From Bacteroidia bacterium (GTDB lineage: Bacteria > Bacteroidota > Bacteroidia > J057): a stretch of 64,000 nucleotides of DNA. The translations under genes and the position numbers were made by a program. The DNA lies in NCBI GenBank assembly GCA_033391075.1, contig JAWPMV010000001.1, forward strand, positions 1,550,001 to 1,614,000, written 5' to 3'. Below the pieces are notes generated by a model, which was not told where the DNA came from, ran no database searches, and saw only the letters and a program-made list of their open reading frames with translations. Positions 1 through 64,000 of this stretch are shown here, piece by piece. Position 1 is the first letter of the stretch; each line of letters opens with the position of its first letter.

Positions 1-1430
1 GAAGTGATTGCCTGTTCGTAAAACTCCAATGCTTTTTGAGGATTTTTAAGGTAGTTGAAATAAACAGCTCCCTGTTTTGATTTGAAGTGAGCAATTCGAC
101 TGGATTTAGGTCCACTTCTGGCAGCTTCTACCTGAGCGGCTTTTTCCCAGTACTCCAGAGATTTTTGATAGGCTTTTTTCTCTTCATAGAGTTTTGCATA
201 GGCCGTAAAACGCGTAACCATACTGGGATGCGTCTCAGGAAATTTTTCGAGCGCGAGCTTCATCGATTTGTCGAGATAGCTCTGAGCATTTTCAAGATCC
301 CTTTTATCAAAATAGGTCATCCCAATGTTTGCATAAAGTTGATCCATAAAGGGATGTTGATTGGGAAGACTTTCGAAGAAATCCACTGCTTTTTGATTGG
401 CTTCCAATGATCGGTCAAAATCATTGATGCCTTTATAAGCAGCTCCAAGACTCATATAGAAGTTTGCTTTTCGGGGACTCATTTGAGGGCCAGAATGGAT
501 GTCATCTATTCGAATAGCTTCCTGAAAAGCTGCAAGACCTTTTTCGGCCTCCTGCATATTATTATAAATCCCTCCGAGGTAGTAATAAATGATCGCGAGT
601 TCTGGATGATCAGGAGGAAAGAACTTCTGTTGCAATCGCAGCGCTTCTTCGCAATATTTTCTGCCGGAATACAGTTTCCCAATTACTCCACTGATATATC
701 CCAAATAAGAAAGGCCATTGATCATATCTGGATGTTCATCTGTGCCATAATGCTCCTCAAATATATTCATGGCGGTTTCTAAAGAAGCATGAGCTTCCGG
801 ATGTCTTCGCATGAAAATGAGGCTGATGCCATAATCATTGTGTGTGCGGGCCAATAGGTGTTTGCTGATTTCTTCTTTCCGATCAATGAGAGACTCAAAG
901 ATTTGAATTGCGCCGGGGAAATTCCCTTTTTTCATAAACAGATTCGCCTTGAGGTGCTGTGTTTTTCCTAGCATTTCAGGATCATGGATTTCCCGAATCT
1001 TCCGTGATTCTTCCAAATAGATTTCAATTTGTGGATTTCCAGGATTTTGGCTGATACTGCTAAAGGCCAGATCATACATTAGGCTTGCATACAAGGGCAG
1101 TTGATTCAGGGAATCTTTTTTTAACAGCTGCCTGGCTTCCTGCAAATACTGAACGGAACTATCCTTCTGACCAATTTTGGTTAAGAGATAGGCTCTTTGT
1201 TTAATCAATTTGACCCGATCCAGGGTATCCAGTATTGGAAAATTCTGTTCAATCTTTCGATTTGATTTCAGGCTCTCTTCATAATTTCCGCTTTCCAATA
1301 AAGCATCAGAATCTTTCAGGGCTTTGGAGAAAGAAGTATTCTGGCTATAGAGAGGAAGAGACTCAAATAATAGGAAAAGAAAGAGGAAAAAGTAAAAGCA
1401 AGGAGATTTCACTAACAGCATTCTTGGCAT
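1..1430 (-). CDS. TPR-repeat exported protein, C-terminus beyond the window
   Basis: An open frame runs without a stop from the ATG at 1430 to the left edge, giving about 476 codons of an incomplete protein. The first about 28 residues form a hydrophobic signal peptide ending near Leu-Tyr-Ser-Gln. The rest is rich in tetratricopeptide-like helical hairpins, with repeated patterns such as Y..LG..Y, A...F..A and Y..A...E of about 40 residues, as in the kinesin light chain type (TPR_12). Such Bacteroidota proteins often continue into a transmembrane plus histidine kinase or CHAT/HTH module, but that part lies outside the window, so the final function is unknown. A second in-frame ATG at 1421 is an alternative start. 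Gene presence is certain; the role is only scaffold or protein interaction by family. Confidence 0.85.
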   Translation of the reverse strand, partial: MPRMLLVKSPCFYFFLFLFLLFESLPLYSQNTSFSKALKDSDALLESGNYEESLKSNRKIEQNFPILDTLDRVKLIKQRAYLLTKIGQKDSSVQYLQEARQLLKKDSLNQLPLYASLMYDLAFSSISQNPGNPQIEIYLEESRKIREIHDPEMLGKTQHLKANLFMKKGNFPGAIQIFESLIDRKEEISKHLLARTHNDYGISLIFMRRHPEAHASLETAMNIFEEHYGTDEHPDMINGLSYLGYISGVIGKLYSGRKYCEEALRLQQKFFPPDHPELAIIYYYLGGIYNNMQEAEKGLAAFQEAIRIDDIHSGPQMSPRKANFYMSLGAAYKGINDFDRSLEANQKAVDFFESLPNQHPFMDQLYANIGMTYFDKRDLENAQSYLDKSMKLALEKFPETHPSMVTRFTAYAKLYEEKKAYQKSLEYWEKAAQVEAARSGPKSSRIAHFKSKQGAVYFNYLKNPQKALEFYEQAIT

Positions 1431-1592
1431 GGTGTAATTGTAGCTCAGATCCTAAAGCACACAATAAATCTACTAAATAATTGACAATATTGCGGCCCTA
1501 TGTTTTCGAAACAGGACTTTGATAAAGGATTGAAAATATGGAGAATGGATTATGCGCCTAATTGAATTAGTCTGGTTCATTTAGGAAAAATC

Positions 1593-1624
1593 TTGCCCCA
1601 ATTGACTGAATTTTAGTATATTAG
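1593..1624 (+). promoter_or_regulatory. Possible Bacteroidota-type promoter for the membrane protein at 1660
   Basis: TTG at 1593-1595 is followed after 21 nt by TATATTAG (1617-1624), which differs by one base from the Bacteroidota -7 consensus TAnnTTTG. A transcript would begin about 30 nt before the ATG at 1660. This is motif matching only. Confidence 0.3.
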
Positions 1625-1659
1625 ATTTAGCGATACACATTTACTCTAAAACTACTACT

Positions 1660-2211
1660 ATGAAAAATCTTTTGATTGCATCTGCTGTTGGCTCTGTAAT
1701 TATCTTTATGTGGCAGTTCCTGTCATGGGCTCCTTTAGGGATACATGAGGGTCAAATGGCACATACTGATAAGCAAGATGCCGTTTTGCAAGCGTTGGCA
1801 GATAGTGATTTGGCAGAAGGTGCATATTTCCTTCCGCGTCTTCCTGCCACTGCATCTAATGATGAAATGACGGCTTTTCAGAACGAAATGACGGGAAAAC
1901 CCTGGGCAAGGGTTAGTTATCACAAATCCTTCAACTCAAACATGGGTTTGAATATGTTCAGAGGATGGTTGATCAGTTTCGTTTCTGTATTCCTCCTTTC
2001 CTGGCTGCTTTCGAAAATGGCGGGTCTAAGTATGCAAACGGCCATTATCTCAGCACTTTCTGTGGGATTGATAGGCTGGATGACAGTCACCTACCAGGAG
2101 AGTATATGGTTTGAAACCGATTCCTTACCACAACTGCTGGATGTAGTTGTACAATGGGGCTTGACTGGAGCCTGGTTGGGATGGTTCCTGCCAAGCCGAA
2201 TCAATAGCTAG
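1660..2211 (+). CDS. Conserved-looking membrane protein of unknown function, 183 aa
   Basis: I do not recognise a named family. The protein has an N-terminal hydrophobic helix (residues 1-23), then a polar loop of about 75 residues likely to lie outside the membrane. Three more hydrophobic helices follow at about 101-122, 124-145 and 158-178, so it is probably a four-helix inner-membrane protein. The ATG is immediately preceded by ACTACTACT (1651-1659), a motif seen before several genes in this window. A clear rho-independent terminator follows at 2233-2270, so the gene appears to be transcribed alone. The 62-residue reading frame on the opposite strand is a shadow. Confidence 0.75.
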   Translation: MKNLLIASAVGSVIIFMWQFLSWAPLGIHEGQMAHTDKQDAVLQALADSDLAEGAYFLPRLPATASNDEMTAFQNEMTGKPWARVSYHKSFNSNMGLNMFRGWLISFVSVFLLSWLLSKMAGLSMQTAIISALSVGLIGWMTVTYQESIWFETDSLPQLLDVVVQWGLTGAWLGWFLPSRINS

Positions 2212-2232
2212 TCCTGCTCTAATTAAATACAA

Positions 2233-2270
2233 ATCGTCGGTTGCTCAAAAGAGTAGCCGGCGATTTTTTT
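2233..2270 (+). terminator. Rho-independent terminator after the membrane protein gene
   Basis: Arms 2233-2246 and 2251-2264 pair over 14 positions with three G-U wobbles that work only in plus-strand RNA. The loop is AAAA, and seven T residues follow (2264-2270). The wobble pattern fixes the strand. Confidence 0.85.
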
Positions 2271-2344
2271 AAATGACCGATGAGGATTGCTTCTCATTGA
2301 CTATATTGCCGGCCAAATAATAATACTACTAAGTGTAGCTTAAC

Positions 2345-3916
2345 ATGCGTTTCAATAATTGGGTACAAAAACTAGCTTACCTTTCAATTCTTTCCGTATT
2401 CATGACTGTTTCCTGCAAAGAACCTACTCCAAAAGATTTGGGAAATGAAGCTTTGATTCCTAAACCAGTAAGTCTTCAGGCAACGGGCAGTTCTTTTGCG
2501 ATTGAAAAGAACACCCGCATTTATGTCCAGGGAAATGATGAGGATTTGATGAAAACCGCCAATTATCTGGCGGAGGTTCTAAGACCTGCAACTGGATATC
2601 CGCTGGAAGTAAGTGCTACTGATGCCTGGCCTTCAGCTGGCAACATTTTCTTAAGTCTGGAGACTTCGGATGCTGAACTTGGCAGAGAAGGCTATCAATT
2701 GGACATTACAGAAGATTTGGTTGTGTTTAAAGCCAATGCAGCCAGCGGAGTTTTCCGAGGAATTCAAACCCTGAGACAATTACTTCCTGCAAGTATCGAA
2801 GCCAAAGATAAACAATCAGGTCCCTGGGAAATTGGAACAGGTACGATCAAAGACTATCCTCGATTTGGATATAGAGGGGCTATGTTGGATGTAGCCAGAC
2901 ACTTCTTTACAGTAGATGAGGTAAAGACGTTTATTGATTATATCGCATCCTATAAACTAAATACCCTGCATCTTCACCTTTCTGATGATCAGGGCTGGCG
3001 AATTGAGATTAAGTCCTGGCCAAAATTGACGGAAATAGGCGGAAGTTCAGAAGTAGGTGGAGGAGAAGGAGGATTCTTTACTCAGGAAGAATATAAGGAT
3101 ATCGTAGCCTATGCTGCCGATCGTTTCATAACGGTAATCCCTGAGATCGATATGCCCGGCCACACCAATGCGATTTTGGCTTCTTACCCGGAATTGTATT
3201 GCACTGGAAAGAAACCCGAAATATATACGGGAATTGAAGTAGGCTTTTCAACCCTGTGTACGTCAAATGAAGAAACTTACGTATTCATTGAAGATGTGAT
3301 CCGTGAACTCGTAGCCATTACACCTGGAGAGTATATCCATATTGGGGGAGATGAAACCCATGCCACTAAACTGAAAGATTACATACCCTTTGTAAATCGT
3401 GTACAGGATATCGTTCATAAGCATGGCAAATTGGTGATGGGCTGGGATGAGATTGCTCAGGCAACTTTGAAGAAGAATACCATCGCTCAGTATTGGGATA
3501 GTGCGGAAAATGCTGAGAAGGCCCTCAAGCAAAATGCAAAGATCCTGGCCTCTCCTGCAAAGAAAACCTATCTGGATATGTCCTATGATACTACCAGTAA
3601 ATATGGTTTGCATTGGGCAGCTTATATTGAAATTGACAGTAGTTATCAGTGGGATCCCGAAGAATTGGTAGAGGGAATGACTGCTGAGAATATCCTGGGA
3701 GTTGAGTCGCCACTTTGGTCAGAAACCGTAAGCAATATTACAGAAGCAGAATGGCTGATCTTTCCTCGCCTACCTGGACATGCCGAAATTGGTTGGTCAC
3801 CGAGAGATAATAGAAGTTGGGATGAATACAGGATCAGGTTAGGAAGGCAGAAAGCTCGCTTCGATGTGCTGGGTATAAATTATTATCCCTCCAAGCAAGT
3901 GCCCTGGGCGGAATAA
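2345..3916 (+). CDS. Beta-N-acetylhexosaminidase, glycoside hydrolase family 20, lipoprotein
   Basis: GH20 enzymes remove terminal beta-linked GlcNAc or GalNAc by substrate-assisted catalysis. The 523-residue protein starts with a lipoprotein signal peptide (lipobox ending at Cys24). An N-terminal GH20b-like domain spans about 35-165 and the catalytic TIM barrel about 170-500. Visible hallmarks are the HLHLSDDQGWR strand, the PEIDMPGH segment and the catalytic pair Asp336-Glu337 within HIGGDETH. The length fits the family. The likely site is the cell surface or periplasm, where it would release GlcNAc from chitin oligomers or glycoconjugates. An LPMO that may attack chitin lies at 12201. The DUF819 membrane protein begins 12 nt after its stop, suggesting cotranscription. 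Family call is very firm; substrate is inferred. Confidence 0.95.
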   Translation: MRFNNWVQKLAYLSILSVFMTVSCKEPTPKDLGNEALIPKPVSLQATGSSFAIEKNTRIYVQGNDEDLMKTANYLAEVLRPATGYPLEVSATDAWPSAGNIFLSLETSDAELGREGYQLDITEDLVVFKANAASGVFRGIQTLRQLLPASIEAKDKQSGPWEIGTGTIKDYPRFGYRGAMLDVARHFFTVDEVKTFIDYIASYKLNTLHLHLSDDQGWRIEIKSWPKLTEIGGSSEVGGGEGGFFTQEEYKDIVAYAADRFITVIPEIDMPGHTNAILASYPELYCTGKKPEIYTGIEVGFSTLCTSNEETYVFIEDVIRELVAITPGEYIHIGGDETHATKLKDYIPFVNRVQDIVHKHGKLVMGWDEIAQATLKKNTIAQYWDSAENAEKALKQNAKILASPAKKTYLDMSYDTTSKYGLHWAAYIEIDSSYQWDPEELVEGMTAENILGVESPLWSETVSNITEAEWLIFPRLPGHAEIGWSPRDNRSWDEYRIRLGRQKARFDVLGINYYPSKQVPWAE

Positions 3917-3928
3917 ATATAGAACCCC

Positions 3929-5098
3929 ATGAAAAGCTTAATTTCCCCAGATGGCCATATCCTGATTTGGTCAGTACTACTCGCCGTATCCCTCTTAGGG
4001 ATGTATGGGGAACGTGTAGGTTGGTTCAGTAAAATATCTGGTGCGCTTGTGACCATTCTGGCAGCCGCTATTCTGACGACTGTAGGTATATTACCTCCGG
4101 CAGCCGATCCTGAGCTTTCTGTTGAAATCTACGGCTGGGTCTTTACTTATTTTATTCCTTTTGCTATCCCGCTTCTTCTATTCAATGTACAGTTGAAAAG
4201 AATCCTCAATGATACAGGACGCCTGTTATTGCCCTTTTTGATTGGTGCAGCAGGGGTAGCTATTGGGGCTATAGTTGCAGGATCTTTTTTAGAATTTGGG
4301 GAGGAAACCCACAAAGTAATGGGAGCCTTTATAGGGACTTATACGGGAGGGAGTGTCAATTTTATGGCGGTATCAACGGCTTTAGACTTCCTTGAAAGTG
4401 ACTACTTCGTTTCCACTATTACCGTAGACAATGTCTTCACCAATGTATACATTGTATTGATCTTTTTGCTACCAGGTATAAAATGGGTGGCGGATTATTT
4501 TGCCCCTTATGTGGCGGATGAAAGTAAAGAGCTGGAGGAAAGTAAGGCTTCCTTTGAATTTGGCGTCTTGATGGAACATATTACCCTTTGCCTTTTCATC
4601 AGTGCGGGGATCTTTGTCTGTGCGGAATTTCTGGCACCACTTTTAGCTTCTTTATTAGGGACAGAAATAGACCTGGAGGTCCTGATCATCACAACTGCCA
4701 TTATAGCCCTGGTAAATATTTTTCCGAAATTCTTTCTTAAATATCAGGAAGTAGCCTTCAATATCGGGATGTTTCTGATGTATGTTTTCCTTGCAGTTAT
4801 TGGTGCCTCCTCCAATCTGAATCAACTGTGGAACTCCATTCCCGGCATCATTCTATTCGCAACGATTATCCTTGTCGTTCATTTGATTGTCGTTCTCGTA
4901 GCAGGTAAACTTTTGAAAGTAAGTCTGAAAGAAATTATGATTGCCTCTGCGGCAAATATCGCCGGACCTTCAGTAGCAGCACCTATGGCGGTATCCTTTG
5001 GGATGCCAAAGGCCATAACCCCGGGTATCCTGATTGGACTTCTGGGATATGTTATTGGAACTTTTCTGGGAATTGGAGTCGGAGCGGCTATGGGTTAG
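3929..5098 (+). CDS. DUF819 family integral membrane protein
   Basis: The 389-residue protein consists of about ten to twelve hydrophobic helices and matches, by its general pattern, the DUF819 (YjcL-like) family. Recognisable features are the G-T-x-G-G-S-x-N-F region near 135-142 and the C-terminal N-I-A-G-P-S-x-A-A-P segment near 342-351. Family members are believed to be transporters, but no substrate is established to my knowledge. The gene follows the GH20 hexosaminidase by 12 nt, so a role in moving its amino sugar product is conceivable but unproven. Its last 11 nt overlap the end of the convergent dehydrogenase gene. Confidence 0.85.
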   Translation: MKSLISPDGHILIWSVLLAVSLLGMYGERVGWFSKISGALVTILAAAILTTVGILPPAADPELSVEIYGWVFTYFIPFAIPLLLFNVQLKRILNDTGRLLLPFLIGAAGVAIGAIVAGSFLEFGEETHKVMGAFIGTYTGGSVNFMAVSTALDFLESDYFVSTITVDNVFTNVYIVLIFLLPGIKWVADYFAPYVADESKELEESKASFEFGVLMEHITLCLFISAGIFVCAEFLAPLLASLLGTEIDLEVLIITTAIIALVNIFPKFFLKYQEVAFNIGMFLMYVFLAVIGASSNLNQLWNSIPGIILFATIILVVHLIVVLVAGKLLKVSLKEIMIASAANIAGPSVAAPMAVSFGMPKAITPGILIGLLGYVIGTFLGIGVGAAMG

Positions 5099-6827
5099 AT
5101 TTTGCCCGAACAGCAGCTACTTCTTCTGGACTGATAGTGCTTGCATCATTCCCAAAATTCTTTCTGATATAACTTAAGACTGTTGCCAGTTTATCATCAG
5201 TTAGGAAACTGTGTTGAGGCATGACATTATTATAGTTTTGCCCATTCACCATCATAGGCCCTTCCCGCCCATTCATGACGATGTCAATCAGTCTTTCTTT
5301 ATTCCCCGTTACCCAATCTGTACCAGCAAGGGGAGGAAAACGTTCTCCGGAACCCTTTCCATTAGACTGATGACAAATCCCACAGTAGGTAAAGTATAGG
5401 TAATCTCCTCCAGTCAATTTCTCTTTCTGTAAATTGTCTTCCTCTTCCTTTGGAGTGCGAACATTGGAGGCTTCTCTTTCTCCTTCCATAGAAGCCAGTT
5501 GGGAGCTTCCAAATTTCTCCCGCTCAGCTGTGAACATTACTCTCCAGATTTTGCCTTTTTCCGTTTCTGTAAGATATAAAGATCCATCCGGTCCTTCAGC
5601 AATTCCCATGGGACGGTAGACGGCATCATTTACATTGACAATGGGATCTACGCCTGCAAATCCATTGGCAAAGACTTCCCATGATCCACTGGGTTTCCCA
5701 TCCTTGAAGGGAACAAAGGCCACAAAATAGCCGGACTGAGGATACGGGGCTCGGATAGTTGATCCATGCATGGCTATGAATGCCCCATGTTTATAGCGGG
5801 CAGGAAATTGATCCCCCTGATAAAAGTACAGATCATTGGGAGCCCAATGTCCGGGAAAGCCAATGAGTGGCTTTTCGTAGTCTCCGCATCTTCCTACCAT
5901 TTCTCCATCTCCCCCATACTCCGGGGCCTGAACTTTTCTGCTGATCATTTGATCATAATAGCAATACGGCCATCCGAAATTATCTCCTTCCTGAACTCTG
6001 ACAAACTCCTCAGAGGGAAGCATAGCACTTTCCCAGGGAGAATATAGTTCGGGGAATAATCGAACCAGATCATCTCGTCCATGGATAACCACATACAGAT
6101 TTTCATCCTGTTTGTTCCAATCCATAGCTACCACAGAGCGAATGCCACTTGCGAACCTGCTTCCATCCTTTTGGGTTTGCCCCGGAGTTTCAGCGTCAAA
6201 CTTCCAGATCCCCGCATGATCCTCCAATTGGGGACAGGGATCAAGCCCGGGCTGACCCGGTGTGCGTTTGGGCTCCTGACAGGCATTGGAAGGAGCTCCA
6301 AAGGGTACGTACATATTGCCATCATTGTCAAAAGAAACCGGTTTGGCTATATGCTCGTGCTCCTTATGTGCATGATCATCGATGACCATGATTTCCTTTG
6401 TAGTATCAGGAAGCAGTTGGCCAGGAATGAGTTTACTCCGGTAAACCGCCAATTCTGAACTATAATAAAGGTAGTCTTTGTAAATTCTGCTGGCAGATCC
6501 AAAGCCCCATTTCTTGCGATAATGTCCAAATGCTTTGAAGATATCTGCTTTACCGTCTCCATCTGTATCACGGAGCGCTATATTGCCCCCTTCAGGGGTC
6601 CTCTTTCGCATATTTACATAGATATCCCCATTTTTCCGTATGGCTAAATGCCGGGCCTGTCCGGGCAATTCTTCTGCAACAACCACCGCAGAAAATCCAT
6701 CGGGAAGCCGTAAACCTCCGTTATCCGGATCAGCTGGAGGCAGCTCATAGGAAAGAGGGCTTTCACATTGTAAAAGGAATAAAGGCAGCAAAACTGCCGC
6801 AACGTAGTAGTAGTTAGTAAAACGCAT
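5088..6827 (-). CDS. Sorbosone dehydrogenase-like beta-propeller fused to cytochrome c, lipoprotein
   Basis: The 579-residue protein has a lipoprotein signal (Cys21), then a six-bladed propeller of the glucose/sorbosone dehydrogenase type (about 35-430). The end of the propeller is marked by the GIAEGPDGSLY stretch. A C-terminal class I cytochrome c domain follows, with haem motif C482-x-x-C485-H486 and likely axial Met536. Family members oxidise sugars or aldoses, often with PQQ, and pass electrons to the fused haem. Here this would occur on the outer face of a membrane. I did not identify PQQ ligands, so the cofactor is inferred. The gene overlaps the convergent DUF819 gene by 11 nt and has no close upstream partner on its strand. 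Confidence 0.88.
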   Translation of the reverse strand: MRFTNYYYVAAVLLPLFLLQCESPLSYELPPADPDNGGLRLPDGFSAVVVAEELPGQARHLAIRKNGDIYVNMRKRTPEGGNIALRDTDGDGKADIFKAFGHYRKKWGFGSASRIYKDYLYYSSELAVYRSKLIPGQLLPDTTKEIMVIDDHAHKEHEHIAKPVSFDNDGNMYVPFGAPSNACQEPKRTPGQPGLDPCPQLEDHAGIWKFDAETPGQTQKDGSRFASGIRSVVAMDWNKQDENLYVVIHGRDDLVRLFPELYSPWESAMLPSEEFVRVQEGDNFGWPYCYYDQMISRKVQAPEYGGDGEMVGRCGDYEKPLIGFPGHWAPNDLYFYQGDQFPARYKHGAFIAMHGSTIRAPYPQSGYFVAFVPFKDGKPSGSWEVFANGFAGVDPIVNVNDAVYRPMGIAEGPDGSLYLTETEKGKIWRVMFTAEREKFGSSQLASMEGEREASNVRTPKEEEDNLQKEKLTGGDYLYFTYCGICHQSNGKGSGERFPPLAGTDWVTGNKERLIDIVMNGREGPMMVNGQNYNNVMPQHSFLTDDKLATVLSYIRKNFGNDASTISPEEVAAVRAKSNP

Positions 6828-7001
6828 GGTGTTAAAACATTAGGAAGTGGCCAGCATGCAAGGCTCATTATAAATTACCAGAGTTTTTAGTTCGGACAAA
6901 GTATTTCTGTAATTATTCTCTCTACAGGGATTTTTAAATTTCCTCAGGAATTAGAAATTGAAAGATTATATTGAACTTATCTACTGAAATTACTACAAAA
7001 T

Positions 7002-8768
7002 ATGCGATACGGATACCTGCTTATGCTGGCGTTCATGCTTTTCGCCTGCCAGCAAAAACAAGACCCCAAGCCTTCTATGCCCAATATCCTCTTTATCCTG
7101 ACTGATGATCAGGGCTGGGGAGATTTGAGCATCAACGGCAATACCAATTTATCCACCCCGAATATAGATCAGCTCGCAAGGGATGGTGCTATGTTTGACC
7201 GCTTCTACGTGAGTCCGGTTTGCTCCCCAACGCGAGCAGAAATTCTGACGGGCCGCTATCATGTTCGAAGCGGGGTGTACGCAACTTCCGCAGGGGGGGA
7301 ACGCATGGATCTGGATGAGACGACCATTGCCGAAATCTTTCAAAAAGCGGGATATCGAACGGCAGCCTATGGGAAATGGCATAATGGAATGCAATATCCT
7401 TATCATCCCAATGCCCGAGGCTTTGAAGAGTTTTATGGGTTCTGCTCCGGACATTGGGGCAATTATTTTAGTCCTATGCTGGAGCATAATGGGAAAATTA
7501 TCAAAGGGAATGGCTTTGTAATAGATGATTTTACAGAACAGGCCATGACTTTTATGGAAGAGAATAAAGAGCAGCCATTCTTTGTCTACCTTCCTTACAA
7601 CACTCCACATAGTCCTATGCAGGTCCCGGATGAATACTGGGAGAGGTTTAAGGATAAGGAACTGAAGATGCATAATCGGGAACCCGATAGAGAAAACCCG
7701 GATCACATAAAAGCTGCTTTGGCTATGTGTGAGAATATTGACTGGAATGTGGGCCGCCTTGTCTCGAAACTTCAGGAATTGAAGTTGGAGGAAAATACCA
7801 TTATTGTTTACCTCTCAGATAATGGTCCCAATGGCGTTCGTTGGAATGATGGGATGAAAGGTCGAAAGGGATCAACAGACGAAGGAGGAGTTCGATCTCC
7901 ATTGATTATGCAGTGGAAAGGAAAGATTAAGCCGGGAATAAATATTCCCCAAATTGCCAGTGCTATTGATTTTCTGCCGACCCTAACGGAAATGTCCGGG
8001 GTCGAATTTACAAGTGAGAAAAAGCTGGATGGGAAAAGTCTAGTCCCGCTCTTAATGGGCGAAAGTAAGGCATGGGAAGACCGCTATATTGTCAACCATT
8101 GGAGAGGGCGAACAAGTATACGCACGCAAAACTTTCGATTGGGATTTGAAGATCAATTGTTTGATATGCTCAATGATCCAGGTCAAACCCAGGATATTGC
8201 CGAAGAAAAAGAGGATACCTATACCGACCTGTTTGAATTCCGAGAAGAGTGGAGGAGGAATGTTTTCTCGGAGCTACCAGAAGAGGACAATCGTGCTTTT
8301 GTGGTAGGACATCCGGATTTTAAATACAATCAATTGCCAGCCCGCGATGCCCGGGTCACAGGAGAAATCCAAAGAAGCAATCGCTATCCCAATTGTTCCT
8401 TTTACACCAACTGGACCAGCACAGAGGAGAAAATATACTTCCCTATGGAAGTCTTGGAATCCGGCGAATTTGAAGCTATTCTCTATTATACCTGCTCAGA
8501 AGAAAATGTGGGATCGAAAATCAGACTGAGTTTTGGTAAGAGTCAGCTTGAGGGGCAAATTACGGAGGCCCATGATCCTCCTCTTTTCGGTATGGAAGAA
8601 GACAGAGATGAACGAATAGAGTCTTATGTGAAAGACTTTAAACCTATTTCATTGGGAAATATTTATCTGGAAAAAGGCGAAGGGGAACTTGCATTGGAAG
8701 CCCTTGAGATTTCTGGCAAAGAAGTACTCGATTTTCGCCTACTCATGCTTAATCGAACTGATTTATAG
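7002..8768 (+). CDS. Sulfatase (S1 family, formylglycine type), lipoprotein
   Basis: This 588-residue sulfatase has a lipoprotein signal peptide (Cys16), metal-binding Asp35-Asp36 in LTDDQGWGD, and the maturation signature CSPTR with the future formylglycine at Cys74. The GKWH and SDNGPNG segments complete the alkaline-phosphatase-like core, which ends near 400. A further region of roughly 150 residues (about 430-588) looks like a beta-sandwich accessory domain. Sulfatases of this kind strip sulfate esters from algal or host polysaccharides at the cell surface. The next gene, an acyl-CoA ligase, starts 3 nt after the stop, implying one transcript. The substrate cannot be read from sequence. 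Confidence 0.95.
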   Translation: MRYGYLLMLAFMLFACQQKQDPKPSMPNILFILTDDQGWGDLSINGNTNLSTPNIDQLARDGAMFDRFYVSPVCSPTRAEILTGRYHVRSGVYATSAGGERMDLDETTIAEIFQKAGYRTAAYGKWHNGMQYPYHPNARGFEEFYGFCSGHWGNYFSPMLEHNGKIIKGNGFVIDDFTEQAMTFMEENKEQPFFVYLPYNTPHSPMQVPDEYWERFKDKELKMHNREPDRENPDHIKAALAMCENIDWNVGRLVSKLQELKLEENTIIVYLSDNGPNGVRWNDGMKGRKGSTDEGGVRSPLIMQWKGKIKPGINIPQIASAIDFLPTLTEMSGVEFTSEKKLDGKSLVPLLMGESKAWEDRYIVNHWRGRTSIRTQNFRLGFEDQLFDMLNDPGQTQDIAEEKEDTYTDLFEFREEWRRNVFSELPEEDNRAFVVGHPDFKYNQLPARDARVTGEIQRSNRYPNCSFYTNWTSTEEKIYFPMEVLESGEFEAILYYTCSEENVGSKIRLSFGKSQLEGQITEAHDPPLFGMEEDRDERIESYVKDFKPISLGNIYLEKGEGELALEALEISGKEVLDFRLLMLNRTDL

Positions 8769-8771
8769 AAG

Positions 8772-10523
8772 ATGGGAAAATATCAAGCGATTATAGATAA
8801 ACTTCAGCAAGCGAGTCATTCACAATCCTGGGAAGATATGCTTGAGGCTGCCTCGGCTATTGACGAGGTTGATGAACTCAGTATAGATTTTCAGTTTGTC
8901 AAAGCCTTGGAGGAAGTTGGGGAATTATTTCCAGAGGAAAGGCTATCAAAAGGAAGTAGGAAACTCCGACATGCGATCTACCTGCTTAAAGAGGAACTAA
9001 AAGAGCCTGCATTCGAAGATCTTTCTCAATGCGTGGCTCGGCATGCAAAGGATCGCCCCGATACCCTCGCCATCAAAGACGATCGAACAGAGCTCACTTG
9101 GGCTAGCTTTGATACGCATGCTACCCAGGTGGCAAATGCCTTGTTGGCGCTGGAGATGAACAGCAATCAGAGAGTTGGGGTAATCGGCCATACCTGTCAT
9201 GAATTCCTGGAGCTTTTTATTGGAACCTTGCGTGCAGCTCATTGTATAGTTCCCCTTTCGACTTTGGCCAGTCCGGGGACCCTGAAACTAATGGGAGATG
9301 ATGCTGGTATTCATATCTGGTTTGTTTCAGAGCGTTACAAACATTTAGTAGAGCCATTTAAAGCGGAACTGAAACATAAAATTGCCCTGGATTTTGAAGA
9401 AGAGGGGTGGGAATCTTATGAAAGTTGGAGAGGTGGGGCTTCAAAGGAGGAAGTTCAAATAGCCTACGATCCAAATGCTGAATTCGATATCATGTATTCT
9501 TCGGGTACTACAGGCATTCCCAAAGGAATTGTTCACTCTCGAAGAGGCCGGCATAGCAGATATTCCAAAGGCCATAAATTGGGCTTTTGGACCGAAAGTA
9601 TCAGTTTGATTTCGACTCCCCTTTACTCAAATACCACCATGGTCTCTGTACTGAGAACCCTGGCTCATGGAGGGCAATTCGTCCTGATGAAGAAGTTTCG
9701 GGAAAAAGAACTGTTGGCGCTCGCCGAAAGGGAAAAAACTACCCATGCGGTTTTGGTTCCTGTCCAATTACAGCGTCTCCTGGCTCATCCAGATTTCGAT
9801 TCCTATGATCTGAGAAATTTCGAATTGGTGATGACGACCAGCGCGCCCTTGAGTGTTTCGATCAAGCAAGATATGGTCAGGCGTTGGCCGGGCAAGTTTA
9901 TAGAGATTTATGGTTTGACGGAAGGAGGCCCGATCACGGTACTTGTTACCAATGATCATCCTGATAAATTGCATACAGTTGGCCAAACGGCTGATAATTC
10001 TGAGATCCTGGTAGTCGACGAAGAAGGGAAAGAAGTCCCCCGAGGAAGCATAGGAGAACTCATAGGTATTTCTGATAATCTGATGGATGGATACCACAAT
10101 CGGCCCGATGCAAATAAAGAAGCTTTTGGCATTCAATTGCACGGCAGAACCTGGTTTAGAAGCGGAGATTATGGAGCCATGGATGAAGACGGCTTTATCA
10201 CTTTGCATGGTAGGAAAAAGGAAACCATCATTTCTGGGGGATTCAATATTTATGCTGTTGATTTAGAGGAAATGCTCAAGCGGCATGAAGCTGTAAAAGA
10301 AGCCGCTGTATTTGGGATAGCGAGTGAAAGATGGGGCGAAACGCCGATGGCCCTGGTGGAAGTCATAAAGGGGAAAGAGGCTGATCCAGAAGAAATCCTT
10401 GCCTGGGCCAATGAACGACTAGGCAAAGCCCAGCGCATTTCCGGCCTTGAGATTCGAGAGGAACTGCCTAGAAGTCCTATTGGAAAGGTGCTGAAGAAGG
10501 TCTTGAAAGCTGAATTTGGGTAG
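8772..10523 (+). CDS. AMP-forming acyl-CoA synthetase/ligase
   Basis: This 583-residue adenylate-forming enzyme activates a carboxylic acid to acyl-AMP and then a thioester. It carries the phosphate-binding loop SSGTTGIPKG (about 243-252), the A5-like motif EIYGLTEGG, the A7/A8 segment RTWFRSGDYG with GRKKETIISGG, and the C-terminal catalytic lysine in PRSPIGKVLKK. About 70 N-terminal residues precede the usual ANL domain and look helical. There is no signal peptide, so it is cytoplasmic. It lies 3 nt after a surface sulfatase gene, an unusual pairing whose logic is not clear. No carrier-protein domain is present, which argues against an NRPS adenylation module. The acid substrate is unknown. 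Confidence 0.9.
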   Translation: MGKYQAIIDKLQQASHSQSWEDMLEAASAIDEVDELSIDFQFVKALEEVGELFPEERLSKGSRKLRHAIYLLKEELKEPAFEDLSQCVARHAKDRPDTLAIKDDRTELTWASFDTHATQVANALLALEMNSNQRVGVIGHTCHEFLELFIGTLRAAHCIVPLSTLASPGTLKLMGDDAGIHIWFVSERYKHLVEPFKAELKHKIALDFEEEGWESYESWRGGASKEEVQIAYDPNAEFDIMYSSGTTGIPKGIVHSRRGRHSRYSKGHKLGFWTESISLISTPLYSNTTMVSVLRTLAHGGQFVLMKKFREKELLALAEREKTTHAVLVPVQLQRLLAHPDFDSYDLRNFELVMTTSAPLSVSIKQDMVRRWPGKFIEIYGLTEGGPITVLVTNDHPDKLHTVGQTADNSEILVVDEEGKEVPRGSIGELIGISDNLMDGYHNRPDANKEAFGIQLHGRTWFRSGDYGAMDEDGFITLHGRKKETIISGGFNIYAVDLEEMLKRHEAVKEAAVFGIASERWGETPMALVEVIKGKEADPEEILAWANERLGKAQRISGLEIREELPRSPIGKVLKKVLKAEFG

Positions 10524-10550
10524 GGAGATAAAGGGTGTTCACCTATTCTC

Positions 10551-10612
10551 GTGTTCTGGTGTTCGCGTATTCAGCTTTTGCAGAGTTCAAGAACACCCGA
10601 GCACCAGAACAC
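10551..10612. terminator. Long hairpin between convergent genes, probable bidirectional terminator
   Basis: Arms 10551-10565 and 10598-10612 form a 15-bp stem with a single G-U wobble. An alternative 8-bp pairing exists between 10533-10540 and 10591-10598. The element fills the gap between the acyl-CoA ligase and the convergent MFS gene. A similar imperfect hairpin with related words is found near 30312-30368. Confidence 0.6.
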
Positions 10613-10616
10613 TTCC

Positions 10617-11912
10617 CTAATCCGGCGCCTGTGCTAAATCCTCTTCCAAATACCTCGAACTGAGGTATAAAAAGATAGAAGCTATCAGGCTAAATCCTAT
10701 CCCCAGACTCAATGCCCAACGGATACCTTCTGTACCCATATCGGCAGTGAAAAGATCACTGATAAACCCAAAAAATGTTGGACCTAATCCCAGACCAATA
10801 AAGTTGAGTACAAGGAATAGGACGGCAGAAGAAAGGGCTCGCATCCTAAGGCCCACCATGCCATGTGCCATAGCAATACAAGGGGCCAGATACATGGACC
10901 ATAGGGCTTTGACTACAAAGTTTGTACTTACGACTACCAGCTTATTGGCAGAGAAAAGGACAATGAGGGTTAGCGGTATAGAGATCAATATGGCGATTGA
11001 AGGAATTAGCATATACCAGCTCTTTTTCACTTGCCCAAACTTATCTCCCAAATACCCTCCTAACCATACTCCTAAAGCCCCGCCGCCTCCTGATCCAATG
11101 GCTAGCCAGGTGCCAATTTCTCCTTTCCCCATTTCATGAATTCGGCTCAAAAAAGAAGGAAGGAAATTGCCCACTCCATAAACGACAAAAGCATTGATTC
11201 CTGCTGCAAGTGCAAGGAAGATGAAGGCCTTTCGATTCAGAAGCAATTTGAAGACATCCATCATGCTGTGTTCTTCGCCCGCTTCTCTTTTCCTTTTTTC
11301 AGAATAACCTCTGATCGGTTCTTTTACGGTGAAGTAGAAAAAAATCGCATAGAGGATGCCCGGTAATCCCAAGATGAGGAGAGAATTTCGCCAGCCGATA
11401 TATTCATCCAACCAACCTCCGAATAAATAGCCAAAGAGAATCCCTATATAAATCCCCATCGAATAAACAGATAGAGCTGTAGCTCGCTTCTCTTCCGGAT
11501 AATAATCGGATATCATAGAATGCGCGGGAGGACTTCCTCCAGCTTCACCAATACCAACCCCCATCCTTGCCAGGAGAAGCTGGATAAAATTTTGGGCCAT
11601 GCCAGATAAAGCGGTCATGGCACTCCAAATTGTAAGAGAAATGGCGATGATGTTTTTTCTATTGGCCTTGTCGGCAAAGCGGGCGATAGGAAGTCCCAGG
11701 GTTACATAAAAGACCGCAAAAGCAAAACCTGTCAACAAACCCAATTGAAGATCGCTCAATCCCAGATCAGCTTTTATGCTTTCCTGGAGGATTACCAGAA
11801 TCTGTCGATCAATAAAATTGAATATATAAACTCCGGTCAGGGCCAGGAGTACATAAGTTCGGTAGGAAGGACTGATCTGTTGATCAGCCACTGGTGCTTC
11901 GGGCTCTTTCAT
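10617..11912 (-). CDS. MFS transporter, spinster-like
   Basis: The 431-residue protein has about twelve hydrophobic helices. Its sequence resembles the spinster-type branch of the major facilitator superfamily: the start NFIDRQILVILQESIKADL, the loop-2 motif GLPIARFADKANRK, and the GIGEAGGSPPAHSMISDYYP segment after helix 4. Bacterial members are proton-coupled exporters or importers of varied organic molecules, and the substrate is not predictable. The coding region ends 5 nt from the shared hairpin at 10551-10612. An ACTACTACT motif lies 7-15 nt upstream of the ATG (11920-11928). It appears to be a single-gene unit. Confidence 0.9.
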   Translation of the reverse strand: MKEPEAPVADQQISPSYRTYVLLALTGVYIFNFIDRQILVILQESIKADLGLSDLQLGLLTGFAFAVFYVTLGLPIARFADKANRKNIIAISLTIWSAMTALSGMAQNFIQLLLARMGVGIGEAGGSPPAHSMISDYYPEEKRATALSVYSMGIYIGILFGYLFGGWLDEYIGWRNSLLILGLPGILYAIFFYFTVKEPIRGYSEKRKREAGEEHSMMDVFKLLLNRKAFIFLALAAGINAFVVYGVGNFLPSFLSRIHEMGKGEIGTWLAIGSGGGGALGVWLGGYLGDKFGQVKKSWYMLIPSIAILISIPLTLIVLFSANKLVVVSTNFVVKALWSMYLAPCIAMAHGMVGLRMRALSSAVLFLVLNFIGLGLGPTFFGFISDLFTADMGTEGIRWALSLGIGFSLIASIFLYLSSRYLEEDLAQAPD

Positions 11913-12200
11913 CCTTCAGAGTAGTAGTTTTCAATAAGATACAGCTTCACAGCTAAAAGCCCAATTTCGTTTGGCCTTGCTGTTTGTTTTATCATTTCTG
12001 CCAGATTCTATATAGCCGTAGGGTTTTCCTATTCAAAAGCCTACTATGAATTCCGATCGCAATTTTAAAAAGAGTATTAGACATAATGTAGACCAAATTT
12101 GAGTGGGATCTCCTACAAAGCTGCTGCTTTCCATTATCCCGGGCAAAAGCTATTCGAATGATTGAATTCAAAGTGAATAATTCAATTTCTGATAAACGAT

Positions 12201-13127
12201 ATGTCTAAAACTGATTACCTTAACTTGTTTAAATTTTTGAAAACTTTCCTGCTCCTCTTTCTCTCAATCCTTCTTTTCGTTCCCTCGGTTCTTGCTCATG
12301 GCACCGTTATTTCTCCACCCAGCCGGGTTTGGAATTGCTATCGGGAAAATCCGGAAAACCCTTCTTCTGCAGCCTGTATCTCAGCCGTTGCTTCACATGG
12401 TACTCAGCCCCTCTATGATTGGAATGAAATCAATCAGGCCAATGCAGATGGAAATCATAGTCAATTTGTGCCGGATGGAAAATTAGCGAGTGGGGGCAGG
12501 CAAAAATATGGAGGCATGGATCAGGTCAGGTCGGATTGGGTGGCGACTCCGGTTACTGCTGGACCAACAGCTATCATATGGAAAAATACAGCTCCCCATG
12601 CTACAGCCTATTATGATGTTTATATTACAAAAGAAAGCTGGCAACCCGATCAGGCCCTGCATTGGGACGATTTGGAATTGCTCGTCAGAACGGCTCCCAG
12701 TCCTGCTGAAAGTGAGGTGAGTATTCCGGTTACGCTTCCTCCCAGAGTTGGAAGACATGTGATCTACAGCCTTTGGCAGCGCTCAGATAGTCCCGAGGCA
12801 TTTTACTCTACCAGTGATGTCGATTTTGGTGGAGGAACAACTTCTGTTCATCCCGAAGCCAGCCTCTACTTTGAGCTGGAGCAATGTTTTCCCAATCCCT
12901 TTAAATCTGCCTGTAAAATCATGTATCAATTGAAAAAGAGTGAATCCGTCAGTCTGAGGGTTTTTGATGTTGCAGGACAGGAAGTAGCAATTCTGGTAAA
13001 TGAATTTCAGACTCCAGGAACGTATGACCTGGAATTTGATGGGTCAAATTTGCCTGGAGGTATATATTTCTATCGATTGCAGGTAGGAGATATGCTTGAA
13101 ACTAAGCGGATGATTTTGGAGAAGTAA
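12201..13127 (+). CDS. AA10 lytic polysaccharide monooxygenase with T9SS sorting domain
   Basis: AA10 enzymes are copper monooxygenases that break crystalline chitin or cellulose chains. The 308-residue precursor has a signal peptide ending at Ala32, so the mature protein starts with His33, the first residue of the copper histidine brace. The second brace residue is His133 (NTAPHATAYYDVY), and a Phe in DVDFGG is a candidate axial residue. Cys46 and Cys59 could form the usual disulfide. Residues about 225-308 form a T9SS type A sorting domain (FPNPF, then LPGGIYFYRLQ, ending MILEK). The export route is therefore Sec followed by T9SS to the surface or medium. Together with the GH20 enzyme at 2345 it suggests chitin use. 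A palindromic repeat follows the gene. Confidence 0.92.
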   Translation: MSKTDYLNLFKFLKTFLLLFLSILLFVPSVLAHGTVISPPSRVWNCYRENPENPSSAACISAVASHGTQPLYDWNEINQANADGNHSQFVPDGKLASGGRQKYGGMDQVRSDWVATPVTAGPTAIIWKNTAPHATAYYDVYITKESWQPDQALHWDDLELLVRTAPSPAESEVSIPVTLPPRVGRHVIYSLWQRSDSPEAFYSTSDVDFGGGTTSVHPEASLYFELEQCFPNPFKSACKIMYQLKKSESVSLRVFDVAGQEVAILVNEFQTPGTYDLEFDGSNLPGGIYFYRLQVGDMLETKRMILEK

Positions 13128-13163
13128 GGGAGTGATGTTTTCCTTTCCCTTTTTTTCTAAACG

Positions 13164-13266
13164 ACAGTCTTGGCGAGCCGGAATCTTTGGCAAAGCAATC
13201 TCCTGGATACAAGCATTCATGTTAATCAAGGAGATTGCTTAGCTTGTCATTCAAGCTCGTAATAAC
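13164..13266. repeat. Palindromic intergenic repeat, copy 1
   Basis: This MITE-like palindrome shares the words GCGAGCCGG, AAGCAATC and GGAGATTGCTT with a second copy at 33346-33446. Perfect 12-bp arms lie at 13193-13204 and 13229-13240. It sits between the convergent LPMO and M14 peptidase genes, where it may also act as a transcription terminator. Related repeats beginning with GTCATTGCGAG are widespread in bacterial genomes. Confidence 0.7.
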
Positions 13267-13293
13267 AATTCTGTTGGAAGCTTTTTATATGCC

Positions 13294-14775
13294 TTACATC
13301 CCCAAGCGCTCTTGCAGCATATCCCGGATTATTTGCTCCTCTTTTTCCAAATTCCAGAGAAAGCCATTTACCAGAACGTAGGTGATTTTTCCTCCTTTTT
13401 TGAATAAAAGACTGGGTTCATAGCCTAAAGCTATCGGGGCCCTTTGACTAAATGGACCAGAAATATGTAGGGGTAAAGCTGCCGTAATCCAGGGATCGAG
13501 ACTTTCTTTTAGCTTAATGCTGGTATAGCCTTCTTTCAGAAGTTCAATCGGATCCAGTTTGCTTAGTTTCTTCTGTTTCTTGATGAGTTTGGGGTAGCTC
13601 TTTCCCATTTCGACTTCATATCCTTCTGCATTAAATTCCTCATAGGCATGTGAAGTAGAAAGATCGCCGATATCTTGTATGCTGCTCCTCAAAAAGTATT
13701 TAGAGTTTCGATCATAATCTACTTCGAAGCGTCTAATCCCTAAATCCAAGGTATATGTTTTGCCATCTTTGGGTACGGCTACTTTGCGAAGGATGAGGTC
13801 ATGAAGATGATTGTAGCTATTAAAAGGGATGCTTTCGTACACCCGTAATGGCATATCCCGATAGCTTCCTTCTGAAATGGAAGAAAAGGACTCCAATAAT
13901 ATGAGGAAATTCATTTTGCGCAGGACCTGTTTCTCCGGATCATTGGGATAGCCTCCGCTTTCGATCAGAATGGTTCTCGTTCCCCATTTCTGGATATTAT
14001 CTCCAAACGCCCGGGGCTCAAAATCGTCATTGTATCGACCGATTCGATTGGGAATATGTGCTTGCAATACTTCATGCATGATTCCAATCAGCTGCATGGC
14101 ATTGGCTCGATTTCCATTGATGTCTTTATTGTAATTGAAAGCAGGGGCAAGTACAGAGATCGAGGCCGTATAGGGACTTGGGCCAGCTGCATAGTATTTT
14201 CCCTGATCATGGAGGTTGAATCCCCAATCTGCATCCAAGCTATCTCTTACATCCTTGAGAATTTGAGCTTCCGGGTTTTGCAATCGAAGGGCATCTCGGT
14301 TCAAGTCCACTCCATTGGCGTTCCTTCTTTGAAATCGCTCCGCCCCATCTGGGTTTAGCATCGGTATAAAATGCAAAGTCAACTCCTGCTTTATGCGGGC
14401 TTTCACCTCCTCAAAATCATTCTCCTGACGAAAGAAATTAAAGATGTCCATGATCGCCATACTTGCGGTAGGCTCATTTCCATGCATTTGGGACCAAAGC
14501 AGAACCGAGGTTTCTCCACTGCCAATCGAGACCATAGAAATAGACCGCCCTTCAATAGATTCTCCCAGTTTCTTTACCCGAAATCCTTCTTCTCCTTTCA
14601 CCTGCTCAATCAAGGGCTGTAAATCCTGATGTTTAAATCTTCTATGCCTAATGCTGCTTTCTTTAAACTGCTCATAGTTTTCAGAAAGACGCTCATGTAA
14701 AGGTGCCGACATATCCTGGGCCATAAGTGAGAATGAGAAAATACATAAGAAAGAAAGAGTAATAGTAGTGCGCAT
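13294..14775 (-). CDS. M14 family zinc carboxypeptidase-like protein, exported
   Basis: The 493-residue protein has a signal peptide (first about 19 residues, ending MAQ) and an M14 metallopeptidase domain. Zinc ligands are visible as His98-x-x-Glu101 (MHGNEPT) and His189 (NLHDQ). NPDG at 141-144 and DLNRD match substrate-binding segments, and Glu272 (ILIESGGYP) fits the catalytic glutamate. The C-terminal about 150 residues form an additional domain common in Bacteroidota M14 proteins. Likely action is removal of C-terminal residues from peptides, or processing of cell wall peptides, in the periplasm. It is divergent from the beta-lactamase-fold gene at 14859 with an 83-nt intergenic space. 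Confidence 0.9.
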   Translation of the reverse strand: MRTTITLSFLCIFSFSLMAQDMSAPLHERLSENYEQFKESSIRHRRFKHQDLQPLIEQVKGEEGFRVKKLGESIEGRSISMVSIGSGETSVLLWSQMHGNEPTASMAIMDIFNFFRQENDFEEVKARIKQELTLHFIPMLNPDGAERFQRRNANGVDLNRDALRLQNPEAQILKDVRDSLDADWGFNLHDQGKYYAAGPSPYTASISVLAPAFNYNKDINGNRANAMQLIGIMHEVLQAHIPNRIGRYNDDFEPRAFGDNIQKWGTRTILIESGGYPNDPEKQVLRKMNFLILLESFSSISEGSYRDMPLRVYESIPFNSYNHLHDLILRKVAVPKDGKTYTLDLGIRRFEVDYDRNSKYFLRSSIQDIGDLSTSHAYEEFNAEGYEVEMGKSYPKLIKKQKKLSKLDPIELLKEGYTSIKLKESLDPWITAALPLHISGPFSQRAPIALGYEPSLLFKKGGKITYVLVNGFLWNLEKEEQIIRDMLQERLGM

Positions 14776-14858
14776 GGGGACAAATTAAGGGGAAATCGGA
14801 TTATTTTCGTAATTGTAATTCTGGAATGAAGCTTTCGCAAACCAAACCGACATATTTG

Positions 14859-15761
14859 ATGAAAAAGACTACCAAACTACTAATTCTATTAGGTTTATCT
14901 AGCATTATCTTTTCCTGTAAAGCTCCAGATCCCCTCCTGGAATTGGAAAGGGATATCAAAGAAGAGTTTTCGAATGGGACTGGTGATTTCGCCCTGGCTT
15001 TTAAAGACCTAAACGTGGGAACCGAGCTACTGATAGATGCTGGTGAAAAATTCCATGCAGCCAGTACGATGAAAACTCCTGTGATGATTGAAGTATATAA
15101 GCAGTCGAAAGAAGGATTATTTGAATTGGATGATTCTTTAGAGGTGAAAAACATCTTTTACAGCATTGTCGATAGTAGCCGCTACAGCTTGAATTCGGAG
15201 GACGATAGTGAACATGAACTCTATCAGGGCGTAGGCGAAAAACGGAGCATCCGGGATCTGGTGTATGATATGATCATTGTGAGTAGCAATCTGGCAACCA
15301 ATATCGTGATTGATTTGGTGGATGCGCGGAAAGTTACCCAAAGTATGCGTGAGCTGGGAGCTATGGATATCGAAGTACTAAGAGGGGTAGAGGATATCAA
15401 GGCTTATCGGGCAGGTTTAAGCAATTCGACTACCGCCAAAGATTTGATGATCATTTTTGAAAAGTTGGCTAAAGGTGAAACGGTTGACCAAAGAGCTTCT
15501 TCAGAAATGATCGAAACCCTCCTGGATCAGAAATTCAATGACATCATTCCTGTCCATTTACCGGATGAAGTCAAGGTGGCACATAAAACGGGGAGCATCA
15601 CAGCCTTACATCATGATTCCGGAATCGTCTTTCTTCCCGATGGTAGAAATTATGTATTGGTATTGTTGTCAAAAAATCTTGAAGACTTCGAAAAAGGGAC
15701 CCAGACGCTGGCGAGGGTTTCTAAATTGATCTATGAATACATGACAAGAGAGCTAGAATAA
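14859..15761 (+). CDS. Class A beta-lactamase-fold serine hydrolase, lipoprotein
   Basis: I chose the ATG at 14859 because it gives a clean lipoprotein signal (Cys20); an upstream ATG at 14826 only adds eleven polar residues. The 300-residue protein contains the active-site Ser69-x-x-Lys72 (STMK), Ser142-Ser143-Asn144 in the place of the SDN loop, and Lys243-Thr244-Gly245 (HKTGS). This is the full class A set. Glu178 in a GVED segment may stand for the omega-loop glutamate, but the surrounding sequence is not the canonical one. It could be a true beta-lactamase or a penicillin-binding-type enzyme acting on cell wall. Resistance activity cannot be asserted from sequence. Confidence 0.88.
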   Translation: MKKTTKLLILLGLSSIIFSCKAPDPLLELERDIKEEFSNGTGDFALAFKDLNVGTELLIDAGEKFHAASTMKTPVMIEVYKQSKEGLFELDDSLEVKNIFYSIVDSSRYSLNSEDDSEHELYQGVGEKRSIRDLVYDMIIVSSNLATNIVIDLVDARKVTQSMRELGAMDIEVLRGVEDIKAYRAGLSNSTTAKDLMIIFEKLAKGETVDQRASSEMIETLLDQKFNDIIPVHLPDEVKVAHKTGSITALHHDSGIVFLPDGRNYVLVLLSKNLEDFEKGTQTLARVSKLIYEYMTRELE

Positions 15762-15914
15762 TATCAAGCAAAATTCGACTCCCTGACTTCCTGTTTTTTT
15801 ATTTATTGCTCAAACTCTCAAATGGCTTGGCATCGCTGCGCTTGCCAGAAGTTTGGGATGACACATACCACTTGGCACCCAAATCCTTTCCCAAATAATT
15901 CCTATTTTGATCAA

Positions 15915-16385
15915 ATGATCCTCGATAGAAGAAAATTCATGCTGGAAGAAGTTCCGGCTCTCCTTTCCAAGCTCACTCCAGATACCGAAGCCCGTTTTGG
16001 ACTAATGACTGCTCAGCATATGGTAGAACATATCCTAAACGATGGCAACTATATGTACCATCGTTTGGGAGAAGTCCTAAGTCCTCCAACAGAGAAACAA
16101 TTGGGCTTTCAGAAGTTTATTGACAATGGGGTGCAGATGAAACATCGACCCAGCGATAAGACCAAAGCAGATCTTCCGGAACTGAAATTTGATAGCCTGG
16201 AAGCTGCAGTTGCTGAAGTCGCTGCACTGACCCAAAATTTTTACGCCCATTTCGATGAGAATCCGGATTTTAAGGTCTACAATAAATTCATGGGAGAATT
16301 AGGCTTTGAAAAAGTCGAACTATTCTTCAGCCAGCATTGGCGATATCATCTTTGGCAATTCAAACTCCTCGATCAGTTTTCCTGA
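15915..16385 (+). CDS. DinB-like/DUF1569-type small protein
   Basis: From the ATG at 15915 the protein is 156 residues long, a usual size for DinB-like four-helix proteins, and the conserved-looking part LTPDTEARFGLMTAQHMVEHI starts shortly after. The open frame extends upstream to an ATG at 15822 and another at 15858. That extension reads through what looks like a decayed repeat (GCATCGCTGCGCTTGCC followed by GGGATGAC), so I prefer the shorter form. His residues in the MTAQHMVEH and QHWRYHLWQ segments could bind a metal, as in DinB-type thiol transferases. The function is unknown. A sulfatase gene follows after 19 nt. Confidence 0.7.
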   Translation: MILDRRKFMLEEVPALLSKLTPDTEARFGLMTAQHMVEHILNDGNYMYHRLGEVLSPPTEKQLGFQKFIDNGVQMKHRPSDKTKADLPELKFDSLEAAVAEVAALTQNFYAHFDENPDFKVYNKFMGELGFEKVELFFSQHWRYHLWQFKLLDQFS

Positions 16386-16404
16386 TAAAAAAAAACCTGC
16401 TCAA

Positions 16405-17976
16405 ATGTACCGCACACTTTTCATTTCACTTAGCCTGCTGTTCCTTTTATCCTGTCAATCGGAAAAAAAGGAAAAAGCCCGTCCCAATGTCTTATTCATC
16501 TTGGCGGATGATTATGGGTTTCACGATTCGGGTGTGATGGGCAGTACCTATTACGATACTCCCAATATAGATGCGATAGCCCTGAATGGGATGATCTTCG
16601 AAAATGGCTATGCCGCCTGCCAGGTATGTAGTCCTTCCCGGGCAGCTATCATGACGGGTAAAGCTCCGGCAAGATTGCGGATTACAGACTGGATAGGTGC
16701 AAGAACAGGAGAAGAATGGCGGACCCTCAATCGCCATAATAAATTGCTTCCAGCAGCAAATAGAGATCAACTCTCATTTGAAGATTTGAGTTTAGCTGAA
16801 GCCATGAAAGAGGAAGGTTATAAGACCTTTTTTGCTGGCAAGTGGCACCTGGGTTCAAAAGGTAGTTGGCCTACAGATCATGGTTTCGATATCAATAAAG
16901 GAGGATGGGAGAAAGGTAGTCCTATGGGAGGCTTTTATGCTCCCTGGGATAACCCCAATCTGGAAGCAAAATACGAGGGGGAAAGCCTTCCCATTAGGTT
17001 AGGAGAGGAAACTGCTGATTTCATCCGCAGTCATAAGGACACCAATTTCTTCGCCTTCCTTTCCTTTTATGCCGTCCACGGTCCCATTCAAACCACAGAA
17101 GAAAAATGGAAGAAATATAGAGATCGAGCAGAAGAACAGGGAATCGCTGAGAAGGGATTTATGATGGAAAGGCGTTTGCCAATTAGACAAGTTCAGGACA
17201 ATCCGGTCTATGCAGGTTTGGTGGAAAGTATGGACGATGCCATAGGAATTGTGTTAAATACCCTCAAAGAATTGGGCCTCGATAAAAATACCATAGTTGT
17301 TTTCACTTCTGATAATGGAGGAGTAGCTTCTGGAGATGCTTATTCTACTTCCAATCTTCCCTTGCGAGGAGGGAAAGGCTATCAATGGGAGGGGGGAATC
17401 AGAGAACCCTATTTTATTTCTGTGCCCTGGTTGAGTCATAAAGGAACAAGAACTTCTGTTCCCGCGATAGGAATGGATTTCTATCCAACCATCCTGGACC
17501 TCATTGGAGCAGAAGCAAGGCCAGAGCAGCACATGGATGGGACAAGTCTTTTGCCCGTTTTGATGGGCAATGAAATAGAAGAAAGATCACTTTTCTGGCA
17601 TTATCCTCATTATGGAAACCAGGGGGGAGATCCTTCTAGCATAATTCGTGCGGGTGCCTGGAAAATGATTCATTATTATGAAGATGGAGTAAAAGAGCTT
17701 TACAATTTGAGGGACGATCCAACAGAAAGTAATGATCTGGCGTCCCAAAATCCAGAGGTCTTAGCAGTATTGGCAGCCGAAATGGAAGCCTGGTTGAAGG
17801 AGGTGAATGCCGACTTCCCACAAAATGATCCTCAATTCAAGGAAAAACTTTGGAGAGAAAGGCAGGCAAAAATAGTGTCGGAACTATTACCCCGATTGGA
17901 ACAAAGAAGGACAGACTATTTATCTAAAGACTTTGACCCTGAAAATAATTGGTGGGACAGTGGATTAAGAGATTAG
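16405..17976 (+). CDS. Sulfatase (S1 family), lipoprotein
   Basis: The frame is open from 16306, but the ATG at 16405 starts a proper lipoprotein signal (Cys17) and avoids overlap with the preceding gene. The 523-residue protein carries Asp35-Asp36 (LADDYG), the formylglycine motif CSPSR with Cys75, GKWHLG, and the SDNGG segment. Residues up to about 500 match the sulfatase core without an added domain. It resembles the iduronate-2-sulfatase/arylsulfatase A type in layout, but the substrate is not deducible. The start of a small membrane protein lies 4 nt after the stop, so the two are probably cotranscribed. Confidence 0.94.
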   Translation: MYRTLFISLSLLFLLSCQSEKKEKARPNVLFILADDYGFHDSGVMGSTYYDTPNIDAIALNGMIFENGYAACQVCSPSRAAIMTGKAPARLRITDWIGARTGEEWRTLNRHNKLLPAANRDQLSFEDLSLAEAMKEEGYKTFFAGKWHLGSKGSWPTDHGFDINKGGWEKGSPMGGFYAPWDNPNLEAKYEGESLPIRLGEETADFIRSHKDTNFFAFLSFYAVHGPIQTTEEKWKKYRDRAEEQGIAEKGFMMERRLPIRQVQDNPVYAGLVESMDDAIGIVLNTLKELGLDKNTIVVFTSDNGGVASGDAYSTSNLPLRGGKGYQWEGGIREPYFISVPWLSHKGTRTSVPAIGMDFYPTILDLIGAEARPEQHMDGTSLLPVLMGNEIEERSLFWHYPHYGNQGGDPSSIIRAGAWKMIHYYEDGVKELYNLRDDPTESNDLASQNPEVLAVLAAEMEAWLKEVNADFPQNDPQFKEKLWRERQAKIVSELLPRLEQRRTDYLSKDFDPENNWWDSGLRD

Positions 17977-17980
17977 GTGT

Positions 17981-18430
17981 ATGCAAGAACAAGAAAACAC
18001 AGAAAAGAGTGAACTGGATTTGACCATTGAACTCACTAAAAAAGCCGAAGAGTTTTTGGCCCTTGCCAGTAAATGGGCCAGAATCATCGCTATTATAAGT
18101 TTCATCTTTATTGCTAGCTATTTGTTATTTGCACTCATAGGAACACTCAGTACTTTCGGGGGAAATGAAGGAAGTGAAAGAGGGGGCTTCTTGCTATTGG
18201 TGGCGATAATTCTGGGAGGAATTTATGTTATCCCAAGTCTCTATCTCTTCCGCTTTGCCAGATCAAGCAAATCAGCCCTCGAAGCAAAAGATGAAATAGA
18301 TTTAGAGAAAAGTCTACATGCACTAGGGATCAGTTTTCGGTTACTTGGATTCATATTGATCCTCTTCGCTATCCTTTATGTAGCAGGAATGCTAATTGTC
18401 ATAAATGATATTAGCATGATCCTTAGATAG
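17981..18430 (+). CDS. Small membrane protein, DUF5362-like
   Basis: This 149-residue protein has a charged N-terminus, then the pattern L..A.KWARIIAIISFIFIA typical of the Bacteroidota DUF5362 family. Four hydrophobic helices lie at about 36-58, 67-90, 108-125 and 128-145. No catalytic motif is visible and the function is unknown. It follows the sulfatase by 4 nt, but a functional link is not evident. The family assignment is from the general pattern only. Confidence 0.65.
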   Translation: MQEQENTEKSELDLTIELTKKAEEFLALASKWARIIAIISFIFIASYLLFALIGTLSTFGGNEGSERGGFLLLVAIILGGIYVIPSLYLFRFARSSKSALEAKDEIDLEKSLHALGISFRLLGFILILFAILYVAGMLIVINDISMILR

Positions 18431-18498
18431 GCTTATTCAGAAAAAAATCTTTCCCGATTCTGTATATTTAGGTCAATAACCTAACTATTCTTTATCCT

Positions 18499-19344
18499 AT
18501 GAATAAGCTTTTCCCTATACTCATATCTATCGTTTTATTGACAAATCTTTCCGGTATTGCCCAAGATGTCCCGCCTATAGATTGGGCAGAAGTAAACCGA
18601 ACCCAAGCCTTTAAGGCAACAGAAGTTTGGGAACCCGTTCCCAGGAAAGTAACTCCAGCACCTTCTTTTTCCGTACCAGCACCTTCAGACGCTATCGTTC
18701 TTTTTGATGGCTCTGACCTTTCTGGATGGCACACCCCCAAGTATGGCTATGGTGCCCGTATGGATAATGTTGAAGATATTATCAGGGTAAAGAAAGAAAA
18801 TCCTTCCTTCTCTGATGCAAAATGGCTAGTGAAAGATGGCTATATGGAAGTAAAGCCCGGTTCTGGTGCCATTGAAACCAAGCAAGCTTTCGGAGACATC
18901 CAATTGCATATCGAATGGCTTAGTCCTGTGATGCCGGGCAAAGCAGATCAGGGATACGGAAATAGTGGCGTTTTTCTTATGGGCCTTTATGAAATTCAGG
19001 TCTTGAATTCCTATGAAAACATGACCTATCCTAATGGACAGGCAGGAGCCTTATACAAGCAAAGCATTCCTATGGTAAATGCCTCTCGCCCTCCGGGTGA
19101 ATGGCAATCCTATGACATCGTTTTCAATGCGCCTCGTTTTGACGATGAAAACGAATTGATTCGCCCCGCAACAGTCACTGTCTTCCACAATGGCTTACTG
19201 ATTCAGAATAATTTCCAATTGGAGGGACCTTGTATCTTTTTGGGTAAGCCCTATTATACGCCCCATGATAATAAGCTGCCGATCCTGCTACAGGATCATG
19301 GAGATAAGGTTCGTTTTCGAAACATTTGGGTGAGAGAGCTTTAG
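18499..19344 (+). CDS. DUF1080 / 3-keto-disaccharide hydrolase-like exported protein
   Basis: A signal peptide (about 1-22, ending IAQ) is followed by a concanavalin-like jelly roll of the DUF1080 family. Hallmarks are LFDGSDLSGWHT (about 70-81), WLVKDGYMEV, and GNSGVFLMGLYEIQVLNS (about 155-172). The family, now named 3-keto-disaccharide hydrolase, is reported to act on 3-oxo-glycosides and is common in sulfatase-rich genomes of Bacteroidota and Planctomycetes. Here it lies between two sulfatase genes. At 281 residues it is a single-domain member. The 3-keto activity is family knowledge and not shown for this protein. The intergenic space upstream contains a near-match to the promoter box (TATATTTA, 18463-18470). 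Confidence 0.88.
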   Translation: MNKLFPILISIVLLTNLSGIAQDVPPIDWAEVNRTQAFKATEVWEPVPRKVTPAPSFSVPAPSDAIVLFDGSDLSGWHTPKYGYGARMDNVEDIIRVKKENPSFSDAKWLVKDGYMEVKPGSGAIETKQAFGDIQLHIEWLSPVMPGKADQGYGNSGVFLMGLYEIQVLNSYENMTYPNGQAGALYKQSIPMVNASRPPGEWQSYDIVFNAPRFDDENELIRPATVTVFHNGLLIQNNFQLEGPCIFLGKPYYTPHDNKLPILLQDHGDKVRFRNIWVREL

Positions 19345-19445
19345 TAAGCCTTGCACTTGCTTTTGATACTTACATTTGAACTTTTATGGGATTGAATCCA
19401 GGATCAAAACAAGTTCAAGTGCACGTATCATATTCAAACACAAAA

Positions 19446-19556
19446 CATTTGTCATCCAGACCTTTGTGGAGGGGCCTAAATTCCCTTTATCAAAAAAAAT
19501 GTCATCCCCGACTTACCCATGGATCAGGGCTCTCTCGCTTAGTTAGGGGTCAGCAG
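19446..19556. repeat. Degenerate intergenic repeat upstream of the third sulfatase
   Basis: Two GTCATCC words (about 19452 and 19501), the second continuing as GTCATCCCCGAC, head short blocks of the kind found in Bacteroidota intergenic repeats. The reading frame that crosses this region from 19386 lacks protein-like composition. The whole gap from 19345 to 19643 shows no other gene. Confidence 0.4.
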
Positions 19557-19643
19557 GTAAAGCGGACAACAGATATAATCCAGAATAACATTTCCGATTC
19601 AGAAAAAATGCTGAAATTGGATAAGCATTTATCCAGAAGCTAT

Positions 19644-21176
19644 ATGAATCGCATACTACTACTACTTATCCCCATCCTTCTTTACTCCTGTCAGGAAAAA
19701 GAAACCGAAAAAGCCTCCTCTCCCAACATCATCCTCTTCTTTGTTGATGACATGGGTTGGCAGGATACTTCTGTTCCTTTTTGGACGGAAGAAACCCCTT
19801 TCAATAAGCGCTATCATACCCCGAACATGGAACGCCTAGCTAGTGAGGGGATGAAGTTTACCCAGGCCTATGCAACGGCAGTTTGTTCACCCACTCGCGT
19901 AAGCCTACTATCGGGTATGAATGCAGCCAAACATCGGGTAACCAATTGGACCCTGAGGCCTGACAAGATTCAACCTATGGAAAGCAATCATGAGCATCTT
20001 AGCTTTCCCTTCTGGAATGTCAATGGTTTAAGTCCGGATACCAATACAGCTCATGCGGTTCATGTTACCCCCTTTCCACAGATCCTCAAAGATCATGGCT
20101 ACCGAACCATCCATGCAGGCAAAGCCCATTTTGGAGCCATAGGAACTCCGGGTTCTGATCCGCTAAATCTGGGATTTGAGGTAAATATTGCAGGGCATGC
20201 AGCAGGAGCGCCTAAAAGCTATTTGGGTATTGAAAACTTTGGCAATACGCCTAAATTCGAGGGAACTCCCTGGCCCGTTCCTGGCCTTGAGAAATACCAT
20301 GGAGAAGACATCTTTCTGACAGAAGCATTAACCCGAGAAGCCAAAAGCGCAATCGAAACAAGCCTGAATGAGGAGAAGCCTTTCTTTCTCTACATGGCCC
20401 TATACGGTATTCACACCCCCATCATGCCCGACAATCGTTTTGTTCAGAAATATTATGATGCAGGTCTGGATACGGTGGAGGCTAAATATGCTTCGATGAT
20501 TGAGGCTATGGATAAGAGTTTGGGAGATTTGATGGATTTGTTGGAAGCAAGGAAGGTAGATGAAGAAACCATCATTTTATTCATGTCGGACAATGGAGGA
20601 CTTAGTGCTCATACGAGGGCAGGGGAGAAGCATATCCACAATCGCCCTTTGTCAAGCGGAAAAGGATCGAGCCATGAAGGAGGAATAAGAGAACCCATGA
20701 TTGTAAAATGGTCAGGAAAAGTACAGGCTGGATCGATGAATCCCAATTACCTAATCATTGAAGATTTTTATCCGACCATATTGGAGATGGCCGGAATAGG
20801 AGAATTTGAAAGTTTACAGAAAATAGATGGGAAGAGTTTTGTCGTAGAATTGGAAGCCCCAGCTTCCGGAACACAAGAGCGAGCCCTTTACTGGCATTAT
20901 CCCAATGAATGGGGCCCAAGTGGTCCGGGCATAGGTGCTTTTTCTTCTATCCGCAAAGGGGATTTTAAACTTATTTATTATCATCTGGACCAAAGTTTTG
21001 AACTCTTCAATATCAGAGAGGATATAGGGGAAAGTAGAAACCTCTATCCTGATGATCATCAAAGCTTCGGACAGCTGGCGAAAGAGTTGGGAAACTATCT
21101 CCGGGAAAGCGAAGCCCAGATGCCCTCACTAAAAAGTACGGGCATCCAGGTTCCCTATCCGGATGAACTATTGTAG
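19644..21176 (+). CDS. Sulfatase (S1 family), lipoprotein
   Basis: The ATG at 19644 begins a lipoprotein signal peptide (Cys16). The 86 codons available upstream read through repeat sequence and are rejected. The 510-residue protein has Asp35-Asp36 (VDDMGWQD), the formylglycine motif CSPTR with Cys81, GKAHFG in place of the more common GKWH, and MSDNGGLSAHTR. The insert between the first two strands and the GKAHFG variant put it in a different sulfatase subgroup from the enzymes at 7002 and 16405, so three distinct sulfate linkages may be targeted. The opening codons include CTACTACTACT, part of a recurring 5-prime pattern in this window. Confidence 0.94.
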   Translation: MNRILLLLIPILLYSCQEKETEKASSPNIILFFVDDMGWQDTSVPFWTEETPFNKRYHTPNMERLASEGMKFTQAYATAVCSPTRVSLLSGMNAAKHRVTNWTLRPDKIQPMESNHEHLSFPFWNVNGLSPDTNTAHAVHVTPFPQILKDHGYRTIHAGKAHFGAIGTPGSDPLNLGFEVNIAGHAAGAPKSYLGIENFGNTPKFEGTPWPVPGLEKYHGEDIFLTEALTREAKSAIETSLNEEKPFFLYMALYGIHTPIMPDNRFVQKYYDAGLDTVEAKYASMIEAMDKSLGDLMDLLEARKVDEETIILFMSDNGGLSAHTRAGEKHIHNRPLSSGKGSSHEGGIREPMIVKWSGKVQAGSMNPNYLIIEDFYPTILEMAGIGEFESLQKIDGKSFVVELEAPASGTQERALYWHYPNEWGPSGPGIGAFSSIRKGDFKLIYYHLDQSFELFNIREDIGESRNLYPDDHQSFGQLAKELGNYLRESEAQMPSLKSTGIQVPYPDELL

Positions 21177-21199
21177 CGCATGCTGATTTACTATTGAAG

Positions 21200-21246
21200 A
21201 CAAGACAAACTTTGTCAGAGTGAGAGAAGTCGAGCTGTCTCTTACC
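21200..21246. repeat. Fragment of a second intergenic repeat type
   Basis: The stretch contains TTTGTCAGAGTGAGAGAAGTC, which resembles the common Bacteroidota intergenic word GTCAGTCTGAGCGAAGTCGAA. It lies between the convergent sulfatase and serine hydrolase genes. The match is by eye only. Confidence 0.3.
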
Positions 21247-21329
21247 CTTTTTCTAATCAATCTGCTGTACTGATTGCAAAGGTTCAATTTTGTCTTTTCT
21301 CTTAAATCTTAAATGCATCTAATGTGTAT

Positions 21330-22811
21330 TTACTTACTCTCAGGAACCGCTTCCATCAATAATTTAAGCGCTACATTGAGATCTTCTCCACTCTTCTCAC
21401 TCCCACTATAGTGACTCAACTTCACCACCACCAAATCATGAGATGGAACTATGATGGTAAATTGACCTCCGGCTCCAGCCATGAAATATGCATCTTTGGG
21501 AACCGCAAAATCTCCTTCTCCATTGATCCAGAAAAAGCCTCCATAAATCGGCCGCTCATCCGCTTTCCAGGCAGGAGCCAAATGACTAGCGAAATCAACA
21601 AAGCCTTCTGCTAAAATGCGTTCTCCATTCCATACACCATCTTGTAAATAGAGCATGCCGAGACGATTCCAGTCTCTAGCGGTACCAAACTCATATCCCT
21701 GCAAGAGAAAATTTCCGTAAGGGTCCGTTTCCATAACCATATGCCTTACGCCAATTTTATCAAATAAAGCTCGCTGTGGATAGGATAGATAATCTTCACC
21801 CATGCCTTCAACTCCCAGTCTTACCAGATAATTGGCCAGTACGGGATCAGAATTTCTATAGCGCCCGATGGTATTGGGAGGCCACTGTTGAGGACGAGTA
21901 GCTGCATAGTGAAATGAATTGACTCCTCCTGTATATACATATAGGTGATCGGGATAGCCCATATCGGGATCAAAGTCAGGGTCCTGGGGAGCCCGGAATC
22001 GCAAGCCGCTGGACATGCGTAGAATATCGGATATGCGAATTTCTGCACGAGGATCATTCCCTTCCTGCCACTCCGGTACGGGAGCTTTTTGGTCCAACTC
22101 ATAAACTCCTTTCTGGATTAAGCTTGCCATGAGGGTAGCTGTCAAGCTTTTGCCCATCGACCAACTTTCCAATTGGGTATTCATATTTAATCCTTCGCGA
22201 TACTTTTCCGCTATAATCCTTCCTTTCCAACTCACCACGAAAGCTGCAGTAAGGCCTTCTGGAGTTGCAAAGGCAGCAGCTTCAGCTGCTTTAATTTTTT
22301 CAACATCCAATTCATCGGGCAAGGGCTTATCTTCAAGTAGGTCTCCCATAGGCCAGGGCAAACTGTCTGCGGGAGGAAGAGATGAAGAGATTGCTTTCGG
22401 CTGATAATGCAATTGATCCTCTCCTTCTCCAAGGCAAATACATCCCTGATCACCCACATATATAGCTTTGCGTTTTACGCCATTTGGCAATTCTACCGTT
22501 ACAGATTTTTCCTCCTCATTCAGACTTCGGCTGCTAAACTTTTTCCTTTCCTCATAAGGAGCGGAGAAATATCCGATATGTTCAGCTGCAAAATCAAAAT
22601 CAAGGCCAGTGATAAAAACAGCCGAACATAGAATTTTTGCAAAGCCCGAGGCATGATGGGACAAGGCATCTCCCGGAGGTGGAACATAAGGAGTATCCAG
22701 TTCGAATTCTTGCGCCCGCTTACTTAGATGAGATTCCTTTTCTTTACAGGCAAAAAGGAATACAAATATCAGGATAAACCCGATTTGCTGCTTCTGAGTA
22801 GTAATAGTCAT
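21330..22811 (-). CDS. Class C beta-lactamase-type serine hydrolase, lipoprotein
   Basis: The start at 22811 gives a lipoprotein signal (FLFAC, Cys22). The open frame continues upstream to 23042 but would then overlap the divergent fkp gene and has a non-protein-like leader. The 493-residue protein belongs to the beta-lactamase/PBP4* (EstB-like) family. Nucleophile motif is Ser218-Met-Gly-Lys221, and the Tyr318-Arg-Asn320 triad matches Y-x-N. A HYSGS segment near the end may take the place of the KTG/HxG strand. About 150 residues precede the catalytic domain. Related Bacteroidota proteins act as esterases or peptidases, including 6-aminohexanoate-dimer hydrolase-like enzymes. The substrate is unknown. 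Confidence 0.88.
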   Translation of the reverse strand: MTITTQKQQIGFILIFVFLFACKEKESHLSKRAQEFELDTPYVPPPGDALSHHASGFAKILCSAVFITGLDFDFAAEHIGYFSAPYEERKKFSSRSLNEEEKSVTVELPNGVKRKAIYVGDQGCICLGEGEDQLHYQPKAISSSLPPADSLPWPMGDLLEDKPLPDELDVEKIKAAEAAAFATPEGLTAAFVVSWKGRIIAEKYREGLNMNTQLESWSMGKSLTATLMASLIQKGVYELDQKAPVPEWQEGNDPRAEIRISDILRMSSGLRFRAPQDPDFDPDMGYPDHLYVYTGGVNSFHYAATRPQQWPPNTIGRYRNSDPVLANYLVRLGVEGMGEDYLSYPQRALFDKIGVRHMVMETDPYGNFLLQGYEFGTARDWNRLGMLYLQDGVWNGERILAEGFVDFASHLAPAWKADERPIYGGFFWINGEGDFAVPKDAYFMAGAGGQFTIIVPSHDLVVVKLSHYSGSEKSGEDLNVALKLLMEAVPESK

Positions 22812-22915
22812 CGTGTGTTTTTTATAGAAACTAAGAAATACCTGGGATAAATGAAATTGAAGGCAAATCACTATATTTCCTTTCTTTTGAAATCTGTTCT
22901 CAGGAAAAACAGAAG

Positions 22916-25786
22916 ATGCGCGTATTATTGTCTCTACCCCCAAAGCTCTCACATGATTTTCATCAGATAGAAAATAAGTCTCAGGAAGACTATTTTTGTG
23001 CGCATGATCCGCTGGGAGCGAAATTAGGCTCTGCAGGGGCAACCGTTCATATCATGGAATCAGCCTGGAGAGATAGCGGGCGGACTGAGAACTTGAGTAG
23101 CTGGTTACCTTCCCAAAAAAGAATCATCATTCATGCAGGCGGTCAGAGTCGAAGATTGCCCGCTTATGCACCTTCCGGAAAAATCCTGACTCCTATGCCT
23201 TTGCTTTCCTGGGCACGGGGACAAAAATATGGCCAACACCTGCTTGATCTTCAATTGCCTTTACTGGAGGCATTAATGAAGAAAGCACCTCCCAAACTCA
23301 ATACCTTGATTGCTTGTGGAGATGCCTTGATTCGAAATTCCGGAAAATTGCCTCATCTACCAGAAGTGGATGTTTTATGTTTGGGATTGTGGGCCAAACC
23401 AGAAGTTGCTAGTCGGCATGGGGTTTTTTTTACTCCGAGAAACAATCCCAATGAATGGGCTTTTAGCCTGCAAAAACCTAAGCAAGCGGAAATTCTCGAT
23501 CTGATAGATGAATACCATTATTTAATTGATCTGGGAATCTGGCTCCTTAGCGATAAAGCCGTAAAACTTCTTTTTAAAAAATGTGGATGGGAGGGGAAAA
23601 GCCAGGAGTTTAAACAGGTACACCCGAATTACTATGACCTATACGGAGAATTTGGTTTGTATTTAGGAAATGAACCCCAACTCAAAGATCCAGAAATACA
23701 AGAGCTTTCCTGTGCAGTAGTCAGGCTTTCTGAAGGGGAGTTTTATCATTTTGGGCGAACGGATGAACTGATTCATTCTTCCATTGCCTTGCGCAACCTT
23801 CATCCGGTTCCGGATAAAGAAAAAATCAAATCCATCAAGAATCCTCGTGTCTTTACCCAAAATTCTCGGATTGATATTCCCCTGAATAGCTTTCAGGATA
23901 ATATTTGGATAGAGAATAGCCATGTTTCTGAAGGATGGAAACTGGGGCGACGGCATATGATAAGTGGAATTCCTGAAAATGAATGGACCCTGCACTTTCA
24001 GGACGATGTTTGTCTGGACATTGTGCCCATAGGAGAAAATCAGTTCTGTTTGAGGCCCTATGGATTTTCAGATCTCTTTAAAGCTCGAATAAAAGAGGCG
24101 AATTGGATGGGAAATAGTCTTTGGTACTGGTTGAAAAAAAGAAGCATTGATAAAAACCAGCTGGATTGGGATTTGGAAAGGGACATCCAAAAAACGGCCC
24201 TTTTTCCTTTGATAGAAAGAAGTGAAATGGATGCTGACTTCATTCAATGGATGATTGATCCTGAACCCAAGGTAAATGATGCATTTACCGCATTATGGTT
24301 AAGAGAACGATTGACGGCTGAGGATTTGAGCAATCAGGCAAATTTAACGCGCCTGTACAATCAGCGGGATTTGTTCAAAAAGGAAAACCTCGAACAACTA
24401 CTGAAAAAAACTTCAATCCGCTGGATCAGTCGATTGGATTTGGCGGCATTGGCAGAAGAATACAAAAGATTGGGGATAGTGCCTGATGGGACGGAGGCTT
24501 TACCCAAAAAAGCGGGCATGGATAAGATTCATACCGCTATGTTCATGTATCAATATCTCAGGGATAAAAACGAAGATCAGGCCAGACTTTGGGAAGCAGA
24601 AGCTTTTGCTGCTTTAAGAGGCTTGATTAAAGGCAAGCACAAGAAGAATCGGCAAAACCCTAAAAGAAAATTGCTGGAAGATCAGCTCATCATTACTCGT
24701 GCTCCCTTACGCATGGATTTGGCAGGAGGATGGAGTGATACTCCCCCTTATTGCCTGAATTATGGAGGGCAAGTACTGAATGTAGCCATCAATATCAATG
24801 GGCAAGCTCCTATTGAAGTGATCGTAAAAGCAAGTGGAAAAGACCACTTTAAGCTCAATAGTATTGATCAGGGTTTGCAGGAAGAAGTGGATTCATTTGA
24901 CTCCTTGAGCAAATACGATCAATTGGGAGAAGCATTCGCTATTCCCAAAGCTGCCCTTGCGCTGGCTGGATTTCTTCCTGCATATGCCAAACATCCCGAA
25001 GAGAATCTCGCTTCACAAATCCAGCGGGCAGGAGGAGGGCTTGAGATCAATTTACTTGCTGCTGTACCCAAAGGCTCAGGGCTGGGGACCAGTAGCATTC
25101 TGGCTACAGCAGTTCTTGCGGGTATTTCTGAAGCCTACAAACTGGGATGGTCGAAAATGGAAATTGGGAACAAAGTTCTCATCCTGGAGCAGATGCTAAC
25201 AAGCGGAGGCGGCTGGCAAGATCAATATGGAGGCTTATTCCCGGGAGTAAAATACCTGGAAACCAGACCTGGAAAAAATCAGAGCCCGGAAATTCATTAT
25301 GTTGAAGGGAGTAAGTGGGAAGAGGCTGAATACTCGGATCGTTTACTGCTTTATTATACCGGCATTACCCGAATTGCACATAATATCCTGGGAGAGATCG
25401 TAAGAGGCATGTTTTTGAACTCCGAAGAACACCTACAGCATCTTCACCGGATTTTTCAACATGGGAGAGAAACCTATGAACTGGCGATTCATGGCAATTA
25501 TGAAAGATTTGCGAAAATGGTCGCTAAATCCTGGGAATTAAATAAAGCCCTGGATTCCGGAACCAATCCTCCTCAGGTTGAGCAGATTATGAAACAGATT
25601 GAGCCTCATATCTATGGAGCAAAACTCCTGGGAGCAGGTGGCGGAGGCTTTTTATTTATCATGGCAAAGGGAAAAGAGGAAGCTGACAAGGTCAAAGAAA
25701 CACTCCAAAAATCTCCTCCTAATAAACAGGCGAGGTTCGTAGATTTCTCCGTTTCCAAAAAGGGATTGCAGATAATCAGAACTTAA
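22916..25786 (+). CDS. fkp: Bifunctional L-fucokinase / L-fucose-1-phosphate guanylyltransferase
   Basis: Fkp phosphorylates free L-fucose and converts it to GDP-L-fucose for surface glycan synthesis. The 956-residue length is close to Bacteroides fragilis Fkp (949). The N-terminal half is a pyrophosphorylase domain with DPLGAKLGSAGATVHIM and the nucleotide-binding HAGGQSRRLPAYAPSGKIL, followed by a beta-helix-like region. The C-terminal half is a GHMP kinase with the sugar motif MDLAGGWSD (600-608), the ATP loop PKGSGLGTSS (718-727), and the third motif LLGAGGGGFLF near the end. It heads a unidirectional run that continues with a symporter and inositol genes. No other fucose gene is seen, so its link with inositol use is only positional. 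Confidence 0.95.
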   Translation: MRVLLSLPPKLSHDFHQIENKSQEDYFCAHDPLGAKLGSAGATVHIMESAWRDSGRTENLSSWLPSQKRIIIHAGGQSRRLPAYAPSGKILTPMPLLSWARGQKYGQHLLDLQLPLLEALMKKAPPKLNTLIACGDALIRNSGKLPHLPEVDVLCLGLWAKPEVASRHGVFFTPRNNPNEWAFSLQKPKQAEILDLIDEYHYLIDLGIWLLSDKAVKLLFKKCGWEGKSQEFKQVHPNYYDLYGEFGLYLGNEPQLKDPEIQELSCAVVRLSEGEFYHFGRTDELIHSSIALRNLHPVPDKEKIKSIKNPRVFTQNSRIDIPLNSFQDNIWIENSHVSEGWKLGRRHMISGIPENEWTLHFQDDVCLDIVPIGENQFCLRPYGFSDLFKARIKEANWMGNSLWYWLKKRSIDKNQLDWDLERDIQKTALFPLIERSEMDADFIQWMIDPEPKVNDAFTALWLRERLTAEDLSNQANLTRLYNQRDLFKKENLEQLLKKTSIRWISRLDLAALAEEYKRLGIVPDGTEALPKKAGMDKIHTAMFMYQYLRDKNEDQARLWEAEAFAALRGLIKGKHKKNRQNPKRKLLEDQLIITRAPLRMDLAGGWSDTPPYCLNYGGQVLNVAININGQAPIEVIVKASGKDHFKLNSIDQGLQEEVDSFDSLSKYDQLGEAFAIPKAALALAGFLPAYAKHPEENLASQIQRAGGGLEINLLAAVPKGSGLGTSSILATAVLAGISEAYKLGWSKMEIGNKVLILEQMLTSGGGWQDQYGGLFPGVKYLETRPGKNQSPEIHYVEGSKWEEAEYSDRLLLYYTGITRIAHNILGEIVRGMFLNSEEHLQHLHRIFQHGRETYELAIHGNYERFAKMVAKSWELNKALDSGTNPPQVEQIMKQIEPHIYGAKLLGAGGGGFLFIMAKGKEEADKVKETLQKSPPNKQARFVDFSVSKKGLQIIRT

Positions 25787-25857
25787 TTACAGAATAGCTG
25801 CAAGAAGGCTTTCCTTTTATCCTTCAAATTGATAATTTCCCTGAGAAGACTACTACT

Positions 25858-27462
25858 ATGATTCAATTTCTCAGCTTTCTGGCATTTACAGCCTTCGTTG
25901 CTGCATATGCTACCTGGAAATTGCGCAAGGATCCGCTTAATACCCGAGATGGCTATTTTCTGGGAGGAAGAAGTTTGACGGGCATTGTTATCGCTGGATC
26001 CATGTTGCTGACCAACATTTCTACTGAGCACCTCATCGGTATGAATGGTTCCTCTTATAAAAATGGTGCAATAATCATTTCCTGGGAAGTTACTTCTACT
26101 CTGGCTTTGATTGTGACGGCCCTTTATTTTGCCCCTCGCTATTTGAAGATGGGGCTCACTACTATTCCAGAGTTTCTGGAGAAACGCTTTGATGGAGTAA
26201 CCCGTACCCTGATCGCCTTATTACTGATTATATCTTTTGTATGTACCCTGCTCCCCATCGTTTTATATACGGGAGCTATAAATATTGAAAGTATTTTCGA
26301 GCTCTCAGACCTTCTGGAAATTAGTAAAAGCCAGGGGCTTTGGGTAACGGTTTTAGTCGTAGGAACCATCGGAGCCATTTACGCCATTTTCGGTGGCCTG
26401 AAAATGGTCGCATATACCGATACCTTAAATGGATATGGATTATTGATTGCGGGACTTGCAGTACCCTTTATTGCCCTTTGGAACATTGGGGAAGGAAGCA
26501 TACTGGAAGGTTTGTCAAAGGTCTATAATCATGCCCCCGAAAAATTCAATGTAATTAGCAATGAAGTTTCAGTTGGCGAAGGCTCTAGGGATTCAATCCT
26601 CCCTTTTGAGGTATTATTCACCGGTCTTATCATCAACCAATTGTATTTCTGGTGTATGAATCAGACCCTGGTTCAGCGAGTGTTTGGAGCAGTTAGTTTA
26701 AAAGAAGCCCAAAAAGGGCTCTTGTATACAGGAATTCTCAAAATTTTGATCCCGCTTGTGATTGTATTGCCTGGCATCATCGGATATTATTATTTCGGAG
26801 ATACCTATTACGGTGATCAGGATAGTATTTATCCCTTATTGGTAAAAAAGGTCTTACCGCTTTGGGCGACAGGATTTTTCGTGGCAGTTATTGTCGGGGC
26901 AATCCTGAGTACCTTCAATAGTGCCCTCAATAGTGCGGCCACGATTTTTAGTCTGGATCTGTATAAGAAGTATGTTCAACCAGATGCCTCCGAAAGTCGC
27001 ATCGTTTGGATAGGAAAAGCTACCTCTGCTGTATTGGCCATATTTGCTATCGGGATTGCCCCTTTAGTTGCCAATGCCCCGGAAGGATTATATCAACTTC
27101 TCCAACAATTGAATGGCATATTCTTTATCCCGATGGCCAGTGTTATTTTGGCAGGATTTTTCTTCAAAAGAGTATCTGCAGGTGGGGCTAAAGCGGGCCT
27201 GATATTCGGCCTGACTTTCTATGTAATGATGTATTATGTCTTTGAGGTAAACATGCATTTTATCCATATCTGGGGGATAGAGTTTTTGTTGAATGTGCTG
27301 GTTATGCATCTCTTCTCCCTCATTTATCCTCGTCAAAACAATTTTGTGATTACAGATATAGGAGTGGTGGATATTGCAGAATGGAAATATGCCAAAATCG
27401 TAAGTGCAGTATTGGTGGTAATTACCCTATTGATTTATGTCTTACTCGGTACCAATGTCTAA
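25858..27462 (+). CDS. SSS family sodium:solute symporter, candidate inositol importer
   Basis: The 534-residue protein has about fourteen hydrophobic helices and typical SSS features: GYFLGGRSLTG at 30-40, the discontinuous first core helix followed by LLTNISTEHLIGMNG, and GAIYAIFGGLKMVAYTD at about 171-188. This matches the SGLT-like branch (SLC5), which includes sodium-coupled sugar and myo-inositol carriers. iolD begins 11 nt after its stop, so the pair is almost certainly cotranscribed and inositol is the most likely cargo. This is inferred from context. ACTACTACT directly abuts the ATG (25849-25857), exactly as at 1660. fkp ends 71 nt upstream. Confidence 0.92.
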   Translation: MIQFLSFLAFTAFVAAYATWKLRKDPLNTRDGYFLGGRSLTGIVIAGSMLLTNISTEHLIGMNGSSYKNGAIIISWEVTSTLALIVTALYFAPRYLKMGLTTIPEFLEKRFDGVTRTLIALLLIISFVCTLLPIVLYTGAINIESIFELSDLLEISKSQGLWVTVLVVGTIGAIYAIFGGLKMVAYTDTLNGYGLLIAGLAVPFIALWNIGEGSILEGLSKVYNHAPEKFNVISNEVSVGEGSRDSILPFEVLFTGLIINQLYFWCMNQTLVQRVFGAVSLKEAQKGLLYTGILKILIPLVIVLPGIIGYYYFGDTYYGDQDSIYPLLVKKVLPLWATGFFVAVIVGAILSTFNSALNSAATIFSLDLYKKYVQPDASESRIVWIGKATSAVLAIFAIGIAPLVANAPEGLYQLLQQLNGIFFIPMASVILAGFFFKRVSAGGAKAGLIFGLTFYVMMYYVFEVNMHFIHIWGIEFLLNVLVMHLFSLIYPRQNNFVITDIGVVDIAEWKYAKIVSAVLVVITLLIYVLLGTNV

Positions 27463-27473
27463 AGAGGATTTAT

Positions 27474-29393
27474 ATGAAAACAGAAAGACTCACTGTTGCC
27501 CAGGCTACCATAAAATTTCTTCATCAGCAATATGTGGAAAGAGATGGAATGTCAGAGAAATTTTTTGCAGGATGCTTTGGTATTTTTGGACATGGAAATG
27601 TGGCAGGTTTAGGGCAAGCCCTTCAGCAATATCCTGAATTTCCCTACTACCAGTGCCGAAATGAACAGTCCATGGTTCATTCAGCCGCAGCCTATGCCAA
27701 GGTGAAAAACCGTCTTTCCACTTTCGCCTGCACCTCATCTATAGGTCCGGGAGCCACCAATATGCTGACCGGAGCTGCATTAGCTACGGTAAATCGCCTG
27801 CCGGTTTTACTCCTGCCCGGAGATATTTTCGCCCGCAGAAATGTAGCGCCCGTCCTGCAACAAATTGAATCCGCACTTTCACAGGATCACTCAGCCAATG
27901 ATTGTTTTAAGCCCGTGTCCAAATACTGGGACCGCATCAACCGAGCAGAACAATTGATCACTGCATTACCGGAAGCTTTGAGAGTGCTTACTTCTCAGGC
28001 AGAAACAGGAACAGTTACTCTGGCTATGCCGCAGGATGTTCAGGCAGAAGCTTTTGATTTTCCAAAGGAACTTTTCGAAAGGAGAACCTGGCACATCAGC
28101 CGTCCCAGACCGGATATTGCCATGCTTCAAAAAGCCGCTGCCTGGATTAAATCGAGTAAAAAACCCCTCATCATTGCAGGAGGAGGAGTAATCTATTCAG
28201 GAGCTGATCAGGTTTTACAGGAGTTGGTGAATAGAACGGGAATTCCTGTAGCCGAAACATTTGCGGGCAAAGGATCCTTATCTTATGATAATCCTCAAAA
28301 TTTAGGAGCTATAGGAGTAACAGGAACTCCCGGAGGCGTAGAAATCCCGGCTGAAGCAGATATTATCATCGGAATTGGAACCAGATACAGCGATTTTACT
28401 ACCTCTTCCAAATCTCTTTTCCGAAACCCTGATCTGAAGTTCATCAATATCAACATTGCTGACTTTGATGCCCATAAGCATGCTGCGCTTCCATTGGTTG
28501 CAGATGCCCGGGTATGTTTGGAGGAATTGATGCAGCTTTTACAAGGATACGAAGTAGAATCTGCCTATAGGTCGAAAGTCCGGAAATTCAACTCATCCTG
28601 GGATGCCAAAGTGGATGAGATTTATAATCTCAACCATCCGGGCATAAGCCAGGGAGAAGTGATAGGCAGGGTAAATGAACTTTCCGATCCAGGAGCCATC
28701 ATGATTTGTGCTGCGGGTAGTATGCCGGGAGATTTGCACAAAGCCTGGAGAGCGAGGCACACAAAAAACTTTCATCTGGAGTATGGATACTCCTGTATGG
28801 GATATGAGATTGCAGGAGGTCTGGGAGCAAAAATGGCAGCACCCGAAAGGGAAGTCTATGTGATGGTAGGAGATGGAAGTTATCTGATGTTGGCACAGGA
28901 AATCATTACCTCCATACAAGAAGGTATGAAGCTTATCCTCGTCCTGATCAATAATCATGGATTTGCCAGCATAGGCGGATTGTCGCGCTCATTGGGAACC
29001 GAAGGCTTTGGTACCCGCTATTTATATCGTGATCAGGAGAAAGACAGGATCGCTGGAGATGAGATCAGTCAGGAGGAGGCCAGGGGACAATATCTTCCGG
29101 TCGATCTCGCAAAAAATGCTGAGTCTCTAGGCGCCATTGTCTTGCGAGCAAAAGATATTCAGGAATTCGAGGCACGAATGAAAGAAGCTAAAACTACCAA
29201 CCGAACTACGGTCATTTATGTGGAGGTAGATCGATATCAGGGAATGGAGGGCTACAGTTGGTGGGAAGTTCCGGTCTCAGAGGTCTCGGAAAGAAAGGGA
29301 GTGCAAGAGGCCTATGAGGAATATGAAAATCAAAGAAAAAATCAAAGATATTACCTAAAACCGCCCATTGATGCTGAATCCTGGGCTGATTGA
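27474..29393 (+). CDS. iolD: 3D-(3,5/4)-trihydroxycyclohexane-1,2-dione acylhydrolase (IolD)
   Basis: IolD is a thiamine diphosphate enzyme that opens the ring of the diketo-inositol to give 5-deoxyglucuronate. The protein of 639 residues fits the family. Its start at 27474 is chosen because MKTERLTVAQA matches the usual N-terminus; an open frame from 27381 overlaps the symporter. Visible are the ThDP-contacting Glu in the RNEQSMVH segment, the central binding domain, and the C-terminal ThDP/Mg motif GDGSYLMLAQE continuing to NNHGFASIGGL. It sits 11 nt after the symporter and 5 nt before iolE, inside a gene run in pathway-related order. Confidence 0.95.
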   Translation: MKTERLTVAQATIKFLHQQYVERDGMSEKFFAGCFGIFGHGNVAGLGQALQQYPEFPYYQCRNEQSMVHSAAAYAKVKNRLSTFACTSSIGPGATNMLTGAALATVNRLPVLLLPGDIFARRNVAPVLQQIESALSQDHSANDCFKPVSKYWDRINRAEQLITALPEALRVLTSQAETGTVTLAMPQDVQAEAFDFPKELFERRTWHISRPRPDIAMLQKAAAWIKSSKKPLIIAGGGVIYSGADQVLQELVNRTGIPVAETFAGKGSLSYDNPQNLGAIGVTGTPGGVEIPAEADIIIGIGTRYSDFTTSSKSLFRNPDLKFININIADFDAHKHAALPLVADARVCLEELMQLLQGYEVESAYRSKVRKFNSSWDAKVDEIYNLNHPGISQGEVIGRVNELSDPGAIMICAAGSMPGDLHKAWRARHTKNFHLEYGYSCMGYEIAGGLGAKMAAPEREVYVMVGDGSYLMLAQEIITSIQEGMKLILVLINNHGFASIGGLSRSLGTEGFGTRYLYRDQEKDRIAGDEISQEEARGQYLPVDLAKNAESLGAIVLRAKDIQEFEARMKEAKTTNRTTVIYVEVDRYQGMEGYSWWEVPVSEVSERKGVQEAYEEYENQRKNQRYYLKPPIDAESWAD

Positions 29394-29398
29394 ATACT

Positions 29399-30301
29399 AT
29401 GGATGTAAACAAAATCAGGATAGGAGCTGCCCCCATTATCTGGACCAATGATGATATGCCGGAATTGGGAGGTGAAATCCCTTTTGAACAATGCCTAAGT
29501 GAAATGGCCCTGGCAGGCTATGAAGGCTGTGAAGTGGGCAATAAATATCCCCGGGATACCAATGTGCTTAGAGAAGCACTTGACTTGCGTGGCTTAAGAA
29601 TATGCAATCAATGGTTTAGTTATGAATTGACTACAAAATCTCTGGAGGAAAACAAACGAAATTTCTCTTCTCTACTCGATTTTCTACAATCCATGGGAGC
29701 TAAAATAATTGGAGGAGGAGAGACAGGAAATAGTTGCCAGGGGCAATTGGATGTGCCGGTATTTGAAGGCAAAGGAATGTTGGAGGGAGCAGATGCCTGG
29801 AAAGACTATTGTAGTAAAATGAATGAGTTGGGAAAAATGGCGCATGATCGTGGGATGAAGCTTGCCTTTCATCACCACATGGGTACAGCTATACAGAGCA
29901 TGGAGGAAACGGATCGTTTTCTGGATGGAACCGATCCTCAATATGTTTGGCTCAATTACGATTGTGGTCATTTTACTTTTGCAGGAGAAGATCCGGTAAA
30001 GGCCCTGGAAAAATACTTGCCTCGCACGGCTCACATCCATCTCAAAGACGTTCGGCCAGGGATTCTTCAACAAGTAAAAGATGAAAAGTGGAGCTTTCTG
30101 AAAGCGGTCAAACATGGAGTTTTTACTGTGCCCGGCGATCCCGAAGGATGCATCGATTATGATGCCTTATTTTCAGTATTGAATAAAAGCGATTATGAAG
30201 GCTGGATTGTAATAGAAGCCGAGCAGGACCCGGCCAAAGCCAATCCGCTGAAATATGCAAAAATGGCAAGGGAGTTTTTGAGGAGCAGGATTGGAAAATA
30301 A
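29399..30301 (+). CDS. iolE: Myo-inosose-2 dehydratase (IolE)
   Basis: IolE dehydrates 2-keto-myo-inositol to the trihydroxycyclohexanedione that is the substrate of IolD. The 300-residue protein is a xylose-isomerase-like TIM barrel beginning with IRIGAAPIIWTNDDMPELGG, characteristic of IolE. Likely metal ligands lie in IIGGGET, AFHHHMGTAI, LNYDCGHF and the C-terminal GWIVIEAEQD. A TTG codon at 29390 would add three residues and overlap iolD by 4 nt, but the ATG at 29399 gives the usual N-terminus. It is cytoplasmic, has no signal, and is cotranscribed with iolD. Confidence 0.95.
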   Translation: MDVNKIRIGAAPIIWTNDDMPELGGEIPFEQCLSEMALAGYEGCEVGNKYPRDTNVLREALDLRGLRICNQWFSYELTTKSLEENKRNFSSLLDFLQSMGAKIIGGGETGNSCQGQLDVPVFEGKGMLEGADAWKDYCSKMNELGKMAHDRGMKLAFHHHMGTAIQSMEETDRFLDGTDPQYVWLNYDCGHFTFAGEDPVKALEKYLPRTAHIHLKDVRPGILQQVKDEKWSFLKAVKHGVFTVPGDPEGCIDYDALFSVLNKSDYEGWIVIEAEQDPAKANPLKYAKMAREFLRSRIGK

Positions 30302-30311
30302 AGGTCCTGGT

Positions 30312-30368
30312 GTATTGGTGTTTATTCAAAATCAATTCCAAGATGTCAGCACGCCAACACAGCAATAC
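30312..30368. repeat. Hairpin element between iolE and iolG
   Basis: Arms 30312-30322 and 30356-30368 pair over 11 bp with a 2-nt bulge. Its wording (TATTGGTGTT and AACACAGCAATAC) resembles the hairpin at 10551-10612. It lies inside an apparent operon, so it could trim or attenuate transcripts rather than end them. Confidence 0.45.
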
Positions 30369-30375
30369 GTTTAAT

Positions 30376-31395
30376 ATGAACAAAATCAACATAGGCATAG
30401 TCGGTCTGGGACGTTTAGGAAAATCCTATGCGGAAAATATCGCATTCAAAATTAGGAATGCGGAACTGCTGGCTGCCTGTAGTTTGAATAAAGAGGAATT
30501 GAAGTGGGCGAGAGAGGAAATGGGAGTAAGGCATACTTTTGAGCAGTATGAGGATATGCTCAGGCTCGATCAATTGGATGCCATTTTTGTGATCAGCTCA
30601 ACCAATATGCATGCACAGCATATGATCAAAGCTTTGGAAGCAGGCTTTCATGTTTTTAGTGAAAAACCATTGGCCATAAGTATAGAAGATTGCCAGCGGG
30701 TGGAAACAATTGCTGCCAGGTATCCGAAACAAAAAGCGGTGGTTGGCTTTGTGAGAAGGTTTGACAAGAGTTATCGATATGCCTGGGAGAAAGTAAAGTC
30801 CGGCGCTATAGGAGAGGTATTTATGGTTCGGTCTCAGACGGTAGATAAAGATACCCTGGCCGGTTTCCAATTGGAATATGCCGGAAGTAGTGGGGGCCTT
30901 TTTCATGATTATAATGTCCATGATGTGGATTTGGCTCGCTGGTATTTACAGGACAATGTAAGCGAAGTTTGGGCTCTGGGTGGTGCCTATAAATATCCCG
31001 GCTTTGCAGAAATTGGTGATGCGGATAATGTGAGCAGTACCTGCCGCTTTACAAATGGGGGGATGGCCATTCTTCATGCTTCCCGAACAGCCATGCACGG
31101 ACATGATACATATACTGAAATTACGGGGACAGAGGGAAGTTTGAGAATAGGAAGGCCTGCAGGAATAAACCGGGTAGAAATATACGATAAACATGGAGCC
31201 CGGAAAGAATGTGTAGAGACCTTCTGGGATCGATTCGAAGAAGCTTTTTTACTCATGGCTCAGGATTTCATAGATTGTTTGCAGAACGGAAGAGAACCAG
31301 AATTGAAAATTTCGGATGCAACAGAAGCCACGCGAACTACTACTGCCATGACCAACTCATATCATTCCAATCAAGTAGAAAAAATCATCAGATAA
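30376..31395 (+). CDS. iolG: Inositol 2-dehydrogenase-like Gfo/Idh/MocA oxidoreductase, first copy
   Basis: The 339-residue protein starts at the ATG at 30376, where the Rossmann motif GIVGLGRLG begins at residue 7; codons upstream to 30310 lie in a hairpin. The EKP catalytic segment is at residues 96-98 (SEKPLA), and the active-site region reads GGLFHDYNVHDVDLARW. IolG enzymes oxidise myo-inositol to 2-keto-myo-inositol with NAD, and paralogues handle scyllo- or chiro-inositol. It lies between iolE and iolB. A second, better matching IolG is encoded at 33518, so this copy may use a different inositol isomer. The isomer specificity cannot be decided from sequence. Confidence 0.85.
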   Translation: MNKINIGIVGLGRLGKSYAENIAFKIRNAELLAACSLNKEELKWAREEMGVRHTFEQYEDMLRLDQLDAIFVISSTNMHAQHMIKALEAGFHVFSEKPLAISIEDCQRVETIAARYPKQKAVVGFVRRFDKSYRYAWEKVKSGAIGEVFMVRSQTVDKDTLAGFQLEYAGSSGGLFHDYNVHDVDLARWYLQDNVSEVWALGGAYKYPGFAEIGDADNVSSTCRFTNGGMAILHASRTAMHGHDTYTEITGTEGSLRIGRPAGINRVEIYDKHGARKECVETFWDRFEEAFLLMAQDFIDCLQNGREPELKISDATEATRTTTAMTNSYHSNQVEKIIR

Positions 31396-31402
31396 ATTTG
31401 CC

Positions 31403-32293
31403 ATGACCCGATCAGAAAAAAGCCCCCTGCTTGCCAAAGCCCAAATGGATAATTCCAAAGGGATTTACCAGGACCTCCGGAAAGAAGAAGCCGATTGGGA
31501 GTTCCTCAATTTTCAGGCAAGGAAAATGAAAAAAGGAGAAAAGTGGAGACATGAAACCGAGGACAATGAATATGCAATCATCTTATTGGGGGGAAACTTC
31601 TCAGTAAGCTCGGATAAAGGAAACTGGTCCACCAAAAATGGGAGAAAAGATGTATTTAGTGGAATAGCACATAGTCTTTACCTACCAAGAAATACTACCT
31701 TCACCCTTACTGCGGATAGTGATGAACTCGATATAGCCATAGGATGGTGCGAAACAGATCAGGATCATCCGGCTTATCTGAAACGCCCGGAAGAATGTGC
31801 CATCGAAATTCGGGGAGGCGATAATGCCAATCGTCAGATCAATAGTCTGCTGGAACCCGGTTTTGATTGCCACCGCTTGGTATGTGTGGAGGTTTACACC
31901 CCCTCGGGAAACTGGAGTTCATTTCCTGCACATAAACACGATGAACGTATTTTGGATGAAGAAGGAAATGTGCTGGAAGCTCGATTGGAAGAAGTGTATT
32001 TCTATAAAATAGATAAACCTCAGGGCTATGCCATTCAGCAAGTATATACCTATGACCGAAGCCTGGATGAAATGGTGAGGGCCAGAGACAATGATATAGT
32101 CCTCGTACCCAAAGGTTATCATCCGGTAGTTGCTGGCCATGGCTACAATGTCTATTACTTAAATTTCCTTACCGGTAGCGATCAATCTCTGGCGAATACG
32201 GACGATCCGGATCACAAATGGATATATGGAAGCTGGAAAGGCCAGGATCCTCGCTTGCCTATAGTAACTGCAAAAATGAATAAACCCTCCTGA
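31403..32293 (+). CDS. iolB: 5-deoxy-glucuronate isomerase (IolB)
   Basis: IolB isomerises 5-deoxy-D-glucuronate to 2-deoxy-5-keto-D-gluconate. The 296-residue protein is a bicupin with the family hallmarks. The first cupin holds YAIILLGGNFSV. The second holds the likely metal ligands in SSFPAHKHDE and in LEEVYFYKIDKPQGYAIQQVY, then LVPKGYHPVVAGHGYNVYYLN. It begins 7 nt after the first iolG and ends 1 nt before iolC, a tight operon arrangement. It is cytoplasmic. The identification is firm. Confidence 0.95.
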   Translation: MTRSEKSPLLAKAQMDNSKGIYQDLRKEEADWEFLNFQARKMKKGEKWRHETEDNEYAIILLGGNFSVSSDKGNWSTKNGRKDVFSGIAHSLYLPRNTTFTLTADSDELDIAIGWCETDQDHPAYLKRPEECAIEIRGGDNANRQINSLLEPGFDCHRLVCVEVYTPSGNWSSFPAHKHDERILDEEGNVLEARLEEVYFYKIDKPQGYAIQQVYTYDRSLDEMVRARDNDIVLVPKGYHPVVAGHGYNVYYLNFLTGSDQSLANTDDPDHKWIYGSWKGQDPRLPIVTAKMNKPS

Positions 32294-32294
32294 T

Positions 32295-33305
32295 ATGCCT
32301 AGAGCCTATGACGTACTCACATTTGGCCGCTCCTCCATCGATCTATATTCCAATGATCTGGGAGCTGCATTCGAGGAGATCTCCTCTTTTGGAGCCTTTG
32401 TGGGTGGCTCATCGACTAATATAGCCGTGAGTTGCAGTCGACTAGGATTGAAAACGGCGCTTCTTACAGGATTTGGAGATGATCAGGTAGGAAAATTCAT
32501 CAAAAACTTTCTCGATAAGGAAAAGGTGGATACCCGATTCATTCCTGTCATTCCGGGCACGAGAAGTTCAGCTGTTATTCTCGGGATAGAACCCCCGGAT
32601 AAATTCCCCCTGGTTTTCTATCGAAATAATGCGGCCGATTTATCGGTCAATATAGATCATGTTCAGGCGATTGATTTTACACAATTCCGAGCCATCGTTC
32701 TCTCAGGAAATGCCTTGAGTTTCGATCCAAGTAAAACCGCAACCTTCTTTGCAGCTGAGCAGGCTGAGGCGGCAGGAACGAGAATATTTCTCGATCTGGA
32801 TTTTCGGGCTGATCAATGGTTTGATACCCGGGCTTATGGAGTGATGTTACGGGCATTATTATCCAAAGTGGAAATTGCCATCGGGACGGAGGAAGAGGTA
32901 CTTGCGGCCAGCCTTGAAGATGCCTCGCAAGTAGAAATCAAGCATCAACAGGTATCGGCCCCGGAGATCAAAGGAAATCTGGATAAAGCCATTCAAAGAA
33001 TTTTGGACTTGGGGGTGAAAACGTTGATTGTTAAAAGAGGGGCAGAGGGTGCTTCGATTTTTGAGCGCGGGAAAGCTGAAGTGCGGGTACCAGGCTTTCC
33101 GGTTGAAATACTCAATATTTTAGGAGCTGGGGATGCCTTTGCAGGAGGATTTGTATATGGCTGTATGCAAGACTGGGATTTATACAAGGCGGTACGTATG
33201 GGCAATGCCTGTGGAGCCATTCTGGTCACTCAACATGGTTGTGCCAATTTTATGCCTCGTCTGAAGGAAGCCTTGGATTTTGCTAATGAAAAAGGGGGCT
33301 TATGA
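32295..33305 (+). CDS. iolC: 5-dehydro-2-deoxygluconokinase (IolC)
   Basis: IolC phosphorylates 2-deoxy-5-keto-gluconate at C6. The 336-residue PfkB-family kinase starts with YDVLTFGRSSIDLYSNDLGA, typical of IolC. It has the GGSSTNIAVSCSRLGL substrate motif near 36-51 and the C-terminal motif GAGDAFAGGF with catalytic Asp280. The polypeptide ends at the kinase domain and carries no fused DUF2090 aldolase, although many IolC proteins do. No separate iolJ aldolase is present in the window, so the last aldol cleavage must be encoded elsewhere. Confidence 0.94.
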   Translation: MPRAYDVLTFGRSSIDLYSNDLGAAFEEISSFGAFVGGSSTNIAVSCSRLGLKTALLTGFGDDQVGKFIKNFLDKEKVDTRFIPVIPGTRSSAVILGIEPPDKFPLVFYRNNAADLSVNIDHVQAIDFTQFRAIVLSGNALSFDPSKTATFFAAEQAEAAGTRIFLDLDFRADQWFDTRAYGVMLRALLSKVEIAIGTEEEVLAASLEDASQVEIKHQQVSAPEIKGNLDKAIQRILDLGVKTLIVKRGAEGASIFERGKAEVRVPGFPVEILNILGAGDAFAGGFVYGCMQDWDLYKAVRMGNACGAILVTQHGCANFMPRLKEALDFANEKGGL

Positions 33306-33345
33306 ATATGATAAAGATTGCCAATCAGAAACACCCAGCTTAGCT

Positions 33346-33446
33346 ATCATTGCGAGCCGGCGATTCCGGCGAAGCAATCCCCTTGAAAATGAGAAATTAT
33401 TTCAGCTAAGGAGATTGCTTCGCTCTTTCCAAGAGCTCCCAATGAC
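33346..33446. repeat. Palindromic intergenic repeat, copy 2
   Basis: The element starts ATCATTGCGAGCCGG and ends CCCAATGAC. Internal arms of about 14 bp (around 33371-33384 and 33408-33421) carry one mismatch. It is the same family as 13164-13266. It divides the inositol gene run into iolD-E-G-B-C and a following unit that starts with a second iolG. Confidence 0.75.
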
Positions 33447-33517
33447 CATGTTGTTTAGGAATAATTTATTAAAATTAAGGATGCGACAGCACCCATTATT
33501 AGAAAACCATCAAGCTA

Positions 33518-34525
33518 ATGAAAAAAATAAAAATAGGTCTTACAGGCCTGGGTAGAATTGGAAAAGTACATTTGGAAAGTCTGGTTTTCCGTCTGCCGGA
33601 AGCTGAGGTCCTGGCCGTATCAGATCCCAATTCAGAAACCCGTGCTGTGGCAGAATCTTATGGCGTGGATAGCTTTTACCAAAGCTATGAAGAACTGCTT
33701 GCGCATCCGGGAATCGAAGCGGTAGTGATTTGTTCTCCAACCGGAACCCACAAAGAATACATTGAAAAAGCAGCAGCAGCCGGGAAACACATTTTTTGTG
33801 AAAAACCCCTGGAAATGACGGTAGATAAGATTCAATCTATCGATGAAACAGTCAAAAAAGCGGGCATCAAATTGCAAGTGGGATTTAACCGACGCTTTGA
33901 TGCTGATTTCGCTGCGGTTAAGGAGCAGGTACTCGCAGGGAATATAGGGGAGCCGCATATTTTGCGGATTACCAGTCGCGATCCCGGACCTCCTCCGGTA
34001 TCCTATATCGAAGGTTCTGGAGGCTTGTTTATGGACATGACCATTCACGATTTTGATATGGCTCGATACATTGTTGGTTCAGAGGTGAAAGAAGTATATG
34101 CGAAGGGAGCTGTGCGGGTCGATCCTGCCATCGGAATAGCTGGTGATGTGGATACCGCTACCATTCAATTGACTTTCGAAGATGGAACCTTGGCCTGTAT
34201 TGATAATAGTCGAAAAGCTGTTTATGGCTATGATCAGCGGATGGAGATCTTTGGTTCGAAAGGTATGTCCCAGATCAAAAATGAATATGCCAATACTCAA
34301 TATTTCTATGATGAAAAAGGCAGTCACGGCCCTCCGGCATTGAATTTTTTCATGGAGAGATATACCCAGGCTTACTATGTGGAAATGCGGGAATTTATCC
34401 TGGCTATTTGGGAGGATAAAGCCGTTCCCTGTGATGCTTATGATGCGCTAATGGCAACAAAGATTGCAGTAGCAGCCAAGCGTTCAATGGACGAAAACAG
34501 ACCTGTTTTACTTTCGGAGCTTTAA
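33518..34525 (+). CDS. iolG: Inositol 2-dehydrogenase (IolG), second copy
   Basis: The 335-residue Gfo/Idh/MocA protein has Rossmann motif GLTGLGRIGKVH (7-18), catalytic EKP at 95-97 (CEKPLE), and the active-site stretch GGLFMDMTIHDFDMARY, which is the classic myo-inositol dehydrogenase wording. The length fits IolG. It would catalyse the first oxidation of myo-inositol. A 212-nt gap containing the palindromic repeat separates it from iolC, and a sulfatase gene follows 10 nt later, so it may be transcribed with the sulfatase-sialidase-esterase set rather than with iolD-C. Confidence 0.92.
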   Translation: MKKIKIGLTGLGRIGKVHLESLVFRLPEAEVLAVSDPNSETRAVAESYGVDSFYQSYEELLAHPGIEAVVICSPTGTHKEYIEKAAAAGKHIFCEKPLEMTVDKIQSIDETVKKAGIKLQVGFNRRFDADFAAVKEQVLAGNIGEPHILRITSRDPGPPPVSYIEGSGGLFMDMTIHDFDMARYIVGSEVKEVYAKGAVRVDPAIGIAGDVDTATIQLTFEDGTLACIDNSRKAVYGYDQRMEIFGSKGMSQIKNEYANTQYFYDEKGSHGPPALNFFMERYTQAYYVEMREFILAIWEDKAVPCDAYDALMATKIAVAAKRSMDENRPVLLSEL

Positions 34526-34535
34526 CCTCTTTTAC

Positions 34536-36380
34536 ATGAAATTCCTCAAACTACTGTTGCTATGCTGTTTCCTCCCACTCTATAGTTGGTGCCAGGACAA
34601 ACCCAATATTCTTTGGCTGGTTTCAGAGGATAATTCCATCCACTACCTGGATATGTATACGAAAGGAGCTGCTAAAATGCCTCACATAGAAAATCTGGCA
34701 AAAAAGGGCTTGACCTTTACCCATGCATTTTCTCAGGGACCCGTATGTTCTGTGGCGAGAAGTACTTTGATCTCTTCTTGTTACGCTCCTCGAATCGGGG
34801 TACAATATCATAGGAGGACCCAGAAAGCTCCTATGCCTGAAGGGATTCAGATGTTTCCCTATTATCTACGACAGGCTGGCTATTATACAAGCAATAATGC
34901 GAAGGAAGATTATAACATCATAAAAAGCGAAGGGGTTTGGGATGAATCCTCTCGTAAAGCGACCTATAAAAACCGAAAGGAAGGCCAGCCATTCTTTCAC
35001 GTACAGAATTTTGGAACGACCCATGAAGGAAGACTCCATTTTAGTCGGGAAGAAATGGCGGCTAATCCCACAGAAAAAAATCCTGATGACATCACGCCAT
35101 TCCCCTACCATCCCAATACAGAAATCAGTAGATATACCTATGCCAAATACCATGACTTGCATGCAAAGGTAGATCAACAAATTGGTGCCTTCCTCAATCA
35201 ATTGGAAGAAGATGACCTAATGGATAATACCATCATTTTCTACTATGGAGATCATGGAGGAGTACTGCCCAGAAGCAAAGGATACATTTATGAAAGTGGA
35301 TTGCATGTGCCCTTGGTAGTCTATATTCCCGAAAAATGGAAAACCCTGGCACCCGCAGATATGGGAAGCAAAGTCGATCCTTTTGTGAATTTTATGGATT
35401 TTGGACCTACGGTACTCAATTTGGCTGGCGCTGAAATTCCGGAAGGCATAGATGGTAAGCCTTTTTTGGGAAATGGAGTGAGTAAGGAAGACTGGGAAAG
35501 AAGAGATTATGTATTCGGCTATGCAGATCGTTTTGACGAGAAATATGATTTCGTCCGCAGCTATCGCAAAGGCAATCTCAAGTACATCCGTAATTATCAA
35601 CCATTCAATTATGATGGTTTGCACAATTTCTATCGCTATCGAATGCTTCTCTATCAGGAATGGAGAGAGCTTTACCAGGCAGACCAACTCGATAAAGTCC
35701 AAAGACAATTCTTTGAGCCCCGTCCTGCTGAACAGCTATTTGATCTCAGTAAGGATCCGCATGAGGTAAACGATCTCTCCAATGATCCTGAATATAAAGA
35801 TGAATTAATAGCTATTAGGCAGGCCTTTACGAAGCATATGGATCAAATGATTGATCTTAGTTTTATCCCGGAACCATATTTTATTGAGCAGGGCATTGGA
35901 AATCCCGTCGCTTTCGGGCAGCAAAACAAAGAATTGATTCAGGAGCTTCGGGAGATTGCCGATTTGCAATTAGTTCCATTCAAAAAAGCCAAAAAGCGAC
36001 TCAAGGAAATCTTCCGTTCGTCTAATCCCTGGAAAAGATTCTGGGCGAGCATAGTCCTGAGTTCTCATGGGAAGTCCGCCAAATATTATTATTCTTTGGC
36101 CAAATTTCTGGCTGTGGCAGATGAAAATAATCTGGTAAGACTGAGGGCTACCGAATTTCTTGCCCTGACCGATGAACAAGACCCGGAAAAAAATATCCTG
36201 CAAATATTAGAAGCTGCTAAAACAAAAACAGAAGCCAATCTCATATTGAATACAGTAACCCTTCTGATGGATGCTAAAGCCTATTCTTTTGATTTGAGAA
36301 GATTGAAATTTAATGCCAAATGGCTGACAGAAGGAGACGCATTGGTGATGAGAAGATTGGAATACCTACTGGATAAATAA
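34536..36380 (+). CDS. Sulfatase-like enzyme with variant CSVAR motif and C-terminal helical domain
   Basis: The 614-residue protein has a signal peptide of about 19 residues and a sulfatase core resembling the heparan N-sulfatase type. It differs from the other three sulfatases of the window. The usual metal pair DD is Glu31-Asp32 (SEDNS). The maturation motif is C71-S-V-A-R, with Val where C-x-[PA]-x-R has Pro or Ala. Later core motifs such as YYGDHGGVLPRSKG are intact. After about residue 480 the sequence becomes helical (RLRATEFLAL-type HEAT-like repeats). A sialidase follows after 7 nt. It may hydrolyse N- or O-sulfate, or use unmodified Cys or another hydrolytic chemistry if it is not matured. 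Confidence 0.88.
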   Translation: MKFLKLLLLCCFLPLYSWCQDKPNILWLVSEDNSIHYLDMYTKGAAKMPHIENLAKKGLTFTHAFSQGPVCSVARSTLISSCYAPRIGVQYHRRTQKAPMPEGIQMFPYYLRQAGYYTSNNAKEDYNIIKSEGVWDESSRKATYKNRKEGQPFFHVQNFGTTHEGRLHFSREEMAANPTEKNPDDITPFPYHPNTEISRYTYAKYHDLHAKVDQQIGAFLNQLEEDDLMDNTIIFYYGDHGGVLPRSKGYIYESGLHVPLVVYIPEKWKTLAPADMGSKVDPFVNFMDFGPTVLNLAGAEIPEGIDGKPFLGNGVSKEDWERRDYVFGYADRFDEKYDFVRSYRKGNLKYIRNYQPFNYDGLHNFYRYRMLLYQEWRELYQADQLDKVQRQFFEPRPAEQLFDLSKDPHEVNDLSNDPEYKDELIAIRQAFTKHMDQMIDLSFIPEPYFIEQGIGNPVAFGQQNKELIQELREIADLQLVPFKKAKKRLKEIFRSSNPWKRFWASIVLSSHGKSAKYYYSLAKFLAVADENNLVRLRATEFLALTDEQDPEKNILQILEAAKTKTEANLILNTVTLLMDAKAYSFDLRRLKFNAKWLTEGDALVMRRLEYLLDK

Positions 36381-36387
36381 GATCGAA

Positions 36388-37959
36388 ATGAGAAGACTAG
36401 TTCTGCTTTTTCTCCTGATTCCCGCTATTCTGAATGGCTTGTTAGGGCAAGATATTCATGCGATACAGTATCAAAAGATTAGACCTGTTTTGCTTGGCAA
36501 AGAGCATAATGTGATTCTCTATCTGGAGCTGGAAAATAAGGATGCAGAAAAGCCTTTCGTGCTGGAAGAAATTTATTTAAGCAATTCCGGGACAACTGCG
36601 CCTGAAAAGATTCAAAGCATGCGTATTTATTATAGCAAGGATACGCTTTTGCCTGCCTCCCAAGAGCAATTCTCTTTTACTCGCTCAGGAAAAGAATCTA
36701 TGGTATTTGAAGGTAGTCTGAAATTGGGGAAAGGAAAGCATTATTTATGGATGAGTGTTGCCCTGGATAATGAGTATCCTTTGGATGGGTGGCTTAAATA
36801 TTCTTGCCTCTCTTTGGGTTTTGATCATGAAATACTTTCTGATATTAAAGAAAAAACTCCCCTTCAGAGACTAAGCGTTGGACAGCTAATTCGAAAGCAA
36901 GGACAAGAAGGAGTAGATACCTACCGTATACCTGGACTCGCGACTACCAAGAAGGGAACTCTGATTGCTGTCTATGATACCCGGCGGAATAGTTCGACCG
37001 ATCTTCAGGAAGACGTGGATGTAGGTATGTCCCGTTCTATGGATGGAGGAAAGACGTGGGAGCCTATGAAGATCATCATGGACATGAAAAGATGGGGAGG
37101 AAAGCCGGAAATTGAAAATGGAATCGGTGATCCCTCCGTTTTGGTAGATCGGGAAAAAGGGGTGATTTGGGTTGCAGCAATTTGGGCGCATGGACATCCC
37201 GGCAAGAGAAACTGGTGGGCTTCAAAGCCTGGAATGGAACCCACAGAAACCAGTCAATTTGTCCTGGTGAAAAGTGAGGACGATGGAAAAAGCTGGTCAG
37301 AGCCTATCAACATCACTTCTCAGATTAAGGATCCTTCCTGGTATCTTTTACTGCAAGGACCGGGAAAGGGCATCCAGTTGAAAGATGGAACCCTGGTTTT
37401 TCCCGCACAGTTTAAAAATAAAGATCAGATTCCCCATTCGACTTTGATTTATAGCAAAGATCATGGAAAGACCTGGATAATCGGAACTGGAGCCAAATCC
37501 AAAACTACGGAATCACAAATCGTGGAATTGAGCAATGGCGACCTTATGCTGAATATGAGAGATGATCGGGGCAGGGAGAACCCTCAGGGAGGATTTCGTT
37601 CAGTGGCGATCACCCGCGATTTAGGCAAAAGCTGGGAAGAACATAGCAGTTCAGGAAACGCCTTACCTGAACCTGTCTGTATGGGCAGCCTCATTAGCAC
37701 AACTTATAAAGGAGAGGAACTCCTGCTTTTTTCTAATCCAGCAGTCTCCAAAGGCCCCAGAAGACGGATGACCCTCAAAGTCAGTAGAGATCAGGGGAAA
37801 TCCTGGCCGACTAAGTATCATCTCTTGCTTAATGAAGACAATTCATATGGCTATTCTTGTTTGACGATGATAGATGAGGAAACTATTGGCATTCTTTATG
37901 AAGGCCAGAAAGAGATGTTTTTCCAACGGATTTCTTTAGCAGACTTAATTTCAGAATAA
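36388..37959 (+). CDS. Exo-alpha-sialidase, GH33-like, exported
   Basis: Sialidases release terminal sialic or related nonulosonic acids. The 523-residue precursor has a signal peptide (about 1-20, ending GLLGQ), an N-terminal beta-sandwich (about 21-165), and a six-bladed propeller. The arginine-triad start RIP lies at 180-182 (YRIPGLATT). Asp boxes of the S-x-D-x-G-x-[TS]-W type appear five times: SMDGGKTW, SEDDGKSW, SKDHGKTW, TRDLGKSW and SRDQGKSW. It is located between a sulfatase and an esterase with 7-nt and 1-nt gaps, so the three probably act together on a sulfated, acylated glycan. The exact sugar may be Kdn- or Kdo-like rather than Neu5Ac. Confidence 0.92.
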   Translation: MRRLVLLFLLIPAILNGLLGQDIHAIQYQKIRPVLLGKEHNVILYLELENKDAEKPFVLEEIYLSNSGTTAPEKIQSMRIYYSKDTLLPASQEQFSFTRSGKESMVFEGSLKLGKGKHYLWMSVALDNEYPLDGWLKYSCLSLGFDHEILSDIKEKTPLQRLSVGQLIRKQGQEGVDTYRIPGLATTKKGTLIAVYDTRRNSSTDLQEDVDVGMSRSMDGGKTWEPMKIIMDMKRWGGKPEIENGIGDPSVLVDREKGVIWVAAIWAHGHPGKRNWWASKPGMEPTETSQFVLVKSEDDGKSWSEPINITSQIKDPSWYLLLQGPGKGIQLKDGTLVFPAQFKNKDQIPHSTLIYSKDHGKTWIIGTGAKSKTTESQIVELSNGDLMLNMRDDRGRENPQGGFRSVAITRDLGKSWEEHSSSGNALPEPVCMGSLISTTYKGEELLLFSNPAVSKGPRRRMTLKVSRDQGKSWPTKYHLLLNEDNSYGYSCLTMIDEETIGILYEGQKEMFFQRISLADLISE

Positions 37960-37960
37960 G

Positions 37961-39112
37961 ATGGACTGGATGGATGAAAGTCAAAGTATGATTGGAGCCT
38001 ATGGAGAATGGGCTGCTGGTCTTTATGGTGATGCTGTTCCGGAATTATCATTTCGCAATGATCGATTTACGGATTTAGGAGCATGGAAGAAAAATGCGAA
38101 GGCTAAGGTTCTGGAATTACTCAGAATTCCGGAGATGGATTCCTATAGGGATCTGAAAATAGAATCAAGCCATACATTTGAAGGCCTCCATATCGAAGAA
38201 CTTTCCTGGCAATTGCCTTATGGCCCCCGAACAAAAGCGACCTTTCTGAGACCCATCAATTATTCGGGGAAACTTAGAGGTGTATTAGGCTTGCATGACC
38301 ATAGCGGAATCAAATATTTTGGTAGGAGGAAGATCATACGCACGAAAGAGGGTTTGCATCCCATGATGAAGGAATTGCAGGATCGATCCTATGGAGGTAA
38401 AGCCTGGGCAAATGAACTGGCACAAAGAGGCTATGCAGTATTGGTGCCGGATGTGTATAGTTTTGGAAGTAGGAGGATTTTCCTGAAAGATGTGCCCGAG
38501 AGGATCAGAGGCAAAATATCAGATCCGGAAGAAAGCGATTTAGCAGGAATCAAAGCCTATAACAGCTGGGCGGGCAATCACGAAAGCATCAATGCAAAAT
38601 CTCTGTTCTCCGCAGGGACTTCCTGGCCCGGCCTGACATTCTACGAGGACCAACAAGCTCTCCATGTATTGGCTAATAGGGTAGAGGTAGATGAAGATCG
38701 ATTGGGATGCGGCGGCCTTTCGGGAGGAGGACTTCGAACAGTTCTTCTTTCGGGTTTGGATGAACGCATAAAATCTGCGGTATCTGTGGGTTTTATGACT
38801 AGCTGGAAGGACTTTCTCCTACATAAAGCTTATACCCATACCTGGATGATCTATATTCCGGGCCTTGCACGCTTTTTGGACTTCCCGGAAATCATGGCCT
38901 TGCGTACGCCCTTAGCCTCTTTGGTTTTGAGTAATACTGAAGATCCTTTGTTTAGTTTGAGAGAAATGGAAGAGGCTGACCAAATCATGAAAGATGTCTA
39001 TGCTAAGGCAAAGGCTGCGGATCGATATCGGGCTTCTTTCTATCCGGGTGGGCATAAGTTCGATCAGTCCATGCAGGTGGAGGCTTTTGAATTTTTTGAT
39101 CGCTTTCTTTAA
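37961..39112 (+). CDS. Alpha/beta hydrolase, dienelactone hydrolase/acetyl esterase type
   Basis: The 383-residue protein has an alpha/beta-hydrolase fold with nucleophile elbow GGLSGGG (Ser254) and probable catalytic His in the C-terminal YPGGHKFD segment. LGLHDHSGIKYFG near 111-123 would supply the oxyanion side. An Asp in LSNTEDPLF probably completes the triad. There is no signal peptide, so it seems cytoplasmic, unlike its sialidase and sulfatase partners. Similar proteins in glycan gene clusters are annotated as acetyl xylan esterases or dienelactone hydrolases. Starting 1 nt after the sialidase stop suggests removal of an acyl group from an imported product. Confidence 0.8.
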   Translation: MDWMDESQSMIGAYGEWAAGLYGDAVPELSFRNDRFTDLGAWKKNAKAKVLELLRIPEMDSYRDLKIESSHTFEGLHIEELSWQLPYGPRTKATFLRPINYSGKLRGVLGLHDHSGIKYFGRRKIIRTKEGLHPMMKELQDRSYGGKAWANELAQRGYAVLVPDVYSFGSRRIFLKDVPERIRGKISDPEESDLAGIKAYNSWAGNHESINAKSLFSAGTSWPGLTFYEDQQALHVLANRVEVDEDRLGCGGLSGGGLRTVLLSGLDERIKSAVSVGFMTSWKDFLLHKAYTHTWMIYIPGLARFLDFPEIMALRTPLASLVLSNTEDPLFSLREMEEADQIMKDVYAKAKAADRYRASFYPGGHKFDQSMQVEAFEFFDRFL

Positions 39113-39548
39113 CTCATGATAATCCTTAGCTCTGCTTATTTGATCGTTTGGGCACTGGGAATCTTTTTAGAGAAAATGGTTATTTCATTAGGAGTCTGTT
39201 TTTTGACTTTTCACAGCTTCTTTACGGAAAAATCTGCCCAAAAACCGGCAAGATTTTAAACCAGCCCGACAAGCCGCCCCGACCACCATATCTTGCGGCC
39301 CTGCGCACCTGGGTAGTGGCAGGTAAGGTAAGTGAGACGTCTTTTGCGTTTGAGTTTTATCATGTTGGGTAAGTCGTATACTTTAATTGACTCAAGCCTA
39401 CCCAAGCGCGGTGGCCTTGCAGAGCCCATCGGGAGAAGGGGTGGCGTGCAGGAATGGTTCTGGGCTCTGCGATTTTTGCCCCCCTTTTTCTAAAAAGGGG
39501 GGAAATGAAACAAATAATAGAAAAGGAATTTATACTAAATAAGAATAG
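39113..39548. other. 436-nt intergenic region with strong secondary structure, no convincing gene
   Basis: Three inverted repeats occur in a row: TTGGGTAA near 39365 with CTACCCAA near 39398, a perfect 10-bp stem 39419-39428/39461-39470, and the C6T5/A5G6 hairpin 39479-39502. The middle part looks richer in G and C than its flanks. A 74-codon open frame at 39148-39372 does not look like a known protein. The last hairpin may end transcription from the esterase gene. A structured RNA or a degenerate repeat element are the two explanations I consider likely. Confidence 0.4.
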
Positions 39549-40337
39549 ATGTTTGAAAGCCTGAAGATCGAAATAAGCGGAAAAATCGCTCATTTAATTC
39601 TCAATCGCCCCCAGGCCCTGAATGCCTTAAACAAGCAAGTATTAAAGGAATTGGTAGAAGCCTGTGAGTACCTGAATAAGCAAAAGGAAGTAAGAGCAGT
39701 CATCATCAAAGGAGAAGGTAAATGCTTTTCGGCAGGAGCAGATCTAAACGAAAGTATGGATACAAAGCCTGAGCAAAGCGATTGGCTGGAAAGGCGTGAG
39801 CAGGGGCAATTGGGCTATCGGATGTGTGAGGCAGTCCAGAATCTCAAAGCAGTGAGTATCGCGCAGGTACATGGATTCGCCATAGGAGGAGCTTTTCTTT
39901 TGATGCTGGCTTGTGATTTTCGATTGGTGGAGGAAAGTACTTTCTTCTCGATTCCGGAAGTTGATCTGGGCATACCCCTGACCTGGGGAGGGATTCCGAA
40001 ATTGATCTCAGAAATAGGTCCCTTGAAAACAAAGGAGCTGGTCATGACTTGCAGGCGATTTGATGCGAAAGAGGCCATGAAACTGGGGCTCTTAAATCAT
40101 ATTTTCCCCAAAGAAATGCTGGAGGAGGAAAGTCTGAATTTAGCCCAAAGCCTTTCAGAAAAACCTGCCTTAGCCTTGCTCATGACTAAAGAACAGATCC
40201 ATGCACACGCCAGCCAGATGACTCAATCCTATCTGGGCAGCGCAGAAGGAGATATGTTGATGTCTGTATTAAAAGATCCGGAGTCTAAAGCAGCTGCTTT
40301 ATCCTTTCTGAGCCGTCTTAAGGAAAAAGATAAATAA
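39549..40337 (+). CDS. Enoyl-CoA hydratase/isomerase family protein
   Basis: This 262-residue crotonase-fold enzyme begins with the usual ISGKIAHLILNRPQALNALN. The oxyanion-hole segments are KCFSAGADL and HGFAIGGAFLLMLACD. The FSIPEVDLGI segment holds a Glu at the position used for catalysis, while the second catalytic Glu is replaced in the TWGGIPKL segment. That leaves hydratase or isomerase activity uncertain. It is cytoplasmic, likely in fatty acid or aromatic acid degradation. It stands alone: a long structured spacer lies upstream, and a terminator at 40337-40370 lies immediately downstream. Confidence 0.9.
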   Translation: MFESLKIEISGKIAHLILNRPQALNALNKQVLKELVEACEYLNKQKEVRAVIIKGEGKCFSAGADLNESMDTKPEQSDWLERREQGQLGYRMCEAVQNLKAVSIAQVHGFAIGGAFLLMLACDFRLVEESTFFSIPEVDLGIPLTWGGIPKLISEIGPLKTKELVMTCRRFDAKEAMKLGLLNHIFPKEMLEEESLNLAQSLSEKPALALLMTKEQIHAHASQMTQSYLGSAEGDMLMSVLKDPESKAAALSFLSRLKEKDK

Positions 40338-40373
40338 TCGGGAGGACAGTCTTTGACATACCCTCCCGATTTT
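40337..40373. terminator. Terminator between the convergent hydratase and kelch lipoprotein genes
   Basis: Arms 40337-40345 (ATCGGGAGG) and 40362-40370 (CCTCCCGAT) form a perfect 9-bp stem followed by TTTATATT. The left arm starts on the last base of the hydratase stop codon. Because the neighbouring gene converges, it may serve both strands. Confidence 0.8.
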
Positions 40374-40385
40374 ATATTGAACTTT

Positions 40386-41765
40386 CTATCGATTCAACTT
40401 TACTGCATAAATCGTAGAATTGACTTTGGTAGGAAAGATCATGCTGGAAGTTGGTTTCTGAGATTCAATTCCCCCAAAAAACCATCCAATGGTAGTAGAG
40501 CCAGCAGGTACTTTTGAAAGATCAATGGAATTTCCTTCATAAATGTACTGTTGATCCGCAAAGAAAATAGCATTTGAGCCTAGGAGTTCGGGCAGTTGAG
40601 GCTCGTTTGGAGGCATTTGTACTTTTTGAGTCAACTGATTGTTCTGCCAACTCATTTGGGTAATGCTTTTTACAAATGGAAGTTTGGCTCCATTATCTCC
40701 CTTTTCCCATTTCCAAACTCCGGAAGAATCAACCAATTGGCTTTCTCCTATCCCTCCCAGGATCACATGGGTATTGCTAGCCGAAGCCTGATCAACCACG
40801 GATACAAGGGGAGCTGTATATTGGTTACTGATTTGTTGTAAACTATTTTCAGCATAGGTAAAGGCCCCATTATTAGCCATCATACTTACAGGAGTTACAT
40901 ATCCTCCATCATTGGGAGTAAATACCCCTCCATATGCTACGATATTTGCGCCTGACTGCAGGTGCAGTTCTGTAACATTGATATCTCTTCTTCTAAATAC
41001 CTGATTAGAATAGCTGCTCGTATCATAAACCAGATGCTCTCCAAATTTAAACACTCGGGTAGCCCCTGTATATTTTCCCGTTTTTCCGGGCACATACACG
41101 CCATCATAGTTCTGACCAAACATGAGGTAAAAATACTCCCCGTTTCTCTGCAATTCTCCTCCGGATACCTGAACAAAAGGAGTATTATCAGCAATCTTCA
41201 TTAAAGACTTGAAAGGGTTGACGCCTTGTTCTACCTTTTCAATCATGGTAGATACCTGCAAGGATAGCATGCGAGGAATGGTAACATTGCTTTGAATATC
41301 CTGGGCCAGATTTCTTCCATAGCCACCCGCGAGAAAAAGGGTATCTCCATCCTGAAGAAAGGCCATATTGCTGGAAGAGAACTGGAGATACATGGGGTTA
41401 TTCCACTGGATATCATAGCTACTTAAGCTGTACGTATCTAAATCGATAACGTGGATTCCTGAATTAGCCTTGCTACTTTTAAAAACAGTATCTCTTTGAG
41501 AGAGTCCATGAAATCCATTGGTTCTTCCTCCGATCAATAACATTTTATTGCCTTGCCTCGCCCAGGCAAAAGAGTGAAAGCCCGGGATTGGAGCCGGAGG
41601 ATTAACCGGCTCAATACTGATGGTGAAATTGGGTACGGCTGCTAAATCTTCGATTTCTACTTCCGGTTCTGTACTACCGGATGTGGATTGATCAGAACTG
41701 GGACCACATGAGATCCCTATCCAGCTCATGAAGAAAAGGTATATGCATATTTTAAAGAATCTCAT
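40386..41765 (-). CDS. Kelch-like beta-propeller lipoprotein
   Basis: The 459-residue protein has a lipoprotein signal (Cys20 in GISCGPSS) and then degenerate kelch-like blades with recurring patterns such as MLLIGGRT, LFLAGGYGR, NIVAYGGVF and HVILGGIGE spaced at roughly blade distance. No enzyme motif is evident; I found no convincing galactose-oxidase-type ligand set. It is the last gene of a minus-strand operon, 2 nt after the VioB-like gene. This tight coupling suggests that the two proteins work together at or near the envelope. The role is otherwise unknown. Confidence 0.75.
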   Translation of the reverse strand: MRFFKICIYLFFMSWIGISCGPSSDQSTSGSTEPEVEIEDLAAVPNFTISIEPVNPPAPIPGFHSFAWARQGNKMLLIGGRTNGFHGLSQRDTVFKSSKANSGIHVIDLDTYSLSSYDIQWNNPMYLQFSSSNMAFLQDGDTLFLAGGYGRNLAQDIQSNVTIPRMLSLQVSTMIEKVEQGVNPFKSLMKIADNTPFVQVSGGELQRNGEYFYLMFGQNYDGVYVPGKTGKYTGATRVFKFGEHLVYDTSSYSNQVFRRRDINVTELHLQSGANIVAYGGVFTPNDGGYVTPVSMMANNGAFTYAENSLQQISNQYTAPLVSVVDQASASNTHVILGGIGESQLVDSSGVWKWEKGDNGAKLPFVKSITQMSWQNNQLTQKVQMPPNEPQLPELLGSNAIFFADQQYIYEGNSIDLSKVPAGSTTIGWFFGGIESQKPTSSMIFPTKVNSTIYAVKLNR

Positions 41766-41767
41766 AA

Positions 41768-44011
41768 CTAAGTTTGATTAGAGTTTGGATTATTATTGAT
41801 GTACTTAACCCAGGCTTCCAGGAGCCTTCTTTGGGAATCACTTAGCTCTCTTGATTTGGGCATATAGAGCACATCGTTCCATATATCAAGGCTGGTTCTC
41901 TGCAAAACCAAGCCTGCCATAGTGCCATTTTGCCAAACCTCTTTAGTAAAAGGATGAATAGACGCCATAACAGGATAAACGACATCATAAAGCTTGAATA
42001 TTTCCTCATAAACAATGTCGAAAGTTACGGGTAAGCTTCCATTCTCGTACTGACTATAATCCTTGAATTCATGTACTCTCAGACAGACAAAACCCCCGGT
42101 ATCCATAATGGTATATCCTCCTGATGCATTGGTATAGGGAGGAATTTGATTATTGGGATATTGGCCCTCATACACAAAATAGTAGGACGCATTATCTGTT
42201 AACTGTACCGGGCCATTTACCAGATTTACGATATCATTATCCTTCAATTGAAGGGTAACAGTGCTGGCATTTTCACCATAAGGTGTCATGGGATCATTCG
42301 CCGCTTCCGGGGCCCTGAATTTCGCTACAATTACATTTATAGGCTCTGTAACTGGGAATCCTTTTTGCATGATTCGTAGCCTACAAGGTATTCTTTCCTT
42401 GTCATAAACCCGATAACCCAAAGAGGCATCATCATTTTCATTCGTATATAAACCCTTAGTATCCGAAATCATCATATATTCGGATTCAAGAAGCACACTT
42501 TTATTTTCAGAACCAGTATTGAGGCTTACCTGTATAAGATTTTGCTGAATCTGATTGATTAATTGGTCTCCTTGTATCAGAAAATCAAAGACACAGCCTT
42601 TGGCGAAAACATCCAATCGCGGATTTGCGGATTCATTCACCTCTATTGACGCAAAGATATTGCTGGGCTGATCTTTGGGATGAAAGTTAAGCATCCCCAA
42701 TTCCCATGTATGAAAATTTGCCTCCCCTCTATAAATGGGCCAGGTATTATCTTCTGGCCAGGGTAAGTTTTTGTCAATGGCCTCTGGCCAGGTATTCCCC
42801 ATATCAATTGAAAACAGAGCTGTATCTGCATCCAGTCTTTTTAAGCGAGATATGGCCGGAGCCAAAGGAACTGAGCTGACCTGAGAGTTTGGACCGGTTC
42901 GTGTAAAGCTCTCCTGGCCCAGAGATATGAGATTCCTTCCCAGTACTCCTGTCTTCATATCCCCTTCGTACCAGGGGGTAATATTTCCCACTGTTCTGGC
43001 TGTTGCAGGATTTTGGGGAAATTTAACTCCTTTTGCTTGTTCTTCGAGGTACCAGCTTTGGTTGATCCGGTTTTCAAAAATTTCGAAGGTAGTAAAACTC
43101 ACAAACACGCCTTTTATCGGGCGAGGGTCATCCTTGTTTGCATTAAAGAAAGCCAGCAATTGCGATTGCTCCTGATCCGGTATTTCTTCCAGGGGTATAG
43201 AGGATACCCAGCGAGCAGAGCCCGCCATAGGAGGAAACCAGTTTACCGTACGCCAATTGGCATAGAGTAGGGCTGAGAAACGGAAAGGCTTACCAGAGAG
43301 GAATACATTGTCCGGGTTTTGAGTTTCAAATAGATTCGCCTGGCTACAGAATATATTGGCATACACGGATTGGTTGGAGATCGTTTCGACCATAGATGCC
43401 GTAGATATTCCACTGCCCGGAACAGTATCCAGATCAAAAGAAGCTCCCAAAAATGGTTTGACATCTGGAGGTGCGTTGGTAATATCTGAAGGTTGCCAGG
43501 TTACCGGTGGCTTATTGCTTTCAGGATCGAAAGTTGTTACTCCTGATACATGGACTTGACTCATTCGCACACTCATATCCCCCCACATATTCCAATAGCC
43601 TGTTACATCTCCTTGAAAAGGAGGTCGGGGACCACCTGCCAGGTCATTTTTTGAAGCCTCATAAAAAGGGAAATAGCCTGCATCAGGAGAATTATTATCT
43701 TGGCCTACAGGGGTAATACACCATTGTCGCAGCTTCTCTATGGTATCAATAGATTTAATTTCAATAAACCATAGCGGTAGATTTGTAGAACTATCTATCA
43801 GATATGGATCCGCTTGAGGATCCGGGTCAAATGGAACCGAGACTGCATCTATTTTTTCTTTAGTTGTAAAATAGAGTCTGGGGGGAAAGAAGGGTCTGGA
43901 TCGTGTTGCATCATACAACGTAAGCGGAAAGGTGTAAGCATTGTTTATAGTCGGAACATGGATGTCAACATTTCCATGAAAATTAATCCGGGGGAGATCA
44001 AAGAGTCCCAT
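41768..44011 (-). CDS. Homologue of the N-terminal half of VioB/RebD, lacking the ferritin-like half
   Basis: The 747-residue protein starts MGLFDLPRINFHG and ends with VVYPVM and YMPKSRELSDSQRR. These match, as I recall them, the start (ILDFPRIHFRG) and mid-protein (LVYPFM, YMPSTRELS) of VioB, the iminophenyl-pyruvate dimer synthase of violacein synthesis. An internal RMSQVHVSG also parallels VioB. The polypeptide stops where VioB continues into its ferritin-like catalytic domain. There is no signal peptide and no membrane helix. The function of this half is not established to my knowledge. It is preceded by flavin oxidase and histidine kinase genes and followed after 2 nt by a kelch lipoprotein gene. 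Homology rests on motif recall, so a profile search is needed for certainty. Confidence 0.7.
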   Translation of the reverse strand: MGLFDLPRINFHGNVDIHVPTINNAYTFPLTLYDATRSRPFFPPRLYFTTKEKIDAVSVPFDPDPQADPYLIDSSTNLPLWFIEIKSIDTIEKLRQWCITPVGQDNNSPDAGYFPFYEASKNDLAGGPRPPFQGDVTGYWNMWGDMSVRMSQVHVSGVTTFDPESNKPPVTWQPSDITNAPPDVKPFLGASFDLDTVPGSGISTASMVETISNQSVYANIFCSQANLFETQNPDNVFLSGKPFRFSALLYANWRTVNWFPPMAGSARWVSSIPLEEIPDQEQSQLLAFFNANKDDPRPIKGVFVSFTTFEIFENRINQSWYLEEQAKGVKFPQNPATARTVGNITPWYEGDMKTGVLGRNLISLGQESFTRTGPNSQVSSVPLAPAISRLKRLDADTALFSIDMGNTWPEAIDKNLPWPEDNTWPIYRGEANFHTWELGMLNFHPKDQPSNIFASIEVNESANPRLDVFAKGCVFDFLIQGDQLINQIQQNLIQVSLNTGSENKSVLLESEYMMISDTKGLYTNENDDASLGYRVYDKERIPCRLRIMQKGFPVTEPINVIVAKFRAPEAANDPMTPYGENASTVTLQLKDNDIVNLVNGPVQLTDNASYYFVYEGQYPNNQIPPYTNASGGYTIMDTGGFVCLRVHEFKDYSQYENGSLPVTFDIVYEEIFKLYDVVYPVMASIHPFTKEVWQNGTMAGLVLQRTSLDIWNDVLYMPKSRELSDSQRRLLEAWVKYINNNPNSNQT

Positions 44012-44132
44012 AATTGTTTGTGTTAAGTAATAGAGTGTCTTCCCATTTTATTGGAATGGGCTTATCGTTTGGAGTATGTGTGGAAAAAGTTCTTAGAACG
44101 GGATTTATTGCTAAATCGCTAACTTTTCATGT

Positions 44133-46259
44133 TTAGTTTTCAAATTGCTTAATAGGTACTTCAATTTTCATTTCAGTACCTTCTCCTGGCTGGCTGCTAA
44201 CGAGGATTTTTCCTTTATGATTCTCGATGATACCATAACTAATGGATAAGCCAAGTCCGGTTCCTTCTCCCACATCCTTGGTAGTAAAGAAGGGTTCAAA
44301 TATTCTTGATTGGATTTCTTCTTTAATGCCAATTCCATCATCCTTGATCTTGATCCAGGCATTCTTAGCATCTGTCCCGGTTGTAATTCGAATATTGCCT
44401 TTATCTCCTATGGCTGTAATCGAATTGTCCAGGATATTCATAAATACCTGATTGAGTTTGCCAGGGATACTCTCGACCAAAGGGAAATTGGGATCGTATT
44501 CCTTGATGATGGTGATATTGTTCAGTTTATTATCGAGCAAGGCAAGGGTAGAATCCAGTCCTTTGTGAAGATCAATTTCTTTAAACCCATCTTCATCAAG
44601 ACGAGAGAAATTCTTTAGACCAGAAACAATATCCCGAGTCCTCTTGGAACCTTCTTCTATTCCTTCTACCAATCCCTGCATTTCTACAAAGAGGAAATTG
44701 AGGTCCATTTCTTTAGCATAATCTGAGGCTTCTTTTAGCTCATTTACAATCTCACCCTCTGATTTAATGGCCTGGTATTTTTCGACAACCTGCTTGACTT
44801 CCGAAAGATCCAGTTTCAAAGAATCTATATTAGAGATGATGAAATTTACAGGATTATTGATTTCATGGGCGATCCCTGCGGTAAGTTGTCCGAGGGAGGC
44901 CATTTTTTCAGACTCTACCAATTGGGTTTGAGCCGTTTTCAATTTCATCAGGGTCTCCTGAATTTCCTCTTTTTGTCTGACAACTTCTTTCGTACGTTCA
45001 ACTACTTTTCCTTCCAACTCCTGATTGGCCCTAAGTTGGATGGTCTCATTTTCTTTTAATTGGAAAATGATCTCTTCCTGTTTTCTGGCATTCTCTTCTT
45101 TTAGCACATTGATTCTGTCCGCCAGGGCAAAGGAAAGAAGGATAACTTCTGTCATGTGGCCAATGTATATGCCACTACTTGTAAAGGAATTACTAGGAAT
45201 TGCTCCTCCAATACTTAATATAAAAATGATTACAAGAATCAGGAATAAGGTCCATGCGATCAGGAAAAACTTGGCGGACCTGTCTCCTCTTATCCATCCC
45301 CTTATCCCCAAACCAATATAAAAAGTACAGGAAAGGGTGCTGAACAATTGTGCTAATTGATCAGCCGCTGCATGATTTCCACTCAAATTTACTCCGGCCA
45401 GTACAATGAACAATCCAATAAAGCCTATGCCAATCCGGTAAGGAATTTTATCTTCAGAACTAATATTCAAAAACCTGAAGGTGAACAACATCACCGGAAT
45501 ATTGGTGAGACAAATGATCATCGGTAAATAGAAGTTCATCCCTGGATTATTGGGCCAAAGGAGTTTGAACGAACTTCCCTGCAATCCCAAATAAAAGATG
45601 GTGGAACCCAGAATATAAATAATGTAGTATAGGTAGGTCCTTTCTCGGGTCGAAAAGAAGATGAAAAAGTTGTAGAGGAAGGCAAAGATCATGATACCTA
45701 TATACAAACCCCAGAAGACATTTTCCTGTGTTTTACTACTGGCAAAGGCTCGCGCTTCAGATACATTTATTGGCATCAGGAAAGGATAACCTGTTCTTGC
45801 CTTGAGATAGTAACTTCTGCTTTCTCCTTGTTTCAGTTCGAGATTGAAGGTCCAATTCTCGGCCAATATGGGTCGATGGTCAAAGACATTGCCTATTCCA
45901 CCGCTGTATAATAGGCTTTCTGTACTATCCCCGATTTCATAAACCTCTATCTCTTCCAATAAGGGGCTACCTATCTCAAGGAAGAGAGAAGAATTACTTT
46001 CGTTGATTAGGCTAAATCTTACCCAAACGGGATAAGGGATGCTTGCCAAATTCAGCACTCCGCTTTGTAAATCCTGAAATTCAGCTCCTTTCAGGCTGCT
46101 AAGATCAGCGGTAGAGCTGGAATCGACATAAAATTCTAGCCCTTTTCCAAAGCTGTAGGATTGCCCTGACTTGATCGCTATGGGAGATTGGGCAATTGAA
46201 ACATTACAGAAAACTGCAAGTCCAATCAGACAAAAAATCTTAATAGGGTTCATACACAA
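44133..46259 (-). CDS. 7TM-DISM sensor histidine kinase
   Basis: The 708-residue protein has a signal peptide (about 1-23), an extracytoplasmic DISM-type beta-sandwich domain (about 25-175), and seven hydrophobic helices (about 180-380). A coiled coil follows (385-450), then a HisKA/HATPase kinase with phospho-acceptor His465 (AGIAHEINNP) and ATP-binding motifs in DNSITAIGDKG, KDDGIGI and GEGTGLGLSISYG. DISM domains are thought to sense carbohydrates or related ligands. Its start lies 20 nt inside the end of the flavin oxidase gene, so translation is coupled. An ATG two codons later (46253) is an equally plausible start. No receiver domain or adjacent response regulator is in the operon. Confidence 0.92.
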   Translation of the reverse strand: MCMNPIKIFCLIGLAVFCNVSIAQSPIAIKSGQSYSFGKGLEFYVDSSSTADLSSLKGAEFQDLQSGVLNLASIPYPVWVRFSLINESNSSLFLEIGSPLLEEIEVYEIGDSTESLLYSGGIGNVFDHRPILAENWTFNLELKQGESRSYYLKARTGYPFLMPINVSEARAFASSKTQENVFWGLYIGIMIFAFLYNFFIFFSTRERTYLYYIIYILGSTIFYLGLQGSSFKLLWPNNPGMNFYLPMIICLTNIPVMLFTFRFLNISSEDKIPYRIGIGFIGLFIVLAGVNLSGNHAAADQLAQLFSTLSCTFYIGLGIRGWIRGDRSAKFFLIAWTLFLILVIIFILSIGGAIPSNSFTSSGIYIGHMTEVILLSFALADRINVLKEENARKQEEIIFQLKENETIQLRANQELEGKVVERTKEVVRQKEEIQETLMKLKTAQTQLVESEKMASLGQLTAGIAHEINNPVNFIISNIDSLKLDLSEVKQVVEKYQAIKSEGEIVNELKEASDYAKEMDLNFLFVEMQGLVEGIEEGSKRTRDIVSGLKNFSRLDEDGFKEIDLHKGLDSTLALLDNKLNNITIIKEYDPNFPLVESIPGKLNQVFMNILDNSITAIGDKGNIRITTGTDAKNAWIKIKDDGIGIKEEIQSRIFEPFFTTKDVGEGTGLGLSISYGIIENHKGKILVSSQPGEGTEMKIEVPIKQFEN

Positions 46260-47796
46260 TTTTGGTTTCTTTGAAGAGAATTTTTTGATCCTTCATCTCC
46301 TTCATTTCGGCATCCGGTCCAATGGATTGTTGGTAGCGAAAGAAATTGTCAGGATCGTACTTATTCTTAATAGTAACCAGTTGTGTGTAATAATTGCCCC
46401 AGTAGGCCCATCTGTAATCTCGCTGATTTCTGTTGGGATAATTTTGATAGGAATGTCCATTTCCATATTGAGCGAGGAAATTGAAAAATCCTTCCAGCCA
46501 GATCTTATTGGCTTCTCTGTCGTTAGTGATTGAATTATAGAGTGCGTCGCAAAAGAAGTCCATTTGGACATTACGGTGTATAAAAGCAGAGTTTTCAATC
46601 GGGAATTCATTTATTCTTCCTCCATAGAATTCCAGATCAATCATGGTATAATCGTTGGGAGCGGTTTTCATGAAATAAGAAAGAATTGCCTCCCAGTCGC
46701 TGGTGCCTAATTGATGATCTATATACATGCTTCGTGTGAAAGCATTTGTTTGCACGGTATGTGGAATATTGGGAACTCCTTCTAATAACCATCCATTGAT
46801 GGTGGAGTATTTGCCATTTTTTATTTGAATATCACTCGCCCCATTCAAAGAGGTCAGAGGTTGTATTGCCGCCTCAAGACTTGCCTGATCTCCAACCCAT
46901 GTGCCTCTGAACATAACTTTTCTATGCCTATCCGTATCCATTGTAATCGGAATTTGCATACCAAAGTTTGGGTATTTATCCTGCGTAAGTAACTCATTTT
47001 GCATGGTGTAAAGAGCTCTTGCAGCATCAGGTAAATTATCGTTTATATCCCAGTCAATCTTTACTCCAAATATGTTTCCTAATTCGTAAACCCGATAGGT
47101 AATATTCAGTAATACCCCAAAGTTTCCTCCGGTTCCTCCTCGGATCGCCCAGTACATGTCTTCATTCTGAGATTCATTGGCAACCACTATGCCTCCATTT
47201 GCAAGCATAACTGTTACTGCAAGCACATTGTCGCAGTTCATGCCAAATGTCCGGGAGGTTAATCCATATCCTCCCCCCATCATATAACCAGCTACGGCAA
47301 CAGTTGGACAACCTCCTCCTGGTAGATGAAGTCCGTAAGATTCCAAATGACCATTTAAGTTTCCAAAGAGAACCGCTGAATCGACCGTTACGGTTTTATT
47401 ATTATAATCTACATATATGCTATTCAGATTTCGAAGATCTATCACCAGTCCATCACAAACAGAGTAGTCCGCAAGGCTATGCCCTCCGGATCGAATAACG
47501 GTCCAGAGATCTATCGAATTGGCAAAACTCAGGAGTTCGCGAATGTCATTGTAATTTTCTACCAGTGCAATGATTTGAGGATCTGTTGGATAGGTATTGC
47601 TAAAATCGTTTTTGTATTGATTGTAATCCGGAGACCAGGGAAAGATCAGTCTACCCTGAATTTTCAGTTCGAGTTTTTTGAGTTTAGTTCTGGAAATCTT
47701 GCTCTTGGAAGGGATTAGAGATCTGCTACTTTTTTTCTTCAGTAAAGAGATAGATTCTTCTTTGAGTAATTGAGTGGGGGTTTTGCGGTGGCTCAT
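46240..47796 (-). CDS. FAD-dependent oxidase, berberine-bridge-enzyme type, probably bicovalent flavin
   Basis: The 518-residue protein combines an FAD_binding_4 domain with a C-terminal BBE domain (NKYDPDNFFRYQQSI). His106 in IRSGGHS and Cys163 in GGGCPTVAVAG occupy the positions that form 8-alpha-histidyl and 6-S-cysteinyl links to FAD in bicovalent members. Such enzymes oxidise sugars or secondary metabolites using oxygen and produce H2O2. The first about 45 residues are basic and serine-rich with no evident secretion signal. It is the first gene of the minus-strand operon with the 7TM kinase, the VioB-like protein and the kelch lipoprotein. The substrate is unknown. Confidence 0.9.
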   Translation of the reverse strand: MSHRKTPTQLLKEESISLLKKKSSRSLIPSKSKISRTKLKKLELKIQGRLIFPWSPDYNQYKNDFSNTYPTDPQIIALVENYNDIRELLSFANSIDLWTVIRSGGHSLADYSVCDGLVIDLRNLNSIYVDYNNKTVTVDSAVLFGNLNGHLESYGLHLPGGGCPTVAVAGYMMGGGYGLTSRTFGMNCDNVLAVTVMLANGGIVVANESQNEDMYWAIRGGTGGNFGVLLNITYRVYELGNIFGVKIDWDINDNLPDAARALYTMQNELLTQDKYPNFGMQIPITMDTDRHRKVMFRGTWVGDQASLEAAIQPLTSLNGASDIQIKNGKYSTINGWLLEGVPNIPHTVQTNAFTRSMYIDHQLGTSDWEAILSYFMKTAPNDYTMIDLEFYGGRINEFPIENSAFIHRNVQMDFFCDALYNSITNDREANKIWLEGFFNFLAQYGNGHSYQNYPNRNQRDYRWAYWGNYYTQLVTIKNKYDPDNFFRYQQSIGPDAEMKEMKDQKILFKETKIVYEPY

Positions 47797-48010
47797 GAGG
47801 GTCTTAGGTTATAAAATGTAAACTGAATATAAGGTCAATTTATTTTATTTCAATACATAATAATGTCAAATATCCCCAATAATACAAAAGGAGTATTTAG
47901 TTTCTGTGTGGAATTAAATTACGTTCAGGATTAAGCCTTTTTGTCAGGAGATGGGTAGGTAGGTATCAATATAATGATTTCCTGCAAAAAATTTATATAT
48001 CCTGTCGTTT

Positions 48011-48682
48011 TTATGAGAAATGATTTGAAAGGAGTTGCTGTAGCTGGGGGTCATTGTAGTTTTTTATGTAGAACAGGATATTGGAGAAATGTTCAAATTC
48101 TTCCTCTTGATGGGTAGTTGTAACAACCACAACTTTTGCTCCTGCATTCAGGGCAGTTTCTACTCCCGTCAGGCTATCTTCAAATACCAGGCAATCTTTG
48201 GCTTGAAGTCCCATACTGCCTGCTGCCATTTCGAATATCTCTGGATCTGGTTTGCCTTTTTTAACACTACGAGAATGGAATATGCCCTTGAAGTAAGGCG
48301 CAAGCTGTAAATTATCCACTACAAATTCTACATTTCCGGGAGGTGCTGCTGTTCCCACTGCCATCGGAATTTCCCTGGCTACTAATTTGTCGAGACACTC
48401 AGCCAATCCCTCTATTAATTTGAGTTGCGGCAAAAAGATTTTTCTATACTCCGCCTCTTTCTCGGCACTGATTTTTTTTCTTTCCTCCGGCGTAAAGCGA
48501 TCTCCAAATAGTCGGGCAATGATCTCCTCATTGATCCCATGTACTTTTTCCATGATTTCCTCCAGACTCATTTCGAGACCCAGACTGGATAGCTTTCTTT
48601 TCCAGGCGTGATGATGAACCATCATATTGTCGATCATCGTGCCATCCATATCGAAGATTATGCCTTTGAATTGCTTGCTCAT
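48011..48682 (-). CDS. HAD-superfamily phosphatase, beta-phosphoglucomutase-like
   Basis: This 223-residue HAD subfamily IA enzyme has motif I DMDGTM (Asp11 and Asp13), motif II in VGTAAPP, motif III KKGKPDPEIF and motif IV VFEDSLTGVE. The helical cap following motif I resembles beta-phosphoglucomutase and small sugar phosphate phosphatases. It is cytoplasmic and stands alone, divergent from the peroxidase gene and separated by 214 nt from the flavin oxidase start. The substrate is not predictable beyond a phosphorylated sugar or similar small molecule. Confidence 0.9.
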   Translation of the reverse strand: MSKQFKGIIFDMDGTMIDNMMVHHHAWKRKLSSLGLEMSLEEIMEKVHGINEEIIARLFGDRFTPEERKKISAEKEAEYRKIFLPQLKLIEGLAECLDKLVAREIPMAVGTAAPPGNVEFVVDNLQLAPYFKGIFHSRSVKKGKPDPEIFEMAAGSMGLQAKDCLVFEDSLTGVETALNAGAKVVVVTTTHQEEEFEHFSNILFYIKNYNDPQLQQLLSNHFS

Positions 48683-48811
48683 ACATTTACTATTTGCGAT
48701 TTCCTTTGTCTATTGGCGCAAAAGTCAAAGAAAATCTCCTCAACTTCAAGTTTGCTTCAGTTTTGTGTCTGACTTTTTCAAGAAAACTCAAATACTTTAA
48801 TCTGTTGTAAA

Positions 48812-50800
48812 ATGAGAAAGAATTTTTTTCTCTTTTTTCTTGTTCTTGTTTTTTCCCCCTTCTTCGAAATTTCAGTTCTACTTGCCCAAAACAATGGCCC
48901 CGGAAGTGGTCGCAGAGACGGGCGGGTAAATGGACGGAGAGTTCGAATACAAACCCGTAATATCGTCGATACAAGCCAATGTGCTCGCATGGAATTCCGT
49001 ACGATAGATGGTACTTGTAATAATCTGAGAAGTGCTGAAAGTATGGAATTTGGTGCCCGTGATATTGTATTGCGGAGATCCCTACCTCCAGCATATGGAC
49101 TGACAGACCCTTTCAATGCTATGGGAGGTGATAATCGCTTCTCAGCCCGTGCTATTTCAAATATTGTTTCTGCCCAGACGGGCCAGGAGCCAAGCAATCA
49201 AAACCTCAGTGCCTTTGTGTTCAGCTGGGGGCAATTTCTGGATCATGATATCAGCCTTACTCCGGAAGCTCATAACGAATTTGAACCCATCTCTTTGCCC
49301 GCAAATGAGCCTCTTTTTACCCAGGAAATCCCCTTCTTTCGCTCAGAAATTTTTGCTAATACCGGCCAAGTAGAAGCTCGGGAACAATTGAACCTGATCA
49401 CAGCCTGGATAGATGCTTCCATGGTCTACGGATCAGAACCCTTGCGTGCCGATTGGTTGAGGACTCATCAAAATGGAAAATTGAAAGTTTCCAGTGGAAA
49501 TCTATTGCCCTTTAATACGCTCGACGGAGAATATGGAAGCCCAATTGATACAGCCGCTCCCAGTATGGCGGGGGTAGATGCGAATGGAAGAATGTGGGTA
49601 GCTGGAGATATTCGTGCGGGGGAACAAACAGGCTTGACTTGCTTGCATACCCTTTTTGTTCGGGAGCATAATCGGCTTTGTGATGAGTTGATCGGGCAGG
49701 GTTTACAGGATGATGAAGAAATTTATCAGAAAGCCCGTGAACAGATCATCGCACAGATACAAAAGATCAGCTATGATGAATTTTTACCAGCTATGGGAGT
49801 ATCTCTGGATAGATATGAAGGATATGATAGTCGAGTTCGACCCGATATCAGCAATGAATTTGCTACGGGGGCCTATCGTTTGGGGCACACAATGGTTACC
49901 GGAGGAGTACGCCTGGTAGATGCAAATTGTCAGCCGATGCCTGACTCTTTGGTGAGCCTGATAGAAGCTTTTTTCAATCCCTCTATTATTCAGAATAATG
50001 GGATAGATCCCTATTTGAAAGGATTGAGTCTTGAGGTCCAGTCGGAGGTTGATTTATTGATTGTCGATGAGCTCAGAAATTTCCTCTTCAGTGATCCTAA
50101 TAGCTCTCCAATCGTAGCAGGTTTTGATCTGGCGGCCTTGAATATTCAAAGAGGTAGAGATCATGGCTTGGCGGACTATAATAGTGCAAGGCAGCGTTTC
50201 CGGGGACGAACTGCACGAGACTTCTCAGATATCAGTCGAGACTCATTGACAGCAGCTCGCTTATCCGCAGCTTATCAGGGAGATATCAACAATATTGACC
50301 TTTGGGTTGGACTCCTGGCTGAGGATAAGGTAAATGGGACTTCTTTAGGACCCACGCTCTTAGCCATGCTCAAAGATCAGTTTGAACGATTGAGGGACGG
50401 GGATCGCTTCTATTTTGAGAATTCACTGGGCCGAAATGCGCTTTCAAATATCGATAATACAAGCCTTTCTGATATCATCCAGAGAAATACCCAATTGAGT
50501 GATCTTCCCTCAAATATCATGTTTGCTTCTACTTGCAATGGAAATGTGCAAAACAACAATCGACTTGCCAGCCAACTGGATATTTTCCCTAATCCCTCCG
50601 AAGGAGAAATCAGGATCAAAAGAAGTCGAAAAGATATTCGAATAGAGGCCTTTAGCGTCATTGACCTAAGGGGTATGACCCTTATCAATCGAAGGGCCTA
50701 TGAGCGCAGAATAGATCTCTCATTTTTACAGCCCGGCACCTATTTTATACAAATTTTCACCAACAAAGGAATGGCAACAAAAAGCCTGGTAATGGAGTAA
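48812..50800 (+). CDS. Animal-type haem peroxidase with T9SS sorting domain, secreted
   Basis: The 662-residue precursor has a signal peptide (about 1-25), a peroxidase domain of the myeloperoxidase/peroxinectin family (about 60-560), and a C-terminal T9SS type A domain (FPNPSEGEIRIKRS, ending FTNKGMATKSLVME). The distal side reads GQFLDHD with His145, and the proximal haem ligand is His359 in YRLGHTM. LTCLHTLFVREHNRL and NIQRGRDHGL are further family marks. It would use H2O2 to oxidise halides or phenols outside the cell. Sources of H2O2 may include the BBE-type oxidase encoded 1 kb away, but this is inference. Bacterial members are far less common than plant-type catalases/peroxidases. Confidence 0.93.
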   Translation: MRKNFFLFFLVLVFSPFFEISVLLAQNNGPGSGRRDGRVNGRRVRIQTRNIVDTSQCARMEFRTIDGTCNNLRSAESMEFGARDIVLRRSLPPAYGLTDPFNAMGGDNRFSARAISNIVSAQTGQEPSNQNLSAFVFSWGQFLDHDISLTPEAHNEFEPISLPANEPLFTQEIPFFRSEIFANTGQVEAREQLNLITAWIDASMVYGSEPLRADWLRTHQNGKLKVSSGNLLPFNTLDGEYGSPIDTAAPSMAGVDANGRMWVAGDIRAGEQTGLTCLHTLFVREHNRLCDELIGQGLQDDEEIYQKAREQIIAQIQKISYDEFLPAMGVSLDRYEGYDSRVRPDISNEFATGAYRLGHTMVTGGVRLVDANCQPMPDSLVSLIEAFFNPSIIQNNGIDPYLKGLSLEVQSEVDLLIVDELRNFLFSDPNSSPIVAGFDLAALNIQRGRDHGLADYNSARQRFRGRTARDFSDISRDSLTAARLSAAYQGDINNIDLWVGLLAEDKVNGTSLGPTLLAMLKDQFERLRDGDRFYFENSLGRNALSNIDNTSLSDIIQRNTQLSDLPSNIMFASTCNGNVQNNNRLASQLDIFPNPSEGEIRIKRSRKDIRIEAFSVIDLRGMTLINRRAYERRIDLSFLQPGTYFIQIFTNKGMATKSLVME

Positions 50801-51004
50801 GATGTGATTTTCTAATCGAAAAAATTATGGATACCTAAAGAAGGAATGCATGTAACAGCAACGTCTAAGGCTTAAACAATGTCCATAGAACGGGTCCAAA
50901 GGCCAAAGTTTCCAGAGATTAAATGGGAATTTGAAGCTTTTCAATCAGTGGTTCGATACCGGCTTGCGGATCCGTTCGTTTTACACAAACAAACAGTCTT
51001 TGAC

Positions 51005-51685
51005 ATGAAACTTCTGTTGGTGTCAAGTGAAGAGAAATTGGCAAACATGCTTCAGACACAGCCTGAGGAATATTTCTTCAGTTTTGAAGTCTCTTCAACT
51101 TATACAGATGCAAAAGAGCGACTAAGCTCTTCTGCCTTTGATGTATTGATTCTCGATGCTTATCAGGCCAAAAACTGTCCTGTTAAATTTCTATCTGTGC
51201 TTCGTTTAAACAATGAGCTGCTTCCTATCCTTTTCGTACAATCCCATGAAAATCTGGAAGAAATGCTCCGTGTTTTTGATGCAGGGGCTGATGATTGCCT
51301 CAGTCGGCCTTTTCATCCCGATGAATTTTATGCCCGTATTCGAGCACTTTATCGAAGATATCGATTTCACGGACAGGAAGAGTTGAATTTCGAAGAAATA
51401 TACCTGGATTTGGGAAGTCGGGAAGTCAGAATTTCAAGCCAATTGCTCAAACTTACCCGAATGGAATATGAGTTATTGCTTTATTTCCTTTCAAACAAAA
51501 ACAGGGTGTTGGGAAAAGAAAAAATTGCAGAATATCTCTGGGAAGATCAGACAGACTCCCTGATAGATTTTGATTTTGTATACCAACACATCAAAAACCT
51601 GAGAAAAAAGATGAAAGCCCTTGGGGCCAAACCTTATATTCAGACCGTTTATGGGCTCGGATATCGTTTTAATTCAAGGATTTAA
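51005..51685 (+). CDS. OmpR-type response regulator with a degenerate receiver
   Basis: Starting at the ATG at 51005 gives 226 residues, the usual length; the frame is open from 50879. The receiver keeps the phospho-acceptor position Asp51 (LILDAY) but has lost other key residues. The acidic pair is Ser7/Ser8 with Glu9 (LLVSSEE), the switch Thr position is Gln79, and the invariant Lys is Arg101 (SRPF). The C-terminal winged helix is normal (EIYLDLGSREVRI, LTRMEYELLLYFL, YIQTVYGLGYRF). It may work without phosphorylation. It is not in an operon with a kinase; the nearest one is the 7TM kinase at 44133. It follows the peroxidase gene by 204 nt. Confidence 0.88.
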   Translation: MKLLLVSSEEKLANMLQTQPEEYFFSFEVSSTYTDAKERLSSSAFDVLILDAYQAKNCPVKFLSVLRLNNELLPILFVQSHENLEEMLRVFDAGADDCLSRPFHPDEFYARIRALYRRYRFHGQEELNFEEIYLDLGSREVRISSQLLKLTRMEYELLLYFLSNKNRVLGKEKIAEYLWEDQTDSLIDFDFVYQHIKNLRKKMKALGAKPYIQTVYGLGYRFNSRI

Positions 51686-51837
51686 GTCGCTAAATGAGAT
51701 AAAATGATATCATTTCTAAGATGCGTTTACAAAGATTTTTATTCTAGGTATCCAGGCCCTATTTGGTATACAATCCCCTGGCAGTTGGAATTTGTCAAAT
51801 TTAGTTGACTTTCTTACCTCCATTCAAAAACTGCGAT

Positions 51838-51868
51838 TCTGAACCCTTTGAAGCTATTTGTACCTTTG
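51838..51868 (+). promoter_or_regulatory. Candidate promoter matching the Bacteroidota consensus
   Basis: TCTG (51838-51841), then exactly 19 nt, then TACCTTTG (51861-51868). The -7 box is a perfect match to TAnnTTTG and the -33 box matches three of four bases of TTTG. No protein gene follows on this strand, so the likely product is a small RNA. Confidence 0.5.
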
Positions 51869-51871
51869 CAG

Positions 51872-52040
51872 CTCCAAATGAAGACCATCGTTCTTTTGCG
51901 GAAATCACGCCTTGCGTAAAGCGAAGTTTTATTTTTCCAACAGAAATCCAATTCGCTTAAAGCATTTCCCCAGCTTTTTGTTTAGGTAAATGAGTCGGCC
52001 CGAGTCAGAATTTCGATTTTATGGGGCCGACTCAATCTAT
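51872..52040 (+). ncRNA. Possible small RNA or leader-like transcript
   Basis: The predicted start is a few bases after the promoter at 51861-51868, and the end is the hairpin 51991-52034 with its U-rich tail. Within it an ATG at 51878 opens 13 codons ending in TAA (51917-51919). No downstream gene on the same strand would be controlled, which favours an independent RNA or a very small peptide. It does not match any RNA family I can recognise. Confidence 0.3.
51991..52034. terminator. Strong hairpin, probable bidirectional terminator
   Basis: Arms 51991-52001 (TGAGTCGGCCC) and 52024-52034 pair perfectly over 11 bp around a 22-nt loop. ATCTATTTTTA follows on the plus strand. The minus-strand deacetylase ends 26 nt away, so the same hairpin could end its transcript. 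Confidence 0.7.
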
Positions 52041-52059
52041 TTTTACAAAATTATCCGAC

Positions 52060-52845
52060 TTAGCCCTGGCTACGTTTCAAGACCTCTCCGGCAGGAAGAA
52101 TTTCCAAATAATCTATAGTTGTAAGTCTCTTAAGCTCTTTCTTCAAAAAGTTCGTGCTAATTGGTCCCCATCCTTCTGTATCCAGGCCGTGAAGATTTAG
52201 CACCAGCCAGCCTCCCTCTTCTTTGGCCAAAAAGTCATCAATCTGCTTTTTTACCCAGCTGTCAATAATATTTGGTCCATTTGAGGAACAGGAAATGAGG
52301 ACAGGGCTTCCATCTTTGGGGATAGGATTTATGGCTCCTTTCCCAAATGTTCGGATACCTTTCACCCGACTAAGCGTAAATTTTTCCAGTTCTGGAGTAG
52401 AGGAATTGAACGGGAAATTGAATACCGCATAAGCGGGATCATAACCTTCGAGATATTCTTCAAAATAATCCAGACACTTAGCGATCAGGCGTTTGGATTT
52501 GCTCAGGGGTTGGCGAGCGAGGTTTAAGTGCTTCCAGCTATGGGGCATGACTTCATGACCTCTTTTAATCAGCTTATTCCAGTCCTCAAAATCACCCATC
52601 AGATCAGGTAATATCCAATCATCTACTTGCTTAAACCTACGAAGATGCCCGGAAGCAATTACATTTAGACATGCCTGCAATCCATAGCCCTCATAAATAT
52701 CAGCGATCTTGTGAAAAGAATCCCGAAACCCATCATCGAAACTCAGGGTCAGAATATGACTTTTGCCTTCAGACCATGGCCATTGTCCGGCAGCGGTAGC
52801 CAGAGAGGCCATGAATGCATTTTTGCTAAATTTTCTTCGGTTCAT
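52060..52845 (-). CDS. Polysaccharide deacetylase family protein with Tat-like signal
   Basis: The 261-residue protein begins NRRKFSKNAFMASLATAAG, a twin-arginine-like signal. The catalytic domain is NodB-like: LSFDDGF holds Asp37-Asp38, and the metal ligands His102-x-x-x-His106 appear in MPHSWKHLN. The C-terminal LVLNLHGLDTEGWG has the catalytic-base type His. Members remove N- or O-acetyl groups from chitin, peptidoglycan or other polymers, or act as cyclic imidases. Because it probably travels folded through Tat, a metal cofactor acquired in the cytoplasm is plausible. It is a single gene, with the terminator hairpin 26 nt downstream. Confidence 0.88.
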   Translation of the reverse strand: MNRRKFSKNAFMASLATAAGQWPWSEGKSHILTLSFDDGFRDSFHKIADIYEGYGLQACLNVIASGHLRRFKQVDDWILPDLMGDFEDWNKLIKRGHEVMPHSWKHLNLARQPLSKSKRLIAKCLDYFEEYLEGYDPAYAVFNFPFNSSTPELEKFTLSRVKGIRTFGKGAINPIPKDGSPVLISCSSNGPNIIDSWVKKQIDDFLAKEEGGWLVLNLHGLDTEGWGPISTNFLKKELKRLTTIDYLEILPAGEVLKRSQG

Positions 52846-53065
52846 CAGCGTGTATTTGTGGATGGTAAAGGGGAAAATGCATTAGTATTCTCCACACAAA
52901 AAACTATAAGAAATCAAGGGAAATACTTCACTTCATTTGTAATGAGCGCTTGTTTTACACAGCTCTTGCTCCATTCCGAGGGAACAGATGCAATCTCTTC
53001 GAGATCGGAATGCCTATTTCGTAGTACTTAAACGGGGCCTAAGACTTAGCCATATCAATATAAGA

Positions 53066-53100
53066 AAAAGGCTTCACATCGAATTGTAAAGCCTTTTCTA
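53066..53100. terminator. Hairpin terminator downstream of the DUF4177 gene
   Basis: AAAAGGCTT (53066-53074) pairs perfectly with AAGCCTTTT (53089-53097) over 9 bp, and A/T-rich sequence lies on both sides. It is 15 nt beyond the stop of the minus-strand DUF4177 gene. The rest of the 52846-53111 gap shows no gene. Confidence 0.65.
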
Positions 53101-53111
53101 TTTTGTTTGTA

Positions 53112-53327
53112 CTAATTGTTTCTTTCTGGTATATCCCGTTCAAAGTACAGGTAGAAATAGACTGCTGCGCCAAAGTCGGTAGCATCTGTAGAAACTAGCC
53201 GCCAACCTCTTGAAGCGTATTCATCTAGTTTGGCTTGAATATCTTTGCCAGAAGACTTGATGATATGTTCGCGGTCCTTGGTTAATTTGGAATAGTAGAT
53301 GAGCGACTCAAGTTTGTATTCTTTCAT
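53112..53327 (-). CDS. DUF4177-like small protein, 71 aa
   Basis: The short protein begins KEYKLESL and has the YASRGWRLVSTDA segment typical of DUF4177, where a small alpha/beta unit packs around a Gly-Trp pair. The end YFYLYFERDIPE gives the last strand. It is cytoplasmic and has no known function. It lies 21 nt downstream of the stop of the 318-residue exported protein on the same strand, so the two may be cotranscribed, and is followed by a hairpin terminator. Confidence 0.75.
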   Translation of the reverse strand: MKEYKLESLIYYSKLTKDREHIIKSSGKDIQAKLDEYASRGWRLVSTDATDFGAAVYFYLYFERDIPERNN

Positions 53328-53348
53328 AGGGAATATTATAGGAGCTTA

Positions 53349-54305
53349 TTACTTTCTTTTGAATGTCTGGATAACTTTCTGGGCATCTTCCCAGGCTTTT
53401 TCTTCAGAAGCTAAATAGGTAGCAAATATGAGAAAATAGCCTACCTCTTCATCAAATAAAAGAAGCTGATAAGCCTTCTCAGTCTCATCATCCCGATTAT
53501 CTGCTTTAAGCCCATAACCCCTAATCCCATCCAACTCAACTTCCTGGATTCCATAATCCAAATCCAATTGATAATCATCCGGATAGTTTTTTAGTCGTTT
53601 CAAGCAGAAAAGTTTGGGATCCGGGATTTCCGTATTCTGAAAGGATTTATCAATGATCAGACTCAATTTGTCTTCACTTTCTGTCGGAGCTTTGCCATCT
53701 CTATTGAGAATGACGGCATTTCCCATTACCCTAAAGACCTGTAAGCCTCCAACTTCCGGATCAATATTAAAAGAGAGAGCGGCGATGGGATCAATTTTCA
53801 TCTCTTTATTGACGAAAATACTACGGACGCTTTCTCTGATGCTATTACCCAGCTTCACGGAATCTTTCAAATAGACTCCATTGATCATGATGCTGGTGTT
53901 TTCATCTCCATATACCAGGGTGTATTTGGCAAAGGTATATCCATTTGCTTCCTGCTCAATTTCCAGTTCTAAACCCTCATCTTCCTGGACCTTTATCTTA
54001 TGAATAGAGAGCACTTTCATCCCTTGTGATTCAAATTTCTCAGGGCTGAGTTCAGAGGAGATTTTCTCTATTGGTCCCGGGATTTCCATCAGCATGATCA
54101 TGGAAGTCGGATCGCCAGGATTGCTGAAGCCTTTCATACTTGAACTCACTTCAAAGTTTTGAGGCGGGATCAAATAGACAGGAGTTCCTTTGATTTGAAT
54201 ATGCCCATCGGTTGGTTCCTGGAATTCGTTGATCTCCTGTGCTTTTATACTAAAGCAGCTTAGGAGTATACCGCCAAAGAGTAGTAATTTCTGGAGTTGT
54301 TTCAT
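53349..54305 (-). CDS. Exported protein of unknown function, 318 aa
   Basis: A signal peptide (about 1-22, ending SIKAQ) precedes two related-looking halves. Each half contains a GTPVYLIPP or GLQVFRVMG start, an asymmetric beta region, and a Q/R-rich end (SIRESVRSIFV and DAQKVIQTFKRK). That suggests an internal duplication of an about 140-residue domain. I do not recognise the family. It is probably periplasmic or surface-attached. The opening codons include AAATTACTACTC, similar to other genes here. The gene for a leucine-rich repeat protein lies 34 nt upstream on the same strand. Confidence 0.75.
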   Translation of the reverse strand: MKQLQKLLLFGGILLSCFSIKAQEINEFQEPTDGHIQIKGTPVYLIPPQNFEVSSSMKGFSNPGDPTSMIMLMEIPGPIEKISSELSPEKFESQGMKVLSIHKIKVQEDEGLELEIEQEANGYTFAKYTLVYGDENTSIMINGVYLKDSVKLGNSIRESVRSIFVNKEMKIDPIAALSFNIDPEVGGLQVFRVMGNAVILNRDGKAPTESEDKLSLIIDKSFQNTEIPDPKLFCLKRLKNYPDDYQLDLDYGIQEVELDGIRGYGLKADNRDDETEKAYQLLLFDEEVGYFLIFATYLASEEKAWEDAQKVIQTFKRK

Positions 54306-54339
54306 TGCTATTGTTTTGTGTGCTTAATGCGTAAATGAG

Positions 54340-54768
54340 CTATCGGATCATAGTCATGGTCTTGGGAAGTTTCTCTTTAAAAAGTGCCTTTAATTCTTTT
54401 TTGTACGCATCATCCATAGCCGTATTCATCAAAAGCACTTCTTTTAGCTTAGTCAAGCCAAAAATCTCTTCGGGAACAGCAGTAATCGGGCTTCCGGAGA
54501 AACTGATTTCTTTTAAGTTTTTGAGCTGACCTATTTCAGAAGGGATAGTGGTAAACTCATGATCCGTCAGGTATAGGATTTCCAGATTTACCAATTCTCC
54601 AATACTAGGCGGAACTTCCTCAAGCGACTCATGCATATAAGCATTGATCTTAAGTGTTTTTACTTTGGCAGGTTCTTTTAAGGCTTCTTCCAGGGAATTG
54701 CAGTCAACGCACTGTGCATACAAAGAAGAGCTAAATAAAAGGATGAGTGAGAAAATAAATGATTTCAT
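54340..54768 (-). CDS. Short leucine-rich repeat protein, exported
   Basis: The 142-residue protein has a signal peptide (about 1-18, ending SLYAQ), then CVDCNSLEEAL and about three leucine-rich repeats of 23 residues: L.INAYMHESLEEVPPSIGEL, LEILYLTDHEFTTIPSEIGQL and LKEISFSGSPITAVPEEIFGL. It resembles the ribosomal-protein-like LRR class of Bacteroidota and probably binds a protein or peptide outside the cytoplasm. Only a few repeats are present, which is fewer than usual. No enzyme domain is present. Confidence 0.82.
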   Translation of the reverse strand: MKSFIFSLILLFSSSLYAQCVDCNSLEEALKEPAKVKTLKINAYMHESLEEVPPSIGELVNLEILYLTDHEFTTIPSEIGQLKNLKEISFSGSPITAVPEEIFGLTKLKEVLLMNTAMDDAYKKELKALFKEKLPKTMTMIR

Positions 54769-55015
54769 GGTAATAGATTTTGATAGTAAATGAAAGATCC
54801 CAGAGGGGACCTGATTAAAAAATTCTTTATTAGGGAATCAAGTATAAGGTGGGCTGGTTTTCATGTCGTGTTTCTAAAAGTAAATATGGGGAAAATAGAG
54901 AAAATTGCAAAAAGGAATCTTTTCAAGTGGGTGGGCTTTGGATTCTGGTATTCCTGACTTAAGCTTTATGAAGGAAGATGGTAAATATTTTTTCATGTGT
55001 TTGAAAAACGGACGT

Positions 55016-55702
55016 TCAAAGTTTGATATACCAGGCCGCGACCATCCAATAGCTTTGACGAAAACCGGGAGTAGAAAATCTGTCAAGTCGATAATCGATT
55101 CCTATTTCAAGTTTATTAGTATCGGTGAAATTAATACCAAGTACGGGCAAGAGTCGTATTTCCATGCTTCCTACAGCAGCCTGCAATTTGGACAGGTATT
55201 CATTTCCAATTTTTAGGTAAAGCTCTCCACGATCTACTTGTTGTCCCCTAATGGGGAATTCTGCATTGATCCGGTACCTGAATCTAAAAGCAGGGCTAGC
55301 TCCCTCTACAAAGGTCTGATCAAAACCAAATCTATGACCGAGTCTGAACACAGGATACTTTTGAACAACTGAAAATTGCTGGATGATGCGATAAAACCAC
55401 TCGTCATTTCTCCTCCTGATTTGCATGCCGCCTGCAAAGGAATTCCTGATGCCTGATTTATTTGACAAAAGGGCAGCAAAGTCTGTTAGGCTATAGGCGT
55501 ATTGCCAGTCATTCTCTTCGCCAAAAATTCCCGATCGGAGAATTTGACGGGATTCCAGTTTGAGGTTTAGGTTAAACCCTTGGGAAAGGCCTTTATTGAG
55601 ATTGAATTTAGGCAAAAGACCTAGCTGATACATATTTTGTGAATGAGCGGGGTAGGCCAACAGGAATATGAGCCATACACAAACGTATCTTTTCATCATC
55701 AA
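55016..55702 (-). CDS. DUF2490 family probable outer-membrane beta-barrel protein
   Basis: The 228-residue protein has a signal peptide (about 1-21, ending AHSQ) and then alternating strands rich in aromatic residues: GFNLNLKLESRQI, WFYRIIQQFSVVQKYP, FRLGHRFGFDQTF and FRYRINAEFP, ending in SYWMVAAWYIKL. This is the usual layout of DUF2490, thought to form an outer-membrane barrel. The start ATG overlaps the end of the upstream gene by 4 nt, so the two are translationally coupled. The function is unknown. Confidence 0.8.
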   Translation of the reverse strand: MMMKRYVCVWLIFLLAYPAHSQNMYQLGLLPKFNLNKGLSQGFNLNLKLESRQILRSGIFGEENDWQYAYSLTDFAALLSNKSGIRNSFAGGMQIRRRNDEWFYRIIQQFSVVQKYPVFRLGHRFGFDQTFVEGASPAFRFRYRINAEFPIRGQQVDRGELYLKIGNEYLSKLQAAVGSMEIRLLPVLGINFTDTNKLEIGIDYRLDRFSTPGFRQSYWMVAAWYIKL

Positions 55703-56280
55703 AAATCCATATTATCTGTATTCCGGGTTTTGATCTTCGCGATACGCTCTATTTTTAGTTGTTCATCAAATAGAATCTCATAAAGCGCATGGCTCTTTTC
55801 TTTTTTTCCCTTGACGATCAATTCATATTTTCGGGTTTTTCTTAAAACAATATTCTCATTGCGGATAAGATATAGCAAACTCTTTCTGCTGCCTGTCCAT
55901 TGGACCTGAATTCGTTGAATGCGGTACTTCTTGAAAATCTTTTCTAACTCTTCTTCGAACGCTTTTCGAGTATTCGGATCTATTTTCTGGAGTTTTATGT
56001 CCACTTCAACATCCTGAATTTCTCCCCCTGTCCCGAACTCAATACTAAAAAGTATTCCCGCTTCACGAACCTTTGCTTCTACAGAATTACCTGCTTCACT
56101 TTCTTCTTTATACCATTTTATTTTGGAGGAAAATTTGCAGGAATCCACAAAACTTCTGGCCATCGGAGGCACTTCCGATAGGTTCAATTTATATTCTCGT
56201 TCATACTTGATTTGAGCATGAACGGGAATGCCCTCAAATAGAAATCCCCAAGCAAGGAGGATAAAAAGTTTTTGCCTCAT
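55699..56280 (-). CDS. Exported PepSY-like protein of unknown function
   Basis: This 193-residue protein has a signal peptide (about 1-22, ending VHAQ) and a basic mixed alpha/beta body. The VRSFVDSC..KIKWYKEES segment and later VQWTGSRKSLLYLI resemble repeats of PepSY-like domains, but I cannot assign a family with confidence. It overlaps both neighbours by 4 nt (ATGA junctions at 56277-56280 and 55699-55702). A three-gene unit results: TfoX-like protein, this protein, and the DUF2490 barrel. Confidence 0.7.
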   Translation of the reverse strand: MRQKLFILLAWGFLFEGIPVHAQIKYEREYKLNLSEVPPMARSFVDSCKFSSKIKWYKEESEAGNSVEAKVREAGILFSIEFGTGGEIQDVEVDIKLQKIDPNTRKAFEEELEKIFKKYRIQRIQVQWTGSRKSLLYLIRNENIVLRKTRKYELIVKGKKEKSHALYEILFDEQLKIERIAKIKTRNTDNMDF

Positions 56281-56624
56281 TTTTTCTTTACCTGAGCATT
56301 GAACTCAAGGGCTTTTGAAATCCAGAAATCCATATCTTCATCTAAATCATAGCCTTCAGGATCAATAAAAACAAAGCCACGCATGACTGTGCCCGTGAAA
56401 TCCATTTCCCGCACACCCTTTTCCTCTAAGGCAGCTGCATATGCTTCTTTGCCTATTCGGGCCATAAGTCGATCTTTTTGGGTTTTCTTATCAATATCTA
56501 CGCCTACACACATCTTTCCATTAACCATAAATATGAGACCGCCCATCATTTTTTTTTCTTCTACTTCTATTTGACTACTCAGACCTTGTCTGACTCTGTC
56601 TGCTAAGTGTTCGCTATATGCCAT
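56277..56624 (-). CDS. TfoX N-terminal-domain-like protein
   Basis: The 115-residue protein matches the TfoX_N domain: an N-terminal helix AYSEHLADRVRQGL, the strand pair KKMMGGLIFMVNGKMCVGV, and MRGFVFIDPEGYD. In Haemophilus and Vibrio, TfoX/Sxy controls competence, but stand-alone N-terminal domains such as this one are very common and their role is not established. It is cytoplasmic. It overlaps the next gene by 4 nt. Confidence 0.85.
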   Translation of the reverse strand: MAYSEHLADRVRQGLSSQIEVEEKKMMGGLIFMVNGKMCVGVDIDKKTQKDRLMARIGKEAYAAALEEKGVREMDFTGTVMRGFVFIDPEGYDLDEDMDFWISKALEFNAQVKKK

Positions 56625-56715
56625 AATCAGTTATGTTGATTCCTTATTTATCCTTATGACGAAGGTAGCTCAGTAAATGGGTACAATTCCAGACATTTAC
56701 TAAAGATTTTCGAGC

Positions 56716-56750
56716 ATAAAAAAACAGAGACCCAGGAAGGGGCCTCCGTT
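56716..56750 (-). terminator. Rho-independent terminator of the symporter-lipoprotein unit
   Basis: Arms 56740-56749 and 56724-56733 pair over 10 positions on the minus strand only when G-U wobbles are allowed; on the plus strand the same positions are A-C mismatches. Seven T residues follow in the minus-strand reading. The signal therefore ends minus-strand transcription, 20 nt after the lipoprotein stop. Confidence 0.85.
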
Positions 56751-56769
56751 TTATCGTATACTTTCGCAT

Positions 56770-57159
56770 TTACATTTTCCGAGTGGCAGTTACGGGAAAT
56801 TCGTAACCTGCTACAGAAATATTGCCTTTGTAGGTGTCCCCTTCAAAGGTTCCTTTCATTTCAATATCATATCCCTGAACAGAGAAAGTAGCAGTAAGGA
56901 CATTGTCTTCAATAACGAGGTCTTCCAGGTCAGTTTCCCCTGCATCACTTGCAATGGATCCACTCATTCCATCAGTCGTCTCCATAATGGTCATAGTACC
57001 ACTCTGATCTCCATCAGGTATACCTGTAATCATGTACTCCCAGGTACCTGCGGGAGTATATTTTTTGGCCTTTGAGGCAGTAGCTTTTGTGCTTTTGCAG
57101 GAGGAAAATGCAACTGCAAAGAGTAGAATCAGAAATAGATTTAAATAGTAGTTTTTCAT
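56770..57159 (-). CDS. Small lipoprotein of unknown function
   Basis: The 129-residue protein has a lipoprotein signal (SSCKSTK, Cys21) and a beta-rich remainder beginning AGTWEYMITG with GTMTIMETTDGMSGSI and GDTYKGNISVAG. It looks like a small lipocalin-like or beta-sandwich domain. It begins 12 nt after the symporter gene and ends at a strand-specific terminator, so it is the last gene of the preceding catabolic operon or a sub-unit of it. No ligand can be deduced. Confidence 0.8.
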   Translation of the reverse strand: MKNYYLNLFLILLFAVAFSSCKSTKATASKAKKYTPAGTWEYMITGIPDGDQSGTMTIMETTDGMSGSIASDAGETDLEDLVIEDNVLTATFSVQGYDIEMKGTFEGDTYKGNISVAGYEFPVTATRKM

Positions 57160-57171
57160 TTTGGTAGAGAA

Positions 57172-58566
57172 TTAGCTTTTGTTTACTCTGCTTAAAATCA
57201 ATGTGAGTACACTCAATATAAGGAGAATGAATAAATCCATCCTTATTCCGAGTAAATTTGAAGGGACAATTTTGAATTGAGAAGCCACGAATAAAAGGAT
57301 GCCTATCATGGTGATTATAGGCAGGATTTTTAGAGAAGAAGCTTTTTTGTGGAAGATGCCGGCAAATATCATGGGAGCGAGTAAAGAAGTTCCCGCAAAA
57401 CTTGTTCTGGCCAGTGCTACTAATTCATCACTTGTCAGCAAGGCAAAAATCAAGGCGATGATCGCAAAAGCCATAATTGACAAGCGGGCAATCTTAACCA
57501 TATCCTCATCCTTCCCATTGAGAATCGACCTCATTTCTGCTCCTAAGGCAAAGATTTGGGAATCAGAGGTTGAAATTGCTGCTGCTAACAAACCTACCAT
57601 CACTATCGCCCCAATAATATTTGCCTGGTCCTTGATAAACATCAGATTGAGGTATTCGGGGGTTGATGCATCGGGATAAAGCATGGCTCCATACATCCCC
57701 ATAAAGGCTGTAGGAAGGATGACCAAAATGGCAAAAAAGCCTATACCTACTGCCATACGATGCAGGGATTTTACATCCTTCATGATTACTACCCGGGTAG
57801 AGATTTGGGGTTGGGTATAGGGCAATAATGCGATGGCAAACATCGATCCCAGCAGAAACTGAAAATCAAATAGACCTTTGGGGCCAGGAGTTGAAAGCAG
57901 AGCTTCATTTTTCTCGGCTACCTGTTCAAACATCTTACTCATACCTCCGAAATGTTCCAGACAATTATAGCCAACGATCCAAATAGCGATCAGGAGAAGG
58001 ATTCCCTGCAAGACATCACTATACATGATAGCCTTTAATCCTCCAACCTCACTGTATATGATCATGATAACTACCATGATCACCGCCCAAGCCCACATTG
58101 GCAAGGCTTCGGGAAAAGCAGCATGAAAGAAAGTTGCTACTCCCCTGATCTGTATAGCCACATAGGGTACAAGGAAAATGAAAGCTCCTCCAAATGCGAC
58201 TATTCCCGCCCATTTGGATTGATAGGCCTCCTTGAGAAAGCCGGCCATGCCGAGGTACTCCTTTTCTCTGGCTCGCTTTCTCAGTTCATATCCCAACCAA
58301 ATGATCCCAAATACCATGACTGCATCCGAGATCATGAGAAATATCCAGGCCCCCACTCCGTGTTGCCTGAAAAAATCCGGCATACCCAATAAGGTAAAGG
58401 TGCTGAATAAGGTGGCTGCGAAGGTGAAGAATCCTAAAACAGCTCCTATGCTTGAACCTCCCATCAAGTATTGCTTGGAGCTTTTTTCCTGGCTGCGACT
58501 CCTGATGGCAAGGAAGGCTAGAATTCCGATATAAATGGCACCAATGATGCCTAGTGTTAGTAGCAT
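57172..58566 (-). CDS. SSS family sodium:solute symporter
   Basis: The 464-residue protein has about thirteen hydrophobic helices with SSS hallmarks: KQYLMGGSSIGAVLGFFTFAATLFSTFTLLG (30-60), SEVGGLKAIMYSDVLQG and LLAAAISTSDSQIFALG. It belongs to a different branch from the symporter at 25858 and resembles the PutP/PanF-like group. A 69-residue two-helix protein is encoded 18 nt upstream and may be a partner. The cargo is probably the unsaturated uronide or a related acid degraded by the GH88 operon upstream on this strand. This is inferred from position. Confidence 0.9.
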   Translation of the reverse strand: MLLTLGIIGAIYIGILAFLAIRSRSQEKSSKQYLMGGSSIGAVLGFFTFAATLFSTFTLLGMPDFFRQHGVGAWIFLMISDAVMVFGIIWLGYELRKRAREKEYLGMAGFLKEAYQSKWAGIVAFGGAFIFLVPYVAIQIRGVATFFHAAFPEALPMWAWAVIMVVIMIIYSEVGGLKAIMYSDVLQGILLLIAIWIVGYNCLEHFGGMSKMFEQVAEKNEALLSTPGPKGLFDFQFLLGSMFAIALLPYTQPQISTRVVIMKDVKSLHRMAVGIGFFAILVILPTAFMGMYGAMLYPDASTPEYLNLMFIKDQANIIGAIVMVGLLAAAISTSDSQIFALGAEMRSILNGKDEDMVKIARLSIMAFAIIALIFALLTSDELVALARTSFAGTSLLAPMIFAGIFHKKASSLKILPIITMIGILLFVASQFKIVPSNLLGIRMDLFILLILSVLTLILSRVNKS

Positions 58567-58584
58567 GAGTTCAAGTTTTGAGGC

Positions 58585-58794
58585 TTAATTTTTATTGCTG
58601 GGATGCAAATGGGTACCCAACCAGGTCAATCCGACCAATACGAGAGATTGTAGAATGCCGGTCCATAAGGTATAAGGCATACCCATCCAGCTCGGTTCCC
58701 AAATTCCCTTTGGGGTGATTAGGGGAGTAAAAGTCAGTAGGGCTACAATGAGCGCAGCAGCGCAGCACAGCCTCCAGCCAAGTGTTTTATTCAT
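58585..58794 (-). CDS. Small two-helix membrane protein, possible symporter partner
   Basis: The 69-residue protein has helices at about 10-27 and 40-62 separated by a loop with a Gly-Met-Pro-Tyr segment (WMGMPYTLW). This recalls DUF3311/YhdT-type small proteins that precede SSS permeases. It lies directly before the symporter gene with an 18-nt gap, supporting a transporter accessory role. ACTACTACT occurs 2-10 nt before its ATG. The assignment is by pattern and context only. Confidence 0.6.
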   Translation of the reverse strand: MNKTLGWRLCCAAALIVALLTFTPLITPKGIWEPSWMGMPYTLWTGILQSLVLVGLTWLGTHLHPSNKN

Positions 58795-58905
58795 GAGTAG
58801 TAGTATTTCTGTTCAAATGTGTTTTAGTGTTGTTGTGTTGTAGCTCTCTATCTTTAAATTACAGCAGAACTATAACACTTCCGAGCGACAAGCCCCTTTA
58901 ATTCC

Positions 58906-59670
58906 TCAAAGCCTCCCCATCGCCAATCCTCCATCCACCATGATGACCTGGCCGGTAGAGTAGGGGAAGTTACCTTCAAGTAGAGAAGCCACTGCTTTTC
59001 CTACATCCTCGGGATAGCCCCATCTTCCCTGAACCGCAAGCCCTTCTTCGATGAGTAGTTTGTCGTATTTTTCTTTGACCGCAGCAGTCATATCAGTCTT
59101 TATAACGCCCGGTCGAAGCTCATAGACCTGAATGTTTTCGCTCGCCAATCGAGCAGCATAAAGCTGAGTCATCATAGCCATCCCGGCTTTTGAGATACAA
59201 TATTGTCCTCGATTTACAGAAACCAGGGTAGCAGAAACAGAAGACATATTGATGATATATCGAGGGGCTTCTTTGCCCGCTTTGATCATTTCCTTTGCTG
59301 CCAGTTGGGACAAAAAGAAAGAGCCCTTAAGGTTGATGCTAATCACGCGATCAAAACTCTCCTCGCTCATGTCAAGCAAATCTTTTCTCTCTCTGGGAGC
59401 AACCCCGGCATTGTTGATTAGGGCATCGAGCTGGCCATAATGATCGAGGCATGTCTTGAGGATTTGAATGCGCCCTTCCTTTTCGCCTATATTTCCCTGA
59501 CAATAGATCACCTCTACCTCCTGAGCTCTCAATTTTTCAAGGGTCTCTGTTACGGAAGCTTCCTCGCGCATTCCATTGATTGCAAGATGCCAGCCTGCTT
59601 CAGCCAAAGACATTGCTATGCCCAGACCAATTCCTCTGCTTCCTCCGGTTATGAGTGCTACCTTTTTCAT
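58906..59670 (-). CDS. Short-chain dehydrogenase/reductase
   Basis: With the ATG at 59670 the protein has 254 residues; codons further upstream (to 59712) lie inside the preceding gene. The classical SDR marks are present: GGSRGIG cofactor motif (9-15), NNAG (86-89), Ser144, and the Tyr157-x-x-x-Lys161 pair, then RPGVIKTDMT. The sequence resembles FabG-like oxidoreductases that occur in sugar acid degradation clusters. A KduD-like reduction of a keto-uronate would suit the GH88 operon but is not proven. Its start overlaps the dehydrogenase stop in an ATGA junction, so the two are coupled. Confidence 0.9.
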   Translation of the reverse strand: MKKVALITGGSRGIGLGIAMSLAEAGWHLAINGMREEASVTETLEKLRAQEVEVIYCQGNIGEKEGRIQILKTCLDHYGQLDALINNAGVAPRERKDLLDMSEESFDRVISINLKGSFFLSQLAAKEMIKAGKEAPRYIINMSSVSATLVSVNRGQYCISKAGMAMMTQLYAARLASENIQVYELRPGVIKTDMTAAVKEKYDKLLIEEGLAVQGRWGYPEDVGKAVASLLEGNFPYSTGQVIMVDGGLAMGRL

Positions 59671-60818
59671 GCGTTTAAATCTTCGAGATCTACCCAGGCT
59701 CTTTTTTCCCAACTTTCAATGCCTTTTTCAGCCAACTGAATGCCTTTTGCTCCTTCTAATAAATCATTGGGAAAATGGCCTCCCTGATGCACATATTTCA
59801 GGAAGAGTTCCCATTGAACTTTGAAGGCATTATCATAGGCTTCCTGCTGAGGTATTTTGCTCCAGTCTTCATAAAAATTTATGGGCTGGGGTACATCCGG
59901 ATTCCAAACAGGTTTTGGAGTATTTCCATAGTGCTGGATGTAGCAATCGCGAAGACCTGCTACGGCTGATCCTTTGGTCCCATCAACCTGTAGGGTCAAT
60001 AAATCATCTCTCCTTACCCGCACCGTCCAGGAAGAATTGAAATGAGCGATAATGCCTCCTTCCAGTTCGAAAGTTGCATAGGCTGCATCATCAGCAGTGG
60101 CTTTGTAGGTATTTCCGGATTCATCAATACGCTCATGAATATGAGTAGCTCCCATACAGGAAACCGATTTTACCTTGCCAAAGATGTTATCCAGAACATA
60201 TCTCCAATGGCAGAGCATATCGACGATGATTCCTCCATCATCTTCTTTGCGATAATTCCAGGAAGGTCGATTAGCCGGAATGCTATCCCCTTCAAATACC
60301 CAGTAGCCAAATTCTCCTCTAATAGACATGATTCTTCCAAAGAAACCATTCTGAATAAGCCTTTGGATTTTCAATAAACCGGGCAACCATAACTTATCCT
60401 GAACAACTCCATGCTTTACTCCTTTCGCCTCCGCCAGTCGATACAACTCCAGACCTTCTTCCAGGCTCGCCCCTGAAGGTTTCTCGCAATAGATATGTTT
60501 CCCGGCTTCAATGGCCTTTTTCACCGCAGCAAATCTTCTCCCGGTGATCTGGGCATCAAAATAGATCTGGTAAGCATCTTCTTTCAAAACGGCATCCAGG
60601 TCTGTACTCCATGAATCCATACCTGAGAGTTCGCACAGATGTTTCAGCTTGTTCTCATTTCTGCCCACCAGAATGGCATAAGGCATGATGCATTCATTGG
60701 CATTCAGCTTTACGCCCCCTTGCTCACGGATCGCAACAATAGACCTGAGCAAATGTTGATTGGTTCCCATGCGGCCCGTAACCCCGTTCATGATGATCCC
60801 TAGTTCGTGTACTTTCAT
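59667..60818 (-). CDS. Gfo/Idh/MocA family oxidoreductase
   Basis: The 383-residue protein has the Rossmann start LGIIMNGVTGRMG (a variant glycine motif), the EKP motif (CEKPSG), and in the second domain the active-site stretch DDGGIIVDMLCHWRYVLD. It is longer than IolG and belongs to a subgroup found with TIM-barrel isomerases in Bacteroidota sugar clusters. In related clusters such dehydrogenases oxidise or reduce C3 of a glycoside or act on keto-sugars; this is family knowledge. It starts 16 nt after the isomerase gene and overlaps the SDR gene by 4 nt. Confidence 0.9.
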   Translation of the reverse strand: MKVHELGIIMNGVTGRMGTNQHLLRSIVAIREQGGVKLNANECIMPYAILVGRNENKLKHLCELSGMDSWSTDLDAVLKEDAYQIYFDAQITGRRFAAVKKAIEAGKHIYCEKPSGASLEEGLELYRLAEAKGVKHGVVQDKLWLPGLLKIQRLIQNGFFGRIMSIRGEFGYWVFEGDSIPANRPSWNYRKEDDGGIIVDMLCHWRYVLDNIFGKVKSVSCMGATHIHERIDESGNTYKATADDAAYATFELEGGIIAHFNSSWTVRVRRDDLLTLQVDGTKGSAVAGLRDCYIQHYGNTPKPVWNPDVPQPINFYEDWSKIPQQEAYDNAFKVQWELFLKYVHQGGHFPNDLLEGAKGIQLAEKGIESWEKRAWVDLEDLNA

Positions 60819-60834
60819 ATTACTTAGCTAATAT

Positions 60835-61659
60835 TCAGGAGTTGTTTTTATACGTGTGTATGATTTTTTTGAGATATTCTGTTTGATCCATAGCCCAGTA
60901 TTTATGGCTGAACACTTCCACTTCATGGAAGCCTCTAAAGCCTGCTTCCTCTACCCAGCTTCTGATTTTTTGTAGAGGAATACAGCCATCTCCCATCAGC
61001 CCACGATCATTCAGCATATCTTCTGGTGGATATTTCCAGTCGCAAATGTGGTAGGCAAATAAATTGCCCATTCTACCTGCTCTCAATATTTCCGCTTTCA
61101 GATTTTCCTCCCACCAGAGATGATAGACATCTGCGACCACGCCCACATATTCATTATCCAGCCTTTCTGCTATATCATTTCCCTGTTTTAAAGTGTTGAT
61201 TGCTGATCGGGTATCGGCATACATGGGATGGAGAGGTTCTATCCCGAGTTTAACCTTATGTTCCTGGGCGAAAGGCAGGAGATTTTCAATCCCGGATTCA
61301 ATTTGTGCGCGGGATTCTTCCAGACTTTGCTGAGGTTCTGCCCCACAGACCAGGACCAGCAAGGGAGCTCCAATTTCTGCAGCTTCCTCTATCATTTGTT
61401 TATTATGGGAAAGGGCTGCTTCTCTTTTTTCTTTGCTGCTGGATGGAAAAAAACCACCCCTTACATAAGAAACAACTTCAATGTCATAACTGCTCAATAG
61501 AGCTCCTGCTTTCTGAGCTCCCATTTTTTCTATGGCATTTTGCCAAACACTGATTCCTTTTACGCCATGAGAAAGATATTGATCAAGGGCTTCTTCCAAA
61601 GACCAGCTTTTGGTTGTAATAGTATGAACACAGAGTTTTTGAAGATCAGGACTTTGCAT
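60835..61659 (-). CDS. Sugar phosphate isomerase/epimerase-like TIM barrel protein
   Basis: The 274-residue protein belongs to the xylose isomerase-like (AP endonuclease 2) group. Likely divalent metal ligands lie in LGIEPLHPMYAD (Glu), VVADVYHLWW (Asp/His), YHICDWKYPP (His) and the C-terminal FHEVEVFS (Glu). Members act as isomerases, epimerases or keto-sugar lyases, depending on the cluster. It sits between the GH88 and Gfo/Idh/MocA genes with gaps of 6 and 16 nt, so it probably handles the sugar freed by GH88. It is cytoplasmic. The exact reaction is unknown. Confidence 0.88.
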   Translation of the reverse strand: MQSPDLQKLCVHTITTKSWSLEEALDQYLSHGVKGISVWQNAIEKMGAQKAGALLSSYDIEVVSYVRGGFFPSSSKEKREAALSHNKQMIEEAAEIGAPLLVLVCGAEPQQSLEESRAQIESGIENLLPFAQEHKVKLGIEPLHPMYADTRSAINTLKQGNDIAERLDNEYVGVVADVYHLWWEENLKAEILRAGRMGNLFAYHICDWKYPPEDMLNDRGLMGDGCIPLQKIRSWVEEAGFRGFHEVEVFSHKYWAMDQTEYLKKIIHTYKNNS

Positions 61660-61665
61660 GAAGGA

Positions 61666-63048
61666 TTATTCTTGGATACAGCGGAAAAAAGTATAATAAG
61701 GTTCATCCTTGATGATCCTTTGAAGGTAGAGGGCTAATTCGCGCAAATGATAATCTCCCCACATGCAAGACTCTCCATGTGGAATCTTATGGCCGGTAGG
61801 AATATAATCCCACCCATTCGGATGGTGATAAATACTGTGAAGGAGCAAGCCATGATGTTCCGGGTCCATGCTCAAATAAGGCTCTGAAAACAGACTTTTA
61901 CTCACCGTCAAACCTGCTTGCCAATATTTCTTTGCAGCTTCAGGATCTGAGTTTTGTAAAAATTTCCCCAGCCTCAAAAGGCCCTGAGCTCCTATAGCTG
62001 CAGCAGAGCTATCAATGGGTTCGTGTTCATTATAAGGATCGCTGGGACGATTTAAATAATCTCCCATTTTATGCAAATTTGGAGCGCCTGTATCCCAATA
62101 TGGAATTCCATCAGTTGGAGTATTGTCGATGAAGAAATCGCAGCTAGCTTTTGCTGCTTTCAGATAGATAGCCTCAACACTCTTTCTGCCTCCAAATGCT
62201 TCTAGCTCTTCATCCGTTCGGCTTTGTAGGTATTCCAGTTGCTCTGGAAATCCTGCCATGGCCCAGGCAAGTCCCCGGGTCCAGGTACTGAAACCTGTAT
62301 AACCTTGTTGGGAATTGGGGCAACGGAAGTTCCCATCATTAGTATTGAAAACACTTTCATGAGCTGCCCTTCCCCAAACGTCATAAGAATCTCTGCCTTC
62401 TCCGTAATAAATCGAATATTCGGCTGTAGCTATGGCATGCTGGATGGCACGACCCAAAAGATTTATTCGAGTATCATGTTCATCTGATATGGCAAATCCC
62501 AAAGAGTGACTGACTACCAAGGCCCGAACAGATCTGATGGTATCTACAAATAGGCTATGGGGGCCGTTAAAGGAATAGATAAATCCTTTATTCTCGCCGG
62601 TTTTGGTCCATCTTTTTGCCTGGACAGATCCGGAAATCTTTAGAGCTAATTCATAAAAATGTTGCTCCCAGTCATTTTGGGGTATTTTTCCTTCTTTCAT
62701 CAAGCGAAGGAGATTTCCATAAGTGCTGACATTATTGAAGCCGTGATCATGTACTCCAAAGTGGCCAACATGGGGAGCCATTTTCTCTACAGTGGCATTC
62801 CTCCCATATGCTAAAAAAGATTGATCGCCCTGCGCATCAAATTGTAAGACGGCAGAACCATATTGAAAGCCCTGTGTCCACTCAGTCCAGCCTCTGGTAC
62901 TGTATTTTCCTGCCATTGTAAATACAGGAGCACCTTTATCGGTGTCATACTCTTTTTCGATTCTGCGAATTTTTTCTCCGGAGATATCCCAACATTTCTC
63001 TATTTCAGATTGGAGGTCCTTCGCCTGGATAGTAGAATTGATCTTCAT
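61666..63048 (-). CDS. GH88-like unsaturated glucuronyl hydrolase
   Basis: GH88 enzymes hydrolyse delta-4,5-unsaturated uronic acids left by polysaccharide lyases. The 460-residue protein shows a six-hairpin alpha/alpha barrel. Candidate catalytic Asp101 lies in GVHDHGFNN and Asp169 in SLFVDTIRS. TGFSTWTRGLAWAMAG matches the family substrate segment, and DSSAAAIGAQGLLRLG plus ESCMWGDYHLRELAL close the barrel. There is no signal peptide, as usual for GH88, so it is cytoplasmic and needs an importer such as the symporter at 57172. It is the first structural gene after the LacI-type regulator (97-nt gap). No lyase is in the window, so the source polysaccharide is unknown. Confidence 0.87.
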   Translation of the reverse strand: MKINSTIQAKDLQSEIEKCWDISGEKIRRIEKEYDTDKGAPVFTMAGKYSTRGWTEWTQGFQYGSAVLQFDAQGDQSFLAYGRNATVEKMAPHVGHFGVHDHGFNNVSTYGNLLRLMKEGKIPQNDWEQHFYELALKISGSVQAKRWTKTGENKGFIYSFNGPHSLFVDTIRSVRALVVSHSLGFAISDEHDTRINLLGRAIQHAIATAEYSIYYGEGRDSYDVWGRAAHESVFNTNDGNFRCPNSQQGYTGFSTWTRGLAWAMAGFPEQLEYLQSRTDEELEAFGGRKSVEAIYLKAAKASCDFFIDNTPTDGIPYWDTGAPNLHKMGDYLNRPSDPYNEHEPIDSSAAAIGAQGLLRLGKFLQNSDPEAAKKYWQAGLTVSKSLFSEPYLSMDPEHHGLLLHSIYHHPNGWDYIPTGHKIPHGESCMWGDYHLRELALYLQRIIKDEPYYTFFRCIQE

Positions 63049-63145
63049 ATAGTTAGACTTTCTTGCTTAGTAAGCTGTTAATTTACGGTATGGAATTGGC
63101 TAAATCTAATAGAAAAAACCGCATATAATTAAGCATTCAATCTAC

Positions 63146-64000
63146 TCAGGGAGCCAAATGGCCATTCATGTAGAATTCCGCATTTTCCCTTACAATGATA
63201 TCTATCGGAATATCAATATTAAGTTCGGTTTGATCTTGAGAAGTAAGAAATTTATATAAGCCCTTGACTGCTGCGTAGCCCTGATATTCTGGTTTTTGAT
63301 TTATCAGGAATTGAATTTTCCCCGCATTCAGGTAAGCCAGATTTTGTTCGTTTAAGTCAAAGCCTACCAAATAGAGTTCAGGATCATCATAATTTGCCAG
63401 TAAGTCCAACAACCTGAATGAACGGGCATTCGTGACAAAAATGCCTTTAGGTTCTTGACGTTCAATAAGTTTAGGAATTACTTCTTGCAGGTCGACATGA
63501 TCATCAAAGGGGAGATTGATGGTGTAAATTTCATCCTGACTATGCCTGGATTTTTTTTCGAAATAAGCTCGAAATCCCTGCTCCCTTTGCAGATTGTTTA
63601 CCTGGATTCCTCTTTCATTCAATATATTGATGACGAAATAAAGTCCCTTTCCCTTTAACAAACCTTCTAACAATCTGCCTGCGACTTGGCCCGCTTTAAA
63701 AGAATCCTGGTTTATATAATTGGCCTTGAAATTTAACTCCTGCCTACTATCCAAAAAAACCACAGCTATCTCGAATTCTTCCAGTTTTTGTAAAAAGAGA
63801 TCACTTTCACTTTTGAAAAATGGGACACTGATAATGGCATCATATTCCCTCTTCAAGATTTCATTGGACTGCTCCTCAAAACTGCTGGGGTCAAAGGAAT
63901 TGAAATAATAATAACTGACGGAGATTCCCTGCTCCTTTAGCTCCTCAACGGCTTTATTTATGCCATACTGGGGAAGTTTCCAGTAGCTAAACTCATCTTT
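63146..64000 (-). CDS. LacI-type regulator, ligand-binding part; N-terminus beyond the window
   Basis: The frame is open from the right edge (64000) to a stop at 63146, giving 284 codons of a truncated gene; no start is needed inside the window. The content is a periplasmic-binding-protein-like fold: YWKLPQYGINKAVEELKEQG, then YDAIISVPFF, GQVAGRLLEG and LYLVGFDLNEQN near the hinge. This matches the sugar-binding part of LacI-family regulators common in Bacteroidota, whose N-terminal HTH would lie just outside. Located 97 nt upstream of GH88 on the same strand, it probably controls the uronide operon. A stand-alone binding protein cannot be excluded. Confidence 0.8.
   Translation of the reverse strand, partial: KDEFSYWKLPQYGINKAVEELKEQGISVSYYYFNSFDPSSFEEQSNEILKREYDAIISVPFFKSESDLFLQKLEEFEIAVVFLDSRQELNFKANYINQDSFKAGQVAGRLLEGLLKGKGLYFVINILNERGIQVNNLQREQGFRAYFEKKSRHSQDEIYTINLPFDDHVDLQEVIPKLIERQEPKGIFVTNARSFRLLDLLANYDDPELYLVGFDLNEQNLAYLNAGKIQFLINQKPEYQGYAAVKGLYKFLTSQDQTELNIDIPIDIIVRENAEFYMNGHLAP

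Follow-up and report, generated by a model that had tools for sequence, protein, structure and literature searches.

A free-standing homologue of the VioB/RebD N-terminal half beside a 7TMR-DISM sensor kinase in a Bacteroidia genome

The VioBN locus and its neighbours

The DNA analysed here (the window, 64,000 nucleotides of a Bacteroidia genome) carries a minus-strand set of four genes, which encode an EncM/berberine-bridge-type (EncM/BBE) FAD oxidase, a 7TMR-DISM histidine kinase, a free-standing protein homologous to the N-terminal half of VioB and RebD (VioBN) and a kelch-like lipoprotein. The VioBN gene (positions 41768–44011, ATG start) encodes a protein of 747 residues. This reading frame and four motifs within it had been put forward in the initial annotation, and all were borne out at their exact coordinates: DLPRINFHG (residues 5–13), RMSQVHVSG, VVYPVM and YMPKSRELS (residues 716–724), the last ending 23 residues short of the C-terminus. 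In VioB, the motifs read DFPRIHFRG, ATVSHVQWDG, LVYPFM and YMPSTRELS. No signal peptide is evident on reading the window protein, and no Pfam model matches it. A search of viral contigs for VioBN gave none, and a scan for promoters and terminators returned counts similar to those of shuffled sequence. AlphaFold models reached a pLDDT of 29.6 for window VioBN alone and 32.6 for the window protein together with its relative from locus L008, values that are too low for folds to be compared.

The kinase gene (44133–46259, minus strand) lies 121 bases upstream of VioBN and encodes a 708-residue membrane sensor, in which PF07695 (E 1.5e-45), PF07696, HisKA and HATPase_c were all detected above the Pfam cut-off. 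Its start is overlapped by the oxidase gene (46240–47796, minus strand), whose 518-residue product contains PF01565 (E 3.3e-25) and PF08031 (E 6.4e-12), both also above the cut-off. The best PDB match of this oxidase is EncM (E 7.6e-52), and the His of its SGGHS motif and the Cys of its GGGCPTV motif presumably fit a bicovalently bound FAD. On the other side, the kelch-like gene (40386–41765, minus strand) starts 2 bases past the VioBN stop, and its 459-residue product is predicted to be an exported lipoprotein (lipobox ...GISC). Since its match to PF24681 is weak (E 0.0019; 18 bits, where the cut-off is 50), the name kelch-like is based on this match together with the repeated invariant GG motifs carried by the family; a PDB search with the family profile found nothing at E 0.1 or below.

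Four neighbours of window VioBN were scanned, namely these three proteins and a haem peroxidase, and the remaining ones were judged by translation. The claim that the operon lacks vioA, vioC, vioD and vioE holds for the four scanned neighbours, and no VioA/RebO-type biosynthetic neighbours or tailoring enzymes were found beside the gene.

Homology, conservation and selection

VioB, RebD and StaD act early in the bisindole pathways that lead to violacein, rebeccamycin and staurosporine. The NCBIfam model of VioB (TIGR04492) matches window VioBN with an E-value of 6.8e-5 (20.8 bits) at model positions 494–581 of 1003, a stretch that lies just ahead of the ferritin-like half. It also matches all six relatives first collected (L008, four genomes and one Gloeothece plasmid), with E-values from 3.7e-5 to 2.1e-16. 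The curated cut-off of this model is 1250 bits, well above the window score, and none of eight VioBN genomes exceeds it.

Profile comparison, which had been proposed as a check, took as its reference three RebD-like proteins encoded on plasmid records, one each from Pseudonocardia, Nocardiopsis and Streptomyces clavuligerus. A profile of 13 VioBN rows aligned with the RebD-like profile at 99.7% probability (E 1.2e-26) over 510 columns, covering columns 79–659 of 1103 and ending before the ferritin-like half; with seven VioBN rows the probability was 99.3% (E 1.7e-20), and with six rows 98.4%. The eight controls (one reversed, five column-shuffled and two against the kelch-like family) gave 0.0–0.2%. 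A hidden Markov model built from the 13 VioBN rows, with no RebD sequence included, recovered all three RebD-like proteins, their residues 1–22 included, with E-values of 7e-34, 8e-29 and 1e-23 in a search space of these three sequences, and found a single match among their reversed copies (E 0.53). The RebD-like proteins themselves read DLPRLHF[AR]G and YMPP[ST]RDL[TS] at the two ends. With a profile match nearly full length over the VioB/RebD N-terminal half and clean controls, it is confirmed that the window gene encodes a true homologue of this half, as the initial annotation had supposed. Neither the RebD-like profile nor the VioBN profile had a PDB match up to E 1; the best PDB match of the window protein itself, a coat protein (E 0.18), was taken as chance.

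Conservation was examined in an alignment of 30 rows (27 VioBN proteins and the three RebD-like N-halves). Ten residues are invariant in all 30 whatever the partner: R8, F11, G13, T21, G144, G342, R359, E509, M717 and R721. The first three lie in the N-terminal motif PRINFHG (residues 7–13, 43973–43993, minus strand), and M717 and R721 in the C-terminal motif YMPKSRELS (41840–41866, minus strand). Near-invariant positions are G551 and P553 (29 rows each) and D517 and P718 (28 rows each), while position 209 is Asp in 28 rows and Glu in window VioBN. Across VioBN and the RebD-like N-halves, the best His or Cys column is filled in 12 of the 30 rows. This counts against a heme ligand of the His/Cys type being conserved in this half, and no more; a heme site in the VioBN half was thus set aside. 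Passages of PMC9705886 describe VioB as a heme b protein with catalase and imine-dimerising activity, and a passage of PMC10851217 likewise describes chromopyrrolic acid synthases as containing heme. In the same alignment, 18 positions are kept in at least eight of the nine ferritin-linked rows, whereas no more than 40% of the 21 ferritin-free rows share them; eight of the 18 fall at residues 678–735. Judged from this pattern, the 18 positions could mark the interface with the ferritin-like half.

Three pairs of ferritin-free VioBN genes gave dN/dS values of 0.16, 0.17 and 0.07, while substitutions had reached saturation in two further pairs of VioBN and in one of kelch-like genes. Values of 0.07–0.17 indicate that the ferritin-free VioBN are living genes, and purifying selection on these forms implies that the N-terminal half performs a function in its own right.

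Genomic partners of VioBN

VioBN is sparsely distributed. Counting the window's own genome in each case, it was found in 5 of 395 genomes of the phylum (single-sequence query), in 11 of 395 of the class (seven-row profile) and in 2 of 22 of the window's order; in the order of G190 it occurs in 17 of 291 genomes, the centre genome counted. On plasmids, a stand-alone VioBN turned up once, in Gloeothece. A maximum-likelihood tree of the 30 rows places the window and L008 proteins as sisters (100/100) inside a group of 16 ferritin-free rows (100/98). Another group (100/100) holds six ferritin-linked Bacteroidota rows, a tandem pair (L039) and the kelch-linked L080 and L082.

A genome-wide search for a separately encoded ferritin-like half, another proposed check, found no PF12902 in the window genome (99.21% complete). 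The same holds for 17 of the 19 searched genomes with a ferritin-free VioBN locus, the two exceptions being G461, with PF12902 on another contig, and G954, with PF12902 beside a second VioBN copy; the Gloeothece genome was outside this search, and the L008 MAG (G888) is only 62% complete. In the sample of 291 genomes, PF12902 occurs in 15 and VioBN in 17, with both in five (G166, G861, G954, G956 and G969). A PF12902 gene lies directly 3′ of VioBN at five loci (L037, L077, L078, L079 and L081), with gaps of 10–41 bases, and L038, from a genome of the window's family, is a VioBN–ferritin fusion of 911 residues with PF12902 at 594–797. The window domain had been described as separated from the ferritin-like enzyme. 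It is indeed free-standing in a genome where no PF12902 was found, but the fusion-first history which that wording implies does not follow, since free, adjacent and fused forms all exist. The tree gives no answer as to which form is oldest: with long branches at two flagged joins, it fixes neither the root nor the order of fusion and fission.

The neighbourhood set comprises 26 loci with 27 VioBN proteins (L069, on the same contig as L008, was dropped), and its counts are raw, taking no account of shared descent. In the slot 3′ of VioBN, a choice of partner recurs: ferritin-like at six loci (five adjacent, one fused), kelch-like at nine, and neither at the other 11 (L008, L009, L010, L013, L034, L039, L070, L071, L073, L074 and L076). 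The kelch-like partner is a separate gene at eight loci (window, L011, L012, L072, L035, L036, L080 and L082), with gaps of −4 to 31 bases. At the ninth, L075, VioBN and the kelch-like protein are joined in frame; this join carries little weight, being the only one of its kind, close to the end of a contig and with the signal sequence of the kelch-like part at the point of fusion. At L008 the kelch-like gene sits upstream of VioBN in the same cluster. Mapped onto the tree, partner type requires six changes, compared with 14.5 when it is shuffled. The kelch-like family was matched in 16 of the 291 genomes at 17 places, seven of them linked to VioBN and ten elsewhere; the VioBN-linked places are the seven strongest (E 1.4e-136 or better), and none of the six regions read around the weaker places contains VioBN. 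An obligate partnership of the kelch-like family with VioBN is therefore unsupported, as 10 of its 17 places have no known VioBN link.

Upstream of VioBN, signalling genes are frequent. The next same-strand upstream gene encodes a signalling enzyme at 14 of the 20 ferritin-free loci (window, L010, L011, L012, L013, L034, L070, L071, L072, L073, L074, L076, L080 and L082), and at L008 it lies two genes up, which makes 15 of 20; all 15 genes were Pfam-scanned. An opposite-strand gene intervenes at L010, L070, L071, L073 and L074, and the ferritin-free loci without such an upstream enzyme are L009, L035, L036, L039 and L075. None of the six ferritin-linked loci has a signalling enzyme as the next same-strand upstream gene or the one after. 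By Pfam, the upstream genes there encode an exonuclease (L037), an amine oxidase (L077), an integrase (L078) and a methyltransferase (L081), with no family assigned at L038 and L079. Since the ten genomes examined hold 4–13 genes for 7TMR-DISM proteins each (nine in the window's), adjacency to VioBN by chance is rare.

The 7TMR-DISM sensors differ in their outputs, which are histidine kinases at six loci (window, L010, L070, L071, L073 and L074), SpoIIE at L008 and L076, and cyclases at L013 and L034. In a quick tree of the sensor halves, eight linked sensors, which between them have all three outputs intermixed, form one group (SH-aLRT 97). The window and L008 sensors pair with each other (95) despite their different outputs, within a set dominated by paralogues (99), to which they are nearer than to the other eight. 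This tree included 18 chosen paralogues of about 70, has long branches and no bootstrap, and 2 of 20 regions gave no sensor match. Judging by the two groups, the link between VioBN and the sensor appears to have been established, or re-established, on two occasions, with outputs changing and sensor halves staying related. The same pattern suggests that the input of the sensor, rather than its output, is coupled to VioBN, such that the local genes would feed the sensor and not be its regulated target. VTT-type membrane proteins also occur at 8 of the 26 loci and an Omp85-type family at four, most of them assigned by similarity to scanned members.

Among the scanned neighbours, an oxidase was recognised within four genes of VioBN at 5 of the 26 loci and at none of the other 21. 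At least three unrelated types are represented: EncM/BBE (window and L008), GMC (L035), amine oxidase plus LodA (L077) and LodA (L078). A LodB-like flavoprotein accompanies LodA at L077, and LodA/LodB-like genes are found at L078. A passage of PMC4417212 reports fungal lodA/lodB loci with a nearby PF12902 gene. From these cases we infer that an oxidase feeding a VioB-type protein may be a common theme.

Possible roles and known systems

Taken together, the results confirm and extend the picture of a free-standing family of VioB N-terminal halves, found mostly in genomes without the ferritin-like half and often beside signalling genes. Among the matches listed in the open-access literature, no title concerns such a free-standing half. 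It had been anticipated that a stand-alone version could reveal the role of this half; genomic context narrows that role, yet does not reveal it. Because the domain is encoded separately in a genome where no catalytic half was found, it can be studied alone, and the ferritin-free VioBN offers a clean target for expression, structure determination and mutagenesis. According to a passage of a 2021 review (PMC9705886), no VioB structure was available at that time. The swap of partners further connects a biosynthetic domain with one class of bacterial 7TM sensors in a way that can be tested.

VioBN is best explained as a genuine stand-alone member of its family, kept by selection and working without the ferritin-like half; the homology, the four-gene cluster, the search that found no PF12902 in the genome and the recurring choice of 3′ partner are shown. 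Beyond this, our tentative preference is that it acts as a partner-binding, small-molecule-handling module on the product of a neighbouring oxidase and not as an oxidising catalyst. In VioB/RebD, the feeding oxidase would be VioA/RebO and the imine coupling would be carried out by the ferritin-like domain. In the window, the EncM/BBE-type flavoenzyme would be the oxidase that supplies VioBN, which may bind or shape what this enzyme makes within the cytoplasm; on the envelope side its partner would be the kelch-like lipoprotein, and that product, or its effect, would be sensed by the 7TMR-DISM kinase. Any direct contact between VioBN and the kelch-like protein needs explaining, since the latter is predicted to be exported and VioBN has no evident signal peptide. 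Further observations count against this proposal: an oxidase was recognised near VioBN at only 5 of 26 loci and belongs to three or more unrelated types, 11 of 26 loci have neither 3′ partner, the kelch-like family also occurs without VioBN, and paralogues lie closer to the window and L008 sensors than do the eight other linked ones. A broader version, which we consider unlikely as it stands, would have VioBN serve generally as a small-molecule module whose partner can be exchanged. The ferritin-like partner would direct it to biosynthetic imine coupling; combined with the kelch-like protein and sensor, it would supply the ligand of a sensory system not so far recognised, where a 7TMR-DISM receptor with a freely exchangeable output (kinase, phosphatase or cyclase) reads a compound that an oxidase makes and VioBN handles.

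The rival with most to recommend it, though still doubtful, is that VioBN is itself an enzyme, with an active site of invariant Arg, Glu and Thr residues shared by VioB/RebD and the free forms, and with the partners performing other steps. The ten residues invariant in all rows, R8, T21, R359, E509 and R721 among them, and D517 in 28, would suit such a site, as would purifying selection on ferritin-free copies in genomes without PF12902. However, neither the window protein nor six relatives match a Pfam enzyme family, no solved structure matches, His and Cys are not conserved, and invariant Arg and Glu residues can be structural. It is improbable, to our mind, that VioBN and the kelch-like lipoprotein are instead accessory parts of envelope stress signalling, with no small-molecule chemistry and a kinase that merely controls the operon. 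The signalling gene that lies one or two places upstream at 15 of the 20 ferritin-free loci, together with the VTT-type (8 of 26) and Omp85-type (four) proteins, would accord with this, but cyclase and SpoIIE phosphatase outputs are not what dedicated local transcription control would use, five loci have a flavin or quinone oxidase no more than four genes away from VioBN, and the VioB/RebD relatives are biosynthetic.

Two further readings are regarded as refuted. The window gene could be what is left, in decay, of a once complete VioB whose ferritin-like half was lost, and the existence of the fused L038 protein in a genome of the same family would favour this; yet the open frame is full, the motifs are kept, dN/dS is 0.07–0.17 and the ferritin-free group of 16 is supported (100/98), which makes decay very improbable. 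Chance similarity or motif mimicry might have accounted for the weak single-sequence match to TIGR04492 (E 6.8e-5, 20.8 bits), but against a profile–profile E-value of 1.2e-26 over 510 columns and controls at 0.0–0.2% its probability is negligible.

Compared with VioB, RebD and StaD, window VioBN shows homology over the first 22 residues and most of residues 80–650 of the three RebD-like proteins, and has the first and last motifs and the ten invariant residues in common with them; it differs in that the ferritin-like half (PF12902) is absent from the protein, with none found in the genome, and that no vio or reb genes are among the scanned neighbours. The neighbouring oxidase shares the FAD_binding_4 and BBE domains of EncM/BBE oxidases and has EncM as its best PDB match, but its gene context differs from that of EncM, a polyketide pathway enzyme. 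The split VioBN and ferritin-like pairs (L037, L077, L078, L079 and L081) have a free VioBN gene as in the window, with frames of 562–663 residues; unlike the window, they have the ferritin-like gene 10–41 bases downstream and no adjoining kelch-like gene, and their surroundings include LodA/LodB-like genes near L077 and L078 and ebo-like genes in L037. The Cytophagales MAG cluster L008 differs from the window in gene order, in an extra VTT membrane protein and in a sensor that ends in a SpoIIE phosphatase, but it contains the same four families, with a VioBN 40% identical and an oxidase 45% identical to those of the window.

Separately encoded halves of VioB

At two loci, the free-standing homologue of the VioB/RebD N-terminal half (VioBN) is accompanied by a separate gene for the ferritin-like catalytic half (PF12902), and both genes lie close to LodA, a lysine epsilon-oxidase type quinoprotein, and to a LodB-like flavoprotein, classed as Trp_halogenase. 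These loci are L077 (6749-16568 in its own coordinates, as for all L-numbered loci), where an amine oxidase is additionally present, and L078 (4334-11772). The gene sets suggest biosynthetic clusters in which VioB is split, and no description of a cluster of this type was found in the literature searched. The ferritin-like half of VioB likewise exists alone, at L017 (3302-6230) and L124 (8024-11039), in each case with an adjoining GMC oxidoreductase, which was recognized by annotation on a Methylobacterium plasmid and by Pfam in L124.

Paired, tandem and joined forms of VioBN

One genome, G954, carries two VioBN genes that differ in type: one is found with a ferritin-like gene (L079), and the other with a kelch-like gene and with a protein kinase-AAA-GAF-cyclase upstream (L080). 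This latter arrangement was seen again in a further genome, G940 (L082). At L039 (8223-12204), two VioBN genes coding for 679 and 640 aa stand in tandem with 19 bases between them; neither a ferritin-like nor a kelch-like gene adjoins the pair, and a search of that genome did not find PF12902. VioBN and a kelch-like domain share a single 1108-aa frame at L075 (8262-11588), the signal sequence and lipobox of the kelch part lying at the junction; this is one case only and close to a contig end.

Genes neighbouring VioBN

Proteins of the cl3 family (321-497 aa) are encoded on the opposite strand and adjoin VioBN at seven loci (L010, L013, L034, L070, L071, L073 and L074), with two copies at L013. 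A Pfam scan of one member gave a sole match, far under the cut-off. The small families cl4 and cl5 occur near VioBN in five of these seven loci.

Within the window, the domain scan identified an animal haem peroxidase at 48812-50800 (+ strand) that carries a T9SS sorting domain. It lies on the strand opposite to the VioBN cluster, with a phosphatase-like gene, as read from the sequence, in between. The proteins at 34536-37959 (+ strand) resemble, from sequence reading, a sulfatase and a sialidase (repeated S-x-D-x-G-K-T/S-W motifs).

Probable resemblance to the ebo cluster

Genes related to 3-dehydroquinate synthase and TatD genes as annotated in Gloeothece lie near VioBN at L009 (2345-8771) and at L037 (435-10261), where a ferritin-like gene is also present. 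The gene order of L037 probably resembles that of the ebo cluster. One paper connects the ebo cluster with scytonemin precursor export (PMC6282210).
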